Positions 1-64,000 of a stretch of 64,000 bases of DNA are shown here, piece by piece; positions within the stretch are counted from its first letter, which is position 1; every line of letters starts with the position of its first letter. The stretch covers positions 96,625-160,624 of the forward strand of contig NZ_JASGBH010000002.1 of NCBI RefSeq assembly GCF_030053395.1, written 5' to 3'. A model generated the notes under the pieces. The model was given only the letters and a program-made list of their open reading frames with translations. It did no database searches and had not been told where the DNA came from. This stretch comes from Limnohabitans lacus. Its GTDB lineage: Bacteria > Pseudomonadota > Gammaproteobacteria > Burkholderiales > Burkholderiaceae_C. Made by a program: the position numbers and the translations under genes.

Positions 1-742
1 CCAACACCAGCACATGGCGCAGGGCTTGGTCTGGCCAGCGGTCCAAAAACAGCGGGCGCACCAAGTCCACAGCCACCGACAGCGGCAGCCATTCGGCGAT
101 GGCGCGGACGATGGGTGGCAGCTGCTCACGCGGAAAGAAGATGCCCGAGAGGAACATCATGGGCGTGAGGAACAGCGTGAAGTAGTAGGTGAAGAAGTCG
201 TAGCCTTTGGCCAGCGCATTGAAGATCAGCGCCATGCAGCTGAAGGTGATGCCCACGCCCAGCAGCACGGGCCAGGCCACCAGCAGCTTCCAGCTGTGGC
301 TGATGCCCAGGGCCAGCATCACGCCCAAAATGGCCGTGACGGTGAACAGCGATTTGAACGCGGCCCAGAGCATTTCGGCCAGCACCACATCGTCCAGGCG
401 CACCGGGGCGTTCATGATGCCGTCCCAGGTTTTTTGCACATGCATGCGCGAGAAAGCCGAGTACAGCGCCTCAAAGGTGGCCGCGTTCATGGCGCTCATG
501 CAAATGCTGCCGCTGGCCAAGAACAGGATGTAGGGCACTTTCTCGCCGCCCAGCTCGATTTGGCCGACCAGCGAACCCAAGCCGTAGCCAAAAGCCACCA
601 ACCACATCAGCGGCTCGGCGATGTTGCCCACCAGGCTGGGGATGGCCAGTTTTTTCCAGACCAGCCAGTTGCGCAAGAACACCGGCCACCAGCGCATGGA
701 CAAGCGGGGCGCGGCCCAGATGTTGTTTTGGATTTGACTCAT
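1..742 (-). CDS. ABC-2 type exporter permease, NodJ-like (3' end cut by window)
   Basis: This is the membrane subunit of an ABC exporter; the partner ATPase lies 3 bp upstream on the same strand. The reading frame opens at the ATG at 742 (protein begins MSQIQNNIWAAPRLSMRWW) and runs open off the window start, giving about 247 residues. The sequence holds several hydrophobic segments and the stretch LFLTPMMFLSGIFFPREQLP, characteristic of NodJ/DrrB-type ABC-2 permeases. NodJ-like pairs export lipophilic or oligosaccharide molecules; the substrate here cannot be told. The C-terminal few residues and the stop are missing. Family assignment is strong, substrate unknown. Confidence 0.88.
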   Translation of the reverse strand, partial: MSQIQNNIWAAPRLSMRWWPVFLRNWLVWKKLAIPSLVGNIAEPLMWLVAFGYGLGSLVGQIELGGEKVPYILFLASGSICMSAMNAATFEALYSAFSRMHVQKTWDGIMNAPVRLDDVVLAEMLWAAFKSLFTVTAILGVMLALGISHSWKLLVAWPVLLGVGITFSCMALIFNALAKGYDFFTYYFTLFLTPMMFLSGIFFPREQLPPIVRAIAEWLPLSVAVDLVRPLFLDRWPDQALRHVLVL

Positions 743-745
743 GGC

Positions 746-1675
746 TTAACCCTCTTCCCGAATCTGGCGTCCGGTCAATTTCAGGAACAGGTCTTCCAAG
801 TTGGAAGGGCGGTGCAGCGTGCGCAAGTTGGGCCAAGACTCCAGCGCGTGCATCAGTGCGCGGCTGTCATGGGTATAAAAGAACACGGTTTCGCCGCTGA
901 CCTCGACCCGACCGGCCAGGGCTTTCAAGCTGGCTTCTTGCGCCAGCGCCACGGCCCCATGACCAAACACCTCGACCACCTCGGGCTCCAGGTGCTCGGC
1001 GATCAAATCGCGGGGTTTGCCTTCGGCGATCTTGCGGCCTTGGTCCAACACCAAAAGGCGCGAGCACAAGCGCTCGGCCTCGTCCATGAAGTGGGTGGTC
1101 AGCAAGATGGATTTGCCTTCTTGCAGCAGCACTTGCAGGCGCTCCCACATCAGGTGGCGCGCTTGCGGGTCCAGGCCGGTGGTGGGCTCGTCCAGCATCA
1201 AGAGGCGCGGCTCGTTGATCAGGGCGCGGGCCAGGCTCAAGCGGCGCTTCATGCCACCCGACAGCTCGCCGGGTTTGGCTTTGCCTTTGTGGCTCAGCGC
1301 CGCAAACTCCAGCAGTTTGGGGATGCGCTCGCGGATGGTGGCGGTGGGCAGGCCAAAGTAACGCCCAAACACCATCAGGTTTTCTTCCGCCGTGAAGTCG
1401 GGGTCCAGCGTGTCCAACTGCGCGACCACGCCCAGCTGGCCTTTGATGGCCAAGGCATCACCAGGCATTTGCAGGTGGTCGAAATAGCGGATGTCGCCAG
1501 CGTCGGGCACCGACAGGCCCAGGCACATGCGCAAGGTGGTGGTTTTGCCCGCACCGTTGGGGCCAATCACGCCCAGGCATTCGCCCGGCTCGATGTGGAA
1601 AGACAGGTCATTGACCACCGTGGCATCGCCGTAGCGCTTGACCAGGTGATCGACCGAAAGCAAAGGGGAGTTCAT
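746..1675 (-). CDS. ABC exporter ATP-binding protein, NodI-like
   Basis: ATPase subunit of the exporter whose permease follows 3 bp downstream. It has 309 residues from the ATG at 1675, chosen because the conserved N-terminus (MNSPLLSVDHLVKRYG) begins there; the open frame extends upstream, but that part has no family character. Visible motifs: Walker A GPNGAGKTT (38-46), Q-loop near 86, signature LSGGMKRR (138-145), Walker B LLMLDEP (158-164), H-loop His195. The first part of the C-terminal region carries the NodI/DrrA-type extension. A paired REP-like repeat lies just upstream, between this gene and psd. Substrate unknown. Confidence 0.93.
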   Translation of the reverse strand: MNSPLLSVDHLVKRYGDATVVNDLSFHIEPGECLGVIGPNGAGKTTTLRMCLGLSVPDAGDIRYFDHLQMPGDALAIKGQLGVVAQLDTLDPDFTAEENLMVFGRYFGLPTATIRERIPKLLEFAALSHKGKAKPGELSGGMKRRLSLARALINEPRLLMLDEPTTGLDPQARHLMWERLQVLLQEGKSILLTTHFMDEAERLCSRLLVLDQGRKIAEGKPRDLIAEHLEPEVVEVFGHGAVALAQEASLKALAGRVEVSGETVFFYTHDSRALMHALESWPNLRTLHRPSNLEDLFLKLTGRQIREEG

Positions 1676-1700
1676 GCTGCCATTGTGCCTGTGCAGGCAA

Positions 1701-1775
1701 GGTCGGCGCTGAAGCTGCCGACCTACGGGACAGCACCGTTGCAGCCTGCGGTAGGTCGGCGGCTTCTGCCCCGAC
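1701..1775. repeat. Paired REP-like inverted repeat (BIME-like)
   Basis: Two units of about 25 bp face each other. The left unit (1701-1725) is itself palindromic (GGTCGGC ... GCCGACC). The right unit (1751-1775) is its reverse complement with about three mismatches. An outer GCAGGC/GCCTGC pair (about 1693-1698 and 1781-1786) extends the structure. A second pair with the same consensus, GTCGG-n-GCTGAAGC-nn-CCGAYCT, lies at 63495-63557. The element occupies the gap between divergent genes (ABC ATPase and psd). Seen directly; mobility and function are inferred from resemblance to REP/BIME elements. Confidence 0.75.
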
Positions 1776-1809
1776 AGGGCGCCTGCGCCAGAGCCCATCG
1801 GGCGGGCCG

Positions 1810-1816
1810 ATAAAAT
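1810..1816 (+). promoter_or_regulatory. Putative psd promoter -10 region
   Basis: An AT-rich ATAAAAT core sits 38 nt before the psd start. The flanking 22 bp (1806-1827) match 14502-14523 upstream of fur in all but two positions, so the two promoters share an extended context. No convincing -35 hexamer is visible. Confidence 0.45.
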
Positions 1817-1853
1817 CGAGGCATTGTCTTGATCCGCCCTTGGCGGCCCCCTC

Positions 1854-2711
1854 ATGTCTTCTTCCTTTTCTGACCGCCTGGCGGTCTTGCCGCAGTACCT
1901 GATCCCCAAACAAGCCCTGACCGCTTTTGCGGGCTGGGTGGCGGGCAGCCAGTGGGGCGGCGTGACCACCGGCATCATCGACCGCTTTGTGCGCCGATAC
2001 AACGTGAACATGAGCGAAGCGGCCAACCCGGACACGGCCAGCTACAAGAGCTTCAACGCGTTTTTCACGCGCCCACTGAAGGCGAGCGCTCGCCCATTGG
2101 CCGCAGCTCCCTTTGTCAGCCCGGTGGACGGGGCCATCAGCCAATGCGGGGCGATTTCAGGCGATCAGGTGTTTCAGGCCAAGGGCCACAGCTACAGCAC
2201 ACGCGCTTTGGTGGGCGGCGATGCGGCGCTGGCTGCGCAGTTTCAAGACGGTGAATTTGCCACCTTGTACCTCAGCCCCCGCGACTACCACCGCATCCAC
2301 ATGCCTTGTGCGGGCCGCTTGAGCCGCATGATTTATGTGCCCGGTGATCTGTTCTCGGTCAACCCCACCACGGCCCGTGGCGTGCCGGGCCTGTTTGCCC
2401 GCAACGAACGCGTGGTGTGTGTGTTCGAAGGCGAGCACGGCCCCTTTGTGATGGTGCTGGTGGGCGCCACCATCGTGGGCAGCATGGCCACCGTGTGGCA
2501 TGGCGTGGTCAACCCGCCACGCCCAGGCACCGTGCGCGAGTGGACCTACGAGATGGGCAACATTGACCTGGCCCAAGGCGAAGAGATGGGCCGCTTCTTG
2601 CTCGGCTCCACGGTGGTGATGCTGTTCCCCAAAGGGGTGATGCAGTTCAACACCGACTGGACACCCACCCGCCCCATCGTGATGGGTGAAGCGATGGGGC
2701 AGCGGCTTTAA
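1854..2711 (+). CDS. psd: Phosphatidylserine decarboxylase
   Basis: Converts phosphatidylserine to phosphatidylethanolamine at the inner membrane, the last step of PE synthesis. The protein has 285 residues, the usual size for the proteobacterial short form. The pyruvoyl-forming self-cleavage motif LGST is at 250-253, with Ser252 the expected residue converted to pyruvate. The conserved stretch [13 protein letters not shown] carries the His/Asp residues needed for maturation. No Shine-Dalgarno sequence stands out before the ATG at 1854. The stop overlaps the stop of the convergent kup gene by 3-4 bp. Confident assignment. Confidence 0.96.
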
Positions 2712-4576
2712 ATTTCAATCTTCGAGCCCAACTCGACCACCGCGTTGGTCGGCAGGTTCAAGAACTCGGCCGCCGCGCTGGCGTTGTGGTGCATCTGGGC
2801 AAAGAGTTTTTCGCGCCAGGTGGCCATGCCGCCGCCAATCGTGGGGATCACGATGTCGCGCGACAGGAAGTAGCTGGTCATCATCGGATCGAGTTTGTAG
2901 CCCTCGCCTTCAATGGTGGCCAAAGCGGATGGCAAATCGGGGTTGTCCTTGAAGCCGTAGTTGACGATGACTTGCCAGCAGTCATTGCCCAGCGGTGTCA
3001 CCTCCAGGCGCTGGTCGGCGTCCAGGCGCGGCACTTCATGGCTTCGCACGGTGACAAACAGGTTGCGCTGGTGCAAGATTTTGTTGTGCTTGAGGTTGTG
3101 CAGCAGGGCATTGGGCACGGCGCCTGTCTCGGCCGTCAAAAACACGGCCGTGCCTTCCACGCGGGTCGGCGGCGCGATGAAGACCGCTTCCAAAAAGTCC
3201 GTCAAGCGCAGCGCATCGGAGCGCAGCGATTCATTGAGCAAGCGTCTGCCATCGTTCCAGGTCAGCATCAGGGTGAACACCGCAGCGCCAATCAGGAGCG
3301 GGAACCAGCCACCGTCAAAGAGTTTGAGCAGGTTGGAGGCCCAGAACGCCAGATCCACGAGAAAGAAAAATCCCGTGGCTCCAATGCACAGCACCAGGGG
3401 CAGCTTCCACGCGTAGCGGATCACAAAGAAGGTGAGCACGGTGGTGATCAGCATGTCGGTACACACCGCAATGCCATAGGCCGCTGCCAAATTGCTGGAC
3501 GACTTGAACATGACCACGGCCATGACGATGGCCACAAACAAGCCCCAGTTCACAAAAGGCATGTAGATCTGGCCGGTGTCGGTCTCGCTGGTGTGCAGCA
3601 CCTGCAAGCGCGGCAGATAACCCAGCTGGATGACCTGCTTGGTCACGCTGAAGGCGCCCGAGATCAGGGCCTGCGAAGCGATCACCGTGGCCATGGTGGC
3701 CAGCCCCACCAAGGGCAGCAAGGCCCAGTCGGGGGCCATCATGTAAAACGGGTTTTTGACGGCCTCGGGCTCGGCCAGCAGCAATGCGCCTTGGCCAAAA
3801 TAGTTCAGCACCAAACAAGGCATGACCACACTGAACCAGGCCAGGCGAATCGGCTTTTTGCCAAAGTGGCCCATGTCGGCATACAGCGCTTCACCACCGG
3901 TCACGCACAAGACGACCGCCCCCAAAATGATGAAGGTGGTGCCTGGCTCGTTCCACATGAACATCAGCGCATAGTGCGGACTGATCGCGAACAAGATCTC
4001 AGGGCGCTGAACGATGTGCGAGACACCCAGCACCGCAATCGCGCCAAACCAGACCAAGGTGATCGGGCCAAAGAACTTGCCGATGCCCGCCGTGCCACGT
4101 TTTTGCACCCAAAACAGCACAAACAAAATCACCAAGGTCAGCGGGATCACCGATTTCTTGAAGGTGGGGGAGATGATCTCCAGACCCTCGACCGCCGACA
4201 ACACCGAAATCGCCGGGGTGATGACGCCATCACCATAGAACAGGCAGGTGCCAAAGATGCCCACCATCAGCAAGACTTTGCGCAGTTGAGGCTTGTCTTT
4301 GACCGATTGCGAAGCCAGGGCCAGCATGGCCACCAGGCCGCCCTCGCCGTGGTTGTCCGCACGCAGCACCAAAACCACATACTTGACCGACACGATGGTG
4401 GTCAAAGTCCAGAAAAAGATCGAGAGGATGCCGTAAACGTTCTCGGGTGTGAAAGGCACATGGCCTGAGCCAAAGACCTCCTTCATGGCATACAGCACGC
4501 TGGTGCCGATGTCGCCGTAAACCACGCCAATGGCGCCCAAAGTCAGGGCGGCGAGTGAGGATTTTGTAGAAGACAC
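2708..4576 (-). CDS. kup: Low-affinity potassium transporter Kup
   Basis: Proton-coupled potassium uptake protein of the inner membrane (KUP/HAK/KT family). It has 622 residues, the normal length, with about 12 hydrophobic segments followed by a hydrophilic C-terminal domain. The N-terminus contains the family signature [17 protein letters not shown]. The start is a GTG at 4576; no other in-frame start keeps the conserved N-terminus. The GTG abuts a run of six T residues that follows a perfect 7-bp hairpin, an unusual leader treated separately. gshA lies upstream on the same strand with about 113 bp between. Function is secure; the regulatory reading of the leader is inference. Confidence 0.95.
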
Positions 4577-4688
4577 AAAAAACGGCCTGACACAGGGTCA
4601 GGCTGGGATGACTTGAAGAGCGCTATTTTGCGCCCGATCAAGCGGGCATGTCACCGTTTTTGGCGACAATTTGTTGCGGTGCAGCAAC
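4577..4688 (-). promoter_or_regulatory. Multi-hairpin kup leader, terminator-like next to the start codon
   Basis: Reading on the minus strand from the gshA stop, four inverted repeats follow: 4673-4677 with 4684-4688 (GTTGC/GCAAC), 4649-4655 with 4662-4668 (6 of 7 pairs), 4632-4636 with 4643-4647 (GCCCG/CGGGC), and 4585-4591 with 4597-4603 (GCCTGAC/GTCAGGC, perfect). The last is followed by six T (4577-4582 on the complement) and then directly by the kup GTG. It could terminate gshA transcripts or act as a kup attenuator; the sequence alone does not decide. Confidence 0.6.
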
Positions 4689-4689
4689 T

Positions 4690-5985
4690 TCAGTCGTAGA
4701 CCTCGGCCTCGGGATCGGTCGCTTCCAGCTCGTAACTGGCTGCCAACATGGCCAATCGGCCAATCACGCCGTACATGTAAAAGCGGTTGGGCACGCTGGC
4801 GCCGGGTTTGACGCCCGGCTGGGGCAGGTGTGGGCTCTCGGCAAAAGCCAAGGGCACAAAGCTGGCACCGGGGGCATTCAGGTTCTCGTCGATGCCGCGA
4901 TCGGCGTGCACGCGGTAAAAACCACCCACCACATAGCGGTCCATCATGTAGACCACGGGTTCGGCCACGGCATCGTTGATGAGTTCGTGGGTCAAAACGC
5001 CTTCCTGAATGATCACGTCATTGACGGTTTGGCCGTCCTTGATGACGTTCATCTTGTTGCGGGTCTTGCGGTTGAGTTGGTCCAGGTCAGACACATCGCG
5101 CACGGTCATGATGCCCATGCCATAAGTGCCGTTGTCGGCTTTGACCACCACAAAGGGCTTTTCGTTGATGCCGTATTCCTTGTACTTGCGCTTGATTTTG
5201 GTCAGCAGCGCGTCCACATTGCTGCGCAGGCACTCCATGCCCGTGCCTTCAGCGAAGTTCACGTCGCCGCACTGGCTGAACATCGGGTTGATGAGCCAGG
5301 GGTCGATGCCCAGCAATTTGCCAAAACGCTTGGCCACTTCTTCGTAACTCTGGAAGTGCTTGGTCTTGCGGCGCACGCTCCAGCCCGCGTGCAGGGGCGG
5401 CAGCAAGAACTGCTCGTGCAACTCTTCCAAAATGCCTGGCGCACCGGCCGACAGGTCGTTGTTGAGCAAGATGGTGCAGGGGTCAAAGTCTTTGAGGCCC
5501 AGTCGGTGCTTGCTGCGCACCACCGGCTCGAGGGTCACGCTCTCGCCGTTGGGCAACTCGATGGTGGTGGCTTCCTTGATCTCGGGGTTGATCGAGCCGA
5601 TGCGCACGTTCAGCCCCGCCATGTGGAAGATGCGCTGCAACTGCAACACGTTCGTCAAATAGAAGGTGTTGCGGGTGTGGTTTTCGGGAATGATCAGCAG
5701 GTTTTTGGCCTCGGGGCAGATCTTCTCGATGGCCGCCTGAGCCGCCTGCACAGCCAAAGGCAGCATCTCGGGCGTCAGGTTGTTCCAGCCGCCGGGGTAC
5801 AGGTTGGTGTCCACCGGCGCGAGCTTGAAGCCAGCATTGCGGATGTCCACCGAGGTGTAAAACGGCGGCGTGTGCTCCATCCACTCCAGACGGAACCAGC
5901 GCTCAATGGCCGGCATCGAGTCGAGGATGCGCTGCTCGAGCTCGTTGATGGGGCCACTCAGGGCGGTGACAAGATGGGGAACCAT
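4690..5985 (-). CDS. gshA: Glutamate-cysteine ligase, proteobacterial type 3
   Basis: Makes gamma-glutamylcysteine, the first step of glutathione synthesis, in the cytoplasm. The 431-residue protein matches the short glutamate-cysteine ligase family known from Acidithiobacillus and betaproteobacteria rather than the E. coli GshA type. It contains the glycine-rich nucleotide-binding stretch KADNGTYGMGIMTV and the conserved segment APVDTNLYPGGWNNL near the N-terminus. The start ATG at 5985 has a weak GAAGG about 7 nt upstream. proA is upstream on the same strand, but a gap of 93 bp with a decayed repeat separates them. gshB is not in the window. Confidence 0.92.
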   Translation of the reverse strand: MVPHLVTALSGPINELEQRILDSMPAIERWFRLEWMEHTPPFYTSVDIRNAGFKLAPVDTNLYPGGWNNLTPEMLPLAVQAAQAAIEKICPEAKNLLIIPENHTRNTFYLTNVLQLQRIFHMAGLNVRIGSINPEIKEATTIELPNGESVTLEPVVRSKHRLGLKDFDPCTILLNNDLSAGAPGILEELHEQFLLPPLHAGWSVRRKTKHFQSYEEVAKRFGKLLGIDPWLINPMFSQCGDVNFAEGTGMECLRSNVDALLTKIKRKYKEYGINEKPFVVVKADNGTYGMGIMTVRDVSDLDQLNRKTRNKMNVIKDGQTVNDVIIQEGVLTHELINDAVAEPVVYMMDRYVVGGFYRVHADRGIDENLNAPGASFVPLAFAESPHLPQPGVKPGASVPNRFYMYGVIGRLAMLAASYELEATDPEAEVYD

Positions 5986-6025
5986 GGGCGACCTTCAAAT
6001 GAAAACAGTGAAATGATATGGGGCC

Positions 6026-6051
6026 GGTCGGCGCCAATACAAGCACCTACC
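6026..6051. repeat. Possible decayed REP-like unit
   Basis: The 26-bp stretch begins GGTCGGCGCC and ends CACCTACC. Its two ends match the ends of the REP-like unit at 1701-1725, while the middle has diverged. It lies between gshA and proA. Similarity is limited to about 16 positions, so this is tentative. Confidence 0.35.
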
Positions 6052-6078
6052 GGACAAGGCCGCAATGTCTGCGTGCGT

Positions 6079-7359
6079 TCAGCGACGGATTTCGCCTTCG
6101 CCCAGCACCACGTACTTGAGCGAGGTCAGGCCTTCGATGCCCACCGGGCCACGGGCATGGAACTTGTCGGTCGAAATGCCGATTTCGGCCCCCAAACCAT
6201 ATTCAAAGCCGTCCGCAAAGCGGGTGCTGGCGTTGACCATGACGCTGGACGAGTCCACCTCGCGCAAAAAGCGCTGAGCATGCATGTGGTCACGCGTCAA
6301 GATGGCTTCGGTGTGGTGGCTGCTGTAATGGTTGATGTGAGCGATCGCTTCGTCCAGGCCTTCGACCACCTTGATGCTGATGATGGGCGCGAGGTACTCC
6401 TCGAACCAGTCCTGCTCGCTCGCGTCTTGCAGCTGCGCGCCGCTGACCTGGCTCAGGATGGCCTTGGACTTGGGGCAGCAGCGCATCTCGACGCCTTTGG
6501 CGGCATAAATGGTGCCGATCTTGGGCAAGAACTCCGCCGCCACGCCTTTGGCCACCAGCAAACTCTCGCTGGCGTTGCAGGGGCTGTACTTCTGGGTTTT
6601 GGCGTTGTCGGCCACTTTGACGGCCATGGCGATGTCGCAAGGATCGTCCACATAGGTGTGGCAATTCCCGTCCAGGTGTTTGATCACGGGCACCTTGGCC
6701 TCGGCGCTGATGCGCTCGATCAGGCCCTTGCCGCCGCGCGGGATGATCACGTCCACAAACTGGGGCATGGTGATCAGCTGGCCCACGGCTGCGCGGTCGG
6801 TGGTTTGCACCAATTGCACCGCATCCACAGGCAAGCCACTTTCGACCAGGGCTTGTTGCACCAGCTTGGCCAAGGCCTTGTTGGAGTCGATGGCTTCGGA
6901 GCCACCGCGCAAGATGCAGGCATTGCCGCTCTTGATCGACAGGCTGGCCGCCTCGATGGTCACGTTGGGACGGCTCTCGAAAATCATGCCGAACACGCCG
7001 ATCGGCACGCGCATTTGTCCCACACGGATGCCGCTGGGCATTTGCTTCATTCCCAAAATTTCGCCGATCACATCGGGCATGGCCGCCAGTTGCTCGCAAC
7101 CTTGCGCGCAGGTTTCCAACACTTTGGGCGTGAGCTTGAGGCGATCGACCATGGGCTCGGACAGGCCATTGGCCTGGGCCCGGGTCAAATCTTGGGCGTT
7201 GTCCTGCTGCAAGGCTTCGGTGTTGTCGCGCAGCAAGGCCGCCAGTCGGCGCAAGGCCTGGTTTTTGACGGCAGCTGAGGCCTTGGCCATCAAGGCTGAG
7301 GCTTTTTTGGCCTGCTGGCCCAAAGCCTGCACGTGTTCAGCGGTGTTCAGTTCGGTCAT
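6079..7359 (-). CDS. proA: Gamma-glutamyl phosphate reductase
   Basis: Reduces gamma-glutamyl phosphate to glutamate semialdehyde with NADPH, the second step of proline synthesis. The protein has 426 residues, typical for ProA. Family features include the segment [16 protein letters not shown] (around 119-134) and the catalytic cysteine Cys261 in [13 protein letters not shown]. The start ATG at 7359 is preceded by no Shine-Dalgarno; a GAAAAT hexamer ends 6 nt before it, so a leaderless transcript is possible. holA lies upstream on the same strand with a 57-bp gap. proB is not in the window. Confidence 0.96.
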
Positions 7360-7416
7360 GCTGGCATTTTCGCAGATGCCAGAGTCCCTTGGGGTGCCGT
7401 ACGCGTTCGGCCGAAA

Positions 7417-8469
7417 TCAACGGACCAGGCACATGCGCGAAAAGCGCATGGCCAAACGGCCCAGGGCCTGCCATGGATCGGTCGGCCAATCGGGCACTTT
7501 GAGGCCTTTGACGATGCCGTCCACCTGGTGGGCCGATTGCAGCAGGCCGTTCAGGCGCGCTTCAGACAACCTGGGCAGCACGCGCTCGAACAAGCGCTCA
7601 CGCGGACCCCACACGCGCTGCTCGCGCAGGGCCATGGGCAAGGGCTTGCCTGCGGCCATGGCGTCTTTCACGCGCTTCAAGGCGCGGATGTCTTCGGCCA
7701 AGGTGTAGTGCACCAGCACGGCGGCTTCGCCTTCGGCCTGCAAGCCGTCGAGCATGCGCTGCACACGCGAGACCTGACCGGACAAGACCGATTCGGACAG
7801 CTTGAACACGTCGTAGCGGGCCACGTTGAGCACCGCCGCTTCGACCTGGTCCTGGCTCAGCTCACCGGCCGGGTACAGCAAACCGAGTTTTTGAATTTCC
7901 TGGTGCGCCGCCAGCAGATTGCCTTCCACGCGGTCCGCAAAAAACTGCAGGGTGCGCTGGCCTTCTTCGCCCGCAGCCACGCTCTGGCCTTGGCGCTGCA
8001 GGCGCTGAGCGATCCATTGGGGCAAGGCGCTGCGGTCCACCGGATCGATCTGAATGGTGACGCCAGAGCCCTCCAGAGCACCAAACCAAGCGCCTTTGCG
8101 GGTGGCCGCATCCAGTCGGGGCAACAAGAACAAGGTCAGCGTGCTGTCGTTGCCCTGGGCCGACTCGGCCAATTGCTGGATGGCCGGGCTGCCTTCTTTG
8201 CCGGGTTTGCCCGACGGGATGCGCACTTCCACGATTTGCTTGTCGGCAAACAGGCTCATGGAGCCGCCTGCGGCCAGCACTTCACTCCAGTCGAAATGGG
8301 CACCCGCCACGGTGTGCACCGTGCGCTCGGTGTAGCCCTGTGCACGGGCGGCAGCGCGGATGGCATCGGCCGCCTCTTGCATGAGCAAGGCTTCATCGCC
8401 ATGCAAGGTGTAGAGGCTGCGCAGCCCTTTTTGCAGGTGAGCGCTCAGCTGGGGAAGGGCCAGTTGCAT
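7417..8469 (-). CDS. holA: DNA polymerase III subunit delta
   Basis: Clamp-loader wrench subunit that opens the beta sliding clamp. The 350-residue length and position directly after lptE are normal. Recognisable features are the N-terminal segment LYTLHGDEALLMQEAADAIR, the FLLPRLDAATRKGAWF region, and the C-terminal helical domain ending in the segment DPWQALGRLAMRFSRMC. The start at 8469 lies 6 bp after the lptE stop, so the two are likely cotranscribed with leuS. Confidence 0.93.
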   Translation of the reverse strand: MQLALPQLSAHLQKGLRSLYTLHGDEALLMQEAADAIRAAARAQGYTERTVHTVAGAHFDWSEVLAAGGSMSLFADKQIVEVRIPSGKPGKEGSPAIQQLAESAQGNDSTLTLFLLPRLDAATRKGAWFGALEGSGVTIQIDPVDRSALPQWIAQRLQRQGQSVAAGEEGQRTLQFFADRVEGNLLAAHQEIQKLGLLYPAGELSQDQVEAAVLNVARYDVFKLSESVLSGQVSRVQRMLDGLQAEGEAAVLVHYTLAEDIRALKRVKDAMAAGKPLPMALREQRVWGPRERLFERVLPRLSEARLNGLLQSAHQVDGIVKGLKVPDWPTDPWQALGRLAMRFSRMCLVR

Positions 8470-8475
8470 CGCTTG

Positions 8476-9021
8476 TCAGGGTTTGACTGGTGCAGGTGCC
8501 GGCGCGGCTTTGCGCGGCTTGACGATCGACAAGCGGCGCATGATTTGCTGCACGATGTCCGTTTGCATGTCGCGGTACATCATGTTCATCTCGATTTCTT
8601 TGGACAGCGCGGCCGTTTCAGTGAAGCTCAAATCGCGTTGCTGGTACAGCTCCACCGGTTCGATCCACTCCTCGCCTTGTGGTGTGCGCAAACGGAAACT
8701 CACACGCAAGCGCAGCTGCATCTCCCGCACCTGGCCGGATGCGTTCATGCCCACGGCCACCTGCTGACGGACTTCGCTCAAGATGTCGAGGATGGCATCG
8801 ACGTCGGGCATCTTCTTGGGGTCGGTGACCAAGTCAATCTGGCCCGAACCCAAAAGGTTGCGCCGCAACTCCACGCCCAAGGGCGAGTTTTCGGAGAAAT
8901 TGCCGTACAGCGTCTTGAACGGGAAGTTTTGCGTCTGCCGCAGCGCAAAGCCGCAGCCCACAAGGCCCAGCGCCGGGGCAAAACCCAGAGCAGACAACAG
9001 TCGGCGGCGCGAGGCGTTCAT
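8476..9021 (-). CDS. lptE: LPS-assembly lipoprotein LptE
   Basis: Outer-membrane lipoprotein that plugs LptD and helps insert lipopolysaccharide. The 181-residue product starts with a short signal peptide and the lipobox LGLVGC, giving an acylated Cys23. The body has the FPFKTLYGNFSENSPLGVELRR motif region of LptE (split here by position: about 34-55). The C-terminus is Ala/Pro-rich. It sits between leuS and holA as in other Burkholderiales, with 8 bp to leuS and 6 bp to holA, so translation is probably coupled. Confidence 0.93.
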   Translation of the reverse strand: MNASRRRLLSALGFAPALGLVGCGFALRQTQNFPFKTLYGNFSENSPLGVELRRNLLGSGQIDLVTDPKKMPDVDAILDILSEVRQQVAVGMNASGQVREMQLRLRVSFRLRTPQGEEWIEPVELYQQRDLSFTETAALSKEIEMNMMYRDMQTDIVQQIMRRLSIVKPRKAAPAPAPVKP

Positions 9022-9029
9022 GCGGGCTT

Positions 9030-11825
9030 TCAGACGACGATGTTGACCAAACGGCCAGGCACCACGATGACCTTCTTGGGGGCGGCGCCATCGGCTTGCT
9101 TGATGAAAGCTTCGCTGGCCAAGGCGGCCGCTTCGATCTGCGCTTTGTCGGCCGTCGCGGGCACCAAGATGGCGCCACGCAGCTTGCCGTTGATCTGCAG
9201 CATCAGCTCGATCTGGTCGCGTTGCAAGGCCGACTCGTCAACCGCTGGCCACGGCGCATCCAGCAATTCGCCGACAGCTTTGGCGTAGCCCAGCTCTTGC
9301 CAGACGGCGTCTGCGATGTGCGGGCAAGCGGGGTAAAGCATGCGCATCAAGAGCGACACGCCTTCGCACAGGGCGGCGGTGTCACCTGCGCTGCCATCGG
9401 GCTTGAAGTCTTCCAGCGCGTTGAGCAGCTTCATGCAACCGGACACCACGGTGTTGTACTGCATGCGCTCGTAGTCGTAGCCCACTTGCTTGAGCACCAG
9501 GTGCATCTCGCGGCGCAAAGCCTTGGCCGCATCGCCCAAGGCGGCTTGGCTCAGGTCTTGGCCTGTGGCTGAGCGCAGCAGTTCGTGGTGCTTGAACGCG
9601 AAGTTCCACACCCGGCGCAAGAAGCGGTAGCTGCCTTCCACGGCGGCGTCGTTCCACTCCAGCGTCACCTCGGGCGGCGCGGTGAACATGGTGTACAGGC
9701 GGGCGGTGTCGGCGCCGTAGCGCTCGATCAGGTCCTGCGGATCCACACCGTTGTTCTTGGACTTGGACATGGTGCCCACGCCTTCGTAGTCTATTGGCGT
9801 GCCCACGGGCAAACGGCCGTCGCCACTGTCGGCTTCGTTCTTGAGCTTGGCGCCGATGACTTTGCCGGTCTCGTCCAACACATGCTCGACGTCGTGCGGC
9901 CAGAAATAGTCCTTGCCACCCTTGGCGGTGCGGCGCGAATAGATGTGGTTGAGCACCATGCCCTGCGTGAGCAGCTTGCTGAAGGGCTCGTCGACCTTGA
10001 CCAAGCCCAGATCGCGCATGACCTTGGTCCAGAAGCGGGCGTACAGCAGGTGCAGGATGGCGTGTTCGATGCCGCCGATGTATTGGTCCATGCCGCTTCC
10101 GCCAGTGGCATTGTTCTGGTCCCGCATCCAATAATCGGCGCCATCGGCCACCATCTTGTCCGAGTTGGTCGGATCGCAGTAGCGCATGAAGTACCAGGAC
10201 GAATCCACAAAGGTGTCCATGGTGTCGGTCTCGCGGCGGGCGGGCTTGCCACACACGGGGCAAGTCACACCCGCGTGGAAGCCTTCGTGCTTGTGCAGCG
10301 GGTTGCCCGAGCCGTCCGGGATGCAGTCTTGCGGCAGCACCACGGGCAGGTCTTTTTCGGGCACGGGCACCGCGCCGTGTTCGTCGCAATGGATGATCGG
10401 GATCGGTGTGCCCCAGTAACGCTGGCGGCTCACGCCCCAGTCGCGCAAACGCCAAGTGGTCTTCTTCTCGCCCAAGCCTTTTGCGGCCAACAGCTCGGCC
10501 ACTTTGGTCACGGCGGCTTTCTGGTTCAGGCCATCGAGTTCGCCGGAGTTGACACACACGCCATCTTTGGTGGCGTACCACTCGGACCATGCGGTTGCAT
10601 CGAAGACCACAGAGGCCTTGGCGTTGCCTGCGTTGGGCAACGATGTTGAGCTTGCGTCTGAGGCGCCCGACGCAGGCGACGACAAGGCCGGAGCTCGTGC
10701 AGCGACAACCTGCTTGATCGGCAGCGCGTATTTCAAAGCAAACGCAAAGTCACGCTCGTCGTGCGCAGGCACGCCCATCACGGCGCCATCGCCGTAGCTC
10801 ATCAGCACGTAATTGCCAACCCAGACTTCGACTTGTGCGCCGGTCAGGGGGTGCGTGACGAACAGGCCGGTGGCCATGCCCTTTTTCTCTTGGGTGGCCA
10901 ACTCGGCTTCGGTCGTGCCGCCGGATTTGCATTCCTCCAGGAACGCCGCCAAAGCGGGGTTGCTGGCGGCCGCATGCAGCGCCAGCGGGTGCTCAGCCGC
11001 CACCGCACAAAAGGTCACGCCCATGATGGTGTCGGCGCGGGTGGTGAAGACGTACATCTTGCCGTCGCCGATCAAAGCGCCGTCAGCGCCAGCGATGGTG
11101 TGTGTGAAGGCGAAGCGCACGCCTTCGCTCTTGCCGATCCAGTTTTCCTGCATCAGGCGCACTTTGTCAGGCCAGCCGTTCAGCGTGGCCTTCTCGTTGC
11201 CGATCTGCACATGGTCCAGCAGTTCTTGGGCGTAAGCGGTGATGTTCAAGTAGTAACCGGGGATCTCACGTTTTTCAACCGGAGCGCCCGTGCGCCAGCC
11301 GCGGCCGTCGATCACCTGCTCGTTGGCCAGCACGGTCTGGTCCACCGGGTCCCAGTTGACGACTTGGGTCTTGCGGTAGGCGATGCCTTTTTCCAGCATC
11401 TTGAGGAACAGCCACTGGTTCCACTTGTAATACGTCGGGTCGCAGGTGGCCACTTCGCGCGACCAGTCGATTGCCAGGCCCATGGCCTGCATCTGCTTTT
11501 TCATGTACGCGATGTTTTCGTAGGTCCACTTGGCCGGGGGCACGCCGTTTTTGAGCGCGGCGTTTTCAGCAGGCAAACCAAACGCATCCCAGCCCATGGG
11601 CATCAAGACGTTGTAGCCCTTCATGCGCAGGCTGCGCGTGAGCATGTCGTTGATGGTGTAGTTGCGCACGTGGCCCATGTGCAGCTTGCCGCTGGGGTAG
11701 GGCAGCATGGAGCAGGCGTAGAACTTCTTTTTGCTGGCGTCTTCGGTGACGCGGTAGGCATCGCGGGCCGTCCAGCGGGCCTGTGCTGCGGGTTCGACTT
11801 CGAGGTGGTTGTACTTGTCTTGCAT
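9030..11825 (-). CDS. leuS: Leucyl-tRNA synthetase with an in-frame palindromic insertion
   Basis: Charges tRNA-Leu. It has the class I motifs HMGH (49-52) and TMSKSK, plus the CP1 editing domain. At 931 residues it is longer than the usual 860-880. Between the conserved IKQVV and GVCVNSGE segments there are 47 residues where E. coli has about 19 (from memory). The extra part is Ala/Ser/Pro-rich and is encoded by a 64-bp palindromic element (10620-10683) that also occurs upstream of this gene. The reading frame is kept, so the enzyme is presumably active. A TACAAT hexamer ends 8 nt before the ATG at 11825. lptE and holA follow in the same operon. Confidence 0.97.
10620..10683 (-). repeat. Palindromic element, copy B, inside leuS
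   Basis: Arms at 10620-10637 and 10666-10683 pair over 18 positions with about three mismatches (12-bp core GCCTGCGTTGGG / CCCGACGCAGGC). The intervening loop, read on the minus strand, matches the loop of copy A at 11908-11936 in 28 of 29 positions, yet the arms of the two copies differ in sequence. The element is translated in-frame as part of LeuRS ([15 protein letters not shown] region). This resembles the protein-coding palindromic elements known from Rickettsia; that parallel is an inference. Confidence 0.8.
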
Positions 11826-11833
11826 AGGGGTCG

Positions 11834-11839
11834 ATTGTA
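11834..11839 (-). promoter_or_regulatory. Putative leuS -10 hexamer (near-leaderless)
   Basis: TACAAT on the minus strand ends 8 nt before the leuS ATG, so a start site about 7 nt downstream would give a leader of about one base. No Shine-Dalgarno is visible. Confidence 0.45.
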
Positions 11840-11883
11840 GAGGGCGCTGGGTCTGGGGCTCGCTTGTTGGAGGTGTGTTGGGA

Positions 11884-11955
11884 CCCGCAGGAAGGCAGAC
11901 CCGAGCGCCTCAGACGCAGGCTCAACATCGTTGCCCGGGCCTGCCTCCCTGCGGG
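11884..11955 (+). repeat. Palindromic element, copy A, upstream of leuS
   Basis: Two 20-nt arms (11884-11903 and 11936-11955) pair at 18 of 20 positions around a 32-nt loop (11904-11935). The loop is nearly identical to that of copy B inside leuS, and 24 of 29 positions match a sequence at 19613-19641 after corA. It occupies the 183-bp gap between exbD and leuS. It has no T-tract, so it is not a standard terminator. Confidence 0.8.
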
Positions 11956-12008
11956 CACATGCGCCAAAGGTGTTCACCCCCCAGCTTTGCACCCGGGTAG
12001 GTGATGGC

Positions 12009-12437
12009 TCAGCGCTTGGGGCTGGATGGGGTATGGGCGACGAAGCCGATGCGGGTCAGCCCCGCTTTTTGGGCCAAGCCCATGGTTTCGACGACGCGGC
12101 CGTAGGGTACGGACGCGTCGGCACGCAGCTCCAGCTCGGTGTTGGGGTTGCGTTTGGCGGCCTCGGCCAAGCGCTGGCGCAGGGCATCGGGGGTGATGGG
12201 CTTGTCGGCCATATAGACCGTGCCTTGGGCGTCCACCACCAGCGACAGGGCCTGGGGCGAAGCGCCCGCCTCGCCGCCTTCGGCTTGGGGCAGATCCAGG
12301 CGGATGGCGCTGGTCATCAGGGGGGCCGTCAGGATGAAGATCACCAGCAAAACCAGCATCACGTCCACCATGGGCGTGACGTTGATGTCGCTCATGGGCG
12401 CATCGGCTTTAGAAGAGGACAGGCGGCCGAAGGCCAT
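12009..12437 (-). CDS. exbD: ExbD/TolR family biopolymer transport protein
   Basis: Small inner-membrane protein that works with an ExbB/TolQ proton channel to energise outer-membrane processes. The 142-residue product has a short cytoplasmic N-terminus with the family motif SDINVTPMVDVMLVLLVIFI, which contains the essential membrane Asp, then one transmembrane helix and a periplasmic domain. The exbB-like gene is 3 bp upstream on the same strand. No tonB or tolA is adjacent, so whether it serves TonB or Tol is not settled; the ExbD label is by general similarity. Confidence 0.9.
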   Translation of the reverse strand: MAFGRLSSSKADAPMSDINVTPMVDVMLVLLVIFILTAPLMTSAIRLDLPQAEGGEAGASPQALSLVVDAQGTVYMADKPITPDALRQRLAEAAKRNPNTELELRADASVPYGRVVETMGLAQKAGLTRIGFVAHTPSSPKR

Positions 12438-12440
12438 GGC

Positions 12441-13085
12441 TCAGTCTTGCGCGCCGGTCAGCAGGCCGCGCAGGTCATGGGCAAAGCCTTCGAGTTCGGC
12501 TTCGATCAAGGCCACACGGCGGCCCAGCAGGTTGTAGGCCAGCACGGCTGGGATGGCCACCGCCAGACCAGCGGCCGTCATGATCAGGGCCTCGCCGACA
12601 GGGCCGGCCACCTTGTCGATCGTCAATTGCCCCGCTTCGGCCATGCCGGTCAGGGCGTTGAAGATGCCCCACACGGTGCCCAGCAAACCCACAAATGGCG
12701 AAATCGAACCGGCCGTGGCCAACATCAATTGCCCCCATTGCAAACGGCGGACCACCGACTGCAAGGCATCGCGCAGCACACGGGTGAGCTGGTTTTGGCG
12801 GTCTCCGGCCGAAGCCAAAGTGCCGCCCACGGGCAGCAAGGTGGCGTCGATCAAGGGGGTCAAGCAAGCATCGCGGTCAAACTGGGCCACGCGTTGACGG
12901 GCCTCGTCAAAGCCGGGCGACTGCCAAAACGCCGCCACACTGCGGCGCACATCCAGCCCCACACGGGCGAGCAAACGCCACTTCCAAGTGATCACGACCC
13001 AACTGCCGACCGACAGCGCCAGCAACACCAGCGCCAGCAAACGGCTGACCGCATCGCTGTGGAGCAGGAAGTCGCTCAGGCTCAT
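12441..13085 (-). CDS. exbB: MotA/TolQ/ExbB proton channel family protein
   Basis: Proton-channel partner of the adjacent ExbD/TolR. It has 214 residues and three hydrophobic segments: one near the N-terminus (about 12-34) and two in the C-terminal half. The conserved block SISPFVGLLGTVWGIFNALT and the following GPVGEALIMTAAGLAVAIPA are diagnostic of the family. It lies 13 bp after dapB and 3 bp before exbD, so bamE-dapB-exbB-exbD may be one transcript. A TolQ assignment cannot be excluded. Confidence 0.9.
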   Translation of the reverse strand: MSLSDFLLHSDAVSRLLALVLLALSVGSWVVITWKWRLLARVGLDVRRSVAAFWQSPGFDEARQRVAQFDRDACLTPLIDATLLPVGGTLASAGDRQNQLTRVLRDALQSVVRRLQWGQLMLATAGSISPFVGLLGTVWGIFNALTGMAEAGQLTIDKVAGPVGEALIMTAAGLAVAIPAVLAYNLLGRRVALIEAELEGFAHDLRGLLTGAQD

Positions 13086-13098
13086 GGCGAATGGGGTC

Positions 13099-13914
13099 TC
13101 AGCGCAGGTTCAACACGTCGAACATGTCGAACAAGCCGCGCTGCTGACCGGCCAAGAAGCGCACGGCACGCAAGCTGCCTTGGGCGTAGGTGGCACGGCT
13201 GGACGATTTGTGGGTCACTTCGATGCGCTCACCGATGCCGGCAAACAGCACGGTGTGGTCGCCCACAATGTCGCCGCCACGGATGGTCGAAAAACCGATC
13301 GTGGACGGGTCGCGCTCGCCCGTGTGACCATAACGCTCGTACACGGCGCACTCTTTCAGGTCACGGCCAATGGCTTCGGCAATCACTTCGCCCATCTTGA
13401 GGGCCGTGCCCGAAGGCGCATCCACCTTGTGGCGGTGGTGGGCTTCGATGATTTCGATGTCGTAGCCGGTGGACAAGGCTTGGGCCGCCATTTGCAGCAG
13501 CTTCAAGGTCACGTTCACGCCCACACTCATGTTGGGGGCCATGACAATGGCGATGTCTTGGGCGATCTCGGCGATCTCGGCCTTTTGCGCTTCGCTAAAG
13601 CCCGTCGTGCCGATCACCGCTTTGATGCCCAGCTCGCGGCAAACCTTCAGGTGCGCCAAAGTGCCCTCAGGGCGGGTGAAGTCGATCAAAAAGCCCGCGT
13701 CCTTCAAACCGGCTTTCAGGTCGGATACCACCGACACACCGCTGGCCTTGCCCAAAAAGGCCGAGGCATCTTGTCCCAGAGCGGGACTGGCGGCGATGTC
13801 CAAAGCGCCGGACAGGCGGCAGTCATCGGTCGCCAAAATGGCTTCGATCAGCATGTTTCCCATGCGGCCGGTGGCGCCGGCCACGGCGATGGGCAAAGTG
13901 TTCAGTGTGGTCAT
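13099..13914 (-). CDS. dapB: 4-hydroxy-tetrahydrodipicolinate reductase
   Basis: NAD(P)H-dependent step of lysine and diaminopimelate synthesis. The 271-residue protein starts with the Rossmann motif [13 protein letters not shown] (12-24). It carries the catalytic segment [19 protein letters not shown], which holds the His-His pair and the KxDxPSGTA substrate-binding motif. It is 38 bp downstream of bamE and 13 bp upstream of exbB on the same strand, the order usual in Comamonadaceae. Confidence 0.96.
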
Positions 13915-13952
13915 GGCTTGTTCAAAACGGTTGGAGAGGCTGGCCCTCCGGT

Positions 13953-14489
13953 TTAACGGGCTGCAGGCTCCAGGGGCGGGTAGCTGCTGGGCAAAGGCGT
14001 TGGAGCCGGGCGAGAGGCTTGCGCATCAGGCTTGCTGGAGGGAAAGCGTTTGAGGTCGTCCTCGGTCGCTTCCAGCTTGGGCATGGCCCCCGTGGTGCGC
14101 GGACGCACCAGGCGACCGGCGAACTCGGATTCGCTGGGCAGCACATCGCTTTCGATCTGGTCGAGCACATCGCCCTTGAACACCACCGTGAGGCGAAAGT
14201 TCTGGGCAGGCACGCCTTGGCGCTGGATGCTGAAGACGTAGTCCCAACGGTCGGCATGGAACAGGCTGGCGACCAGCGGTGTGCCCAAAATGTCACGCAC
14301 CTGGGCACGCACCATGCCAGGTCGCAGGGCCTGGCGCTGTTCTTTAGAAACAAAGTTGCCCTGCACCACTTCGGGCACATACGGCTTGAAGGTGTCCTGA
14401 TGGACACTGCCGCAGCCACCCAGGCCCACGCTCAAAAAGAGCCCAGCGAGCCAAACGCGCGGAAAGCGAAAATTCAGGAAAGCTGTCAT
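13953..14489 (-). CDS. bamE: Outer membrane assembly lipoprotein BamE
   Basis: Accessory lipoprotein of the BAM complex that folds outer-membrane proteins. The start is the ATG at 14489, which gives a signal peptide with the lipobox GLGGC and acylated Cys26; an upstream open extension is not used because it lacks a signal. The 178-residue protein contains the SmpA/OmlA domain ([20 protein letters not shown]). The C-terminal tail is Pro/Ser-rich and longer than in E. coli (113 residues), as usual in this group. fur is divergent, so the two share a promoter region. Confidence 0.92.
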
Positions 14490-14504
14490 GGTTGAAGTGG
14501 GGCC

Positions 14505-14512
14505 GATATGAT
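14505..14512 (+). promoter_or_regulatory. Putative fur promoter -10 region
   Basis: A GATATGAT core lies about 62 nt before the fur start, in the 85-bp gap shared with divergent bamE. Its 22-bp surroundings (14502-14523) match 1806-1827 before psd with two differences. No -35 hexamer stands out. Confidence 0.4.
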
Positions 14513-14574
14513 CGAGGCATTGTAGCGGCAGCCACCCGATTCGGTCAGGCTGTTTCACCCCCTTACCCAAGCCC

Positions 14575-15003
14575 ATGAGCCAAATCGACGAACTGAAAAG
14601 CAACGGCCTCAAAGCCACCTTGCCCCGCCTGAAAATCTTGGAGGTTTTCCAAAGCGGTGTGCAGCGGCACATGACGGCCGAAGATGTGTTCCGTCACCTG
14701 CTGATGGAGCACACCGACATCGGACTGGCCACGGTGTACCGGGTGCTGACGCAGTTCGAACAAGCCGGCATTTTGAGCCGCAACCATTTCGAAAGTGGCA
14801 AAGCGGTTTACGAACTCAACGAAGGCCAGCACCATGACCATGTGGTGTGTCTCGATTGCGGTCGGGTGGAAGAGTTCTACGACCCGGAAATCGAGTCACG
14901 CCAACAAGCGGTGGCGCAGGCAAAGGGTTTTGTGATCGCCGACCATGCTTTGAGCTTGTACGCGCACTGCACGCAAAACCCCTGCCCGCACCGTCAGCGC
15001 TGA
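14575..15003 (+). CDS. fur: Ferric uptake regulator Fur
   Basis: Iron-responsive repressor. The 142-residue protein has an N-terminal winged helix (DNA-recognition region [19 protein letters not shown]) and a C-terminal dimerisation domain. Metal ligands are visible: HHDH at 86-89, the Cys92-x2-Cys95 pair, and a second pair Cys132-x4-Cys137. Divergent from bamE, the common proteobacterial arrangement, and convergent with hprK (15-bp gap). Autoregulation is plausible, but I did not find a clear Fur box upstream. Confidence 0.97.
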
Positions 15004-15018
15004 AGAGCGCAGCAGCGC

Positions 15019-15960
15019 TTATTCCATGGCGCGGCGCTGGCGCTCGATGAAATCTTGGTAGGTATCGATGCCGCGCATCTGCAAGATGGTGTTGCGCACC
15101 GCCGCTTCGACCAAGACCGAGATGTTGCGACCGGCCACCACCTGAATCACCACCTTGCGCACCGGGATGCCCAGCACGTCTTGGGTCAGCGGCTCCGAAG
15201 GCATCCGCTCGTAATCGCGGTCAAAGGTTTCGCGGCGCACCAGGTGCACGATCAGCTTCAGGCGCATTTTGCGGCGCACCGCCGTCTCGCCAAAGATGGC
15301 ACGGATGTCCAGCAGACCAATGCCACGCACTTCCAGCAGGTTTTGCAGCAAATCAGGGCAGCGGCCCTCAATGGTGGTTTGGTTGATGCGGTACAGGTCC
15401 ACCGCGTCGTCGGCCACCAAGCCGTTGCCGCGGGAGATCAGCTCCAGCCCCAACTCGCTCTTACCCAAACCCGACTCACCAGTGATGAGCACGCCCATGC
15501 CCAAAATGTCCATGAACACGCCGTGCATGGTGGTGCGGTCGGCAAAGTGCTTGGACAAATAAGCCCGCAGCACGTCGATCACAAACGCCGACGATTGCTC
15601 GGTGGAGAACATCGGGATTTGCGCCCGCTCGCACATGGACAGCAGAGCGTCTGGTGCGACCTGACCGTCGGCCAGCACCAGCACCGGCGGCTCCAGCGTC
15701 ACGATGCGGGCAATGCGACGGGCGCAGTCTTCCGGCGTGGAATTGGTCAGGTAAGCGACTTCACGCGGGCCCAGAATCTGAACGCGGTAAGGGTGGATGT
15801 AGTTGAGGTAACCGACCAGGTCGGCGCCAGAACGGGCTTCGCGCACAGCGACTTCGTCAAAGCGGCGCTCCGAAGCCCCCAAACCGGCCACCCACTGCCA
15901 TTTGAGCTTGCCACGGTGGTCCTCAAAGAGGACGTCGGCACTGATGACGGAAGGCTTCAT
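15019..15960 (-). CDS. hprK: HPr kinase/phosphorylase
   Basis: Phosphorylates and dephosphorylates a serine of HPr-type PTS proteins. The start is the ATG at 15960 ([14 protein letters not shown]), giving 313 residues, the normal length; the frame is open further upstream without family character. Walker A is GESGLGKS (161-168), the conserved His146 lies in TMHGVF, and the HprK signature [14 protein letters not shown] follows. It lies 25 bp after ptsN. Betaproteobacteria use these proteins in a regulatory rather than sugar-transporting PTS. Confidence 0.96.
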
Positions 15961-15985
15961 GGCAAGAGCTTCAAGGCGCAGGTCT

Positions 15986-16453
15986 TCAGACCGTTTGCGC
16001 GGACTGCCATTGGGCAATAAGTTGGTGCAGGCTGTCCTGGGTGGCGCTGTTCTTGATGTTTTCGCGCAATTGGCTGTCGCTGAGCAATTCGGCGATCTCC
16101 GACAGGATTTCCAAGTGCTTTTGAGTGGCCGCTTCGGGCACCAGCAAGAAAATCAACAAATTGACCGGCTGCTCATCTGGCGCGTCAAAGCCAATGGGCT
16201 GCGCCAACTGGAAGACGGCGGCCATCGGGGCTTTCAGGCCTTTGATGCGGCCATGCGGGATGGCCACGCCATGGCCCAAGCCCGTGGAGCCCAAACGTTC
16301 GCGGGCAAACAGGCTGTCGGTGACCAGGGCACGCGACAAACCATGCAGGTTCTCAAAGAGAAGGCCGGCTTCTTCGAACGCGCGCTTCTTGCTGGTGGCT
16401 TCCACCCCCACAAGAACTTGGGCAACAGGCAATATGGATGAGAGACGGTTCAT
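15986..16453 (-). CDS. ptsN: PTS IIA-like nitrogen regulatory protein
   Basis: Regulatory EIIA-Ntr protein that receives phosphate from NPr and modulates targets such as potassium transport. The 155-residue protein contains the active-site motif GVAIPHGR with His67. It lies between hpf and hprK as in other Burkholderiales, but a terminator (16559-16582) separates it from hpf, so it probably has its own promoter. In many relatives rpoN lies upstream of hpf; it is not here. Confidence 0.94.
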
Positions 16454-16558
16454 GTTCGAGGCGGATTATGCACCCGTCGCCGCCCCGCTGGGTCAAGCGG
16501 GCTGTCACAGCCAGCACTGTCACCCGTCTTGGCCAGCCAGCACACAGGGCCCAGCATG

Positions 16559-16582
16559 AAAAAGGGCCGCTTTCTGCGGCCC
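16559..16582 (-). terminator. Intrinsic terminator after hpf
   Basis: On the minus strand a perfect 7-bp stem (GGGCCGC/GCGGCCC, 16564-16570 with 16576-16582) with a 5-nt loop is followed by five T. It lies 22 bp past the hpf stop. Confidence 0.85.
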
Positions 16583-16604
16583 TGGTTTTCGGTTGTTTCG
16601 GTGA

Positions 16605-16934
16605 TCACATCATGCGCTTGGGGGCGCTGTGGTGATGGTGGGTGATGCGGTCCTTGTGCTTGACCACCTGGCGGTCCAGTTTGTCCACCAGGTCGTCCAC
16701 CGCGGCGTACAAATCCTCGTGGGCGCTTTCGGCAAACATGTCATTGCCTTTGACATGGATGTTGCACTCGGCACGTTGGCGTTTTTCCTTTTCCTTCTGC
16801 TTTTCCACGGTCAGCAGCACTTTCACGTCGACCACCTGATCGAAATGTCGGGTGATGCGGTCGAGTTTGCCCGTCACATACTCTCGCAAGGCGGGCGTCA
16901 CTTCCAGATGGTGTCCGCTGATTGTCAAATTCAT
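16605..16934 (-). CDS. hpf: Ribosome hibernation promoting factor
   Basis: Binds idle ribosomes in stationary phase. The start is the ATG at 16934 because a GGAGG lies 8 nt upstream; a further upstream ATG at 16949 overlaps that ribosome-binding site and is rejected. The 109-residue protein begins [20 protein letters not shown] and has the HPF/YhbH basic region [19 protein letters not shown], followed by a His-rich C-terminus (HHHH). It is the short form. The leader upstream contains two competing hairpins (16967-16997). Confidence 0.93.
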
Positions 16935-16962
16935 AAGCTTGGCCTCCATAGATTCTGACTGG

Positions 16963-16997
16963 AAAAACCCCCTCCGAAGTGGGGGTCACAACCCCCC
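16963..16997 (-). promoter_or_regulatory. Terminator/antiterminator-like hairpins before hpf
   Basis: On the minus strand one hairpin pairs 16967-16972 with 16981-16986 (ACCCCC/GGGGGT) and is followed by five T, a good intrinsic terminator. The same GGGGGT can instead pair with 16991-16997 (ACCCCCC), which would be transcribed first. The structures exclude each other. It may be a simple terminator for the upstream MFS gene (stop at 17143) or an attenuator for hpf, whose start is 29 nt away. Confidence 0.6.
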
Positions 16998-17142
16998 TTT
17001 GGGCAGGAGGTTCGTCTCCACTATGCGCGCCGGTTTGAGGAAAAGCAATGTCCTTTGTGGAATGCACCTAGAACACTGGGAAATTCCCTGGTTCTGGTCA
17101 TTTCGGTGTTATCGTGCTGAATGTCGCAGGGCCGTTCTGTGC

Positions 17143-18357
17143 TCATGCCTCGGGGGCACCATGCAAATGCACCCGCCCCGCCAGCCAGACCGACACCAAG
17201 CTGGCCACCACCCCAATCACCCCCGCCACCCAGTAATGCGTCAGATGCCCTTGGGCATCGCGCCCAATGATCGCGCCGCCCACCATGGCCGCCATGCCCA
17301 TGGCGGCCGATTGCACAGCCGAGTTGAGGGTCATGAAGGTGCCGCGCAAGCGGGGCTCCACCGCCGAAGAAATCAAAGCCATGCCCGGGATCATGCGGCC
17401 ACTCATCATGGTGAAGAAGGCCGTCGAAATCAACAGCAGTGCCGCCAAAGGCAAGCCCTCCGACAAGGTGGTGGCCATTAGGGGAATGCTGACCGCCAAG
17501 GCCAGACGACGGAACATCTTGACCTTGCCCACCCGATCGGTCAGGCGACCAAAAATCCGCGCGGTGACCAAGGTGGCCATGCCGCCCAGCAAATACACCC
17601 AAGGCACTTGCTCAGGGAGCATGCCCGCGTTCGCTTGCAGGTATATGGTGATGTACGGAATGACCGTGAACCCGGCGAACATCATGGCGGCAGACAAGGC
17701 AAAAGCCTGCAAGTGGTTGGCATCGACCAGCACCTGAGCGATGCTGCGCCAGACGCTGGCGCGTTCAGGGTGGTGCAAATGGGCGTCCAGCTGCGGCAAG
17801 GTTTGCCAGGCGCCGATCACCAGCACACCCACCATGGCGGCGATGGCCATGAAAGGTGCATGCCAACTCAGGTGTGCGGCCAAAAACAGCCCCAAGGGCA
17901 CACCGGCCACGGTGGACACGGAAAACGAGGTCATGACCACGCTCATGGCCCGGCCGCGCCGCTCAAACGGGACCACATCGGCCACGATGGTTTGCGACAA
18001 AGCCGACAAGACCCCGCCAAACACACCCGCTGCCACACGGGCCCCCATCAGCCAGCCATAACTGGGGGCCAAGCCGCAGGCCAAGGTGGCCAAACCGAAC
18101 AAGGTGTACATGGTCAGCAGCAAGCGCTTGCGGCTGAAGCGGTCCACATAGGTGGCCGCCAACAGGCCCGAGGCCCCGGCCGACAAGGTGTAGGCCGAGA
18201 CCAGCACGCCAAATTCTGCATTGCTGATGTCAAACAGGCGGGTGAACTGTGGCCCCAGCGGCATCATGATCATGAAGTCCAGAATGTGGGTGAACTGGAT
18301 GCCGGCAAGCGTCAGCAGGAGCCAACGTTCGCGTCGAGGGGTCAAATGGGTGGTCAT
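17143..18357 (-). CDS. MFS transporter, drug/sugar efflux type
   Basis: Twelve-helix major facilitator of the inner membrane, 404 residues from the ATG at 18357 (MTTHLTPRRERW). A TTG six codons upstream could also start it. The loop 2-3 motif appears as GLLAATYVDRFSRKRLLL, and FERRGRAMSVVMTSFSVSTVAGVPLG is typical of the AraJ/arabinose-efflux-like group. The substrate is not deducible. The gene diverges from corA across a 222-bp region and ends about 150 bp before the hpf terminator-like hairpins. Confidence 0.87.
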   Translation of the reverse strand: MTTHLTPRRERWLLLTLAGIQFTHILDFMIMMPLGPQFTRLFDISNAEFGVLVSAYTLSAGASGLLAATYVDRFSRKRLLLTMYTLFGLATLACGLAPSYGWLMGARVAAGVFGGVLSALSQTIVADVVPFERRGRAMSVVMTSFSVSTVAGVPLGLFLAAHLSWHAPFMAIAAMVGVLVIGAWQTLPQLDAHLHHPERASVWRSIAQVLVDANHLQAFALSAAMMFAGFTVIPYITIYLQANAGMLPEQVPWVYLLGGMATLVTARIFGRLTDRVGKVKMFRRLALAVSIPLMATTLSEGLPLAALLLISTAFFTMMSGRMIPGMALISSAVEPRLRGTFMTLNSAVQSAAMGMAAMVGGAIIGRDAQGHLTHYWVAGVIGVVASLVSVWLAGRVHLHGAPEA

Positions 18358-18419
18358 GCAGGGACTTTTTTTCAATCCATCGAATCTAACACCCGCACCA
18401 CAAGCACCAAGTCCGGTGC

Positions 18420-18579
18420 GATAATCCGCCCATTCTTTTTCATGGAGACCCTGTCGTGGACGCTACCCCGAGTCGGTAGCTTTCGGACGCCTTGAGCATT
18501 GCGCCCATCGTTCGAAAGCTGCATTCCCCCTTCGCCGCCCCTTTGAACTTTTGGCAACTGGCCTTTTTTTGGATTCGCC
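18420..18579 (+). promoter_or_regulatory. corA promoter and structured leader
   Basis: An extended -10 (TGCGATAAT, hexamer 18420-18425) implies a leader of about 145 nt before the corA ATG. In it, GCTACC (18462-18467) pairs with GGTAGC (18475-18480). Alternatively AGCTTTCG (18478-18485) pairs perfectly with CGAAAGCT (18513-18520). The two helices share AGC and cannot both form. A run of seven T precedes the start region. The leader does not match the M-box as I know it. Regulatory function is inferred from the structure and the gene it precedes. Confidence 0.55.
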
Positions 18580-19566
18580 ATGCTCAACATCTTCACACTT
18601 GCCAACGGCCGTCTCTTCCAGGAAGAGATCGAGTCCCTGGAAGAACTCTCTCGCTTTCAGCCCATCTGGGTCGACCTGGAATCGCCCACGGTCGACGAAA
18701 AGCGCTGGATCAAACAGTATTACGGCCTGTCCATCCCGGAAGACGCGATGGACGAGGACATCGAGGAATCCGCCCGCTTCTACGAAGAAGACAACGGCGA
18801 ATTGCACATCCGATCCGACTTTTTGATCGCCGACGAGGACGAACCGCGCACAGTGCGTTGCGCTTTCATCTTGAACCAGCACAACGCCGATCTCAAAAGC
18901 CGTGGCGTGCTGTTTTCGATCCATGACGAAGACGTGCCGGTGTTCCGCCTGCTGCGCCTGCGCGCCCGGCGTGCGCCCGGCCTGCTGGAAGACGCCAAGG
19001 AAGTCTTACTCAAACTCTTTGATGCCGATGCCGAGTACTCGGCCGACACGCTCGAGGGAATTTACGACCAACTCGAAAAAGCCGGCAAACAGGTCTTGTC
19101 GGGCGATGTGACCGACGCGATGGCCGGCGAAGTGCTGGGGGCGATTGCCCGCCAAGAAGATTTGAACGGCCGCATCCGCCGCAACGTGATGGACACGCGC
19201 CGTGCGGTGAGTTTCATGATGCGCTCGAAGATGCTCAATGCCGAGCAATTTGAAGAGGCGCGCCAGATTCTGCGCGACATCGACTCGCTGGACTCGCACA
19301 CAGCCTTCTTGTTCGACAAGATCAACTTCTTGATGGACGCCACCGTCGGTTTCATCAACATCAACCAGAACAAGATCATCAAGATCTTCTCTGTGGCCAG
19401 CGTGGCCTTGCTGCCACCAACCTTGATCGCCAGCATTTACGGCATGAACTTCCAGTACATGCCCGAACTCAACCAAACCTGGGGCTACCCCATGGCCATC
19501 GTGCTGATGGGTGCCAGCGCCGTGGTGCCCATGTGGTACTTCCGTCGCCGGGGCTGGTTGAAGTAA
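18580..19566 (+). CDS. corA: Magnesium/cobalt transporter CorA
   Basis: Pentameric inner-membrane channel for Mg2+. The 328-residue protein has a large acidic cytoplasmic domain and two C-terminal membrane helices. The signature YGMNF (287-291; GMN at 288-290) ends the first helix. The C-terminus FRRRGWLK is basic, as in the family. No clear Shine-Dalgarno precedes the ATG. The upstream leader is structured. Downstream, a 152-bp gap with a diverged palindromic-element core separates it from convergent mtnN. Confidence 0.96.
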   Translation: MLNIFTLANGRLFQEEIESLEELSRFQPIWVDLESPTVDEKRWIKQYYGLSIPEDAMDEDIEESARFYEEDNGELHIRSDFLIADEDEPRTVRCAFILNQHNADLKSRGVLFSIHDEDVPVFRLLRLRARRAPGLLEDAKEVLLKLFDADAEYSADTLEGIYDQLEKAGKQVLSGDVTDAMAGEVLGAIARQEDLNGRIRRNVMDTRRAVSFMMRSKMLNAEQFEEARQILRDIDSLDSHTAFLFDKINFLMDATVGFININQNKIIKIFSVASVALLPPTLIASIYGMNFQYMPELNQTWGYPMAIVLMGASAVVPMWYFRRRGWLK

Positions 19567-19612
19567 ACCGCCTTCGCTGGGAACGTTGTTTGCAGCTGGT
19601 CTGTGCCGGACT

Positions 19613-19641
19613 CCTCAAGCGCTGGCTCAACCTCGTCGCCC
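19613..19641 (+). repeat. Palindromic element, diverged copy C core
   Basis: The 29-bp segment matches the conserved loop of copy A (11908-11936) at 24 positions. The flanks can still pair in part (CTGG with CCAG, and GTTGTTTGC with GCAACAAAC at 7 of 9). It lies between corA and mtnN. Near 19676-19693 a separate perfect hairpin (CTTGTTG/CAACAAG) follows without a T-tract; it could help end corA transcripts. Confidence 0.5.
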
Positions 19642-19718
19642 TGCCCCAGCCCACCGCAACAAACTTTGGGCCCATCTTGTTGTTGTCAACAAGCACCCCA
19701 ATGCAATGCTTGACGGCA

Positions 19719-20471
19719 TTACCGCTGCATCAACCACTGCGACAAGATGGCCAGGCTGTAGCGGCTGGCCACGTCGCGGATGAAGCGGCCGAAGTCGGAG
19801 TGTGCCTCGTCGTCTGCACGGTCTGAAATGGTGCGCACCGCCGCAAACGGCACGCCATAGTCCAGACACACTTGCGCCACCGCGGCGCCTTCCATCTCCA
19901 CCGCCAAGGCCTCGGGCAGGCTGAGTTGCAAGGCCTGGCTTTCGGCGGTGGTCGAGACAAAACGGTCTCCGCTGGCGATCAAGCCTTGGTGCACGCGCGG
20001 CGACAGCAAATGAAAGTCAGCAATGGCTTGTGCGCCCAGATGCTGGGCAGGGTCAGACAGCACCTGCGAAGCAGCGGCCGCCAGGGCTTTGCTCAAGGCG
20101 GCATCGGTGTCAAAGCGCGATCGGCCGTACAAAGGCACTTCGTGTTTCGGGAACAAGGGCGAAGCGTCCATGTCGTGCTGCACCAAAGCGCTGGCCACCA
20201 CCACATCCCCCACTTGGGCGTCGGCAGCCAAGCCACCCGCTGCGCCGGTGAACACCAAGGCATCGACTTTGAATCGCTCGATCAATGCAGTGGCCGTGGT
20301 GGCCGCGGCCACCTTGCCAATGCGCGAAAGCACCACCACCACCTCGTGGCCATGCCAGTGCCCCAGCCCAAAGTCACGGCCGGCCACACGCACGAGGTGC
20401 TTGTCGGGCATGGCGGCCAAAACGGCGGCCAACTCCTCGTGCATCGCACTCATGATGCCGATCACGGCCAT
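19719..20471 (-). CDS. mtnN: 5'-methylthioadenosine/S-adenosylhomocysteine nucleosidase
   Basis: Hydrolyses methylthioadenosine and S-adenosylhomocysteine, removing by-products of methylation, polyamine and autoinducer synthesis. The 250-residue protein has the family N-terminus IGIMSAMHEELAAV, the FTGAAGGL phosphate-binding segment, and VEMEGAAVAQVC, whose Glu contacts the ribose, followed by RTISDRAD with the catalytic Asp. An AAGGA lies before the ATG. The gene is convergent with corA; fadD is upstream on the same strand, separated by a terminator. Confidence 0.93.
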   Translation of the reverse strand: MAVIGIMSAMHEELAAVLAAMPDKHLVRVAGRDFGLGHWHGHEVVVVLSRIGKVAAATTATALIERFKVDALVFTGAAGGLAADAQVGDVVVASALVQHDMDASPLFPKHEVPLYGRSRFDTDAALSKALAAAASQVLSDPAQHLGAQAIADFHLLSPRVHQGLIASGDRFVSTTAESQALQLSLPEALAVEMEGAAVAQVCLDYGVPFAAVRTISDRADDEAHSDFGRFIRDVASRYSLAILSQWLMQR

Positions 20472-20492
20472 GGCTTGTCCTTTGTTCCAATG

Positions 20493-20518
20493 AAAAAGCG
20501 GCCCCTGTGAGCCGCTTT
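20493..20518 (-). terminator. Intrinsic terminator after fadD
   Basis: An 8-bp perfect stem (AAAGCGGC 20495-20502, GCCGCTTT 20511-20518) with an 8-nt loop; on the minus strand it is followed by a five-T run. It lies between the fadD stop and the mtnN start. Confidence 0.8.
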
Positions 20519-20548
20519 CCAGTGTACCGGTGCTGGCGCACCGCGCCC

Positions 20549-22249
20549 TCAGCTGGACGGGCTGCGCAGCTCACGCCGCAAGATCTTGCCCACCGGGGTT
20601 TTGGGCAGCTCATCGCGGAACTCGATGACCCGGGGCTGCTTGTAAGCGGTCATGTTCGCGCGGCAATAAGCCAAGATCTGCGCCTCGGTCAGCTGCGGGT
20701 CTTTGCGCACCACCACCAGCTTGACGGCTTCGCCGGTTTTTTCGTCGGGCACACCAATGGCTGCGCACTCCATGACCCCTGGGCAGGCCGAGGCCACTTC
20801 TTCCACCTCGTTGGGGTACACGTTGAAACCGCTGACCAGGATCATGTCCTTCTTCCGGTCCACGATCTTGAAGTAACCCCGTGCGTCCACAATGCCCACA
20901 TCGCCCGACTTGAAGTAGCCATCGGTCGTCATGACCTTGGCGGTTTCGTCTGGGCGCTGCCAGTAGCCGGCCATGACCTGTGGGCCTTTGATCGCGATCT
21001 CACCCGTCTTGCCCGGCTCGGTCACGTCTTGGCCTTCGTCATCGAGCAGCTTCATCCAGGTGCCCGGGATCGGCACACCGATGGTGCCGGTGAATTCGGG
21101 GCTGGTGGTCGGGTTGCAACTGGCCGAGGGGCTGGTTTCGGACAGGCCATAGCCTTCGCAAATCGGGCAGCCGGTTTTCTCCAGCCACAGTTTGGCCACG
21201 CTGGGCGTGACGGCCATGCCGCCACCCACCGAGACCTTGAGGCTGGACCAGTTGACCTTGTGGAAGTCTGGGTGGTTGGCCAAGCCGTTGAACAAGGTGT
21301 TGACCGCCGGAAAACTGTGGAAGGTGTGCTTGGACAGCTCCTTGAGCACCGCCGGCAGATCGCGCGGATTGGGGATCAGGATGGTTTTGCCGCCCGTGCG
21401 CATGCCCAGCATCATGTTCACTGTGAAGGCGAAGATGTGGTACAGCGGCAAAGCACACACCGAGGTGGGTTGCTCGTTGGCGGGCACGCGCTTCATGACG
21501 GGCTCGTTCCAGGCCTCGGACTGCAACACATTGGCGATCACATTGCGGTGCAAAAGCACCGCGCCCTTTGACACGCCCGTGGTACCACCGGTGTACTGCA
21601 ACACGGCAATGTCGTCGGGCCCGATGTCGGGTTTGCGCCAAGGCAGCTTGCTGCCTTGCGAAAGCGCTTGGTTGAAACTGACCGCCTGCGGCAGAGCAAA
21701 TTCGGGCACCAGCTTTTTGACCTTGCGCACCACGTGGTTGACGATGGCCCCCTTGATCAGGCCCAGACGGTCCCCCATCGAGGCCAGCACCACATGCTGC
21801 ACAGGCGTTTGGGCCATGCACTTTTCCAGCGTGCTGGCAAAGTTTTCGATGATCACAATGGCACGAGCACCGGAATCCTTGAGCTGATGTTCCAGCTCGC
21901 GTGCGGTGTACAGCGGGTTGACGTTGACCACCACAAAACCCGCACGCAAGATGGCCGCCACGGCCACGGGGTATTGCGGCACATTGGGCATCATGATGGC
22001 GACGCGGTCGCCCTTGGCCAAGCCCAGCGATTGCAAGTAAGCCGCTAAGGCCTGGCTTTGCGAATCGGTCTGGGCATAACTGACGTTTTTGCCCATGAAG
22101 CTGTAAGCCGTGCGGTCGGCATAGCGGGCAAAACTTTCCTCCATCAAGCCCACGAGGGAGCTGTATTGGGTGAAATCGATGTCGGAGGGAACACCCTCGG
22201 GATAGGCGCTGAGCCAAACGCGGTCGGGGGTCATTGCATGTGTTTCCAT
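20549..22249 (-). CDS. fadD: Long-chain fatty acid-CoA ligase
   Basis: Activates fatty acids to acyl-CoA for beta-oxidation. The 566-residue length matches FadD. Motifs of the adenylate-forming family are YTGGTTGVSKGA (P-loop), GYGLSETSP, the GDVG/DRKKDMILVSGFNVYPNEVE hinge region and C-terminal PKTPVGKILRR, with the catalytic Lys. A TAGACT hexamer ends 7 nt before the ATG at 22249, suggesting a leaderless message; a second in-frame ATG five codons on (MTPDRVW) is an alternative start. A terminator follows the gene. Confidence 0.94.
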   Translation of the reverse strand: METHAMTPDRVWLSAYPEGVPSDIDFTQYSSLVGLMEESFARYADRTAYSFMGKNVSYAQTDSQSQALAAYLQSLGLAKGDRVAIMMPNVPQYPVAVAAILRAGFVVVNVNPLYTARELEHQLKDSGARAIVIIENFASTLEKCMAQTPVQHVVLASMGDRLGLIKGAIVNHVVRKVKKLVPEFALPQAVSFNQALSQGSKLPWRKPDIGPDDIAVLQYTGGTTGVSKGAVLLHRNVIANVLQSEAWNEPVMKRVPANEQPTSVCALPLYHIFAFTVNMMLGMRTGGKTILIPNPRDLPAVLKELSKHTFHSFPAVNTLFNGLANHPDFHKVNWSSLKVSVGGGMAVTPSVAKLWLEKTGCPICEGYGLSETSPSASCNPTTSPEFTGTIGVPIPGTWMKLLDDEGQDVTEPGKTGEIAIKGPQVMAGYWQRPDETAKVMTTDGYFKSGDVGIVDARGYFKIVDRKKDMILVSGFNVYPNEVEEVASACPGVMECAAIGVPDEKTGEAVKLVVVRKDPQLTEAQILAYCRANMTAYKQPRVIEFRDELPKTPVGKILRRELRSPSS

Positions 22250-22353
22250 GCGGTTCAGTCTAGCGCATAACTGACTGAAAACTGACGCTCAAAAATGCAG
22301 GGTTTCCCGAGGTTTCACGGCGTTTGGGCCGTGTTAACGCAAGGCCATCGATT

Positions 22354-22386
22354 CGCGCCCAGGCCACCCTGCATGGCCTGGGCGCG
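22354..22386 (-). other. Strong hairpin after pntB
   Basis: A perfect 13-bp stem (22354-22366 with 22374-22386) with a 7-nt loop lies 12 bp past the pntB stop. There is no T-tract on either strand, so it is not a classic intrinsic terminator; it may protect the mRNA end or aid factor-dependent termination. Confidence 0.6.
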
Positions 22387-22397
22387 CTCTGGCCATT

Positions 22398-23816
22398 TCA
22401 AGCCTTCAAAGCCAGCAGGACTTCGTCGAGCATCTTCTTGGCATCGCCAAACAACATGCGGTTGTTCTCTTTGTAAAACAAAGGGTTGTCCACACCCGCA
22501 TAGCCGCTGGCCATGGAGCGCTTCATCACGATGCTGGTGCGGGCCTTCCAGACCTCCAGCACAGGCATGCCGGCGATCGGGCTGGTCGGGTCGTCCTGTG
22601 CAGCAGGGTTCACGATGTCGTTGGCGCCGATCACGATGGCCACATCGGTCTCGGGGAAGTCGTCGTTGAGCTCGTCCATCTCGAACACGATGTCGTAAGG
22701 CACTTTGGCCTCGGCCAGCAACACGTTCATGTGGCCAGGCATGCGCCCCGCCACCGGGTGGATGCCAAAGCGCACGTTCACACCTTTGTCGCGCAGTGTT
22801 TTGGTGATTTCAAACACCGTGTGCTGGGCTTGGGCCACGGCCATGCCGTAGCCGGGCACCACGATCACGTTTTTCGCGTCGCGCAGCAACTCGGCGGTTT
22901 CGGCCGCCAAGATGGGGCTGACTTCACCTTGCGGCTCGGCCGCTTCACCCGTGGGCTTGGGTGCGGCGGCTGTGGTGCCAAAGCCCCCGGCGATCACGCT
23001 GATGAAGCTGCGGTTCATGGCGTTGCACATGATGTAGGACAAAATCGCGCCGCTGGAGCCCACCAAAGCGCCGATCACGATCAACAAGTCGTTGGAGAGC
23101 ATGAAGCCGGTGGCTGCTGCGGCCCAGCCGGAATAGCTGTTGAGCATGGACACGACCACCGGCATGTCGGCACCACCGATGGCCATGACCATGTGGATGC
23201 CGAACAGCAAAGCGATGGCGGTCATGATGATCAGGGGCACCATGCCGTCTTGCACCGTGTGGGCGTTCATGAATTCACGGCCGAAATAAACGACTGCGAT
23301 CAAACCCACCAGGTTGAGCCAGTGGCGAGCGGGTAAGAGCAAGGGGCTGCCGCCGATGCGGCCGGACAACTTGCCAAACGCCGCCACCGAACCCGAGAAG
23401 GTCACCGCACCGATGAAGATGCCGATGTAGATTTCACCGGCGTGGATGGCGTGCGCTGCGCTGTCCAAATTCTTGGAAGCTTCGGGGTCCACATAGGTGG
23501 CGTAACCCACCAGCGCTGCGGCCATGCCGACCATGCTGTGCATCAGCGCCACGAGTTCGGGCATTTGTGTCATCTGCACTTTGCGTGCAGCGTACAAACC
23601 AATGAGCGCACCCACCAGCACCGAGCCCACGATCATGGGAATGCCTTCGGCCGTGACTTGCGGGCCAAAGATGGTGGCCAGCACGGCCAGGCTCATGCCG
23701 ATCATGCCGTAGAGGTTGCCGCGCCGTGCGGTTTCCTGGTTGGACAAACCGCCCAGGCTGAGGATGAAGAGAATGGTCGCGCCGATGTAGGCGACCGTGG
23801 CTAAGCTTGCGGACAT
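22398..23816 (-). CDS. pntB: NAD(P) transhydrogenase subunit beta
   Basis: Membrane and NADP-binding subunit of the proton-translocating transhydrogenase, which makes NADPH from NADH at the inner membrane. It has 472 residues with about nine hydrophobic segments, then the soluble dIII domain. That domain carries the NADP-binding segment [13 protein letters not shown] and ends with the [12 protein letters not shown] and [17 protein letters not shown] motifs. pntA is 17 bp upstream on the same strand. Cotranscription and complex formation are expected. Confidence 0.95.
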
Positions 23817-23833
23817 TCAGGGTCTCCTTGTTC

Positions 23834-25405
23834 TTATTTGCGGAACATCGCCAGCATGCGCTGGGTGACGGCAAAGCCGCCAAACATGTTGATGGCCGTC
23901 AGCACCAGCGCCAAAGCGGCCAAGATGGCGATCAGCGTGTTGGGGCGCCCAGCCGCAGCCAAAGGCGAAATCTGCACCAGCGCACCAATGGCGATGATCG
24001 AGCTGATGGCGTTGGTCACGCTCATGAGCGGGGTGTGCAGCGCGGGCTTGACGTTCCAGACCACCATGTAGCCCACAAAACAGGCCAACACAAACACCGT
24101 GAAGTGCGACAGGAAAGCGGCTGGCGCATAGGCACCGACCAGCACCAGCAGCACGGCGGCGACCGCCGACACGATGAGCAACTGGCCCACCGGCATGGGG
24201 CCAGAGGGCTCGCCGTGGCCATGTCCTTTTTTGGCGGCAGGCGCTGCGGCTGGTTTAGGAGCTGGCTTAGGAGCCACCACCAAAGGCGGGGCGGGCCAGG
24301 TGATTTCACCGTTCTTGATGACCGTCAGGCCCCGAATGGCGTCGTCTTCCATGTTGACGTTGATCACGCCGTCTTTGGTCTTGCACAGCTCTTCGGTCAA
24401 GCGGAACAAGTTGGTGCCGTACAACGTGGACGACTGACGCGCCATGCGCGAAGCCAGGTCGGTGTAACCCACGATGGTCACGCCGTGCTTGACCACGGCC
24501 TTGCCGGGTTCGGTCAACTCGCAGTTGCCGCCTTGCTCGGCTGCCATGTCCACGATCACGCTGCCGGGCTTCATGCTTTGCACCATCTCGGCGGTGATCA
24601 GCTTGGGCGCAGGTTTGCCAGGAATGAGCGCGGTGGTGATGATGATGTCGCACTCTTTGGCTTGTTTGGCGTACATCTCGCGCTGCGCGGCTTGGAAGCC
24701 TTCGCTCATGACCTTGGCGTAACCGCCGCCGCCGGAGCCCTCTTCTTCATAGTCGACCTTGACGAACTCACCGCCGAGCGACACGACCTGGTCGGCCACT
24801 TCGGCGCGGGTGTCGTTGGCACGCACGATGGCACCCAAGCTGGCGGCTGCGCCAATGGCGGCCAAACCGGCCACACCGGCGCCAGCAATGAACACTTTGG
24901 CGGGGGGCACTTTGCCCGCAGCCGTGATCTGGCCGTTGAAGAAACGGCCAAAGGCGTTGGCCGACTCGACCACAGCACGGTAACCACTGACACCCGCCAT
25001 CGAGGTCAGCGCGTCCATCTTCTGGGCGCGGCTCAATGTGCGGGGCAAAGCGTCAATCGACAGCGCGGTGACCTTTTTGGCCGCCAACTGCTGCATCAAT
25101 TCGGGGTTTTGGGCGGGCCACAAAAAGCCAATCAAAGTCTGGCCTTCGTGCATCAGCGCGACTTCGTCGGGCGTGGGGGCACGCACTTTGAAGACGATGT
25201 CGCTGCCGCTCCACAGGGCCGCAGCGTTGGGCGCGATGGTGGCGCCCGCTTCGGTGTAAGCGGCATCGGACAGGTCGGCCAACTCGCCCGCACCTTGCTC
25301 GACCACCACCTCAAAACCGAGTTTGACCAGTTTGGTCACCACATCGGGGACGGTGGCCACCCGTTTTTCACCCGTGAATATTTCTCGTGGCACGCCTATG
25401 CGCAT
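23834..25405 (-). CDS. pntA: NAD(P) transhydrogenase subunit alpha (undivided)
   Basis: NAD-binding subunit of the transhydrogenase. It is 523 residues and undivided, like E. coli PntA (510), whereas many alphaproteobacteria split it into two chains. The N-terminal part starts [20 protein letters not shown]; the NAD-binding Rossmann segment is [23 protein letters not shown] Pro/Ala-rich linker (about 380-410) leads to four C-terminal membrane segments. A GGAG precedes the ATG at 25405. pntB follows. Confidence 0.95.
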
Positions 25406-25554
25406 GGTTTGTCTCCAGTAGTTTGAAATTCAACGATGTTCGATGCAAATGAGCGGGCATTCACGACATCTGGCTTCTACTCATTATGAAGTAAGCCGCC
25501 CCATCGCTGTTCCGATGTGCAACAAAGGCCCATGCCAACCCAGTGGACACGCAA

Positions 25555-25586
25555 TTGACATGCCACCTTGGCCATTTGGTGATAAT
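25555..25586 (+). promoter_or_regulatory. Putative leaderless promoter of the Nudix gene
   Basis: A perfect TTGACA (25555-25560) and a GATAAT (25581-25586) are spaced 20 bp apart, longer than the optimum. The -10 ends 6 nt before the ATG at 25593, so transcription would begin at or next to the start codon. No Shine-Dalgarno is present. Confidence 0.5.
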
Positions 25587-25592
25587 TCCTGC

Positions 25593-26096
25593 ATGGATAC
25601 ACGCTGGAAACCCAATGTCACCGTTGCCGCCATCATCGAAAAAGATGGCCGATACCTCTTGGTGGAGGAACTGACACGCGAGGGTTTGCGGCTGAACAAC
25701 CCGGCCGGACACCTGGATCCCTTCGAGTCCCCGGCCGAAGGCTGCGCCCGCGAAGCCCTGGAGGAAACCGCCCACCCCTTCAAGCCCACCGCGCTGGTGG
25801 GCGTGTATTTGTCGCGTTTCCAAAGGCCCGCGACGCAAGAAGACATCACCTATTTGCGCATGGCTTTTTGCGGCGAGATCGGCGAACAACAGCCCGGCCT
25901 GTCTTTGGACGAAGGCATCGTGCGCACCGTCTGGATGACGCTGGACGAGGTGCGTGCCAGTGCTGACCGCCACCGCAGTCCGCTGGTTTTGCGCTGCATC
26001 GAGGACCACCAGGCCGGACAACGCTTTCCGCTGGAAATGATTTACACCGACGCGGCCGTGGCCTCTTTGCCGCCTTTGACGGCTGCTTCCGCATGA
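25593..26096 (+). CDS. Nudix hydrolase, NudJ-like phosphatase
   Basis: Nucleotide-phosphate hydrolase, probably acting on thiamine pyrophosphate or nucleoside triphosphates like E. coli NudJ. The start MDTRWKPNVTVAAI (ATG 25593) gives 167 residues; the frame is open further upstream but lacks family character. The Nudix box spans 39-60: Gly39, Glu45, Arg53-Glu54 and Glu57-Glu58 are present, but the box ends EETA, not the usual EE-x-G. The gene overlaps the next one by ATGA, so translation is coupled. Substrate uncertain. Confidence 0.86.
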   Translation: MDTRWKPNVTVAAIIEKDGRYLLVEELTREGLRLNNPAGHLDPFESPAEGCAREALEETAHPFKPTALVGVYLSRFQRPATQEDITYLRMAFCGEIGEQQPGLSLDEGIVRTVWMTLDEVRASADRHRSPLVLRCIEDHQAGQRFPLEMIYTDAAVASLPPLTAASA

Positions 26097-26839
26097 TGGA
26101 CAGCGTTTGGCTGATCACGGGCGCGGCCGCATTTGGCGCAGGCGTGCTCAACGCCATCGCTGGCGGCGGCAGTTTTCTGACCTTTCCGGCCCTGGTGTTT
26201 GCCGGCGTGCCCCCGCTGGCGGCCAATGCCACCAGCGCCGCGGCGGTCAGCCCCGGCTACCTGGGCAGCACACTGGGCTTCAAAGACGAGCTCAAAGCCA
26301 TTCCCGGCGCCACCTTGCAACGCGAAGTCATCGTGGCGGCGTTGGGCGGTCTCATGGGCGCAGGCTTGCTGCTGGTGACACCGGCCCAATTGTTCTCGGG
26401 TCTGGTGCCTTGGTTGTTGTTGCTGGCCACGGGCCTGTTTGCCTTGGGTCCGGTCATCGCTGCCCGCAGCGCTGGCCGAGGTCAGCCGGCATGGCGCTTG
26501 CCCGGCTTGCTGGCCGTGGCCGTTTATGGCGGTTACTTCAACGGGGGGCTGGGCATCTTGCTCATGGCGCTGTACACCTTGACGGGCGAAACGCGCCTGA
26601 ACACGGTGAACGGCTTGAAGAACCTCAACTCGTTTGTGCTGTCTTGGCTGTCGGTGGCCGCATTTGCTTGGGCCGGCGCCATTGTTTGGGACCAGGCCCT
26701 GTGGATGATGATGCTGGCCACCTGCGGGGGCTGGGCCGGTGCACGGCTGGCCAAACGCCTGCCCTCGCGCTGGGTGCGCTGGTTGGTGATCGGCACCGGC
26801 TTCCTCATGAGCGCGGTGTTTTTCAGCCGAACGGCCTGA
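26093..26839 (+). CDS. TauE/SafE family membrane permease
   Basis: Inner-membrane protein of the sulfite exporter/TauE family. It has 248 residues and about seven to eight hydrophobic segments. Repeated glycine-rich segments (GAGVLNAIAGGGSFLTFPAL near the N-terminus, GGYFNGGLGILLMALY in the middle) are typical of the two-fold repeat of the family. Members move sulfonates, sulfite or related anions; the substrate here is unknown. Starts by a 4-bp ATGA overlap with the Nudix gene. The coupling hints at a joint role but does not define it. Confidence 0.88.
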   Translation: MMDSVWLITGAAAFGAGVLNAIAGGGSFLTFPALVFAGVPPLAANATSAAAVSPGYLGSTLGFKDELKAIPGATLQREVIVAALGGLMGAGLLLVTPAQLFSGLVPWLLLLATGLFALGPVIAARSAGRGQPAWRLPGLLAVAVYGGYFNGGLGILLMALYTLTGETRLNTVNGLKNLNSFVLSWLSVAAFAWAGAIVWDQALWMMMLATCGGWAGARLAKRLPSRWVRWLVIGTGFLMSAVFFSRTA

Positions 26840-26874
26840 GCAGCGAAACCCGCAAAACTCCGGGGGTCAGTCCC

Positions 26875-27603
26875 TCACTGAAGTGGCACATTCACACCTG
26901 CAGCCACCTGGTCTAGCCTGGCTTGCTCGGCACGAACTTTGGCCACATAGCCCCCGTCTTCAAACACGGCATCCCCCCCCAGGTAAAACTTCAAGCCGTC
27001 ATCGACCGAGCCCCCCTTGAGCTTGATCGCATCCCACAAGACGGCGACCCCCACCCGCATGTTGGTGATGGGGTCAAACGCCGTCAAGTTACCGCCGTAG
27101 GCCTCGTAGCGCTTGGCATGTATCCCCGTCATCACTTGCATCAAACCTTGCGCACCGGCCTGACTTTGGATGTAGGGGTGGAAATTCGACTCGATGGCCA
27201 TCACGCCCAAAATCAAATGAGGCTCGAGCTTGTACTTTTTGGCCAAAACATAGGCCTCAGCCACCAATGCAGCCACAGGCTCTGGAGCGACCCTGTATTT
27301 GCGGGCCAACCATGTGGCGACGGCAGCCTGCCGTGGGGGCAAGTCTTGAACATTCAGGGCGGTGGCCCGTTCAGCCGCATTTTCAGGAAGCCAGGACACC
27401 AGCACCTGCCGCTCACGCAGCCAATCAAACAGTCTTTCTTCCGAAGCATGCAGCCAGTCGGGCTTGACCCACAGCGCCAACACAAACGCCGCCACGCCCA
27501 AGCCCACCATGGCCAAACCACTGTGGGTGACAAGGAACAGTCCTTGCGCGGTGTCGCTCAGAACGGTTCGAAGGGTGTTGCACCAAGTGCAGGGTTTGGA
27601 CAT
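26875..27603 (-). CDS. Membrane-anchored lytic transglycosylase (SLT domain)
   Basis: Cleaves peptidoglycan glycan strands in the periplasm. The 242-residue protein has an N-terminal transmembrane anchor (about 22-46) rather than a lipobox, and a C-terminal SLT fold. The catalytic Glu138 is in ILGVMAIESNFHPY, followed by SQAGAQGLMQVM and a late FYLGGDAVFEDGGYVAKV block corresponding to the AYNAG-type motif. A TACATT hexamer ends 6 nt before the ATG. It diverges from mnmA with 62 bp between. Confidence 0.88.
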   Translation of the reverse strand: MSKPCTWCNTLRTVLSDTAQGLFLVTHSGLAMVGLGVAAFVLALWVKPDWLHASEERLFDWLRERQVLVSWLPENAAERATALNVQDLPPRQAAVATWLARKYRVAPEPVAALVAEAYVLAKKYKLEPHLILGVMAIESNFHPYIQSQAGAQGLMQVMTGIHAKRYEAYGGNLTAFDPITNMRVGVAVLWDAIKLKGGSVDDGLKFYLGGDAVFEDGGYVAKVRAEQARLDQVAAGVNVPLQ

Positions 27604-27653
27604 GGTTTAAATGTAAGTCAAAGGGATGTGCAGATTTAGCCTGAGTGTCGCGG

Positions 27654-27659
27654 GATAAT
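27654..27659 (+). promoter_or_regulatory. Putative leaderless -10 of mnmA
   Basis: GATAAT ends 6 nt before the mnmA ATG at 27666, the same spacing as for the Nudix gene. There is no Shine-Dalgarno. No clear -35 hexamer is visible. Confidence 0.5.
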
Positions 27660-27665
27660 CCGAGC

Positions 27666-28799
27666 ATGTCACAACTTCCCCGCGTGGTCGTCGGTTTGTC
27701 CGGCGGCGTCGATTCAGCCGTCAGCGCCTACTTGCTCAAGCAGCAAGGCTATGACGTCGTCGGTATCTTCATGAAAAACTGGGAAGACGATGATGACAGC
27801 GAATACTGTTCATCCAACATCGACTTTGTGGATGCCGCAGCCGTGGCCGATGTGCTGGGCATCGAGATCGAGCACGTTAATTTTGCAGCCGACTACAAAG
27901 ACCGCGTATTTTCCGAGTTTTTGCGCGAGTACCAAGCCGGGCGCACCCCCAACCCCGACATCCTGTGCAACGCCGAGATCAAGTTCAAGTCCTTCCTCGA
28001 CCACGCCATGCGCCTGGGCGCCGAGAAGATCGCCACCGGCCACTACTGCCGCGTGCGCTTGAATGAACAGACTGGCCGCCATGAATTGCTCAAAGGCCTG
28101 GACCCGTCCAAGGACCAAAGTTACTTTTTGCACCGACTGAACCAGGCGCAACTGTCCAAAACCTTGTTCCCAGTGGGCGAGCTGCACAAAACCGAGGTGC
28201 GCCGCATTGCGCAAGAGATCGGTCTGCCCAACGCCAAGAAAAAAGACTCCACCGGCATCTGCTTCATCGGTGAGCGGCCTTTCAGAGAGTTCCTCAACCG
28301 CTACATCAGCAAAGAGCCTGGCCCCATCAAAGACCCGAGCGGCCGCACCATTGGCCAACACGTGGGCCTGAGTTTTTACACCCTCGGTCAGCGCCAAGGC
28401 TTGGGGATCGGCGGCATCAAGGCCAAGGGTGCGCAGCGCGGCGGTGGCGAGCACACGCCTTGGTTTGTGGCCCGCAAAGACATCGAAAAAAACACCCTCT
28501 GGGTGGTGCAAGGGCATGACCACCCTTGGCTGCTGTCCGAAAGCCTGCAAGCCAACGACGCCAGCTGGTGCGCAGACCAGCCCCCCGCACCGGGCTTATA
28601 CGCTGCCAAGACCCGCTACCGCCAAGCCGATGCACCCTGCGATTTGCGCCCGGGTGCGAATGGCCTGAGCGCACCTGAATTCGAGATGCACTTTGCGCAA
28701 GCGCAATGGGCGGTCACGCCCGGCCAAAGCGCGGTGCTGTACGACGGCGATGTGTGCCTGGGCGGCGGCGTGATCCATGCCGCCTCTGCGCTGCCCTGA
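27666..28799 (+). CDS. mnmA: tRNA-specific 2-thiouridylase MnmA
   Basis: Adds sulfur at position 2 of U34 in tRNA for Lys, Glu and Gln. The start is the ATG at 27666 ([14 protein letters not shown]), giving 377 residues; a GTG seven codons upstream is less likely. The PP-loop SGGVDS is at 12-17. Catalytic cysteines are Cys101 in [10 protein letters not shown] and Cys199 in [10 protein letters not shown]. The gene is convergent with the DUF3422 gene, whose stop is 3 bp away. IscS/TusA-type partners are not in the window. Confidence 0.96.
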
Positions 28800-28802
28800 A
28801 GC

Positions 28803-30134
28803 TCAGTCGCCCTGGTGCAGCTTGGCGTGGATGCGCCGCGTCAAGCGCCAAACGCCCCACAGCACCAGCGGGATCGACAGGCCGGCCGTCATCTCAGGGT
28901 TCAGGGGCAGGCCCAGCTTGTTCAGGGCTTTAGCGCCGTACAGCACCAAGCTCACCACGTAATAGCTGATGGCCGCAATCGACAAGCCCTCGACGGTGCT
29001 TTGCAAGCGCAGCTGCAAGGCCTGGCCTTTGGTGAGCTTTTCCAGCAAGACTTGGTTTTGCGATTCAGTGGCGATATCCACCCGGGTGCGCAACAACGCA
29101 CTGGTGCGCGAGACGCGTTCAGACAAGGACGCCAAGCGCTGCGCCGTGGCCGCCACCGTGGCCATGGCCGGGGACAAGCGGCGCTGCATGAACTCGCCCA
29201 CCGTCTGAATGCCCGCCACAGGCCGCTCACGCAGCTCGGCAATGCGTTGGCCCACCAAGGTGTCATAAGCCCGCGTGGCCGAAAACCGGTACCCGTGCTC
29301 GGCCGTGGCGCGCTCCACTCGCGCAGCCAGTGACACCAGCACATCGAGCAGCGCCTGGTCACTGTCGCCCTTGTGCTCCAGCCGGGCGGTGATGTCGGCC
29401 AGCTGCGCTTCAGCCTCGGCCAAGACCGGCGCCAAGGCCTTGGCCACGGGCAAGCCGCGCAAGGCCATCAAGCGGTAAGTCTCCAGCTCCAAAAGGCGTT
29501 GCGAGATGCGACCTGCGCGGGTGTCGGGCGTGCCCTCAGGGGCGACCACCAGCATGCGTTCAAACCCGTCTGCGCCCAAGCGGAAGTGCGTCAGCACACA
29601 CGAATGCGACAAACCCTCGCTGGTGCGGCCCATGCGCGAGCCCACCACGGAGCCTTCGCCCAACCAGGCTTGCGCTTGCGCCACGATGTCGGGCGCGGCG
29701 ATGTCGCCTGCCATCATGCCCAAATGGATCGCTGCCACGGTCTGACCGGGGATGGCCCGCAACCAGTCGCTGCCCACCACCGCCTGTGATGCCAGCTCAG
29801 GCATGGCATGGCCCCAAGCCGCATGCGCGGGCAATGCCTGCACGATCGAGTAACGGGTGAACTCGGTGTGCCGTTCCCATTTGACGGTGAAGCCGTCACA
29901 GCGCAGACGCAAAAAATTGCCGCTCAACTGCTCCGGCTGCAAATCGGCGTGCCCCGGCAAGCTGCGCAAGTGGGCCCACTCTTGCTCGCGGGAGATGCCC
30001 GCATTGAGCACCGCCACATAAACAATCAAGGCCGGCAAGCGCACACGGGCCGAGGGGCGGGCATGGACTTCGTTGTGCAGCTGTCTGCGTTGCGCATCGT
30101 CCAATGGCAAATGGCGCGAAGTGATTTCGTTCAT
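28803..30134 (-). CDS. DUF3422 family membrane protein
   Basis: Conserved proteobacterial protein of unknown function, 443 residues. The N-terminus has the family block LHNEVHARPSARVRLPALIVYVAVLN. A long helical middle part, likely coiled coil (about 220-380), precedes two C-terminal hydrophobic segments, with the loop KALNKLGLPLNPEM and the end LWGVWRLTRRIHAKLH. It therefore looks like a large cytoplasmic domain tethered by a C-terminal membrane hairpin. A CAGAAT hexamer ends 6 nt before the ATG. It is convergent with mnmA. The family name is recognised; no function is claimed. Confidence 0.85.
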   Translation of the reverse strand: MNEITSRHLPLDDAQRRQLHNEVHARPSARVRLPALIVYVAVLNAGISREQEWAHLRSLPGHADLQPEQLSGNFLRLRCDGFTVKWERHTEFTRYSIVQALPAHAAWGHAMPELASQAVVGSDWLRAIPGQTVAAIHLGMMAGDIAAPDIVAQAQAWLGEGSVVGSRMGRTSEGLSHSCVLTHFRLGADGFERMLVVAPEGTPDTRAGRISQRLLELETYRLMALRGLPVAKALAPVLAEAEAQLADITARLEHKGDSDQALLDVLVSLAARVERATAEHGYRFSATRAYDTLVGQRIAELRERPVAGIQTVGEFMQRRLSPAMATVAATAQRLASLSERVSRTSALLRTRVDIATESQNQVLLEKLTKGQALQLRLQSTVEGLSIAAISYYVVSLVLYGAKALNKLGLPLNPEMTAGLSIPLVLWGVWRLTRRIHAKLHQGD

Positions 30135-30235
30135 GGCCCCATTCTGGACCGATGCACGCCAAGGTGGTCAACGCATGCGGAACGAAACAGTTTCAACTTA
30201 TGGCCACCCATTGCGCCCCCACAAAGAGCCGGACA

Positions 30236-30269
30236 TAAAAAAACCCGTGGGGCAAGCCACGGGTTTTTA
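30236..30269 (-). terminator. Intrinsic terminator after ssb
   Basis: A perfect 12-bp stem (AAAAACCCGTGG/CCACGGGTTTTT) with a GGCAAG loop. On the minus strand at least seven T follow. It lies 21 bp past the ssb stop and can also act in the other direction. Confidence 0.9.
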
Positions 30270-30289
30270 TGAGGGGCAGATGATTCAGA

Positions 30290-30781
30290 TCAGAACGGGA
30301 TATCGTCGTCCATGTCGTCGAAGCTGCTCGGCGCTGCCTTGGCCGCTGGCGCTGGACGGGCTGCTGCGGGCGCAGCGGCTGGGCGAGCGGCTGGGGCTTG
30401 GCGCGGTGCGTAGCCACCACCATCGTCCGATGGGCCACCCATGCCTTGACGGCTGCCGAGCATCTGCATGGTTTCACCACGGATTTCGGTGGCAAATTTC
30501 TCGATGCCGTCTTTGTCGGTGTACTTGCGGGTGCGCAGGCTGCCTTCGACATAGACCTGCGAACCTTTTTTGAGGTACTGACCAGCGATTTCCGCCAATT
30601 TGCCGAAAAAGCTGATGCGGTGCCACTCGGTGGCTTCCTTCATTTCACCGGTCGCTTTGTCCTTGTAGCGGTCGGTGGTGGCCACGTTGATGTTGCTCAC
30701 AGCGTCGCCAGAAGGCAGATAGCGGGTTTCGGGGTCGCGGCCCAAATTGCCGACGATGATGACTTTGTTGACGGATGCCAT
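30290..30781 (-). CDS. ssb: Single-stranded DNA-binding protein
   Basis: Coats single-stranded DNA in replication and repair. The 163-residue protein has an N-terminal OB fold ([21 protein letters not shown]), a Gly/Pro/Ala-rich linker (about 112-150), and the acidic tip DDMDDDIPF that recruits partner proteins. A GAGGAG lies 7 nt before the ATG. It follows an MFS gene by 36 bp. uvrA is nearby, divergent, with the MFS gene between; no SOS box was found. Confidence 0.96.
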
Positions 30782-30817
30782 GAAAAACTCCTCGAATAAG
30801 CTTGAATTATGCGGCCA

Positions 30818-32005
30818 TTAGGCCGTCTGGCGAACAGGGGCCGATCGCGAGGGTGCCTGCATGGGCAAGGCCACCAAAAGCCACACCAGCATGGCGCCCG
30901 CGCAGCTGAGGAACAGCGCCTGGCTGCCCCAGGTCTTGACCAGATAGCCGCCCAGCCAGCCACCCACAAAAAAACCCAGCGACTGCAAGGTGTTGTAAAC
31001 GCCCATGGCGGTGCCCCGCACTGCGCTCGGGGCCAAACGTGAGGCCAAGCTGGGCTGGGTGGCTTCCAAGACGTTGAAGCCACAAAAAAACACGAACAAC
31101 AGGCCCGCCAACACCCCCAACCGAGGGGTGCCCGAAGCCTGCAGCAAAAAGCCCAACTGCACCACCGTGATCAGGGCGATGGCCACCAAAAAGACTTTCT
31201 TGAGGTGACCGCGCCGCTCCATGGCGAAAGTACCCCCCATCAGAACAAAGGAGCCCAGCACGGCCGGCAGGTACACCTGCCAATGGTGGTCTTTGCCCAG
31301 GCCCGCTTGCACCAGCAAGCCTGGCACGGCCACCCACATGGCCAATTGCACCGCATGCAGCATGAAGACACCCAAGTTCAGGCGCAGCAATCCGGCATGG
31401 CTGAGCACATCTTTCAAGCGGCCACGGGCCGGCCCCGCCACCAAGGGCGGGGCAGGGGGAGCCCCCCAAACCACCACCGTCACGCCCAGCAAAGCCAGCG
31501 CACCCGTCAACACAAACAAGCCCGACAAGCCCATGGCCGCGGCCATGAGCGGAGCCAACACCAGGGACAGGGCAAACATGAGGCCAATGCTGGCGCCGAC
31601 CAGCGCCATGGCCTTGGTGCGCACTTCATCACGGGTCAAATCGGCCAGCAAGGCCGTCACGGCGGCCGACACAGCGCCTGCGCCCTGCACACTGCGACCG
31701 ATCAACAAGCCCGTCAAATCGGTGGCCGCTGCCGCCCAAAAGCTGCCCACGGCAAAGATCAGCAAACCGAGCACGATCACGCGCTTGCGACCAAAGCGGT
31801 CCGAAGCCATGCCAAAAGGCAGCTGCAACAGGCCCTGCGTCAGGCCATAAATGCCCATGGCCAGCCCAAGCAGGGCCGGGTCCTCGCCACCGGGGTACTT
31901 GCGGGCTTCGAGGGCAAACACCGGCAGCACCAAAAACAAACCCAGCATGCGCAAAGCAAAGATCGAAGCCAACGATGCGCTGGCACGACGCTCCAGGGGC
32001 GTCAT
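30818..32005 (-). CDS. MFS transporter (YajR/drug-efflux-like)
   Basis: Major facilitator of the inner membrane with 12 helices. Family features are SLASIFALRMLGLFLVLPVF in helix 1, the loop motif GMASDRFGRKRVIVLG, and GRSVQGAGAVSAAVTALLADLT. The start is uncertain: the ATG at 32005 (MTPLERRASASL) gives 395 residues, and a GTG at 32056 would add 17; neither has a Shine-Dalgarno. It lies just upstream of ssb on the same strand, a frequent betaproteobacterial order. Substrate unknown. Confidence 0.86.
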   Translation of the reverse strand: MTPLERRASASLASIFALRMLGLFLVLPVFALEARKYPGGEDPALLGLAMGIYGLTQGLLQLPFGMASDRFGRKRVIVLGLLIFAVGSFWAAAATDLTGLLIGRSVQGAGAVSAAVTALLADLTRDEVRTKAMALVGASIGLMFALSLVLAPLMAAAMGLSGLFVLTGALALLGVTVVVWGAPPAPPLVAGPARGRLKDVLSHAGLLRLNLGVFMLHAVQLAMWVAVPGLLVQAGLGKDHHWQVYLPAVLGSFVLMGGTFAMERRGHLKKVFLVAIALITVVQLGFLLQASGTPRLGVLAGLLFVFFCGFNVLEATQPSLASRLAPSAVRGTAMGVYNTLQSLGFFVGGWLGGYLVKTWGSQALFLSCAGAMLVWLLVALPMQAPSRSAPVRQTA

Positions 32006-32132
32006 GGACGTGGCGGCCACAGGGGCTGCATCAGAAGCTGAAGGGGAAAGGGTCACGCGAACAAGCCAGACGGAACGAAAAATGCCATTGTCCCTGATTA
32101 CAGGGCCATCTTTGCCTGTGGCGCGTCCCGCC

Positions 32133-32172
32133 AACCCACCATCCTTGATAATGGTGGGTTTTGTTTTTGTGG
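32133..32172 (+). promoter_or_regulatory. Terminator-like hairpin in the uvrA leader
   Basis: A perfect 10-bp stem (32133-32142 AACCCACCAT, 32151-32160 ATGGTGGGTT) with an 8-nt loop is followed on the plus strand by TTGTTTTTGT. No plus-strand gene ends here, and the uvrA GTG is 19 nt beyond the stem. A GATAAT (32147-32152) overlaps the loop and could be the uvrA -10. Attenuation or insulation are both possible. Confidence 0.55.
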
Positions 32173-32179
32173 CTCCCCT

Positions 32180-35080
32180 GTGAACTCTGATCGCCAAGAT
32201 ACTTACCTGGCTGCGGCCTTGCGGCAGACGCACATCAGCGTGCGGGGTGCGCGCACGCACAACCTCAAAAACATCGACCTGGACATCCCGCGCAACCAGC
32301 TGGTGGTGATCACGGGGCTGTCGGGCTCGGGCAAGTCGAGCCTGGCCTTTGACACGCTGTATGCCGAAGGCCAGCGCCGTTATGTGGAAAGCCTGTCGGC
32401 CTATGCGCGGCAGTTTTTGCAGCTGATGGACAAGCCCGATGTGGACCTGATCGAGGGCCTGTCGCCCGCCATTTCCATCGAGCAAAAGGCCACCAGCCAC
32501 AACCCGCGCTCCACCGTGGGCACCGTGACCGAGATCCACGACTACCTGCGCCTGCTGTATGCCCGCGCCGGAACGCCTTATTGCCCCGACCACAACCTGC
32601 CCCTGCAGGCGCAGACCGTGAGCCAAATGGTGGACGCCGTGCTGGCCCTGGCCGAAGACACCAAGCTGATGATCCTCGCGCCGATTGCACGCGAGAAAAA
32701 AGGCGAGTTTGAAAAAGTCTTCGAACAGATGCAGGCCTTGGGCTATGTGCGCTTTCGCATCAATGGCCAGACCTTCGAAGTCGAAGACCTGCCCACGCTC
32801 AAGAAAACCGAAAAGCACAACATCGACGTGGTGGTGGACCGCATCAAAGTCCGCGCCGAAGAAGATGCGAAGGCGCGCGACGCCCTGCGCCAGCGCCTGG
32901 CCGAAAGCTTTGAAGCGGCGCTGCACCTGGCCGAACACCGCGCTGTGGCGCTGGAGATGGACACCGGTCAAGAACACCTGTTCAACGCCAAGTTCTCCTG
33001 CCCGGTGTGCACTTATTCCATCAGCGAGCTGGAGCCGAGGCTGTTCTCCTTCAACTCGCCCATGGGCGCTTGCCCCACCTGCGACGGCATCGGCACCATG
33101 GAATCCTTTGACCCCGAGCGTGTGGTCGCTTTCCCATCGCTGAGTTTGGCCAGCGGCGCCATCAAAGGCTGGGACCGGCGCAACGGCTTTTACTTCAGCA
33201 TGCTCGAGAGCCTGGCGAAACATTACCAGTTCGACATCGAAGCGCCGTTTGAAAAACTCTCCGCGGCGCACCGACAGGTGCTGCTGCATGGCTCGGGCGA
33301 AGAAGAGATCAAGTTCAGCTATGTCATGGAGTCAGGGGCTTCCCAAGGCAAAAAGGTCAGCAAGAAGCACCCCTTTGAAGGGATCATCCCCAACATGACG
33401 CGGCGCTACCGCGAGACCGATTCGTCGGTGGTGCGCGAAGACCTGGCCCGTTACCGCAGCACCCAGCCTTGCACCAGCTGCCACGGCACACGCCTCAAGC
33501 GCGAAGCCCGCCATGTGCGCATTGGCGAGGGCACGCAAGCCCGCGCCATTTACGAAATCAGCCACATCACCTTGGGCGAATCGCAGCAGTACTTTCAAGG
33601 CTTGCAACTGCATGGCGCCAAGGCCGAGATCGCCGACAAGGTCGTGCGCGAGATCGCTTCGCGTCTGAAGTTTCTCAACGATGTGGGCCTCAATTATTTG
33701 AGCCTGGACCGCAGCGCAGACACCTTGTCCGGCGGCGAGGCGCAACGCATCCGCTTGGCCAGTCAGATCGGCTCGGGCCTGACGGGTGTGATGTACGTGC
33801 TCGACGAGCCCAGCATCGGCCTGCACCAGCGCGACAACGACCGGCTGATCGGCACGCTGCAACACCTGCGCGACATTGGCAACAGCGTGCTGGTGGTCGA
33901 GCACGACGAAGACATGATCCGCGTGGCCGACCACGTCATCGACATGGGGCCGGGCGCGGGCGTGCACGGTGGGCGCGTGATGGCGCAAGGCACCTGCGCC
34001 GACATCTTGGCCGCACCCGATTCGGTCACAGGCCAGTACATGTCCGGCCGCAAAAAAATCGAGATCCCCAAGCGCCACAAGGCGGGCAAAGACTTCATCG
34101 AGATCGTCGGTGCAGCGGGCAACAACCTGCAAAACGTGAACGTGAAATTCCCCGTCGGGCTGCTCACCTGCGTCACGGGTGTTTCCGGTTCAGGCAAGTC
34201 CACGCTGGTCAACGACACGCTGTATGCCGCAGCGGCGCATCAAATCCACCGTGCGCACGATGAAGCCGCCGCGCACGAAGCCATCTTGGGCCTGGCGCAT
34301 TTCGACAAGGTCATCAACGTCGACCAGTCGCCCATTGGCCGCACCCCACGCAGCAACCCCGCCACTTACACGGGCCTGTTCACCCACATCCGCGAGCTGA
34401 TGGCCGAGGTGCCTGCCGCACGCGAGCGGGGCTACGGGCCTGGGCGCTTCAGTTTCAACGTGGCCGGGGGCCGCTGCGAAGCCTGTCAGGGCGACGGTGT
34501 TGTGAAAGTGGAGATGCACTTCTTGCCCGATGTGTACGTGCCTTGCGACGTGTGCCACGGCATGCGCTACAACCGCGAAACGCTCGAGGTGCAATACAAG
34601 GGCCAGAACATCGCGCAGATCCTCAACATGACGGTGGAAGCCGCGCACCAGTTCTTCAGCGCTGTGCCCAACATCGCGCGCAAACTGCAAACCCTGCTGG
34701 ATGTGGGCCTGACCTACATCCGGCTGGGCCAAAGCGCCACCACTTTGTCGGGCGGCGAGGCGCAGCGCGTCAAGCTGGCGCTGGAGCTGTCCAAGCGCGA
34801 CACCGGCCGCACGCTCTACATCTTGGACGAACCCACCACCGGCCTGCACTTTGCCGACATCGATTTGTTGCTCAAAGTCTTGCACCAGCTGCGCGATGCG
34901 GGCAACACCATCGTGGTCATCGAACACAACCTGGACGTGATCAAAACCGCCGACTGGCTGATCGACATGGGCCCCGAAGGGGGCGCGGGCGGCGGCACCG
35001 TGGTCGGCGAAGGCACACCCGAGCAACTGGCCAAAAACAAGGCCAGCTTCACCGGCAAATACCTGGCACGACTGCTCTGA
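32180..35080 (+). CDS. uvrA: Excinuclease ABC subunit A
   Basis: Damage-recognition ATPase of nucleotide excision repair. The 966-residue protein has two ABC modules: Walker [11 protein letters not shown] near 49 and [10 protein letters not shown] near 670, with signatures [12 protein letters not shown] and [12 protein letters not shown]. Zinc-finger cysteines are visible (CPVC...CPTC, CTSC, CEAC...CDVC). The start is a GTG at 32180, matching the expected N-terminus. A terminator-like hairpin precedes it. I found no E. coli-type LexA site. Confidence 0.96.
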
Positions 35081-35121
35081 CACCGCCCCCTCTTCTCGCT
35101 ACTTTGAAAGTTTGGATCCTC

Positions 35122-35514
35122 ATGAAAACCCTTGTCCGTGCATTTTTCAGAACCCTGCGCCTTGTGCTCGGCCCCTTCATGCTGCTCAAAGAGCGCCTGA
35201 CCCAACCCCGCGGCGTTCAGCGCACGCCCGAGGCACAAGCCAGCGTTGACTTGCAGTGCCAAAGCTTGGCGCTGTACCAGTTCAGCACCTGCCCGTTTTG
35301 CATCAAGGTGCGCCAGGAAATGCGCCGCCTGTCACTGCCGATTGAAAAGCGCGACGCCCAACACAATGCGGCCCACCGTGAACAGCTGCTGCAAGGCACT
35401 GGGGCCACCAAAGTCCCATGCCTCCAAATCACCGACGCCAACGGCCAAACCCAATGGCTGCAGGAATCGGGGGCGATCGTGGCTTATTTGCGCGAGCGTT
35501 TCAAGATGGCTTGA
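35122..35514 (+). CDS. Glutaredoxin-domain protein with N-terminal extension
   Basis: Thiol-disulfide oxidoreductase. The start ATG at 35122 gives 130 residues: a basic, hydrophobic N-terminal extension (about 1-30, possible membrane attachment) and a glutaredoxin/GST-N-like domain with the active site CPFC (57-60). TKVPCLQITD supplies the cis-Pro loop. It lies 41 bp after uvrA. Typical Burkholderiales versions are found near uvrA or ssb. The role, whether glutathione-dependent reduction or another, is inferred. Confidence 0.85.
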   Translation: MKTLVRAFFRTLRLVLGPFMLLKERLTQPRGVQRTPEAQASVDLQCQSLALYQFSTCPFCIKVRQEMRRLSLPIEKRDAQHNAAHREQLLQGTGATKVPCLQITDANGQTQWLQESGAIVAYLRERFKMA

Positions 35515-35572
35515 CCCAAGTCATATTGCTTGGATGCTGGGTCCGCACAATTGGGTTTTCAGGGGAAACCAC

Positions 35573-36142
35573 ATGAAAACCATCCGCACCCATTACGACG
35601 CCCTCAGCCGAGCGCTCCACTGGCTCACGGCCATCGCCGTGCTGATCGCCTTCATCCTCGGGCCTGAGCACTTTGGCCGCGAAATGCGCCAAGGTTTGGA
35701 CCCCGCCACCCGCCTGGACATCGTGGCGCACGAATCGCTGGGCGTGCTGGTGATGGCGCTGACTTTGCTGCGCCTGCTGTGGGTGGCGGTGCGCCCCGCC
35801 AAACCACAATTTGAGATGACCCGTTGGATGCACATCACGGCCCAAGCCACGCATGGCTTGCTGTGGTTGCTGCTCTTGGCGGTGCCATTCAGCGCCTTCT
35901 TGGCCCTGGCCAGCGCAGGCCATCCCTTGACCTTGCTGGGCGGTGTTCGCGTCAACGAGATGCCCCTCATCGCGCAATCTTCACTGGCCCATCTGGCCCA
36001 TCTGGCCGACTGGGGCGATGTGCATGGCGTGCTGGGCGACATGGTTCTTTGGCTGGCGGGCTTGCATGCCGTGGCGGCCATCTTCCACCATGTGCTGCTC
36101 AAAGATGGGGTGCTGCTGTCCATGCTGCGCCCACGCCGCTGA
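35573..36142 (+). CDS. Cytochrome b561 family protein
   Basis: Di-haem membrane electron carrier. The ATG at 35573 has an AGGGGA upstream and gives 189 residues. Four hydrophobic segments hold histidines in positions expected for two b haems (RALHWLTA, IVAHESLG, ITAQATHGLL, LHAVAAIFHH). It resembles E. coli CybB/YodB. The gene is followed by a CYTH phosphatase 20 bp on. Confidence 0.9.
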   Translation: MKTIRTHYDALSRALHWLTAIAVLIAFILGPEHFGREMRQGLDPATRLDIVAHESLGVLVMALTLLRLLWVAVRPAKPQFEMTRWMHITAQATHGLLWLLLLAVPFSAFLALASAGHPLTLLGGVRVNEMPLIAQSSLAHLAHLADWGDVHGVLGDMVLWLAGLHAVAAIFHHVLLKDGVLLSMLRPRR

Positions 36143-36162
36143 AACACCGACAAACACACCCC

Positions 36163-36777
36163 ATGGAAACCGAACTCAAGCTGACCCTGGGTGCGCAAGA
36201 CCTGCCGCGCCTGCTGACCCACCCCTTGCTGGCCGCTGCCAGCGAAAAGCGCCGCCTGCTCAACACCTATTTCGACACCCCCGCTCTGACCCTGCAACAA
36301 GCCCGCGTGGCGGTGCGCGAGCGCCTGGCGGGCGAGCAGTGGCTGCTGACCGTCAAGACCGCCGGCCAAAGCAGCCAAGGCCTGTCTCGCCGCCAAGAAT
36401 GGGAAGGCCCCACCACGCCTGGCGCCCTGCAGTTCGATACCTTGGTGGATGACGCAGCGCTCAGCCAAACACTGATGGCCCTGCGCCCGCAGTTGCAGGC
36501 CATGTTTTGCACCGACTTTGAACGCCAGCGCTGGCTGATCGACCATGCAGGCGCACGGATCGAAGTGGCACTGGACCAAGGCCGCATCCACGTACCCGGC
36601 ACCGATTTGACGGAGCCGCTGCTGGAGCTGGAACTTGAACTGATCAGTGGCCCAGAAGAGGCCTTGATGGCGCTGGCCGATCAGCTGCGCCAAACACCGC
36701 AAGGCCCCATCACCCTCACGCCTTGCGATGCGAGCAAAGCGCAGCGCGGGCAGGCGCTTTGGAGCCGGTCACACTGA
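36163..36777 (+). CDS. CYTH domain protein, probable inorganic triphosphatase
   Basis: Member of the CYTH/TTM superfamily. The ATG at 36163 gives 204 residues. The N-terminal signature ETELKL (ExExK) is present, and later beta strands carry the alternating basic and acidic residues of the tunnel (RVAVRER, LLTVKTAG, IEVALDQG, LELELELISG). Bacterial members hydrolyse tripolyphosphate. It lacks the C-terminal CHAD domain found in E. coli YgiF. It is convergent with the thioesterase gene. Confidence 0.85.
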   Translation: METELKLTLGAQDLPRLLTHPLLAAASEKRRLLNTYFDTPALTLQQARVAVRERLAGEQWLLTVKTAGQSSQGLSRRQEWEGPTTPGALQFDTLVDDAALSQTLMALRPQLQAMFCTDFERQRWLIDHAGARIEVALDQGRIHVPGTDLTEPLLELELELISGPEEALMALADQLRQTPQGPITLTPCDASKAQRGQALWSRSH

Positions 36778-36799
36778 CCCGTCCACTCGCTGGCCAAGC

Positions 36800-37210
36800 T
36801 CAGCCGGCTTGCACCACCGTGAGCAAAGTCTGGCCATTGGCCACCAGTTTTTCGCCGTCGGCATCCACCGCGAACAAATCGCAGCTGGTGAAGACCTGCG
36901 CCTTGCCGGGCTTGACCACGCGTGCGCGGGCAATGAACTTTTGACCCACCGCAGGGCGCAAGCAGTTGACCGAAAAGTTGGCGGCCAGCAGATTGGGGCC
37001 CGCCACGGTGCCAGCGGCGAAGCCGCACGCGGTGTCGATGAGTGTGCCGATCAAGCCCGCGTGCAAGAAGCCCGAATACTGTCCGACCTCTGGCCGCCAG
37101 GGCATCTGGATTTCCACAAAGCCGGGTTCGGCCACGGTGACTTCGATGCCGCACCAGCGGTTGAACTCGGCCATCGCATTGATTTTTTTAAGCATGTCCA
37201 GTGGGCTCAT
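36800..37210 (-). CDS. PaaI-type hotdog thioesterase
   Basis: Hydrolyses acyl- or aryl-CoA thioesters. The start is the ATG at 37210, which has AGGAG spaced 7 nt, giving 136 residues; the frame is open further upstream. The hotdog-fold motif SGFLHAGLIGTLIDTACGFAA contains the HAG-type active-site segment. The gene starts inside the MerR gene's stop (ATGA overlap), so it is translationally coupled to that regulator. Substrate unknown. Confidence 0.87.
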   Translation of the reverse strand: MSPLDMLKKINAMAEFNRWCGIEVTVAEPGFVEIQMPWRPEVGQYSGFLHAGLIGTLIDTACGFAAGTVAGPNLLAANFSVNCLRPAVGQKFIARARVVKPGKAQVFTSCDLFAVDADGEKLVANGQTLLTVVQAG

Positions 37211-37566
37211 GGTTTTCTCCTGGCTTGGGTTTTGAACCACCCGATGTGGTCCATCAGTTTTTGGCGCAATGCTTTTTGCTCGCTCATGAGCTGGTCAATC
37301 TCGGCCACACGCACCAAGATCGCGTCGATCATGTCTTGCGCCGACAACTGGCCCGTTTTGAAGCGCGGCAAATACTCGGCGATGAAGGGCAACGAAAAAC
37401 CCATCTCTCGGGACATGGCGATGAAGACCACATGCTTGACGGTTTTGTCGTCGTACACACGGTAGCCATTGGGCAATCGCTGACTTTGAATGAGGCCGTC
37501 GGCCTCGTAGCGCCGCAAGCGGTGCACCGACACCTGGGTCTTGGCAGAAAGTTCAGAAATGCGCAT
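37207..37566 (-). CDS. MerR family transcriptional regulator
   Basis: Small MerR-type DNA-binding protein of 119 residues. The N-terminal helix-turn-helix is RISELSAKTQVSVHRLRRYEADGLI, followed by the second winged-helix segment and a coiled-coil dimerisation region (about 75-115). It lacks cysteine ligands for metals. Its stop overlaps the thioesterase start. A TAGACT hexamer ends 6 nt before its ATG, and a perfect palindrome (37585-37599) lies just upstream, likely its own operator. Ligand unknown. Confidence 0.88.
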   Translation of the reverse strand: MRISELSAKTQVSVHRLRRYEADGLIQSQRLPNGYRVYDDKTVKHVVFIAMSREMGFSLPFIAEYLPRFKTGQLSAQDMIDAILVRVAEIDQLMSEQKALRQKLMDHIGWFKTQARRKP

Positions 37567-37572
37567 GAATTC

Positions 37573-37599
37573 AGTCTAGCAAGGCTCGCACAGTGCGAG
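37573..37599 (-). promoter_or_regulatory. MerR promoter with palindromic operator
   Basis: A perfect 7-1-7 palindrome, CTCGCAC-A-GTGCGAG (37585-37599), lies directly upstream of a TAGACT hexamer (37573-37578) that ends 6 nt before the MerR start. MerR regulators bind inverted repeats between -35 and -10, which fits. A -35 hexamer is not evident. Confidence 0.55.
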
Positions 37600-37708
37600 G
37601 GTTGCGGTCTTTGACGCCTGAGCGACAAGGCCAGGCGGCATGTGCCCCGCAGGTGATACCTCGCAGCGACGGGCTGGTGTACAAAACGCTCTACCCTTGG
37701 AGCCGCCC

Positions 37709-38884
37709 ATGACCACACACACCGCTTTGCCCCACGCCCGACCTGACGATGTGGGCCTGTGCCCAGAGCGCACCCAACGCCTGATGGACGTGCTGCAACG
37801 CGAAGTGGCCAGCGGCCGGCTGCCCGGCGCTGTGGCCATGGTCGCCAGGCGTGGGCAGATTGCCTTGTTCGAGGCCATCGGCCAGCAAGACCCCGCTGCG
37901 GGCACACCCATGAAGACCGACAGCATCTTCCGCATCTATTCGATGACCAAGCCGGTCGTATCGGTGGCGGTGATGATGCTGGTCGAGCGTGGGCAGTTGC
38001 TCTTGAGCGACCCGGTCAGCCGCTGGCTGCCTGAATACAAAAACCAGCAGGTGGCCACCGCCCAAGGGCTGGAGCCGACCCGCCAAGAGGCCACGGTGCA
38101 AGACCTGCTGCGCCACACAGCGGGCCTGACCTATGAATTTTTAGGCACCTCGCCCGTTCAGCAGCAATACGGCCAAGTCAAGATCGCCTCGCGCGAGCGC
38201 ACCAATGCCGAGTTTTCACAAACGCTGGCGGCGATGCCCTTGCAGTTCCAGCCCGGCACGGTGTGGGCCTACAGCCGCGCCACCGATGTGCTGGGGCGCT
38301 TGGTGGAGGTGGTGAGCGGCCAAAGCTTAGGCGCCTTCTTGCAAGCCGAAATCTTTGGCCCGCTGGGCATGGTGGACACCGGCTTTGCCGTGCCGCCCGA
38401 GCAGCAGCACCGCATTGCCGAGCCCTTTGCACACGACCCCGACGGCGGCGTGCCGATGAAGGTGCTCGAACCCCGCCAAGTGCCCGCCATGGAAGGCGGT
38501 GGCGGCGGCCTGATGTCCACCGCCATGGACTACAGCCGCTTTTTGCAGTGCCTGCGCAACCGGGGTGAGCTCGATGGCGTGCGCCTGCTCGGCCCCCACA
38601 CGGTGGACTACATGACCGCCGACCACCTGGGCGGCATGCCGTCCGATGGCACCTTGCTGCCGCCCGGCCACGGCTTTGGTCTGGGCTTTGCCGTGCGCAC
38701 CCAGCTGGGCTTGTCGCCTGTGCCCGGCTCGGTAGGCCTGTATTACTGGGGCGGCATCGCGGGCACCACCTTCTTTGTGGACCCGGCTCTGGACATGTAC
38801 GCAATGCTGATGATCCAGGCGCCCAACCAGCGGGACTATTACAGGCCGCTGTTTCGCGACCTGGTCTACGCCGCCTTGCTCTGA
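37709..38884 (+). CDS. Serine hydrolase of the beta-lactamase/esterase (class C fold) family
   Basis: EstB/LACTB-like hydrolase. The ATG at 37709 has GGAG nearby and gives 391 residues. The SxxK motif is SMTK (78-81); the Tyr motif appears as AYSRATDVLGRL, and a GGG-rich segment EGGGGGLMSTAMDY follows. The HxG-type third motif is less clear (YWGGIAGTTFFVDP). There is no signal peptide, so it is probably a cytoplasmic esterase rather than a resistance beta-lactamase. It lies divergent from the MerR gene, whose operator region is shared, so control by MerR is possible. Confidence 0.87.
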   Translation: MTTHTALPHARPDDVGLCPERTQRLMDVLQREVASGRLPGAVAMVARRGQIALFEAIGQQDPAAGTPMKTDSIFRIYSMTKPVVSVAVMMLVERGQLLLSDPVSRWLPEYKNQQVATAQGLEPTRQEATVQDLLRHTAGLTYEFLGTSPVQQQYGQVKIASRERTNAEFSQTLAAMPLQFQPGTVWAYSRATDVLGRLVEVVSGQSLGAFLQAEIFGPLGMVDTGFAVPPEQQHRIAEPFAHDPDGGVPMKVLEPRQVPAMEGGGGGLMSTAMDYSRFLQCLRNRGELDGVRLLGPHTVDYMTADHLGGMPSDGTLLPPGHGFGLGFAVRTQLGLSPVPGSVGLYYWGGIAGTTFFVDPALDMYAMLMIQAPNQRDYYRPLFRDLVYAALL

Positions 38885-38904
38885 AGCCATGCGCCTCAGG
38901 CCGG

Positions 38905-39882
38905 TCAAAAACTTTTGCGGTATTCCAGCGGTGTGCAGCCGCGCCAGCGCCTGAAGCTGCGGCTGAAGTTGGTGTCGTCGACAAAGCCCAAGCGCTCTGC
39001 GATCGCGCTCATGGGCAGCTTGGTGTTTTTCAATAACCAGCAGGCCATCTCGCTTTTGGCCTCGTCGAGCACAGACTGGTAAGTCACCCCCTCGGCGACC
39101 AGTCGACGGATCAAGGTACGCGGTGACATGGCCAAGCGCTCAGCCGCCGCCTTGAGGCTGGGCCAGTCTTGCCGCTCGCCCGGCATCATGGTGTGCAAGC
39201 GCGAGACCAAGCTGCCGTCAATTTCGGCCAGCTCTTCTTCACAGCTGCGGCAGGCGCTGGCATAAAGCTTGGCATCGGCCGTCGGCGTGGCTTTGCGAGC
39301 AATGGCTTGCGGTACGCGCAAAGCGGTTTGCGCTTGGGCATAGTGCATTTGCATGGGCACATGCAAAGGCACTTCGCCGTTCCAATGCGCGTCAAAGTGC
39401 ATGTGCGCGGCAGCCTCGTCGCCCGCCACGCCCTGGATCATCTTGAACACCGAGACCGCAGTACCGATTTCGCAAAAGGTGCGCAGGGGCCCCAGCGGCA
39501 TGCGCGGCTCCAGCACCAAACGAACTTCTGAATCGTCGTCTTGACAGCGGTAATGGAAAAAACGGTTGCGCATCGACGCATACCGCGCCAGGGTGTGCAT
39601 GGCATCGCCCACGGTGGGACTGGACACCACCGCATAGCCCATGGCCCCGTGGGCCGATGCCGGAATCAGGCTGCCCAAGTCGATGCCCAAATAGGGCTGC
39701 TGGGCCACGCCCAATTGCGCCAGCAAGGGCGACACGTCCAGAACAGACACCATGCGCCCCCCTTCGGGCAAACGCAGGTCCACCGCCAGGCCCATGCGTT
39801 CGGCCAGTGCGATGGCGATGCGCACATAGGCCGGGTGGATGACGCCTTCGCGCCAAGCCGCAGGGAGGGTGGGTTCATTCAT
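38905..39882 (-). CDS. AraC family transcriptional regulator
   Basis: A 325-residue regulator with an N-terminal arabinose-binding-like domain (about 20-205) and a C-terminal double helix-turn-helix (about 230-325; AAERLAMSPRTLIRRLVAEG and IAERLGFVDDTNFSRSFRRW). This architecture is shared by OruR and by alkane-responsive AlkR-type regulators. It diverges from the hydroxylase operon. Two identical 10-bp sites begin 9 bp upstream of its ATG (39891-39921), so it probably controls both itself and the operon. The inducer is unknown. Confidence 0.9.
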   Translation of the reverse strand: MNEPTLPAAWREGVIHPAYVRIAIALAERMGLAVDLRLPEGGRMVSVLDVSPLLAQLGVAQQPYLGIDLGSLIPASAHGAMGYAVVSSPTVGDAMHTLARYASMRNRFFHYRCQDDDSEVRLVLEPRMPLGPLRTFCEIGTAVSVFKMIQGVAGDEAAAHMHFDAHWNGEVPLHVPMQMHYAQAQTALRVPQAIARKATPTADAKLYASACRSCEEELAEIDGSLVSRLHTMMPGERQDWPSLKAAAERLAMSPRTLIRRLVAEGVTYQSVLDEAKSEMACWLLKNTKLPMSAIAERLGFVDDTNFSRSFRRWRGCTPLEYRKSF

Positions 39883-39890
39883 GCGCAGAG

Positions 39891-39956
39891 ATTGTCACTT
39901 AATGAAGAAATATTGTCACTTGCTGAGCTGTCCGAAAAGTGACCGCTCCAGACAAT
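39891..39956. promoter_or_regulatory. AraC-type operator region, direct repeats 21 bp apart
   Basis: ATTGTCACTT occurs identically at 39891-39900 and 39912-39921, a spacing of two helical turns, as expected for an AraC dimer on tandem half-sites. A partial inverted version follows (AAGTGAC at 39937-39943, GACAAT at 39951-39956). The sites lie between the regulator and the hydroxylase operon. Confidence 0.7.
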
Positions 39957-40016
39957 GGCAAGAACACACAAACGCTTGGTGGCATGCACCGCTAAGCCAA
40001 CCAGAGAGACAACGCC

Positions 40017-40967
40017 ATGTCATCGAATGCTTCTTCGAAAAATCCGATCTCGGTCTCGGCAGAGAAAAAAACCGAGCTGTATCGGCTAACGAACCCACCC
40101 GTGATTGCCTGGCCCACTTTGGCCATTTTGGTGTTCATCGTGGTGGGCATTGTGGGCACCGACACCTTGGCGCTGCAGGGGCATGTGCCCCTTTGGGCAG
40201 CAGCCATGTTCAATGTGCTGTTCATGTACCCCATCTTTCACGTGGCCCATGACGCCACGCACCGCAGTGCGTCATCGAATGTGCAGATCAACGACTGGAT
40301 GGGCCGCATCGCCTTGCTGATGATCGCGCCGCAGGTGTCTCTCAGCACCTTCCGCTATTCGCACATGATCCACCACCGCTTCACCAATGAAGCCAAAGAC
40401 CCCGACCATTACGCGCACGGCCCTTGGTGGAACATTGTTTTCCGATGGATGACCTTTGACCTGTCGTACGCGGTCTACAACTGGCGCTCTGGCGACCCAC
40501 GGGGCGTGAAGACCCTCAAAGACACACTGCCGCTGGCTGCCATGACCGTCGCGGGGGTGGCAGCCTTGGTCTATTTCGGCTACGGCTGGGAGGTGGTGAT
40601 GCTCTGGTTGATTCCAGCGCGCATCACCACGGCACTGATCGGTTTTGTGTTCTTGTGGCTGCCGCATCTGGACGGCGACGAACACGGGCAACTGCAGCAC
40701 ATCACCACCGCCGAATCCACCCAGAACAACCTGACCGCCGGCACCACCGTGCGCATGGGCCATGAGCCCTTGATGGACACGCTGATGCAATGGCACAACT
40801 ACCACCTGATCCACCATTTGTGGCCGACCACACCCTCCTATAACCACCGCAAAGTCTGGCAGTTGATGGAAACCGAGTTGCGTGCCCGCGATTTGCGCAT
40901 TCAGCATGGCTTTGCACTCATCCCCACCTTCCACCCCGGTGGCACCACCGTCATCGGATCACACTGA
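40017..40967 (+). CDS. Membrane di-iron fatty acid desaturase/hydroxylase
   Basis: Integral-membrane non-haem di-iron oxygenase of the desaturase superfamily, 316 residues. Histidine boxes are HDATH (78-82), HMIHH (116-120) and HLIHH (263-267), with about four membrane segments. It does not show the four AlkB boxes (such as HELGHK), and it is shorter than AlkB (about 400). The rubredoxin gene 9 bp downstream is the expected electron donor; GMC dehydrogenase and acyl-CoA ligase genes follow. The reaction, hydroxylation or desaturation of an aliphatic or terpenoid substrate, is inferred from context only. Confidence 0.85.
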   Translation: MSSNASSKNPISVSAEKKTELYRLTNPPVIAWPTLAILVFIVVGIVGTDTLALQGHVPLWAAAMFNVLFMYPIFHVAHDATHRSASSNVQINDWMGRIALLMIAPQVSLSTFRYSHMIHHRFTNEAKDPDHYAHGPWWNIVFRWMTFDLSYAVYNWRSGDPRGVKTLKDTLPLAAMTVAGVAALVYFGYGWEVVMLWLIPARITTALIGFVFLWLPHLDGDEHGQLQHITTAESTQNNLTAGTTVRMGHEPLMDTLMQWHNYHLIHHLWPTTPSYNHRKVWQLMETELRARDLRIQHGFALIPTFHPGGTTVIGSH

Positions 40968-40976
40968 AAGGCCGCA

Positions 40977-41141
40977 ATGAAGAAATACCGCTGCGCGTAT
41001 TGCGCCCATGTGTACGACGAAGCCGTGGGTGACCCAGACACGGGCGTCCCGCCTGGCACCCCGTTTGAAGACTTGCCCGAAGACTGGTGCTGCCTGGAGT
41101 GCGGTGCCATGAAATCGGACTACCACCTGATCGAAGACTGA
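40977..41141 (+). CDS. Rubredoxin
   Basis: One-iron electron carrier, 54 residues. The first ligand pair is Cys6-x2-Cys9 in RCAYC. The second is Cys39-x2-Cys42 in DWCCLECGA; Leu replaces the usual Pro after the ligand, and an extra Cys38 precedes it. The middle has the family core [20 protein letters not shown]. It starts 9 bp after the hydroxylase stop and surely serves that enzyme, in the manner of AlkG with AlkB. No rubredoxin reductase gene is in the window. Confidence 0.95.
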
Positions 41142-41180
41142 TACAAGTCTGATGACCCAGAAAAAAAAGGAGACAAGTTC

Positions 41181-42761
41181 ATGAAAAAATTTCTGAAAAT
41201 CACGGGCATCCTGCTGTTTGCACTGATCGCCTTGGTGGCTGCGGCGTTGCTGTGGGCCACTTCGCGTTTGGCCAAAGACGACCCCAACATCCCCCGTCCC
41301 AGTTACAAGCAGTATGAAATGGGCCAAGGCGCAGCAGACCGCACACCCAAGCCCAGCGATGTGGGCTTTGTGGTTGACAGCGCGGGCCGTGGCCGGATCG
41401 TGCCGCCCATGCCACCCGAAAAGCCCATGGACATCCACACCGCGGCCAACCAGAAACACAACCTGAGCCTGCGCTCGTGCTTTTGGCCGGGTCCTCGCGC
41501 ACGCAACGGTGTCTTCACCAACGACGCCAACTCCTTCTCGTTGGAAAACCAATTCCCCGATACGGGCACCACCTACATCCCCACAGCTTTGAAGCTGCCT
41601 GAAGGCGCCAAGCTCGTGGTGCAAGGTGATTTTCCGCACATGCGTCACTGGAACTTCAACACATACAACCCGCGTGGCGAGCCACAAGACGCTCTCAACG
41701 ATGTAGAGATCGTGCCCGATGCTGGCTCAGTCAACCCCTTCTTGCCTGGTGTTCCCCGCGACGCCAAAAACCGCCGCTACACCTTCACCATTGTGAACGG
41801 CAAGCCTGCCACACCGCGTCCGGCCAACACGCTCTACACCTTTGCCGATGCAGGCAAAGAAGTCTTCTTGTGGATGCGCAACTATGTGCCCGACCACAGC
41901 AGCGACTACCTGGGCAGTGTGGCGCTGCCCAGCGTGTCCATGGTCACAGCCGACGGCCAACGACTGGAAGGCGATGCCGCTTGCGAAGCCAGCAACACGC
42001 CGATGCGTGGCAAGCAATTGCCCAGCTCGGTCGATGGCCGCGCCTGGGTCTTACTGACCCACCTGCCTTGGGTGGACACGGCCAACGTGGGCGCGAAAGA
42101 CGTCGAGGCCCGTCCCCTGCAAGCCTTTTTCAACCGCAAGCAGGTGGTGAGCGATTTGTTCTTCCCCCTGCTCACGGCCAAGCAACCGGAACAAATCGGC
42201 GGCTGGTGGAGCAACAAGGTCACGCGTTATGGCTACACCTACCTCAGCCGCAATTACGGTCAGGTCTATGTGATGACGGCCAAGATGCCGCGTACCCCCA
42301 AAAATTGGCATGGCGAAAAGGACAACCCATCTGATTACGACATGCGTTATGCCTCGGTCTGCACCGGTGGTTCCTTGACGGCTGCCAGCACGCCCGACTG
42401 CATCTATGACGAGCAACTGGCCGCCAGCGCTGACGACACGGGGCGCTATGCCTTGGTGATTTCGCGCCAGGAAGACCGCCCCAGCAACGCCAATGCCCAA
42501 TGCGGTGTGGCCTGGATCGACATGGGCAATGGCGACGGCATGGTCGGTGGCTCGCCGCAATTCGCATCGCTCATCAACCGCCACACCCAGGTGCATGCGG
42601 ACTTCAAGCACAGCTGGTTTGCCGTGACCCAACCGGGCACCGAAAAACAAGCCATGGGCGAGTACCTGCCCTATGTGCTCAACCTCAAGGCCAAAGACCG
42701 CTTTGAAGCGCTGGGCTGTCCTGTCGACAAAACCAAACTCTGGGCCATGCTGCCCAAGTGA
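41181..42761 (+). CDS. Uncharacterised membrane-anchored protein of the hydroxylase cluster
   Basis: I do not recognise a named family. The 526-residue protein starts with a signal anchor (about 4-27, KFLKITGILLFALIALVAAALL) and is otherwise soluble, so it is probably periplasmic or inner-membrane tethered. Conserved-looking blocks are GDFPHMRHWNFNTYN, PDAGSVNPFLPGVPRD and the cysteine-containing RSCFWPGPRARNG, DAACEAS, CTGGSLT, PDCIYD, CGVAWID and ALGCPVDK. AAGGAG lies before the ATG. Its position between rubredoxin and the alcohol dehydrogenase suggests a role in handling the substrate or product, but nothing catalytic can be named. Confidence 0.8.
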   Translation: MKKFLKITGILLFALIALVAAALLWATSRLAKDDPNIPRPSYKQYEMGQGAADRTPKPSDVGFVVDSAGRGRIVPPMPPEKPMDIHTAANQKHNLSLRSCFWPGPRARNGVFTNDANSFSLENQFPDTGTTYIPTALKLPEGAKLVVQGDFPHMRHWNFNTYNPRGEPQDALNDVEIVPDAGSVNPFLPGVPRDAKNRRYTFTIVNGKPATPRPANTLYTFADAGKEVFLWMRNYVPDHSSDYLGSVALPSVSMVTADGQRLEGDAACEASNTPMRGKQLPSSVDGRAWVLLTHLPWVDTANVGAKDVEARPLQAFFNRKQVVSDLFFPLLTAKQPEQIGGWWSNKVTRYGYTYLSRNYGQVYVMTAKMPRTPKNWHGEKDNPSDYDMRYASVCTGGSLTAASTPDCIYDEQLAASADDTGRYALVISRQEDRPSNANAQCGVAWIDMGNGDGMVGGSPQFASLINRHTQVHADFKHSWFAVTQPGTEKQAMGEYLPYVLNLKAKDRFEALGCPVDKTKLWAMLPK

Positions 42762-42813
42762 CAAGAAATGGCCATGCCGCCTTGTAGCATGGCCCAAACA
42801 AATGGAGACAAGC

Positions 42814-44394
42814 ATGGACATGGATTACATCGTGATCGGTGGCGGCTCGGGCGGCAGCGTGATGGCCGGCCGACTGAGCGAGAACGCCGATGTGCAAGTC
42901 ATGCTGTTGGAAGCTGGCGGCCGAGGCGACAGCTGGCTGGTGAACACCCCCGCAGCAGCGGTGGCGATGCTGCCGACCCGCATCAACAATTACGCTTTTG
43001 AAACCGTGCCGCAAGCCGGCTTGAACGGCCGCCGTGGCTACCAGCCACGCGGCAAAGGGCTGGGCGGCTCATCGGCCATCAACGCCATGGTCTACACGCG
43101 CGGCCACCGCAGCGATTACGACCATTGGGCGGCACTGGGCAATGCGGGCTGGTCTTACGACGAGCTCTTGCCCTACTTCAAGCGCAGCGAAAACAATGGC
43201 CGCATCCAGGACGGATTTCATGGCAACGATGGTCCTCTGCATGTGTCTGACCTGCAGACCCAGAACCCCTTTCAGCAGATTTACCTGAACGCCGCGCGGG
43301 AAGCGGGTTTCCCGATCAACGACGACTTCAACGGGGCCACGCAAGAAGGCTTAGGGGTTTACCAAGTCACGCAGCGCAACGGCGAGCGCTGGAGCGCCGC
43401 GCGAGGCTACCTGCAACCGCACATGGGACAGCGCCAGAACCTGCATGTCGAAACCGGCGTTCAGGTCACGCGCATCCTGTTTGAAGGCCGCCGTGCTGTG
43501 GGTGTCGAGTGCATCCAGTCCGGCAGCAAGCGGGTGATCCGGGCGCGCCGCGAAGTGATCTTGTGCGCAGGCGCTTTCCAGTCGCCACAGTTGCTGATGG
43601 TCTCGGGCGTGGGGCCTGGTGCGCATTTGCAGCAGCACGGCATCGAGGTGCTGCACGACTTGCCCGGCGTGGGCCAAAACCTGCAAGACCACCCCGACTT
43701 CATCTTTGGCTACGCCGCCAAAAGCCTGGACCTGATGGGCATCTCGTTGGGCGGTACAGCACACATGGCCAAGGAGACCTTGACATACATCCGCACGCGG
43801 CAAGGCTTCATCGGCACCAACTACGCCGAAGCCGGTGGCTTCTTGAAAACAGACCCTTCGCTGGCAGCGCCCGATGTGCAGCTGCACTTCGTGGTGGGCT
43901 TGGTGGAAGACCACGCACGCAAGTTGCATGCGGCGCACGGCTATTCGTGCCATGTGTGCGTGTTGCGCCCCAAGAGCCGTGGACAAGTCACGCTGGCCCA
44001 TGCCGATGCACGCCAAGCACCGCTGATCGACCCGGCCTTTTTGGCGCACGACGATGATCTGGAAACCTTGCTCAAAGGCTACAAACTCACCCAGCAACTG
44101 ATGAACGCCCCCGCCTTGGCCAGCGTGCGGCACCAAGATGTGTTCACCGCAGGGGTGCAGACAGACGATCAGATCCGCCATCTCTTGCGCGAGCGCTCTG
44201 ACACCGTGTACCACCCGGTGGGGACCTGCAAGATGGGCACCGACGCCATGGCGGTGGTCAGCCCCACCCTGCAAGTGCATGGCCTCGAAGGCCTGCGCGT
44301 GGTGGACGCCTCCGTCATGCCCACCTTGATTGGCGCCAACACCAACGCCACCGTGATCGCGATGGCCGAAAAAGCCGTGGACTTGATCCGCTGA
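42814..44394 (+). CDS. GMC family alcohol dehydrogenase (AlkJ/choline dehydrogenase-like)
   Basis: FAD-dependent oxidoreductase that would oxidise the alcohol made by the hydroxylase. The ATG at 42814 has GGAG spaced 8 nt and gives 526 residues. The FAD-binding motif is VIGGGSGGSVMAGRLSE (7-23), GMC signature 1 is GKGLGGSSAINAMVYTRG, and signature 2 is GAFQSPQLLMVSGVG. The C-terminal active-site block is VYHPVGTCKMG with the His, and a later Asn in GANTNATV. AlkJ is the closest functional analogue by cluster position. The substrate is not proven. Confidence 0.92.
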   Translation: MDMDYIVIGGGSGGSVMAGRLSENADVQVMLLEAGGRGDSWLVNTPAAAVAMLPTRINNYAFETVPQAGLNGRRGYQPRGKGLGGSSAINAMVYTRGHRSDYDHWAALGNAGWSYDELLPYFKRSENNGRIQDGFHGNDGPLHVSDLQTQNPFQQIYLNAAREAGFPINDDFNGATQEGLGVYQVTQRNGERWSAARGYLQPHMGQRQNLHVETGVQVTRILFEGRRAVGVECIQSGSKRVIRARREVILCAGAFQSPQLLMVSGVGPGAHLQQHGIEVLHDLPGVGQNLQDHPDFIFGYAAKSLDLMGISLGGTAHMAKETLTYIRTRQGFIGTNYAEAGGFLKTDPSLAAPDVQLHFVVGLVEDHARKLHAAHGYSCHVCVLRPKSRGQVTLAHADARQAPLIDPAFLAHDDDLETLLKGYKLTQQLMNAPALASVRHQDVFTAGVQTDDQIRHLLRERSDTVYHPVGTCKMGTDAMAVVSPTLQVHGLEGLRVVDASVMPTLIGANTNATVIAMAEKAVDLIR

Positions 44395-44484
44395 ATGGCC
44401 ACGGCGGACCGATATGATGGCAAGCACCACGGCGCCGCAAGCGCGCACCACATGCATTCAATACACTTGAAAACGAGAGACAAC

Positions 44485-46104
44485 ATGCCCCAAGCCGGCC
44501 TCATGATGAACCGCCCCCTGCTCATTTCGGGCATCCTTGAACACGGCGCTGCGCAGTTCGGCGATCAGGAAATCGTCTCGCGCGAGACGCACGGCCCGCT
44601 GCACCGCTACAACTATGCCGATGCAGCCAAGCGTGCGCGCCAACTGGCCAACGCACTGGCGCACATGGGCCTCAAGGTGGGCAGCGCGGTCGGCTCGATC
44701 GCCTGGAACAACCACCGCCACCTGGAGGCGTATTACGCCGTCTCGGGCAGCGGCATGGTCATGCACACCTGCAACCCCCGCCTGCACCCGCAGCAGCTGA
44801 TCTATGTGATCAATCACGCCGAAGACGAGGTGGTGCTGTTTGACGCCACCTTCGCGCCGTTGGTCAAAGGCATTGCCGCGCATTGCCCCCAAGTGCGCGC
44901 CTGGGTGTGCCTGGCCGATGCGGCCAATACGCCCACCATCGAAGGCGTGAACGTGATGAACTACGAGGACCTGATCACCGGCCACAGCGACAGCTTCGAC
45001 TGGCCCGAATTGGACGATCAAACCGGCGCTGCACTTTGCTACACCTCAGGCACCACCGGCAACCCCAAGGGCGTGCTGTACACGCACCGCGCCATCGTGC
45101 TGGATGCGACCACCGCCTGCCTGCCCGATGTGCTGGGTTTTTCCACGCAAGAGACGGTTCTGCCCGTGGTGCCCATGTTCCACATCAACGCCTGGTGCAT
45201 CCCTTATGCCGCGCTGGTGGCGGGCACCAAACTGGTTTTCCCCGGCCCCAAGCTCGACGGCGCCAGCCTGTTCGAGTTGATGGAGGCCGAGCAGGTCACC
45301 ATCAGCGCGGGCGTGCCCACCATCTGGATGGGCCTGATCCAGCACGCCGAGCAAAACAATCTGCGTTTTTCGAGCATGAAGCGCACCTGCGTGGGCGGCT
45401 CGGCCATGCCGATGGCGCTGATCGCCAAGTTCATGGACAACTATGGCGTGGAAGTGCGCCACGGCTGGGGCATGACCGAGACCACCGCCGTGGCCACCAT
45501 GAGCAACCTGAGCCGTGCCGACCGCCTCAAGCCCGCCGCAGAGCAGCACGCCATCGTGGCCAAGCAAGGCAAGACCGTCTCGGGCATCGAGATCAAGATC
45601 GTCGATGAAAACGGCGCCACGCTGCCACGCGACGGCATCTCACAAGGCGAGTTGATGGTGCGCGGTCAGTGGATCGTGGAGCGCTACTTCAAGGCCGAGA
45701 AAACCGCGCTGGTGGACGGCTGGTTCCCAACGGGCGACATCGCCACCATCGACCCGCACGGCACCATGCAGATCCGCGACCGCACCAAGGACGTGATCAA
45801 AACCGGTGGCGAATGGATCAGCTCGATCGACTTGGAAAACGCCGCTGTGGGCCACCCCGCCGTGGCCATGGCCGCGGTGATTGGTGTGAAGCACCCCAAG
45901 TGGGACGAGCGCCCGCTGCTGTTCATCGTGCGCAAGCCAGGGCAATCGCTTGAAAAGCAAGAGATCCTCGACTTCCTCACCACCAAGGTGGCCAAGTGGT
46001 GGGTGCCCGACGATGTGGTCTTCCTCGAATCGCTGCCCGTGGGCGGCACCGGCAAAGTTCAAAAGAACGAGCTGCGCAAGGACTACGGCGGCGTGTTCAG
46101 CTGA
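44485..46104 (+). CDS. Acyl-CoA ligase (AlkK-like)
   Basis: Adenylate-forming ligase that activates the acid product to CoA thioester for beta-oxidation. The ATG at 44485 gives 539 residues, the AlkK size. Motifs: [11 protein letters not shown] (P-loop), [37 protein letters not shown] and the C-terminal [12 protein letters not shown] with the catalytic Lys. It closes the presumed operon; 90 bp separate it from the GMC gene. It is convergent with the glutathione transferase genes. Chain-length preference is inferred from AlkK. Confidence 0.91.
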
Positions 46105-46118
46105 TCAAGCTCAGCCCA

Positions 46119-46739
46119 TCACACCTTGGCGCTTGGCCGATCGTTCATGCGGTCGCGCCACGCCTGCAAGGCATGCATGCCCTCGTCGCCGGGCACGAAC
46201 TTCATCAAGCCCCGCGCAAACTCCAGCGCACAAAACGCGGTGATGTCGGCAATGGTGAAGCGCTCGCCCGCGATCCAAGGCTGGCTTTGCAGACGCTGGT
46301 CAAAACCCCGCGCCACATCGCGCACCTTCTCGGCTTGTGAGCGGCCAAACTCGGGGAACTGGGGCTTTTCAAGTGCCGCCAAACCCGGGTGGCTGTGGCG
46401 GATCGCGTTGGCAATACCGCCCAGCAAATACAGCTCCACTTGCCGGTCGGCCATCTCAATAAAACCGCGCTCGTCGCCGTCCACGCCCATCAGGTTGGGC
46501 TCGGGGTAGCGGCCTTCGAGCAAAGTGCAGATCGCCCGCGTCTCGGTGATCACGCGGCCATCGTCCAGCTCCAGCGCGGGCACTTTGGCCAGCGGGCTCT
46601 TGGCCAAATATTCAGGCTGACGGTGCTCGCCACCGTTCAGGTCCATGTTGACCATCTCGATGCCGGTGATGTTTTTCTCGACCAGAAACATCAACACCCG
46701 ACGGGGGCTGGGGGCGCGGTGGGCGGTGTAGAGCTTCAT
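46119..46739 (-). CDS. Glutathione S-transferase family protein
   Basis: A 206-residue thiol transferase. The N-terminal thioredoxin-like domain contains [15 protein letters not shown] (putative Ser/Tyr region) and the cis-Pro segment [18 protein letters not shown]. The C-terminal helical domain has the GST N-capping motif [11 protein letters not shown]. It overlaps the upstream GST gene by 4 bp. Both lie convergent to the hydroxylase operon, so a detoxifying role there is possible but unproven. Confidence 0.88.
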
Positions 46740-47458
46740 GGTTGGTCCTTGTTGAGGGCGCTTTGGTTTTGGCCCATCTCGACCATCTTGCGGGCTTCTT
46801 CAGAAAACTTCTTGGCGGCATCATCCCCGTCTTTGGTGAGGTTGATGCGCGACGGTGGCGCTTCGATGCCACGCAACACCGCCGGGCGCTGGCGGATCGC
46901 ATCCATCCAACGCTTGAGGTGGGGCAGGTCATCCACCTCCACGCCCGACCAGCGGTGCGTGCGCACCCAGGCCCAATTGGCGATGTCGGCAATCGAATAG
47001 TCGCCCGCCAGGTATTCGTGGTCTTTCAGGTGGCTGTCGAGCACGGTGAACAGGCGCTTGCTCTCGCCCTGGTAACGGTCGATCGCGGGCTGGATTTTTT
47101 CGGGGAAGTAACGGAAGAACACATTGGCCTGCCCCATCATGGGCCCGATGCCCCCCATCTGGAACATCAGCCACTGCAACACACGCGAGCGGCCCTTGGC
47201 GTCGGTGGGCATGAGCTGGCCGGTTTTCTCGGCCAGGTAAATCAGGCAAGCGCCCGACTCGAACACCGCAAAGTCATCGGCAGCTCGGTCCACGATGGCA
47301 GGGATTCGCCCGTTGGGGCAGATGGCCAAAAAGTCAGGCCGCTTTTGCTCGCCCTTGGACAGGTCCAACACCTTGAGCGTGTAAGGCAGCACCAACTCTT
47401 CGAGCGCGATGGAGACTTTGTGCCCATTGGGCGTGGCGGCGGTGTAGAGGTCGATCAT
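46736..47458 (-). CDS. Glutathione S-transferase, nu-class (YfcG/YghU-like)
   Basis: A 240-residue protein with the N-terminus [21 protein letters not shown] and the conserved [12 protein letters not shown] cis-Pro segment, matching YfcG. The helical domain has [15 protein letters not shown]. The TPNG start segment is the disulfide-reductase active-site region of nu-class enzymes. The C-terminus has an extra charged tail (about 215-240). It overlaps the following GST by 4 bp, so the two are probably cotranscribed. Confidence 0.9.
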
Positions 47459-47520
47459 GGGGGGAGGCTAACAGCCGCGCCCAGCGTGCACTGGCACGCA
47501 GATGACAACCCGAGGACAAC

Positions 47521-48363
47521 TCAGCCCTTGGCCGCTTCCAGCGTGTCCCGCGTTTGCATGGCCACTTGGCGTGCTGCCGCTGCAAAGTCATCACCACTCG
47601 ATGCGTAGAGCACCGCACGCGATGAGTTGACGATGATCGAGCCCGCGCTGGAGCCGTCGGCATTCGCACGCCAGCCGGCCTTGACGGTGGCCACGGCGTC
47701 GCCGCCTTGTGCGCCCACGCCGGGGATCAGCAGGGGCACGGTGGGGGCAATGGCTCGCACGCGTTCGATCTCGGCGGGGTAGGTGGCACCCACCACCAGG
47801 CCCAGTTGGCCGTTCAGGTTCCAGGGGCCTTGGGCCAGACCGGCGATGTGTTCGTACACGCGGGGTTGGCCCTCGACCGAGGCCAGGCGCTGGTTTTGCA
47901 GATCGTCGCCGCCGGGGTTGGAGGTGCGGCACAGCAAGAATGCGCCTTTGCCTTCGTACTTCAGGTACGGGGCGACCGAGTCCCAGCCCATGAAGGGCGA
48001 GAGGGTCACGGCGTCGGCGCCGTAGCGCTCGAAGGCTTCTTTGGCGTATTGCTCGGCCGTCGAACCGATGTCGCCACGCTTGGCGTCCAAAATGATCGGC
48101 ACATGGGGTGCGACGCGGCGCATGTGCTCCATCAGGCGTTCGAGCTGGCCTTCGGCGCGGTGGGCAGCGAAGTAGGCGATTTGCGGCTTGAAGCTGCTGA
48201 CCAGATCGGCCGTGGCGTCCACGATGGCGGCGCAAAAGTCGTAGATCTTGTTGGCATCGCCCTTCATGCCCGCAGGGAACTTGGTGGGTTCGGGGTCCAG
48301 GCCCACACAAAGCATGGAGCCGTTTTGGCGCTCGGCGGTGCGCAACATGTCGAGGAAGGTCAT
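47521..48363 (-). CDS. pyrF: Orotidine 5'-phosphate decarboxylase (type 2)
   Basis: Final step of UMP synthesis. The 280-residue protein belongs to the longer type 2 subfamily typical of betaproteobacteria. The active-site motif [11 protein letters not shown] contains the Asp-Lys-Asp triad. A TAAAAT hexamer ends 6 nt before the ATG, with no Shine-Dalgarno, so a leaderless transcript is likely. Divergent from the EamA gene, whose own -10-like hexamer lies only 11 bp further on. Confidence 0.95.
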
Positions 48364-48369
48364 GGCTTG

Positions 48370-48392
48370 ATTTTAAAGGCGCAAGCTAAGAT
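48370..48392. promoter_or_regulatory. Back-to-back leaderless promoters, pyrF and EamA gene
   Basis: TAAAAT on the minus strand (48370-48375) ends 6 nt before the pyrF ATG, and TAAGAT on the plus strand (48387-48392) ends 7 nt before the EamA ATG at 48400. The two starts are only 36 bp apart. Neither gene has a Shine-Dalgarno. Confidence 0.45.
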
Positions 48393-48399
48393 GACCGCC

Positions 48400-49281
48400 A
48401 TGCACAAGCTCACACCGCGTCAATGGACCGTTCTGGTTCTGCTCACCCTTGTTTGGGGCATCAACTGGCCGATCATGAAAATCGGCGTGACGGGCTTTCC
48501 GCCGCTGACCTTTCGCACCATTTGCATGTGGCTGGGCACGCCCGTTTTGGGCTTGGTGCTGCTGGCCCAAGGCGTGCCGTTTCGCATCGAGCGCAAGCAT
48601 TGGCGCGAGTTGTTCACGCTGGCCACCTTCAACATGTTTTTTTGGCACGGCCTGATCATCGTGGCGGTGCAGTCGCTGTCCAGCGGGCGGGCGGCGATTT
48701 TGGGCTACACCATGCCCATGTTTTCAGCTCTGCTGGGGGCGCTGGTGTTTGGCGACCGGCTGGCCCAGCGGGCCTGGGGCGGGGTGGCGGCGGCATCGCT
48801 GGGGGTGGTCTTGCTGCTGTGGCACGAAATCTCCAACCTCACGGGCAAGCCCGTGGGCGTGTTGCTGGCTTTGGGCGCGGCCAGCACCTGGGCGCTGGGC
48901 ACACAGCTGCTGCGGCGCACCCAAATGCCGGTACCCATCTTGACGATTTCCTTCTGGATGGCGGCCCTGACCACCTTGGTGATGACGGCCCTGGCTTTTG
49001 TTCTGGAGCGCGATCAGTGGCATGCGCCTTCAGATGCAACCTGGGGCGCCATCGCTTTCAATGCATTGCTGGTGTTCGGCTTTGCGCAAGCGGCTTGGTT
49101 TTACCTGGCCCGCAGCTTGCCGCCGGTGGCCTCCACCCTCAGCGTGATGCTGATCCCGGTGCTGGGGGTGTTCACCGGCGCGGTGTGGCTGGGTGAAGTC
49201 TTGCACTGGCAGGACTGGGCGGCTGTGCTGTTGATGATGGTGTCGATCGCAGCCGTGCTCTGGCCCAAAAAACCCAAATGA
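48400..49281 (+). CDS. EamA/DMT family transporter
   Basis: Inner-membrane drug/metabolite exporter with 10 helices in two EamA repeats, 293 residues from the ATG at 48400 (MHKLTPRQW). An in-frame ATG at 48391 overlaps the -10-like hexamer and is less likely. The two halves share the segments LTLVWGINWPIMKIG and WFYLARSLPPVASTLSVMLIPVLGV. Exported substrates are often amino acids or their analogues. It is convergent with udg (6-bp gap). Confidence 0.9.
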   Translation: MHKLTPRQWTVLVLLTLVWGINWPIMKIGVTGFPPLTFRTICMWLGTPVLGLVLLAQGVPFRIERKHWRELFTLATFNMFFWHGLIIVAVQSLSSGRAAILGYTMPMFSALLGALVFGDRLAQRAWGGVAAASLGVVLLLWHEISNLTGKPVGVLLALGAASTWALGTQLLRRTQMPVPILTISFWMAALTTLVMTALAFVLERDQWHAPSDATWGAIAFNALLVFGFAQAAWFYLARSLPPVASTLSVMLIPVLGVFTGAVWLGEVLHWQDWAAVLLMMVSIAAVLWPKKPK

Positions 49282-49287
49282 GCAAGC

Positions 49288-50130
49288 TCAGGACTGAACG
49301 GTCTTGAGCGCCAGCACCAGATCAGCCCAGGCCTTGGCCTTGTCGGCGGGGTTGCGCAGCAAATACGAGGGGTGGTAGGTCACCACCACCGGCACGCCTT
49401 GGTGGGTGTGGACTTGGCCGCGCAGCTTGCCCAGAGGCTCGGTGGTTTGCAACACCGACTGCACCGCAAAGCGGCCCATGAGCAAGATGATCTTGGGTTG
49501 CACCAAAGCCACTTGCCGCACCAGATAGGGCGCGCAGGTGGCCAGCTCCTCGGGGCTGGGGTTTTGGGTGCCGGGGGTGCGGCACTTGGTCACGTTGGCG
49601 ATGTAGACACCGCCTTCGCCCTGGGCCTTGCGGCTCAGGCCCACGGCTTTGAGCATGTTGTCGAGCAGCTGCCCGGCTTGGCCCGCAAAGGGTTCACCGG
49701 CCAGATCGTCCTCTTCGCTGGGGGCTTCGCCCACGACCAGCCAGTCGGCATGCACATCGCCCACACCGAACACCGAATTCTTGCGCTGCGCGCACAGGCC
49801 ACAGGCCTCGCAGGCGGCCGCCGTTTGTTGCAAGGCGGCCCAGTCCATGCGGTCCACACCATCGGCCAAAGGCTTGACGGCCAGCGCGGGTGAGGCGGCA
49901 CGGGCAGGCGGCGGCGCCAATGGCGCGGGCCTGGCTGGCGGCTGCGCCACCGATGGGGCGGCGGGCGTCACAGCGGCTGGCGCAGCAGTGGCCACAGGCG
50001 CTTGAGCGGCTGGCGCATCGGGGGCGACCGCAGGCTCTGCCGGCGACGATGGCCACCACACGCGCACGCCCATCTCGGCCAGCATGGCGCGTTGGCGGTC
50101 GTCCAGGTCAAATCGGGTGGGGTCGCTCAT
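49288..50130 (-). CDS. udg: Uracil-DNA glycosylase, family 4 (iron-sulfur)
   Basis: Removes uracil from DNA. The 280-residue protein has the [4Fe-4S] ligands in ACEACGLC and CRTPGTQNPSPEELATC and the active-site segment VGEAPSEEDDLAGEPFAGQAG. The C-terminal motif is TYHPSYLLRNP. Residues 28-88 are a long Ala/Pro-rich linker between a short N-terminal segment and the catalytic domain. It follows rimI by 13 bp in the tsaB-rimI-udg operon. Confidence 0.92.
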   Translation of the reverse strand: MSDPTRFDLDDRQRAMLAEMGVRVWWPSSPAEPAVAPDAPAAQAPVATAAPAAVTPAAPSVAQPPARPAPLAPPPARAASPALAVKPLADGVDRMDWAALQQTAAACEACGLCAQRKNSVFGVGDVHADWLVVGEAPSEEDDLAGEPFAGQAGQLLDNMLKAVGLSRKAQGEGGVYIANVTKCRTPGTQNPSPEELATCAPYLVRQVALVQPKIILLMGRFAVQSVLQTTEPLGKLRGQVHTHQGVPVVVTYHPSYLLRNPADKAKAWADLVLALKTVQS

Positions 50131-50143
50131 CAGTCAATCCGGT

Positions 50144-50638
50144 TCACAGCTTCAAACTCATCACCACCGCGTGTTCACGCTGTTGGCGGTCTGCTGGATA
50201 GTAATCCTTGCGCAGGCCCACACGCACAAAGCCATAACGCTCGTACACCTGCAAAGCGCGGGCATTGCTCTGGCGCACCTCCAGCCACAGCGTTTGTGCG
50301 CCCACGTGGCGCGACATCAGGCTCAAGGCATCGAGCATCATGTGCGCCCAGCCTTGGCCCTGACGGACCGGGGCCACGGTGATGTTGAGCAAGTGCATTT
50401 CTTCCACGCCGTGCATGGCCAGAAAGTAGCCCAAGAGTTCATCGCCCAGCCACAGGCATTGGGCCTCGAACAGCGGGTTCAATGAGTCGCGGAAATTGCC
50501 GCGCGACCAAGGGTGACTGTAGGCCGTTTGCTCGATGGCCATGACCGCATCCAGGTTCTCGGGTGTCATGCCCCGCAAGGTGACGGCATTGCGGATGTCT
50601 TCTGTCGGCTGCGGGCGGGCGGACATGGTGGCGCTCAT
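50144..50638 (-). CDS. rimI: Ribosomal protein S18-alanine N-acetyltransferase
   Basis: GNAT-fold acetyltransferase, 164 residues. Motifs include the CoA-binding block VAPVRQGQGWAHMMLDAL and the C-terminal ARALQVYERYGFVRVGLRKDYYP. In E. coli RimI acetylates S18; related enzymes modify other N-termini. Its start overlaps the tsaB stop by 4 bp (ATGA), which supports this start. The pairing with tsaB is widely conserved. Confidence 0.93.
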   Translation of the reverse strand: MSATMSARPQPTEDIRNAVTLRGMTPENLDAVMAIEQTAYSHPWSRGNFRDSLNPLFEAQCLWLGDELLGYFLAMHGVEEMHLLNITVAPVRQGQGWAHMMLDALSLMSRHVGAQTLWLEVRQSNARALQVYERYGFVRVGLRKDYYPADRQQREHAVVMSLKL

Positions 50639-51387
50639 GGGGTCTCCGCGGCCTTGGCCAAAGCCGCCTGGGCCTTCATGGCTTCGCGCTCGGCGGTGGT
50701 GTTGGCCACTTTGTCACGGATGTACAAGGGCATGGCCTGATCGGCGGGCACCGCACGGCCTTGCGCCCACAAGGCAGGCGCCAAACGCAGCAGGGCCGAT
50801 GCCGTGGGCAAGGCCGCCAAGCGTTCAGGGCCAGCAAGCAAGCGCGGGCCATAGGCCTCAAACACATTGCCCGCCAGCACAGCGGCTGTGGCCTTCACTT
50901 GCTCGGGTGCGCTGACCTGCAAGTCCGACACGCCCTGCCAAGTCTGGTTGACCGCAGTCCATTGGTAAGCCGCGCTGTACACCTCGTCCATGCGGGCGTC
51001 CAACATGGCCAGCACCGACACATCGGCATCGGCCGCCCCGGCTTGCACACGCTGCCAGCGGGCTTCTTCGGCCACGGCCAACAAGGTGTCCACCGGCAAG
51101 ACGGGCAGGTCCGCACCAAAGGCCAAGCCCTGGGCCACGGCACAGGCCGTGCGCAAACCCGTGAACGAACCCGGGCCCCGGCCAAACACAATGGCCGTGA
51201 GCGAGGCCAGGGGCATGTCGGCTTCGGCCAGCATGGCCATGACGGCTGGGATCAAACCACTGGACGCTTGTGCGCCACCGGGCAAGGTTTGCGTCCAGAC
51301 CTGATCGCCTCGGGCCACGGCCAAAGACAGCACATCGGTGCTGGTGTCCATGGCCAGCCATCGCAACTCGGTTGAATGAAGACTCAT
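50635..51387 (-). CDS. tsaB: tRNA threonylcarbamoyladenosine biosynthesis protein TsaB
   Basis: Scaffold subunit of the t6A-modifying complex with TsaD and TsaE. The 250-residue protein has the ASKHA fold motifs LAMDTSTDVLSLAV and VFGRGPGSFTGLRTA. The start overlaps the stop of the EamA gene by 4 bp, and rimI starts inside its own stop. tsaC (Sua5) is 3 kb away on the same strand. tsaD and tsaE are not in the window. Confidence 0.94.
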   Translation of the reverse strand: MSLHSTELRWLAMDTSTDVLSLAVARGDQVWTQTLPGGAQASSGLIPAVMAMLAEADMPLASLTAIVFGRGPGSFTGLRTACAVAQGLAFGADLPVLPVDTLLAVAEEARWQRVQAGAADADVSVLAMLDARMDEVYSAAYQWTAVNQTWQGVSDLQVSAPEQVKATAAVLAGNVFEAYGPRLLAGPERLAALPTASALLRLAPALWAQGRAVPADQAMPLYIRDKVANTTAEREAMKAQAALAKAAETP

Positions 51388-52343
51388 GCTTTGCTTTCAG
51401 CGGCAGGCTTGGCCTGACGCACCCCAAACAAAATACCGCCGGTGACCAGCGCCAGCCCGGCCAGCAAATTCCAGTGCATGGGCTCGCCCAAAAACCAGAC
51501 CGCCCCCAAGGCCGACAAACCCGGCACCAAGGCCGTGATCATGGTCGAGCGCACAGGACCAAAGTGCCGCACCATCTGCGTGAAGGTGATGCCCGAAATC
51601 ACCACCGAGCCCACGCCCTGAAAGGCGGTTTGAAACAAAATCTCGGACCACGGCGCTTGGGGCAAATGGGTGGGCAGCACACCCGTGATGGTGAGCAGCG
51701 CGTAGGCCGGCACAAAAAACACAAACGCAAACGCTGTGATGGCCATGGTGGCGCGCACCGCGTCCAGGCCAAACCGGCGCACCGTGACGCTGTAGGCCGC
51801 CCAGCTGCAAGCGGCGCACATGAACAGCAAATCGCCCTTCCAAACATCGCCGCCCTCAAAAGCCTTGAGCAAACTCAAGCCCCCCACCAGCAAGTCGCCC
51901 AGCACAATGAAGCCCAAGCCCAACGCCCGACCAGAAGAGACCTTTTCACGCAGAACCAGCCAGGCCAGCAAAGTGGTCCACAAGGGCAAGCTGCCGGGCA
52001 ACAAGACGCTGGCATGGGCCGCCGGCGCAAAAAAGAAACCGCTGTAGGCCAGCACGGCGTAAAGAAGGCCACCAAAAAATCCGGCACGCACGGTCTGCCC
52101 CCAAGGCAAGGGCGAAAGGCCCAACAAGGAACCGGTTTTTTCGCCACGCTGGCGAGCAGGGCGCATGAGCCACCAAGCCCAAGGCAAGAGCACCGCACTG
52201 GCGCCCAAGATGCGGGCGAGCGCAATGTCCAGAGGCAGCAACCCCCGCGAAGCCGAGGCCCGCGCAATGACAATGAATCCGGTCCAGATCAGCACCGTGA
52301 TGACGGCCGAGGCCAGGCCCACGGTTCGAGAAGAAAATCGCAT
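51384..52343 (-). CDS. EamA/DMT family transporter
   Basis: Ten-helix inner-membrane exporter, 319 residues from the ATG at 52343 (MRFSSRTVGLAS). A TATGAT hexamer ends 7 nt before the start with no Shine-Dalgarno; the frame is open further upstream but has no family character. Repeats are GFIVIARASASRGLLPLDIALAR (split by position, about 22-44) and ITFTQMVRHFGPVRSTMITAL. It heads the tsaB-rimI-udg operon by a 4-bp overlap. Substrate unknown. Confidence 0.9.
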   Translation of the reverse strand: MRFSSRTVGLASAVITVLIWTGFIVIARASASRGLLPLDIALARILGASAVLLPWAWWLMRPARQRGEKTGSLLGLSPLPWGQTVRAGFFGGLLYAVLAYSGFFFAPAAHASVLLPGSLPLWTTLLAWLVLREKVSSGRALGLGFIVLGDLLVGGLSLLKAFEGGDVWKGDLLFMCAACSWAAYSVTVRRFGLDAVRATMAITAFAFVFFVPAYALLTITGVLPTHLPQAPWSEILFQTAFQGVGSVVISGITFTQMVRHFGPVRSTMITALVPGLSALGAVWFLGEPMHWNLLAGLALVTGGILFGVRQAKPAAESKA

Positions 52344-52350
52344 GGCCCGA

Positions 52351-52390
52351 ATCATACGGCCCCACCTGCACAGGCGCTGACCGTTAGACT
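52351..52390. promoter_or_regulatory. Back-to-back leaderless promoters, EamA gene and dacB
   Basis: TATGAT on the minus strand (52351-52356) ends 7 nt before the EamA ATG, and TAGACT on the plus strand (52385-52390) ends 6 nt before the dacB ATG. The two starts are 53 bp apart. No Shine-Dalgarno sits in front of either. Confidence 0.45.
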
Positions 52391-52396
52391 TGCGGC

Positions 52397-53878
52397 ATGA
52401 AGTTTTTCGCTCTGGGTTTGCGCCCTTTTTTGAGCCTCTGCATGGGCCTGTGTGCGGCACTGAGCACCGCCGCCAGCCTGGCCCATGACTTGCCGCCTGC
52501 CACGCTGCAAGCGCTGCGCCAAGCCAATGTGCCGCCCTCGGCCATCAGCGTTCAGGTGACCCCTTTGGGCAGCGCCACCCCACGCTTGGCACACCGGGCG
52601 CAAGTGGCTGTCAACCCCGCCTCGGTGATGAAGCTGATCACCACCTATGCGGGTCTGTCCTTGCTGGGGCCCGACTTCATCTGGCGCAATCGCGTGTATG
52701 CCGATGGCCCGATCAAGGACGGCGTGCTGCAAGGCAACTTGATCGTGCGCGGCAGCGGCGACCCCAAGCTGGTGATCGAGCGGCTGCAAGACCTGATGGC
52801 CCAGCTGAACGCTTTGGGCCTGCGCGATGTGCGGGGCGACATCGTGCTCGACCGCAGCGTGTTCGAGATCACGCCGCGCACCGAGGCGTTTGACGACGAG
52901 CCCCTGCGCCCCTACAACGTGAGCCCCGATGGCTTGCTGCTCAATTTCAAGGCGCTGATCTACACCTTCACACCCGATGCCAGCACCGGCCAAGTGGCCG
53001 TGCGGGTGGAGCCGCCATTGGCCGATTTCGATGCGCCACGCAGCGTGCCCATGGGCAACGGCCCTTGCCAGGACTGGCGCAGCCAGCTGCGGGCCGACTT
53101 TTCTCAGGCGCACCAGGTGCGCTTTTCGGGCAGCTACCCCGCCAGCTGTGGCGAGCGACCTTGGCCTGTGGCCTACCCCTCACCCGAGGTCTATGGCAGC
53201 AAACTGATCCAAGCCGCGTGGTTGGCCAACGGCAACCGGCTGGGTGGCCAGGTGCGCTACGGCAGTCTGCCGGCCAAAGCGCGTTTGCTGCTCGAAGCCC
53301 CCTCGCTGCCATTGGGCGAGGTGATTGCCGACATCAACAAGTTTTCGAACAACGTGATGGCGCAGCAATTGTTTTTGACGATGTCGAGCGACATGGGCGC
53401 GCCCGGGCGTTTTGAGGCCTCGCGCCTGCGGGTGCTGCAGTGGTGGCGCCAGCAGTTGCCAGCGCAAGACGAGCCGGTGCTGGACAACGGCTCGGGCCTG
53501 TCGCGCACCGAGCGCAGCAGCGCCCAAGCCCTGACGGCTTTGCTGCAATCGGCCAGCAACAGCCCCCATGCCCAGGCCTTTCAAAACTCTTTGTCGGTGG
53601 CGGGGGTGGATGGCACCAGCGCCCGCCTGCGCGATCGCAACCCCAACTCGCCGGTGATCGGCCAAGCTTGGCTCAAGACCGGCTCTTTGCGCGATGTGGC
53701 CTCGGTGGCCGGTTTTGTGCAAGGCCAAAGCGGCCAGCGCTACGCGGTGGTCGCCATCATCAACCACCCCAATGCCAACCAGGCCCGGCCCGCACTGGAC
53801 CAGCTGCTGGAATGGACGGTACGGGACACGAACAACACCGACAGCCCCCGCACTGTGGCCAAACGCCAGCGACAATGA
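52397..53878 (+). CDS. dacB: D-alanyl-D-alanine carboxypeptidase/endopeptidase (PBP4)
   Basis: Periplasmic peptidoglycan peptidase. The 493-residue protein starts with a signal peptide (cleaved about residue 28). The penicillin-binding motifs are SVMK (76-79), SNN (317-319) and KTG (427-429), the arrangement of DacB/PBP4 with its large insertion between the first two motifs. The C-terminus is basic. A SemiSWEET gene follows 4 bp on. Confidence 0.95.
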   Translation: MKFFALGLRPFLSLCMGLCAALSTAASLAHDLPPATLQALRQANVPPSAISVQVTPLGSATPRLAHRAQVAVNPASVMKLITTYAGLSLLGPDFIWRNRVYADGPIKDGVLQGNLIVRGSGDPKLVIERLQDLMAQLNALGLRDVRGDIVLDRSVFEITPRTEAFDDEPLRPYNVSPDGLLLNFKALIYTFTPDASTGQVAVRVEPPLADFDAPRSVPMGNGPCQDWRSQLRADFSQAHQVRFSGSYPASCGERPWPVAYPSPEVYGSKLIQAAWLANGNRLGGQVRYGSLPAKARLLLEAPSLPLGEVIADINKFSNNVMAQQLFLTMSSDMGAPGRFEASRLRVLQWWRQQLPAQDEPVLDNGSGLSRTERSSAQALTALLQSASNSPHAQAFQNSLSVAGVDGTSARLRDRNPNSPVIGQAWLKTGSLRDVASVAGFVQGQSGQRYAVVAIINHPNANQARPALDQLLEWTVRDTNNTDSPRTVAKRQRQ

Positions 53879-53882
53879 AGCC

Positions 53883-54137
53883 ATGAACCTGATCGACTGG
53901 GTCGGCACCGCTGCCGCCATCCTGACCACCGCCAGCTTTGTGCCCCAAGCTTGGCACACCTTCCGCACACGCGATGTGAGCGGCATTTCACTGGGCATGT
54001 ACAGCCTGTTCACCGTGGGCGTGGCGCTGTGGCTGGTCTACGGCGTGCTGATGGTGGCCTGGCCCATCATCATCGCCAACACCATCACCACCAGCCTGGC
54101 GTTGATGATTTTGGTGATGAAGCTGCGCTACCGCTGA
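53883..54137 (+). CDS. SemiSWEET family sugar transporter
   Basis: Three-helix PQ-loop protein that dimerises into a small sugar uniporter. The 84-residue product has ILTTASFVPQAWHTFRTRD with the PQ motif near residue 22 and the MYSLFTVGVALWLVYG second segment. The length and three helices match SemiSWEET. It lies 4 bp after dacB, so it may be cotranscribed. A link to recycling of wall sugars is speculative. Confidence 0.9.
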   Translation: MNLIDWVGTAAAILTTASFVPQAWHTFRTRDVSGISLGMYSLFTVGVALWLVYGVLMVAWPIIIANTITTSLALMILVMKLRYR

Positions 54138-54141
54138 AACC

Positions 54142-55122
54142 TCAGGCGGCCGCCCTTTGCAGGCGGTCGCGCACGCCTTCCCACTCGGGGGTGTCTGGCG
54201 GCAGCTGTACCCAAATTTGCGAGACGCCCCGCGCGTCCAGTTCGCGCAGCACGCTGAACAAATTGTGTGCGGCTTGCTCGGCGCTGCTGGGCTGGGCGCG
54301 CCAGAGTACGCCTGCACCGGCATCGGGTCGCACGGCGGACCACACGCCCAGGTTGTTGGCATGTGGGCCCAAGGCTTGCAGTTTGGCCTCAATGTCTTGC
54401 GCCGCCATCAAGCGCACTTTAGCGCGTGGCGCGTAGTGCGATTCGAGCGTGCCTGAAGCCCTCGGGGCGGCTTGGGCCACGGCTTCTTTGTCCAGCACCG
54501 GGCGGCCGCAAGCGGCTTCGATTTGCACACGGGTGATGTGCCCTGGGCGCAGCAGCACTGGCGCACCGCGTGTGCAGTCGATGATGGTGGACTCGATGCC
54601 CACTGCGCATTCGCCGCCATCCAAAATCAACAAATCTTGGCCCAGCTCAGACTGCACATGCGCTGCGGTGGTGGGGCTCACCCGGCCAAAGCGGTTGGCG
54701 CTGGGAGCGGACACGCCCTGCACCCCCAAGGCCGCACAGGCTCGCAAAAGCTGCTGCGCCACCGGGTGCGAGGGACAGCGCAAACCGATCGAGTCTTGCC
54801 CACCGGCCGAGGCGGTGGCCACGCCGCTTTGGCGCGGCAAGATCAAGGTCAAAGGGCCGGGCCAAAAGGCATTGATCAGCGCTTGCGCAAAGTCGGGCAC
54901 TTGTGCGGCAAACACCGGCACTTGCGCAGCGCTGGCCACATGCACGATCAGCGGGTGATCGGCCGGGCGGCCTTTGGCCACAAAGATCTGGGCCACGGCC
55001 GCATCGTCGGTGGCGTTGGCCGCCAGGCCATAGACGGTCTCGGTGGGCAAGCCCACCACATGGCCGTCACGCAAAGCCTGTGCGGCTTGCGCGATGGCGC
55101 TGTCGTCTGCCGTCAAGATCAT
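54142..55122 (-). CDS. tsaC: L-threonylcarbamoyladenylate synthase, long Sua5 type
   Basis: Makes threonylcarbamoyl-AMP for the t6A modification of tRNA. The start ATG at 55122 is 1 nt after the purK stop; an ATG at 55143 inside purK is possible. The 326-residue protein has the YrdC domain (GLPTETVYGLAANA, KGRPADHPLIVH, SAPSANRFGRVSPT) and a C-terminal Sua5 domain, so it is the long form rather than the E. coli TsaC type. tsaB lies 3 kb away. Confidence 0.92.
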   Translation of the reverse strand: MILTADDSAIAQAAQALRDGHVVGLPTETVYGLAANATDDAAVAQIFVAKGRPADHPLIVHVASAAQVPVFAAQVPDFAQALINAFWPGPLTLILPRQSGVATASAGGQDSIGLRCPSHPVAQQLLRACAALGVQGVSAPSANRFGRVSPTTAAHVQSELGQDLLILDGGECAVGIESTIIDCTRGAPVLLRPGHITRVQIEAACGRPVLDKEAVAQAAPRASGTLESHYAPRAKVRLMAAQDIEAKLQALGPHANNLGVWSAVRPDAGAGVLWRAQPSSAEQAAHNLFSVLRELDARGVSQIWVQLPPDTPEWEGVRDRLQRAAA

Positions 55123-55123
55123 T

Positions 55124-56293
55124 TCAGAGCGCTTCAATGCCAAGCAAGGCCGCCGCCTGCAAAGCCGTGGTACGCACCGCCTCGGGCGTGGCCCCGGTGA
55201 TGTTCAGGTGGCCCATCTTGCGGCCGGGCCGGGCCGAGAGCTTGCCGTACAGGTGCAAATGCGTGCCGGGCAAGGCCAGCACCTGGTCCCACGCAGGCGA
55301 GCCGCCTTCGGGCCACAGGTCGCCCAAGAGGTTGAGCATGATGGCCTGTGAATGTTGGCGCGGCTGCGTGAGCGGCAAGCCGGCCAATGTGCGCACTTGC
55401 AAATCAAACTGCGACTGGTCGCATGCGTCCAGGGTGTAGTGGCCACTGTTGTGGGGGCGGGGCGCCATTTCATTGACGACCAGCTGGCCGCCTTCGAGGA
55501 TGAAAAACTCCACGCACAGCACGCCCACGTAGTTCAGGCCTTCGGCGATGGCGCGTGTCGCGGCCACGGCTTTGTCGGCCAATTCGGTGGGCACAGCGCC
55601 CTCGGTCACGGTGGTCACCGCCAAAATGCCTTCGCGGTGCAAATTCAGCTGCACCGGGAAATTCACCATCTGCCCATCGGCGCCCCGCGCCACCAGCACC
55701 GAGCACTCGGCCTTGAGGGGCAGCATTTTTTCGAGCACGCAGGGCACGTTCTTGAGTTGCGCCCAAGCATCGGCCAGCTCTTGCGCCGTCTTGACGCGGA
55801 TCTGGCCCTTGCCGTCGTAGCCCATGCGGGCGGTCTTGAGGATGCCTGGCAACAAATCGGCCGAAACTGCGGCCAATTGCGCAGGGGTGGCGATCACGGC
55901 ATGCGGCGCGACCGGCACGCCACAGCGCACGAAGTGGGCTTTTTCCAGCGCACGGTCTTGTGCGATGGCCACCGCGTCGGCCGAAGGGGCCACAGGGCGG
56001 TGCGCGCCCAAGGTCACCAGCGCAGGCGCGGGCACGTTTTCAAATTCGGTGGTGATGGCCGCGCAGCGTTGGATCAATTGGGCCAGGCCTTGCTCGTCCA
56101 GGTAGTCGGTCTGCACATGGTGGTGGCTCACCAAGCCCGCAGGGCTGGCGGTGTCGGGGTCGAGCACGGCGGTGAAGTAGCCCATGGCCTGCGCCGCGTG
56201 CACGAACATGCGGCCCAACTGGCCACCGCCCATCACGCCCAGGGTGGCGGGCTGGCCATTGACGAGGGCGCCGGGCAAGAGGGGTTTGTTCAT
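55124..56293 (-). CDS. purK: N5-carboxyaminoimidazole ribonucleotide synthase
   Basis: ATP-grasp enzyme of purine synthesis that makes N5-CAIR from AIR and bicarbonate. The 389-residue protein starts with the GGGQLGRMF motif (22-30) and has the ATP-grasp segments [12 protein letters not shown] and [14 protein letters not shown]. It overlaps purE by 4 bp, which is the usual purEK coupling. tsaC follows. The product is used by PurE. Confidence 0.95.
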
Positions 56294-56790
56294 GCGGCGC
56301 CCACTGGTGGCAAAGTCATGGCGCGGGCGGCAGCGGTCTGCTCGGCGCGGAAGGTCACGAGCTTTTGGCGCAGGGCGGCGTCGTGGTTGGCCAGCATGGC
56401 CACCGCAAACAAGGCCGCGTTGGCCGCGCCCGCTTGGCCAATGGCAAAGGTGGCCACCGGCACGCCCTTGGGCATTTGCACGATGCTGTGCAAAGAATCC
56501 ACACCCGACAGGGCCTTGGTCTGCACCGGCACACCCAGCACCGGCACCACGGTCTTGGCCGCAATCATGCCCGGCAGGTGGGCGGCGCCGCCCGCACCGG
56601 CGATGATGGCTTGCAGGCCACGGCCAGCGGCGCTTTGTGCGTAGTCGAACATGTCGTCGGGCATGCGGTGGGCGGAAACCACGCGGGCTTCGTGGGGGAT
56701 GCCAAACTGTTGGAGAATCTGGACTGCGTGCTGCATGGTGTCCCAGTCAGAGCTGGAACCCATGACCACGCCGATGAGCGCTTGAGTCAT
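56290..56790 (-). CDS. purE: N5-carboxyaminoimidazole ribonucleotide mutase
   Basis: Class I PurE; converts N5-CAIR to CAIR. The start is the ATG at 56790 ([16 protein letters not shown]), giving 166 residues. Motifs: [10 protein letters not shown] (11-20), SAHRMPD and [18 protein letters not shown] -10-like hexamer (56817-56822) lies 26 nt upstream. The gene is divergent from a thioredoxin gene and overlaps purK by 4 bp. Confidence 0.95.
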
Positions 56791-56870
56791 TGGGTGCTTT
56801 TCGATGTCAATGTTGAATTTTAAGGTTTCAGGCCATGTGGGCCAGAAACACAACCCGGAACACTGCCCCC

Positions 56871-57824
56871 ATGATGGACGTCACCCTGCAAAATTTTGAA
56901 ACCGAGGTGGTTGCCGCTTCGATGACCACGCCCGTGCTGGTGGACTTCTGGGCCCCGTGGTGCGGTCCCTGCAAATCGCTGGGCCCCATTCTGGAAAAGC
57001 TCGAGGAAAGCTACGAAGGGCGCTTCAAGCTGGTCAAAATCAACTCCGACGACGAGCAACAACTGGCGCAGGCCTTTGGCATCCGCAGCATCCCGACCTG
57101 CATTTTGATGATGGGGGGCAAACCTGTGGATGGCTTCATGGGCGCGCTGCCGGCAGGTCAGATCCAGCAGTTTTTGGACAAACACCTGCCCTCAGCCGAC
57201 GCCTTGCAAGCGCAAGCCGTGGCCGACGAAGCGCAACAGCATTTGGAATCGGGCGACGAACACAGCGCCCGCGCCGCGCTGGAGCAAGCTCTGGCCACCG
57301 ATCCCGGCAACGACGATGCGCGTTTTGATCTGGTCAAACTGCTGATTGGCCTGGGCGAGCTGGCCGAAGCCGCCGCCTTGCTGGCCCCGGCCATGAGCCG
57401 CATCCCGGTGCCGCTGCGCTTTGAGGCGCAGAGCCAGTGGCTCAATGCACTGGAGTTTGTGACCAACGACCCGCGCGGTGGCTGGACCTTGGACCAATTC
57501 GACGCGCTGATCGGCCAGAACAAACGCGACTTTGAAACCCGCTTTGCCAAAAGCCGCCTGCTGATCGCCGTGGGCGAATGGGAAGCGGCCATGGAGGAGT
57601 TGCTGGAAATCATCATGCGCGACAAGAAATGGGACGACGAAGCGCCCCGCAAAACCTTTGTCGCCCTGCTGGAGCTGATGACACCCCAAAAGCCCAAGGA
57701 CCAAGACGCGACCGGCAAATCGGCCGGAGGCATCGAACTGACAGGCAAAGCGGCCGTGGAAGCAGACCCGCTGGTCGCCATGATCGCCAGCTACCGCCGC
57801 AAGTTGAGCATGGCGCTCAACTGA
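56871..57824 (+). CDS. Thioredoxin-TPR protein (CnoX/YbbN-like)
   Basis: Holdase/redox protein with an N-terminal thioredoxin domain and C-terminal tetratricopeptide repeats, 317 residues from the ATG at 56871. The active site is WCGPC (Cys31 and Cys34), complete, whereas E. coli CnoX has SxxC. The later helical part (about 115-270) has TPR-like repeats ([35 protein letters not shown]). CnoX protects proteins from oxidation and hands them to chaperones. It separates purE from purC on the opposite strand. Confidence 0.9.
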
Positions 57825-57841
57825 TCTTTACGGGCAGGCTT

Positions 57842-58363
57842 TCAGCGCGAAGGGCCTGCCTGGCGCTCGATGGCCATGCGCAAGTTGGGCAGCAGCCCGA
57901 TGGCCATCAGCACCTCGCCGACCACAAACATGGGACCCACCAGCAGGCCCACGATGTCGTCTACGAAAGCGGGTTTGCGGCCTTCCCAGTAGTGACCAAT
58001 GAACTGGATGATCCAGCCGATCACAAAAACGGCCAAACCCAATTGCCAGCCCTGCAGGCCCACTTGGCCTGCCATGGGTGCCAACACATGGGCCAAGGCG
58101 ATCAGCGCCCCATTGACCAGCGATGTGGCCAAGCCCAGCAAGAAGTTGCCACGTGACAGGTACCACAGGCTGGTCAGCCCCCACATCAGCCAGGCGGGCG
58201 TAATGATGCGCTCGGCCAGCACCCATGCGGGCTGGGTCAGCAAGATGCCAATGGCCATGAAGATGAGGGGCACACCCAGCAGATGGGTGGCAATGTTGCG
58301 GCGGTCGCGGTGGTAGTGGGCGTACTGCACCATCAGTGCGTTGGCGGGGCGGAAAAAACTCAT
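57842..58363 (-). CDS. Mpo1-like (DUF962/YGL010w) family membrane protein
   Basis: Small membrane protein related to yeast Mpo1, an iron-dependent dioxygenase that acts in alpha-oxidation of 2-hydroxy fatty acids. The ATG at 58363 gives 173 residues and about four hydrophobic segments. Conserved histidines sit in QYAHYHRDRRNIATHLLGVP (His17, His19, His27) and FIGHYWEGRKPAF. It lies 77 bp past purC on the same strand and convergent with the thioredoxin gene. Enzymatic role in this organism is an inference from the yeast protein. Confidence 0.85.
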   Translation of the reverse strand: MSFFRPANALMVQYAHYHRDRRNIATHLLGVPLIFMAIGILLTQPAWVLAERIITPAWLMWGLTSLWYLSRGNFLLGLATSLVNGALIALAHVLAPMAGQVGLQGWQLGLAVFVIGWIIQFIGHYWEGRKPAFVDDIVGLLVGPMFVVGEVLMAIGLLPNLRMAIERQAGPSR

Positions 58364-58440
58364 CGTGTGTCTCTTTCTGTTGGCCATGGCGCCCGTATCG
58401 GCCACGGGCATGCCCATTGCACCGGTCAGCCGCCCTGCTG

Positions 58441-59349
58441 TCAAGCCATCAGGCGCTGCAAGGCTTCTTGGTATTTGGCGGCGGTTTTCTCGATCACCTC
58501 ACGCGGCAAGCGGGGGGCGGGAGCGGTTTTGTCCCACAGCTGGCCGTTGACCTGGGCGGTCTCGAGCCAGTCGCGCAAGAACTGCTTGTCGTAGCTGGAG
58601 GGGTTGGCACCTTCCACATAGCTGTCGGCGGGCCAGTAGCGCGAAGAGTCTGGGGTCAGCACCTCGTCCATCAACACCAAGGTGCCGTCGGTGTCCAAGC
58701 CAAATTCAAATTTGGTGTCAGCAATGATGATGCCCTTGGTGGCGGCGATGTCTCGCGCCGCTTTGTACAGCGCGATGCTGATGTCGCGGATACGGCCGGC
58801 CAGATCGGCGCCAATCATGGCCACGGTTTGCTCAAAGGTGATGTTCTCGTCGTGCTCGCCCACAGCGGCTTTGGCGGCCGGGGTGTAGATGGGTTCGGGC
58901 AACAAGCTGGCGTTTTTCAGGCCTTCGGGCAAGGGCACGCCGCAGACGGAGCGGGATTCCTGGTATTCCTTCCAGCCGCTGCCGGCCAAGTAGCCACGCA
59001 CCACGGCTTCGACCGGGATGGGCTTCAAACGCTTGACCAGCATGGAGCGGCCTTTGACCTGCGCCACTTCCGCTGCCGAAACCACGCTTTCGGGTGCATC
59101 GCCAGTCAGGTGAATGGGGCAGATGTTCAAGCCTTTAGGGCCGAGCTTGTCGAACCAAAACAGGGCCATTTGCGTGAGCAACTCGCCCTTGCCGGGAATG
59201 GGCTCGCCCATGATCACGTCAAACGCGCTGATGCGGTCAGAAGCCACCATCAAGATGCGGTCGTCACCCACGGCATAGTTGTCGCGCACCTTGCCACGCG
59301 CCAGCAGGGGCAAGGAGTTCAGGGCCGAGGTGTGGAGCGCAGAAGTCAT
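58441..59349 (-). CDS. purC: Phosphoribosylaminoimidazole-succinocarboxamide synthase
   Basis: Condenses CAIR with aspartate in purine synthesis. The start ATG at 59349 ([14 protein letters not shown]) gives 302 residues, the long betaproteobacterial/yeast-like SAICAR synthase form. Motifs: [30 protein letters not shown] (split: about 15-44), the [18 protein letters not shown] block and DTKFEFGL. It lies downstream of fba after a terminator, so it is likely separately transcribed. purE and purK are a little further on. Confidence 0.95.
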
Positions 59350-59370
59350 GTCAATAGCCGTCAAAGCAGA

Positions 59371-59403
59371 AAAGAAAAAGGCCCGTTGAACAGTCAACGG
59401 GCC
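59371..59403 (-). terminator. Intrinsic terminator after fba
   Basis: A perfect 10-bp stem (GGCCCGTTGA/TCAACGGGCC) with an ACAG loop; on the minus strand it is followed by TTTTTCTTTT. It lies 33 bp past the fba stop and 22 bp before the purC start. Confidence 0.92.
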
Positions 59404-59436
59404 ATTCGGGTCAATTATCGCAGGCTCTGGGCGCGA

Positions 59437-60501
59437 TCAGTTGACCACCTGCGCCAGCTCACCCTTGGCGTAACGGGCGGCGACCACTTGCAGGGTTTCG
59501 CCTTTGATCTTGGGGGCCTGGCCTTCGCAGCCGAACTCCAGATAGCGCTGCTTGCACAGCTGCTTGGCCGCTTCGCGGGCGGGCTTGAGCCACTCGCGGG
59601 CGTCGAACTTGTCGGGGTTCTCGAACAAGAATTTGCGGCAAGCGGCGGTCATGGCCAGACGGATGTCGGTGTCGATGTTGATTTTGCGCACGCCGAATTT
59701 GATGGCTTCTTGGATTTCCTCGACGGGCACGCCGTAGGTTTCCTTCATCTTGCCGCCGTACTGGTTGATCAGGGCCAGCAGTTCTTGCGGCACGCTGGAC
59801 GAGCCGTGCATCACCAAGTGGGTGTTGGGGATGCGGGCGTGGATTTCCTTGACGCGACTGATCGCCAAAATGTCGCCCGTGGGCTTGCGGCTGAACTTGT
59901 AGGCGCCGTGGCTGGTGCCAATCGCAATGGCCAATGCGTCCAGACCGGTGGCCTTGACGAATTGGGCCGCTTCTTCGGGGTCGGTCAGCATCTGGCTGTG
60001 GTCCAGCTTGCCTTCGGCGCCGATGCCGTCTTCTTCACCGGCTTCGCCGGTCTCCAGGTTGCCCAGGCAGCCGAGTTCGCCCTCGACCGACACGCCCTTT
60101 TGGTGGGCCATGTCCACCACGCGGCGGGTCACATCGACGTTGTATTCAAAGCTGGCCGGGGTCTTGCCGTCTTCCATCAAGGAGCCGTCCATCATCACGG
60201 ACGAGAACCCCAGATCGATCGCGCCTTGGCAGATGGCGGGGCTTTGGCCGTGGTCTTGGTGCATCACCAGTGGGATGTGAGGCCACATCTCGGTGGCGGC
60301 CTGGATCAGGTGTTTGATGAAGGGCTCACCGGCGTATTTGCGAGCACCAGCACTGGCTTGCAGAATGACCGGGGCACCCACTTCGTCGGCGGCGGTCATG
60401 ACGGCCTGGACTTGCTCGAGGTTGTTGACGTTGAAAGCTGGAATGCCGTAGCCGTTGACGGCCGCATGGTCCAGCAGCTCGCGCATTGAAACGAGTGCCA
60501 T
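59437..60501 (-). CDS. fba: Fructose-1,6-bisphosphate aldolase, class II
   Basis: Zinc-dependent aldolase of glycolysis/gluconeogenesis. The 354-residue protein has the zinc and catalytic motifs VMHQDHGQS (catalytic Asp and zinc His), [23 protein letters not shown] and HGSSSVP. The start is the ATG at 60501. A TATAAA -10-like box lies at 60574-60579 and a hairpin in the leader. It follows pyk on the same strand; a terminator follows it. Confidence 0.95.
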
Positions 60502-60536
60502 GGTGGTGAATTCCCAGAGAGTTTAAAAATCGGGCA

Positions 60537-60579
60537 AAGCCGGGCATGTACCCGGCTTGTAACTGGGCTGAATTTTATA
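60537..60579 (-). promoter_or_regulatory. fba promoter -10 and leader hairpin
   Basis: On the minus strand a TATAAA (60574-60579) is followed by a perfect 8-bp hairpin (60537-60544 with 60551-60558). The hairpin has no immediate T-tract; TTTTT appears 8 nt further. It may serve both as pyk 3' end and fba leader structure. Confidence 0.45.
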
Positions 60580-60654
60580 GGTTTCGGTCTGACAGGGGAC
60601 TGAATCGTCCCAGACCTGGGGCTGCGGCTTGGGCAGACCGCAGCGGCGCAGGCA

Positions 60655-62088
60655 TCAGCCCACGCGGCAGATCTTGAGCATGTTGGTGCCGCCGGGCGAG
60701 CCCATGGGCTCGCCACAGGTGATGGCGTAAACATCGCCCGTGCTCACGATGTTGCGCTTCTTGAGGTGACGCTCGGCTTGTTCCAGAGCCGTATCGCGGT
60801 CGGCGCTGGTGTCCATCAGCAAGGGGCGCACATTGCGAAACAAGGCCATCTTGCGTTGCGAGGACAGCTTGGTGGTCAAGGCATAGATCGGCACGTGCAC
60901 CCGATGGCGGCTCATCCACAAGGCGGTAGAACCGGATTCGGTCAGCGCCACGATGGCCTTGGCGCCCAAATGGTGCGCCGTGAACAGTGCGCCCATGGCG
61001 ATCGATTGATCAATGCGGTTGAAGGTCTGGCCTTTGAAGTCAGCATCCAGTTCGGGATCTTCCGCACTTTCGGCGGCCGCGCAGATCTTGGCCATCTCTT
61101 CGACGGTTTCCAGCGGGTATTTGCCAGCAGCTGTTTCGGCGCTCAGCATCACGGCGTCGGTGCCGTCCAGCACCGCGTTGGCCACGTCCGACACCTCGGC
61201 GCGGGTGGGCACCGGGTTGGTGATCATGCTTTCCATCATTTGGGTGGCGGTGATGACGACCTTGTCGTGCACCTTGGCCAGCTTGATCATGCGTTTTTGC
61301 AAAGCAGGGACAGCGGCGTTGCCCACCTCGACCGCCAAGTCGCCACGAGCGACCATGATGCCGTCGCTGGCGCGCAAGATGGCTTCCAGGTGCGGGATGG
61401 CTTCGGCGCGCTCGATCTTGGCGATCAGGCCGGGCTTGTGGCCGTATTCGGCACCGGCCACATTGCACAGCTGGCGGGCCATTTCCATGTCGGTGGCGTT
61501 CTTCGGGAAGCTCACGGCCACATAGTCCGCCTGCAAGCTCATGGCGGTCTTGATGTCGTCCATGTCCTTGGCCGTGAGAGCCGGCGCGGTCAAGCCGCCG
61601 CCTTGTTTGTTGATGCCCTTGTTGTTGGACAGCTCGCCGCCGAGTTTGACGGTGGTGTGCACTTGTTCGCCCTTGACGGCATCCACGGTGAGCACAATCA
61701 GACCGTCGTTGAGCAAGAGCACATCGCCGGCCTTCACATCGCGGGGCAACTCTTTGTAGTCGAGGCCCACGCCCTGCAAATCACCCGGTTCCGTGCGGGA
61801 CGCGTCCAGCACAAACTTGGCGCCGGGCTCCAACATGACCTTGCCCTCGGCAAATTTGCCCACGCGGATTTTGGGGCCTTGCAGGTCGGCCATGATGGCC
61901 ACTTCGCGGCCAGCGCGCTGCGAAGCCGCACGCACCAGCGTGGCGCGGTCAATGTGATCTTGGGCTTTGCCGTGGCTGAAGTTCAGACGCACCACGTTGA
62001 CGCCGGCGCGGATCATGGCTTCGAGCAGTGCGGGATCGCTGGAAGCGGGGCCGAGGGTGGCAACGATTTTGGTGGCATGACGGGGCAT
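60655..62088 (-). CDS. pyk: Pyruvate kinase
   Basis: Converts phosphoenolpyruvate and ADP to pyruvate and ATP. The start is the ATG at 62088 (MPRHATKIVATLGPAS), with GGAG spaced 7 nt upstream; the open frame before it is not coding. 477 residues. Motifs: GVNVVRLNFSHG, MVARGDLAVEVG and the signature ITATQMMESMI (GxxT-type active site). A desaturase gene on the opposite strand separates it from pgk. fba follows. Confidence 0.96.
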   Translation of the reverse strand: MPRHATKIVATLGPASSDPALLEAMIRAGVNVVRLNFSHGKAQDHIDRATLVRAASQRAGREVAIMADLQGPKIRVGKFAEGKVMLEPGAKFVLDASRTEPGDLQGVGLDYKELPRDVKAGDVLLLNDGLIVLTVDAVKGEQVHTTVKLGGELSNNKGINKQGGGLTAPALTAKDMDDIKTAMSLQADYVAVSFPKNATDMEMARQLCNVAGAEYGHKPGLIAKIERAEAIPHLEAILRASDGIMVARGDLAVEVGNAAVPALQKRMIKLAKVHDKVVITATQMMESMITNPVPTRAEVSDVANAVLDGTDAVMLSAETAAGKYPLETVEEMAKICAAAESAEDPELDADFKGQTFNRIDQSIAMGALFTAHHLGAKAIVALTESGSTALWMSRHRVHVPIYALTTKLSSQRKMALFRNVRPLLMDTSADRDTALEQAERHLKKRNIVSTGDVYAITCGEPMGSPGGTNMLKICRVG

Positions 62089-62309
62089 TCGGGGGTCTCC
62101 TTGTAACTTGGTTTCAATTTTCCCATGGAATCGGTTACATGCCCGGTTCTTTCGGACACCCTCAGGATCCACAGCAACTGAAAACGCGCGCAATGAGTTC
62201 GAAAACATTCACATTTCTCGGCATGACCCTTTGCGGTTTGATCCTTGTCAGTCACGGGAAAACCCCAAGCGACTAAACTCGGGGCAGCGAAATCCACCGA
62301 CACAGCGTC

Positions 62310-63425
62310 ATGACCGCAAGCCAAACTCCGAATCCGAACCAACCGATCCCTCTGGATCAACCCCTGCCACACCGCAAGATCATCCGCGAGTGGCTCATCC
62401 CATTGGCCGAGCGCACCACCGTGCTGGCCTTTGTGCTGTTGATCGTGGACTATGCCCTGTTCTTTGCGCTGATCGCGGGCACCATCGCTTTTGATGCCGT
62501 TTGGGCCAAACTGCTGAGCGGCCTGGCCGCCGGTTTCGTGATCGGTCGCCTGTTCATCATTGGCCACGACGCCTGCCACCAGAGCCTGACGCCGCACCGC
62601 GAACTCAACAAGGTGCTGGGCCGCATCGCGTTCTTGCCCTCGCTCACGCCTTACAGCCTGTGGGACACCGGTCACAACGTGGTGCACCACGGCTACACCA
62701 ACCTCAAGGGCGTGGACTTTGTCTGGACACCCCTGACAGCCGCCGAATTCGACGCCCTGAACCCCATGCAAAAACTGCTGGAGCGTGCCTACCGCAGCGG
62801 TTGGGCCCCTGGTCTGTATTACATGATCGAGATCTGGTGGAAGCGCGAGTTCTTCCCCAACAAAACCCACATGCCCACACGCCGCCCGATCTTCTTCAAA
62901 GACAGCATGCTGGTCAGCGTCTTTGCTGTGATCTGGATGGCGGTGATCGCTGGCGCCGCCGTGAGCACCGGTCAATCGGTCTGGTTGTCGCTGCTCTTGG
63001 GTTTTGCCGTGCCCTTCTTCTTTTGGAACAGCATGATCGGCTTTGTGGTCTATGTGCACCACACCCATGTCAAAGTGTCCTGGCACGACAACAAGGCCGC
63101 TTGGACCAAGGCCGCGCCCTTCGTGTCGACCACGGTGCACCTGACCTTTCCGTTCAACATTGGCGCCCTGATGCACCACATCATGGAGCACACCGCCCAC
63201 CACGTGGACATGAGCGTGCCCCTGTACCGCCTGAAAAAGGCCCAAGCCAAGCTCGAAGAAATGCTGCCCGGCCGCATCATCGTGCAGCCCTTCTCTTGGA
63301 AGTGGTACTTCGAGACCGCCAAAAACTGCAAGATGTACGACTTCACACGCGAATGCTGGACCGACTTCAAAGGCAATATGACCAGCCCGGTGCGCGGCAA
63401 CCTGCCACCGGCCGCGCAAGCCTGA
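62310..63425 (+). CDS. Fatty acid desaturase
   Basis: Membrane di-iron desaturase of 371 residues. Histidine boxes are HDACH (86-90), HNVVHH (122-127) and HTAHH (294-298), with about six hydrophobic segments; the pattern fits acyl-lipid omega-6/delta-12-type desaturases. It differs clearly from the desaturase-like enzyme at 40 kb. It stands alone on the plus strand between pyk and pgk, which are on the minus strand. A TAAACT hexamer lies about 30 nt upstream. A bidirectional terminator follows. Confidence 0.9.
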   Translation: MTASQTPNPNQPIPLDQPLPHRKIIREWLIPLAERTTVLAFVLLIVDYALFFALIAGTIAFDAVWAKLLSGLAAGFVIGRLFIIGHDACHQSLTPHRELNKVLGRIAFLPSLTPYSLWDTGHNVVHHGYTNLKGVDFVWTPLTAAEFDALNPMQKLLERAYRSGWAPGLYYMIEIWWKREFFPNKTHMPTRRPIFFKDSMLVSVFAVIWMAVIAGAAVSTGQSVWLSLLLGFAVPFFFWNSMIGFVVYVHHTHVKVSWHDNKAAWTKAAPFVSTTVHLTFPFNIGALMHHIMEHTAHHVDMSVPLYRLKKAQAKLEEMLPGRIIVQPFSWKWYFETAKNCKMYDFTRECWTDFKGNMTSPVRGNLPPAAQA

Positions 63426-63444
63426 TCAGGGCTTGGACTCAGAC

Positions 63445-63477
63445 AACAAAAAACCCCGCAATGCGGGGTTTTTTGTT
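63445..63477. terminator. Bidirectional terminator between desaturase and pgk
   Basis: A perfect 15-bp stem (63445-63459 with 63463-63477) with an AAT loop. A and T runs on both sides let it stop transcription from both convergent genes. Confidence 0.95.
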
Positions 63478-63494
63478 GGGCGTATCGAAAGCCT

Positions 63495-63557
63495 GCGTCG
63501 GGGCTGAAGCCACCGATCTACAACATCCCGGCAGGTCGGAAGCTTCAGCTCCGACGC
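63495..63557. repeat. Paired REP-like inverted repeat, second copy
   Basis: Left unit 63495-63520 and right unit 63532-63557 are inverted copies with about five mismatches. Both share the core GCTGAAGC with the element at 1701-1775. It sits between the terminator and the pgk stop. Confidence 0.75.
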
Positions 63558-63561
63558 TCCA

Positions 63562-64000
63562 TCAAGCCGCAGCGCGTTTGGCCAAGATCTCGAAGGCCGG
63601 CAAGGTCTTGCCTTCCAGGATTTCCAAGAAAGCGCCGCCGCCGGTGGAGATGTAGCCAACCTGTTTTTCAATGCCGTATTTGGCGATCGCGGCCAAGGTG
63701 TCGCCGCCGCCGGCGATGCTGAAGGCGCTGGACTCGGCGATCGCCTGGGCAATGACTTTCGTGCCATTGGCGAACTGGTCAAACTCGAACACACCTACAG
63801 GCCCGTTCCAGACGATGGTGCCTGCGGCTTTGAGCTGCTCGGCCAGCTTGGCCGCGGTCTCGGGGCCAATGTCCAAGATCATGTCGTCGTCGGCCACCTC
63901 GGTGGCTTTTTTGACGGTGGCGGGTGCATCGGCGGCAAAGGCCTTGGCCGTGACCACATCGGTTGGGATCGGCACCTCGGCGCCACGGGCTTTCATGGCC
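63562..64000 (-). CDS. pgk: Phosphoglycerate kinase (C-terminal part, cut by window)
   Basis: Glycolytic and Calvin-cycle enzyme. The window holds the last 145 or so residues; the frame is open through 64000. The nucleotide-binding motifs [14 protein letters not shown] and [16 protein letters not shown] and the C-terminal [21 protein letters not shown] are diagnostic. The N-terminal half lies beyond the window. pyk and fba lie downstream on the same strand, with the desaturase gene inserted in the opposite direction. Confidence 0.95.

Follow-up and report, generated by a model that had tools for sequence, protein, structure and literature searches.

The window, a stretch of 64,000 nucleotides from Limnohabitans lacus, holds hairpins of one kind in quite different surroundings (Table 1). 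Copy A lies in the gap between an exbD-like gene and leuS, the latter named by reading of its protein, without a family search. Copy B lies in frame within leuS, the reading frame of which stays open across it. A degraded copy C, which was not on the list of the original prediction, is found between a corA-like gene and the next gene, which we take to be mtnN-like.

Table 1. Hairpin copies and the leuS frame in the window (positions are those of the window)
Feature	Positions	Strand	Basis
Copy A, 5' arm	11883-11902	+	sequence; covariance-model match G000:C12:108507-108580 (window 11883-11956)
Copy A, conserved core GAG-CGCCTCAGACGCAGGCTCAACATCGTTG-CCC	11903-11936	+	sequence, core pattern
Copy A, 3' arm, pairs with 11883-11902	11937-11956	+	sequence, DNA fold
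Copy B, whole hairpin	10615-10688	-	covariance-model match G000:C12:107239-107312
Copy B, core and arms	core 10635-10668; arms 10669-10688 and 10615-10634	-	core pattern, fold
Copy C, degraded hairpin	19588-19664	+	covariance-model match G000:C12:116212-116288, E 4e-4
leuS reading frame containing copy B	9030-11825	-	homologues by tblastn

Copies A and B had been predicted to share nearly the same loop between arms that differ in sequence and still pair with themselves, and the description is accurate: their cores are identical at 32 of 34 bases, and the 20-nt arms, ACCCGCAGGAAGGCAGACCC / GGGCCTGCCTCCCTGCGGGC in copy A and GCCTTGTCGTCGCCTGCGTC / AACGCAGGCAACGCCAAGGC in copy B, are self-pairing in each case and unrelated between the two. 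Folded as DNA, copy A reaches -27.5 kcal/mol (z -2.57; 1 of 200 shuffles equally good) and copy B -26.6 kcal/mol (z -2.86; 0 of 200). When up to 3 mismatches are allowed, the 28-nt pattern of the core, CGCCTCAGACGCAGGCTCAACATCGTTG, matches twice in the window (10638-10665 on the minus strand and 11906-11933 on the plus strand) and never in 100 dinucleotide shuffles; across the whole genome it finds only these two copies, and a shorter pattern adds copy C. Two other inverted repeats were seen in the window: a perfect, terminator-like palindrome of 17 bp with a 1-base spacer at 63444-63478 (CAACAAAAAACCCCGCA A TGCGGGGTTTTTTGTTG), and an imperfect one at 1702-1775, with 25-nt arms around a loop of 24 nt, that is without the core of the hairpin family.

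Copies A and B are best read as members of a dispersed REP-like hairpin family in Limnohabitans/Rhodoferax-type freshwater bacteria, of which we recognised no description in the open-access literature searched. Among named genome contigs, 24 stretches were picked up by a scan; the titles of 21 name Limnohabitans, Rhodoferax, Comamonadaceae or Burkholderiales. The 28-nt core turns up seldom in the wider family, in 4 of 299 genomes when up to 3 mismatches are allowed. At the same tolerance the shorter core pattern matches in 28 of 90 genomes of one genus, 20 of 89 of a second and 14 of 84 of a third, counts that include chance matches. A wider scan, which searched for CTCA and ATCG and required the arms to pair, brought together 147 distinct sequences, orthologues among them, and these contain 59 cores. 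A covariance model, for which 150 first-look candidates were scored per genome, matched in at least 10 places in the genome of the window and gave at least 2-17 matches per genome in 14 genomes, some of these being both strands of one hairpin. Twenty regions hand-picked from its matches yielded 34 copies, again selected for arm pairing. Adjacent inverted pairs, all plus then minus with cores 119-213 bases apart, occur in 11 of these 20 loci, many of which were chosen because pairs were already visible among the covariance-model matches.

Narrower views of the element were discarded. That it is strictly local, confined to 10 kb, had been suggested by the short-loop pattern, but the covariance model brought out further copies, dispersed and with different loops, and clustering within about 10 kb applies to the short-loop subtype only. 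Nor is it a private repeat of leuS, as the same family occupies a giant UvrA-like gene (Pfam UvrA_inter and ABC_tran matches), in which copies fill three linkers in frame, sense or antisense, and which stays open across copies of both orientations; still other copies lie downstream of a corA-like gene. A phage source is unsupported, with 0 exact matches for two core patterns in viral_contigs. One record in the collection, L011, is titled as an Akkermansia muciniphila metagenome-assembled genome; it is probably mislabelled or its bin contaminated, because its leuS-exbD-dapB-fur region is Limnohabitans-like, with leuS at 94% protein identity.

The anatomy of the family combines a constant frame with a variable centre. 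Its core reads CCTCA-K-A, a variable inner hairpin, then A-M-ATCG, and the recognisable part spans 24-33 nt when counted through A-M-ATCG plus one base, or 34-43 nt once the common GGG...CCC ends are added. In 58 of the 59 cores K and M match as a pair (45 T..A and 13 G..C, the remaining one being C..A). The inner part is GC-NN-GC in the copies of the window, GGCG-GGGGTA-CGCC in the Limnohabitans-type uvrA copies, CAGC-TTC-GCTG or TGCT-GCG-AGCA in some genomes, and of GGGGTACC types in many other copies. The outer arms, roughly 20 bp, are free in sequence. In the genome of the window itself, the UvrA-like gene (L296, contig C4) carries a degraded member with a different loop, CCTCAGAAGTCGCTTCGCGCCACACATCGG, so that loop types vary between loci of one genome. 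Genome G408 has twelve dispersed loci (L257-L268) with a GGGGGTACCCG-like inner hairpin and long arms partly common to the loci; at least some of its copies stand in inverted pairs (L237, L249), and they possibly represent a more ordinary, recently expanded subfamily.

Whether free arms nevertheless pair can be judged from copies that were located through the core only, at up to 4 mismatches from a degenerate version of it; there are 52 distinct ones, orthologues included. Their own arms pair with a mean local score of 16.0 (range 9-26), against a mean of 7.4 for arms combined across copies; the own-arm score lies above that cross-pair mean in all 52, and only 4.3% of cross-copy pairs reach a score of 15. 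Loops without pairing arms, which would have counted against the hairpin, were looked for among copies at 0-1 mismatch to a 23-nt core, and all 46 of these score at least 10, the weakest (L034 with 10, L083 with 11, L013 with 12) pairing in part. More distant matches served as a control: one of 5 matches with 2 mismatches (L117) scores 6, and among 27 matches with 3 mismatches there are 5 members scoring 17-22 and 22 sequences scoring 4-11.

The arms also covary. A gapless alignment of 20 + 34 + 20 nt was made from 35 of the 52 copies, hand-picked to thin orthologues and leaving out the weakly paired L013, L034, L063, L079 and L084. Standard pairs fill 89.6% of its cells, compared with 58.7% after shuffling (0 of 500 shuffles as high) and at most 42.5% when the partner is slid by 1-3 columns; the covariation score is 0.693 versus 0.148. 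The covariation is strong, with 221 cells in which both sides have changed, for which the shuffled mean is 62.6 and 0 of 500 shuffles are as high. Watson-Crick pairs make up 2390 of 2646 pairs in the 147 copies and 642 of 680 in the 34, shares that are not in themselves evidence of pairing because both sets were selected for it. The arms are site-specific, alike between orthologous sites, and covarying. Ordinary compensatory substitution may be the source of this covariation.

The mismatches that remain in the arms are distributed very unevenly between the two strands. In the 147-copy collection, a mismatch event was counted as a distinct combination of cluster, position and type, across 54 arm clusters that were defined on arm identity and are only partly independent; the selection of copies for pairing leaves mismatch type unaffected. 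On the core-sense strand there are 106 A.C events, 14 G.T events and 59 others, with more A.C in 40 of the clusters, more G.T in 1 and equal numbers in 13. An A.C mismatch on this strand is a G.T (or G.U) on the complementary one, so that wobble is tolerated on the complementary strand and the fold of one strand looks constrained, as far as sequence comparison goes, with a single-stranded DNA binder or an RNA as the putative agent. In the uvrA-like gene the ratio of A.C to G.T is 49:7 in sense copies (p 7e-9) and 11:2 in antisense copies (p 0.02), and it is 19:4 by raw count in the 34 further copies (p 0.003); the asymmetry therefore follows the element and not the gene. The pairs themselves are biased too, with G-C against C-G at 1328:581 and T-A against A-T at 301:180 (raw counts, related copies included). 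Intrastrand template switching has been proposed to leave such a G-C and T-A arm asymmetry (PMC8794818, in the part available to us). The A.C/G.T asymmetry is unpredicted by template switching alone, and a folding constraint is therefore needed as well.

Tolerance of wobble on one strand would also be expected if the hairpins were functional RNAs, serving in 3'-end protection, termination or antisense control and kept by selection, their mobility being ancient and irrelevant. This account gains from hairpins that are retained and covary at apparently orthologous places in several genomes, and from 17 of the 20 fetched loci, in which copies are not wholly within one reading frame by crude ORF calls. 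We nevertheless regard it as unlikely. The uvrA-like gene has copies in both orientations while the asymmetry follows the element, and a plus-then-minus pair would place opposite element strands in any one transcript; at 6 loci no Rfam family was found above gathering score, the 14 sub-threshold matches being mostly to microRNA models. A family in which core and arms come apart would further show that strong covariation in a stem is not necessarily a sign of RNA selection alone, copying of one arm into the other being a possible source of it.

Comparison of related sites shows that loops can be exchanged or inverted while the arms stay similar. The core of L127 at uvrA site 3 is inverted relative to L128, L129 and L187, over closely similar arms, and at site 2 three loop types stand over similar arms in L127, L187 and L226. 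In L187 one loop is common to all three uvrA sites and the arms are site-specific. Among 100 site pairs within Limnohabitans-type uvrA genes there are 8 cases in which sites of one gene have a minority loop variant in common; shuffling gave 2.3 on average, and 5 of 5000 shuffles were as high, although the shuffle ignores relatedness. Two loop types occur within one uvrA-like gene in L144. Downstream of corA, the core of L136 is inverted relative to L230 and L169, but its differing arms rule it out as a clean loop flip.

The origin of the arms can be approached through relatives in which the element is missing. At uvrA site 1 of L128 the left arm is GGCTTGGGGTATCGGGGGG, and element-free relatives have 18 of its 19 bases (L223), 17 of 19 (L191) and 16 of 19 (L129) at the same place. 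The right arm is complementary to the left at 18 of 19 positions and scores 7 (L191), 7 (L129) and 5 (L223) against the same relatives, values that lie inside the spread of its shuffles. In L223 the host sequence is GGGGGGCTC and in L191 GGGGGGCGCC, both overlapping the GGGC[TG]C of the core; L129 has no such overlap. Judged from these alignments the site is decisive, the left arm being host sequence and the right arm its inverted copy. A decisive match of this kind is found in 1 of 39 filled arm clusters, so that the proposed host origin of arms rests on one site. Across all 39, left arms match element-free relatives slightly better than at other sites, by a mean of +1.1 (p 8e-4; better by at least 2 in 10 of 39), and right arms do not (mean -0.1; better by at least 2 in 3 of 39), in clusters that are not independent and with at least one "empty" sequence (L299) itself containing a hairpin. 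Several apparently empty uvrA sites, L275, L292, L303 and L304 among them, may be deletions, and at the leuS sites the relatives without the element are too diverged for an empty-site comparison.

Another account would have the core target the loop of a palindrome already present in the host, as described for some REP families. REP dimers inside palindromes have been described (PMC3733652, in the part available to us), and at the place where L285 has its hairpin, L275 and L292 show a palindrome that is small and imperfect, which may be the result of a deletion. At L128 site 1 the three relatives that lack the element show a single arm, not a palindrome, and we consider prior palindromes very improbable as the source of the family's arms.

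Taken together, these patterns suggest that the core spreads or is swapped, while each site retains its arms or rebuilds them locally. The reading that we favor, with a probability of about one half, is that of a REP-like family whose arms are re-templated by template switching during replication and constrained by the folding of one strand. The core would then be the heritable and recognisable part, and the roughly 20-bp outer arms would belong to the site rather than to the family. During replication the nascent strand would fold back at the GGG/CCC base of the core and copy one arm into the other, which would perfect the palindrome and flip the loop, and nearby copies would swap loops through their common GGGC...GCCC ends. 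Fold-back of this kind at a new site would make the second arm out of target DNA. The form that folds and is selected or recognised would be the complement of the core as written, either as single-stranded DNA or as RNA. Two further observations count against this reading: the two loop types of L144 argue against full homogenisation of loops, and in G408 the arms are partly common to the loci. The original prediction had offered either selection for the hairpin or a mode of spread in which arms are rebuilt. Covariation and the strand-asymmetric mismatches speak for the first, and the loop swaps and the L128 arm for the second, but the building of an arm at insertion is seen directly at L128 only. 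The separation of core from arms makes the mechanism testable, in that empty sites, loop flips and loop swaps are readable from genomes.

A bolder and more doubtful proposal, which we put forward tentatively, is that of a mobile element transmitting the core alone. It would enter by template switching at a homology of a few bases, whereupon fold-back would copy the target into the missing arm; every copy would wear arms from its own neighbourhood, and later switches would change both arms and loops.

A more conventional possibility is an ordinary mobile element of the REP/REPIN type, inserting with its own arms, often in inverted pairs, and moved in trans by a RAYT or other transposase, the arms then drifting and compensating under selection for a hairpin in RNA or single-stranded DNA. 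The dispersed matches within genomes, the adjacent inverted pairs and the arms that G408 copies largely have in common all suit it, and a Y1_Tnp (PF01797) match, of the kind to be expected if the REP-associated transposase raised in the original prediction is present, was found in 22 of 22 genomes examined, that of the window included. A motif-and-hairpin scan of 20 RAYT-type neighbourhoods in 19 genomes, however, found no hairpin of this family, and RAYT is therefore a candidate engine only. The arms, too, differ among loci of one genome, some of them perfect over 22 bp (L358-L362 in G000, the genome of the window), and neither the host-DNA arm at L128 site 1 nor the loops that flip and change over similar arms fit an element arriving with arms of its own, so that this possibility stands at clearly less than even odds. 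What the scan did pick up in the RAYT-type neighbourhoods were 5 palindromes, spread over 4 loci; 3 of these palindromes are of AATTAATTGGG type (L319, L320).

Among known systems, the family is best read as nearest to the superfamily of CGTC-tagged REPs described in 2013 (PMC3733652), in the variant with a CCTC tag; it has some features of that superfamily and not others, and is not filed here as a member. In the part of that account available to us, the tag is CGTC, TGTC or CCTC, inverted dimers predominate, stems of 8-9 bp start with two A-T residues, loops have 4-5 nt, and a short tail is mostly CCA; the account also includes intragenic copies, double insertions in uvrA of other bacteria and no flanking transposase gene, and CGTC-type REPs were apparently without a dedicated transposase when described. 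Measured against it, the cores here begin CCTCA, partly by construction through the CTCA search and with the tag inside a longer palindrome, T-type cores read CCTC-AT...AT-CG beside the A-T stem start, and the intragenic uvrA copies are a further likeness; the inverted pairs in 11 of 20 hand-picked loci and the 20 RAYT-type neighbourhoods without a family hairpin may be likenesses too. The differences, within the same limits, are an inner stem that is variable, of about 2-6 bp with mismatches (by eye), a tail of CG followed by the arm in place of CCA (ATCG having been in the search), and the surrounding site-specific arms of about 20 bp. G-type cores, those of copies A and B included, moreover begin A-G, and only part of the family has GGTA-kind loops.

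In GTAG REP and REPIN systems, TnpA_REP recognises single-stranded DNA in a strand-specific manner. As small gene-less hairpins in inverted pairs, those systems with their RAYT genes resemble the present family, as far as the available parts of their descriptions go (PMC3116915, PMC8266576). They differ from it in the tag, GTAG being present in 0 of 59 cores and in 2 of the 147 copies when 22-24 nt of flank are counted in, and in the RAYT-type gene, which is flanked by a family hairpin in 0 of the 20 neighbourhoods (19 genomes).

Template switching at quasipalindromes offers a parallel of another kind, with arm homogenisation, multi-base compensatory change and inversion of the spacer (PMC8794818, PMC8604942) and a G-C/U-A excess that is proposed to be determined by the 5' base (PMC8794818). 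As far as the available parts of those papers go, the likeness extends to homogenised arms, inverted loops and an excess of G-C and T-A here, and the difference is that switching there acts on arbitrary inverted repeats, whereas here it is apparently tied to a dispersed repeat with one core. The arms of the present family are private to the site. Families of Rickettsia palindromic elements have, in this respect differently, sequence in common along the whole repeat. They are alike in being palindromic repeats in frame in protein genes (so described in the available part of PMC3733652), here leuS and the UvrA-like gene. The UvrA-like linkers (L187-L226, L272-L311) hold, in some genomes, other in-frame palindromic repeats of AATTGGGGTCRGATCCCAATT, GTCATTGCGAGCGAAGCG, CCGTTCGCCCTGAGCTTGTCGAA and GCCCTCACCCCAGCCCTCTCCC types.
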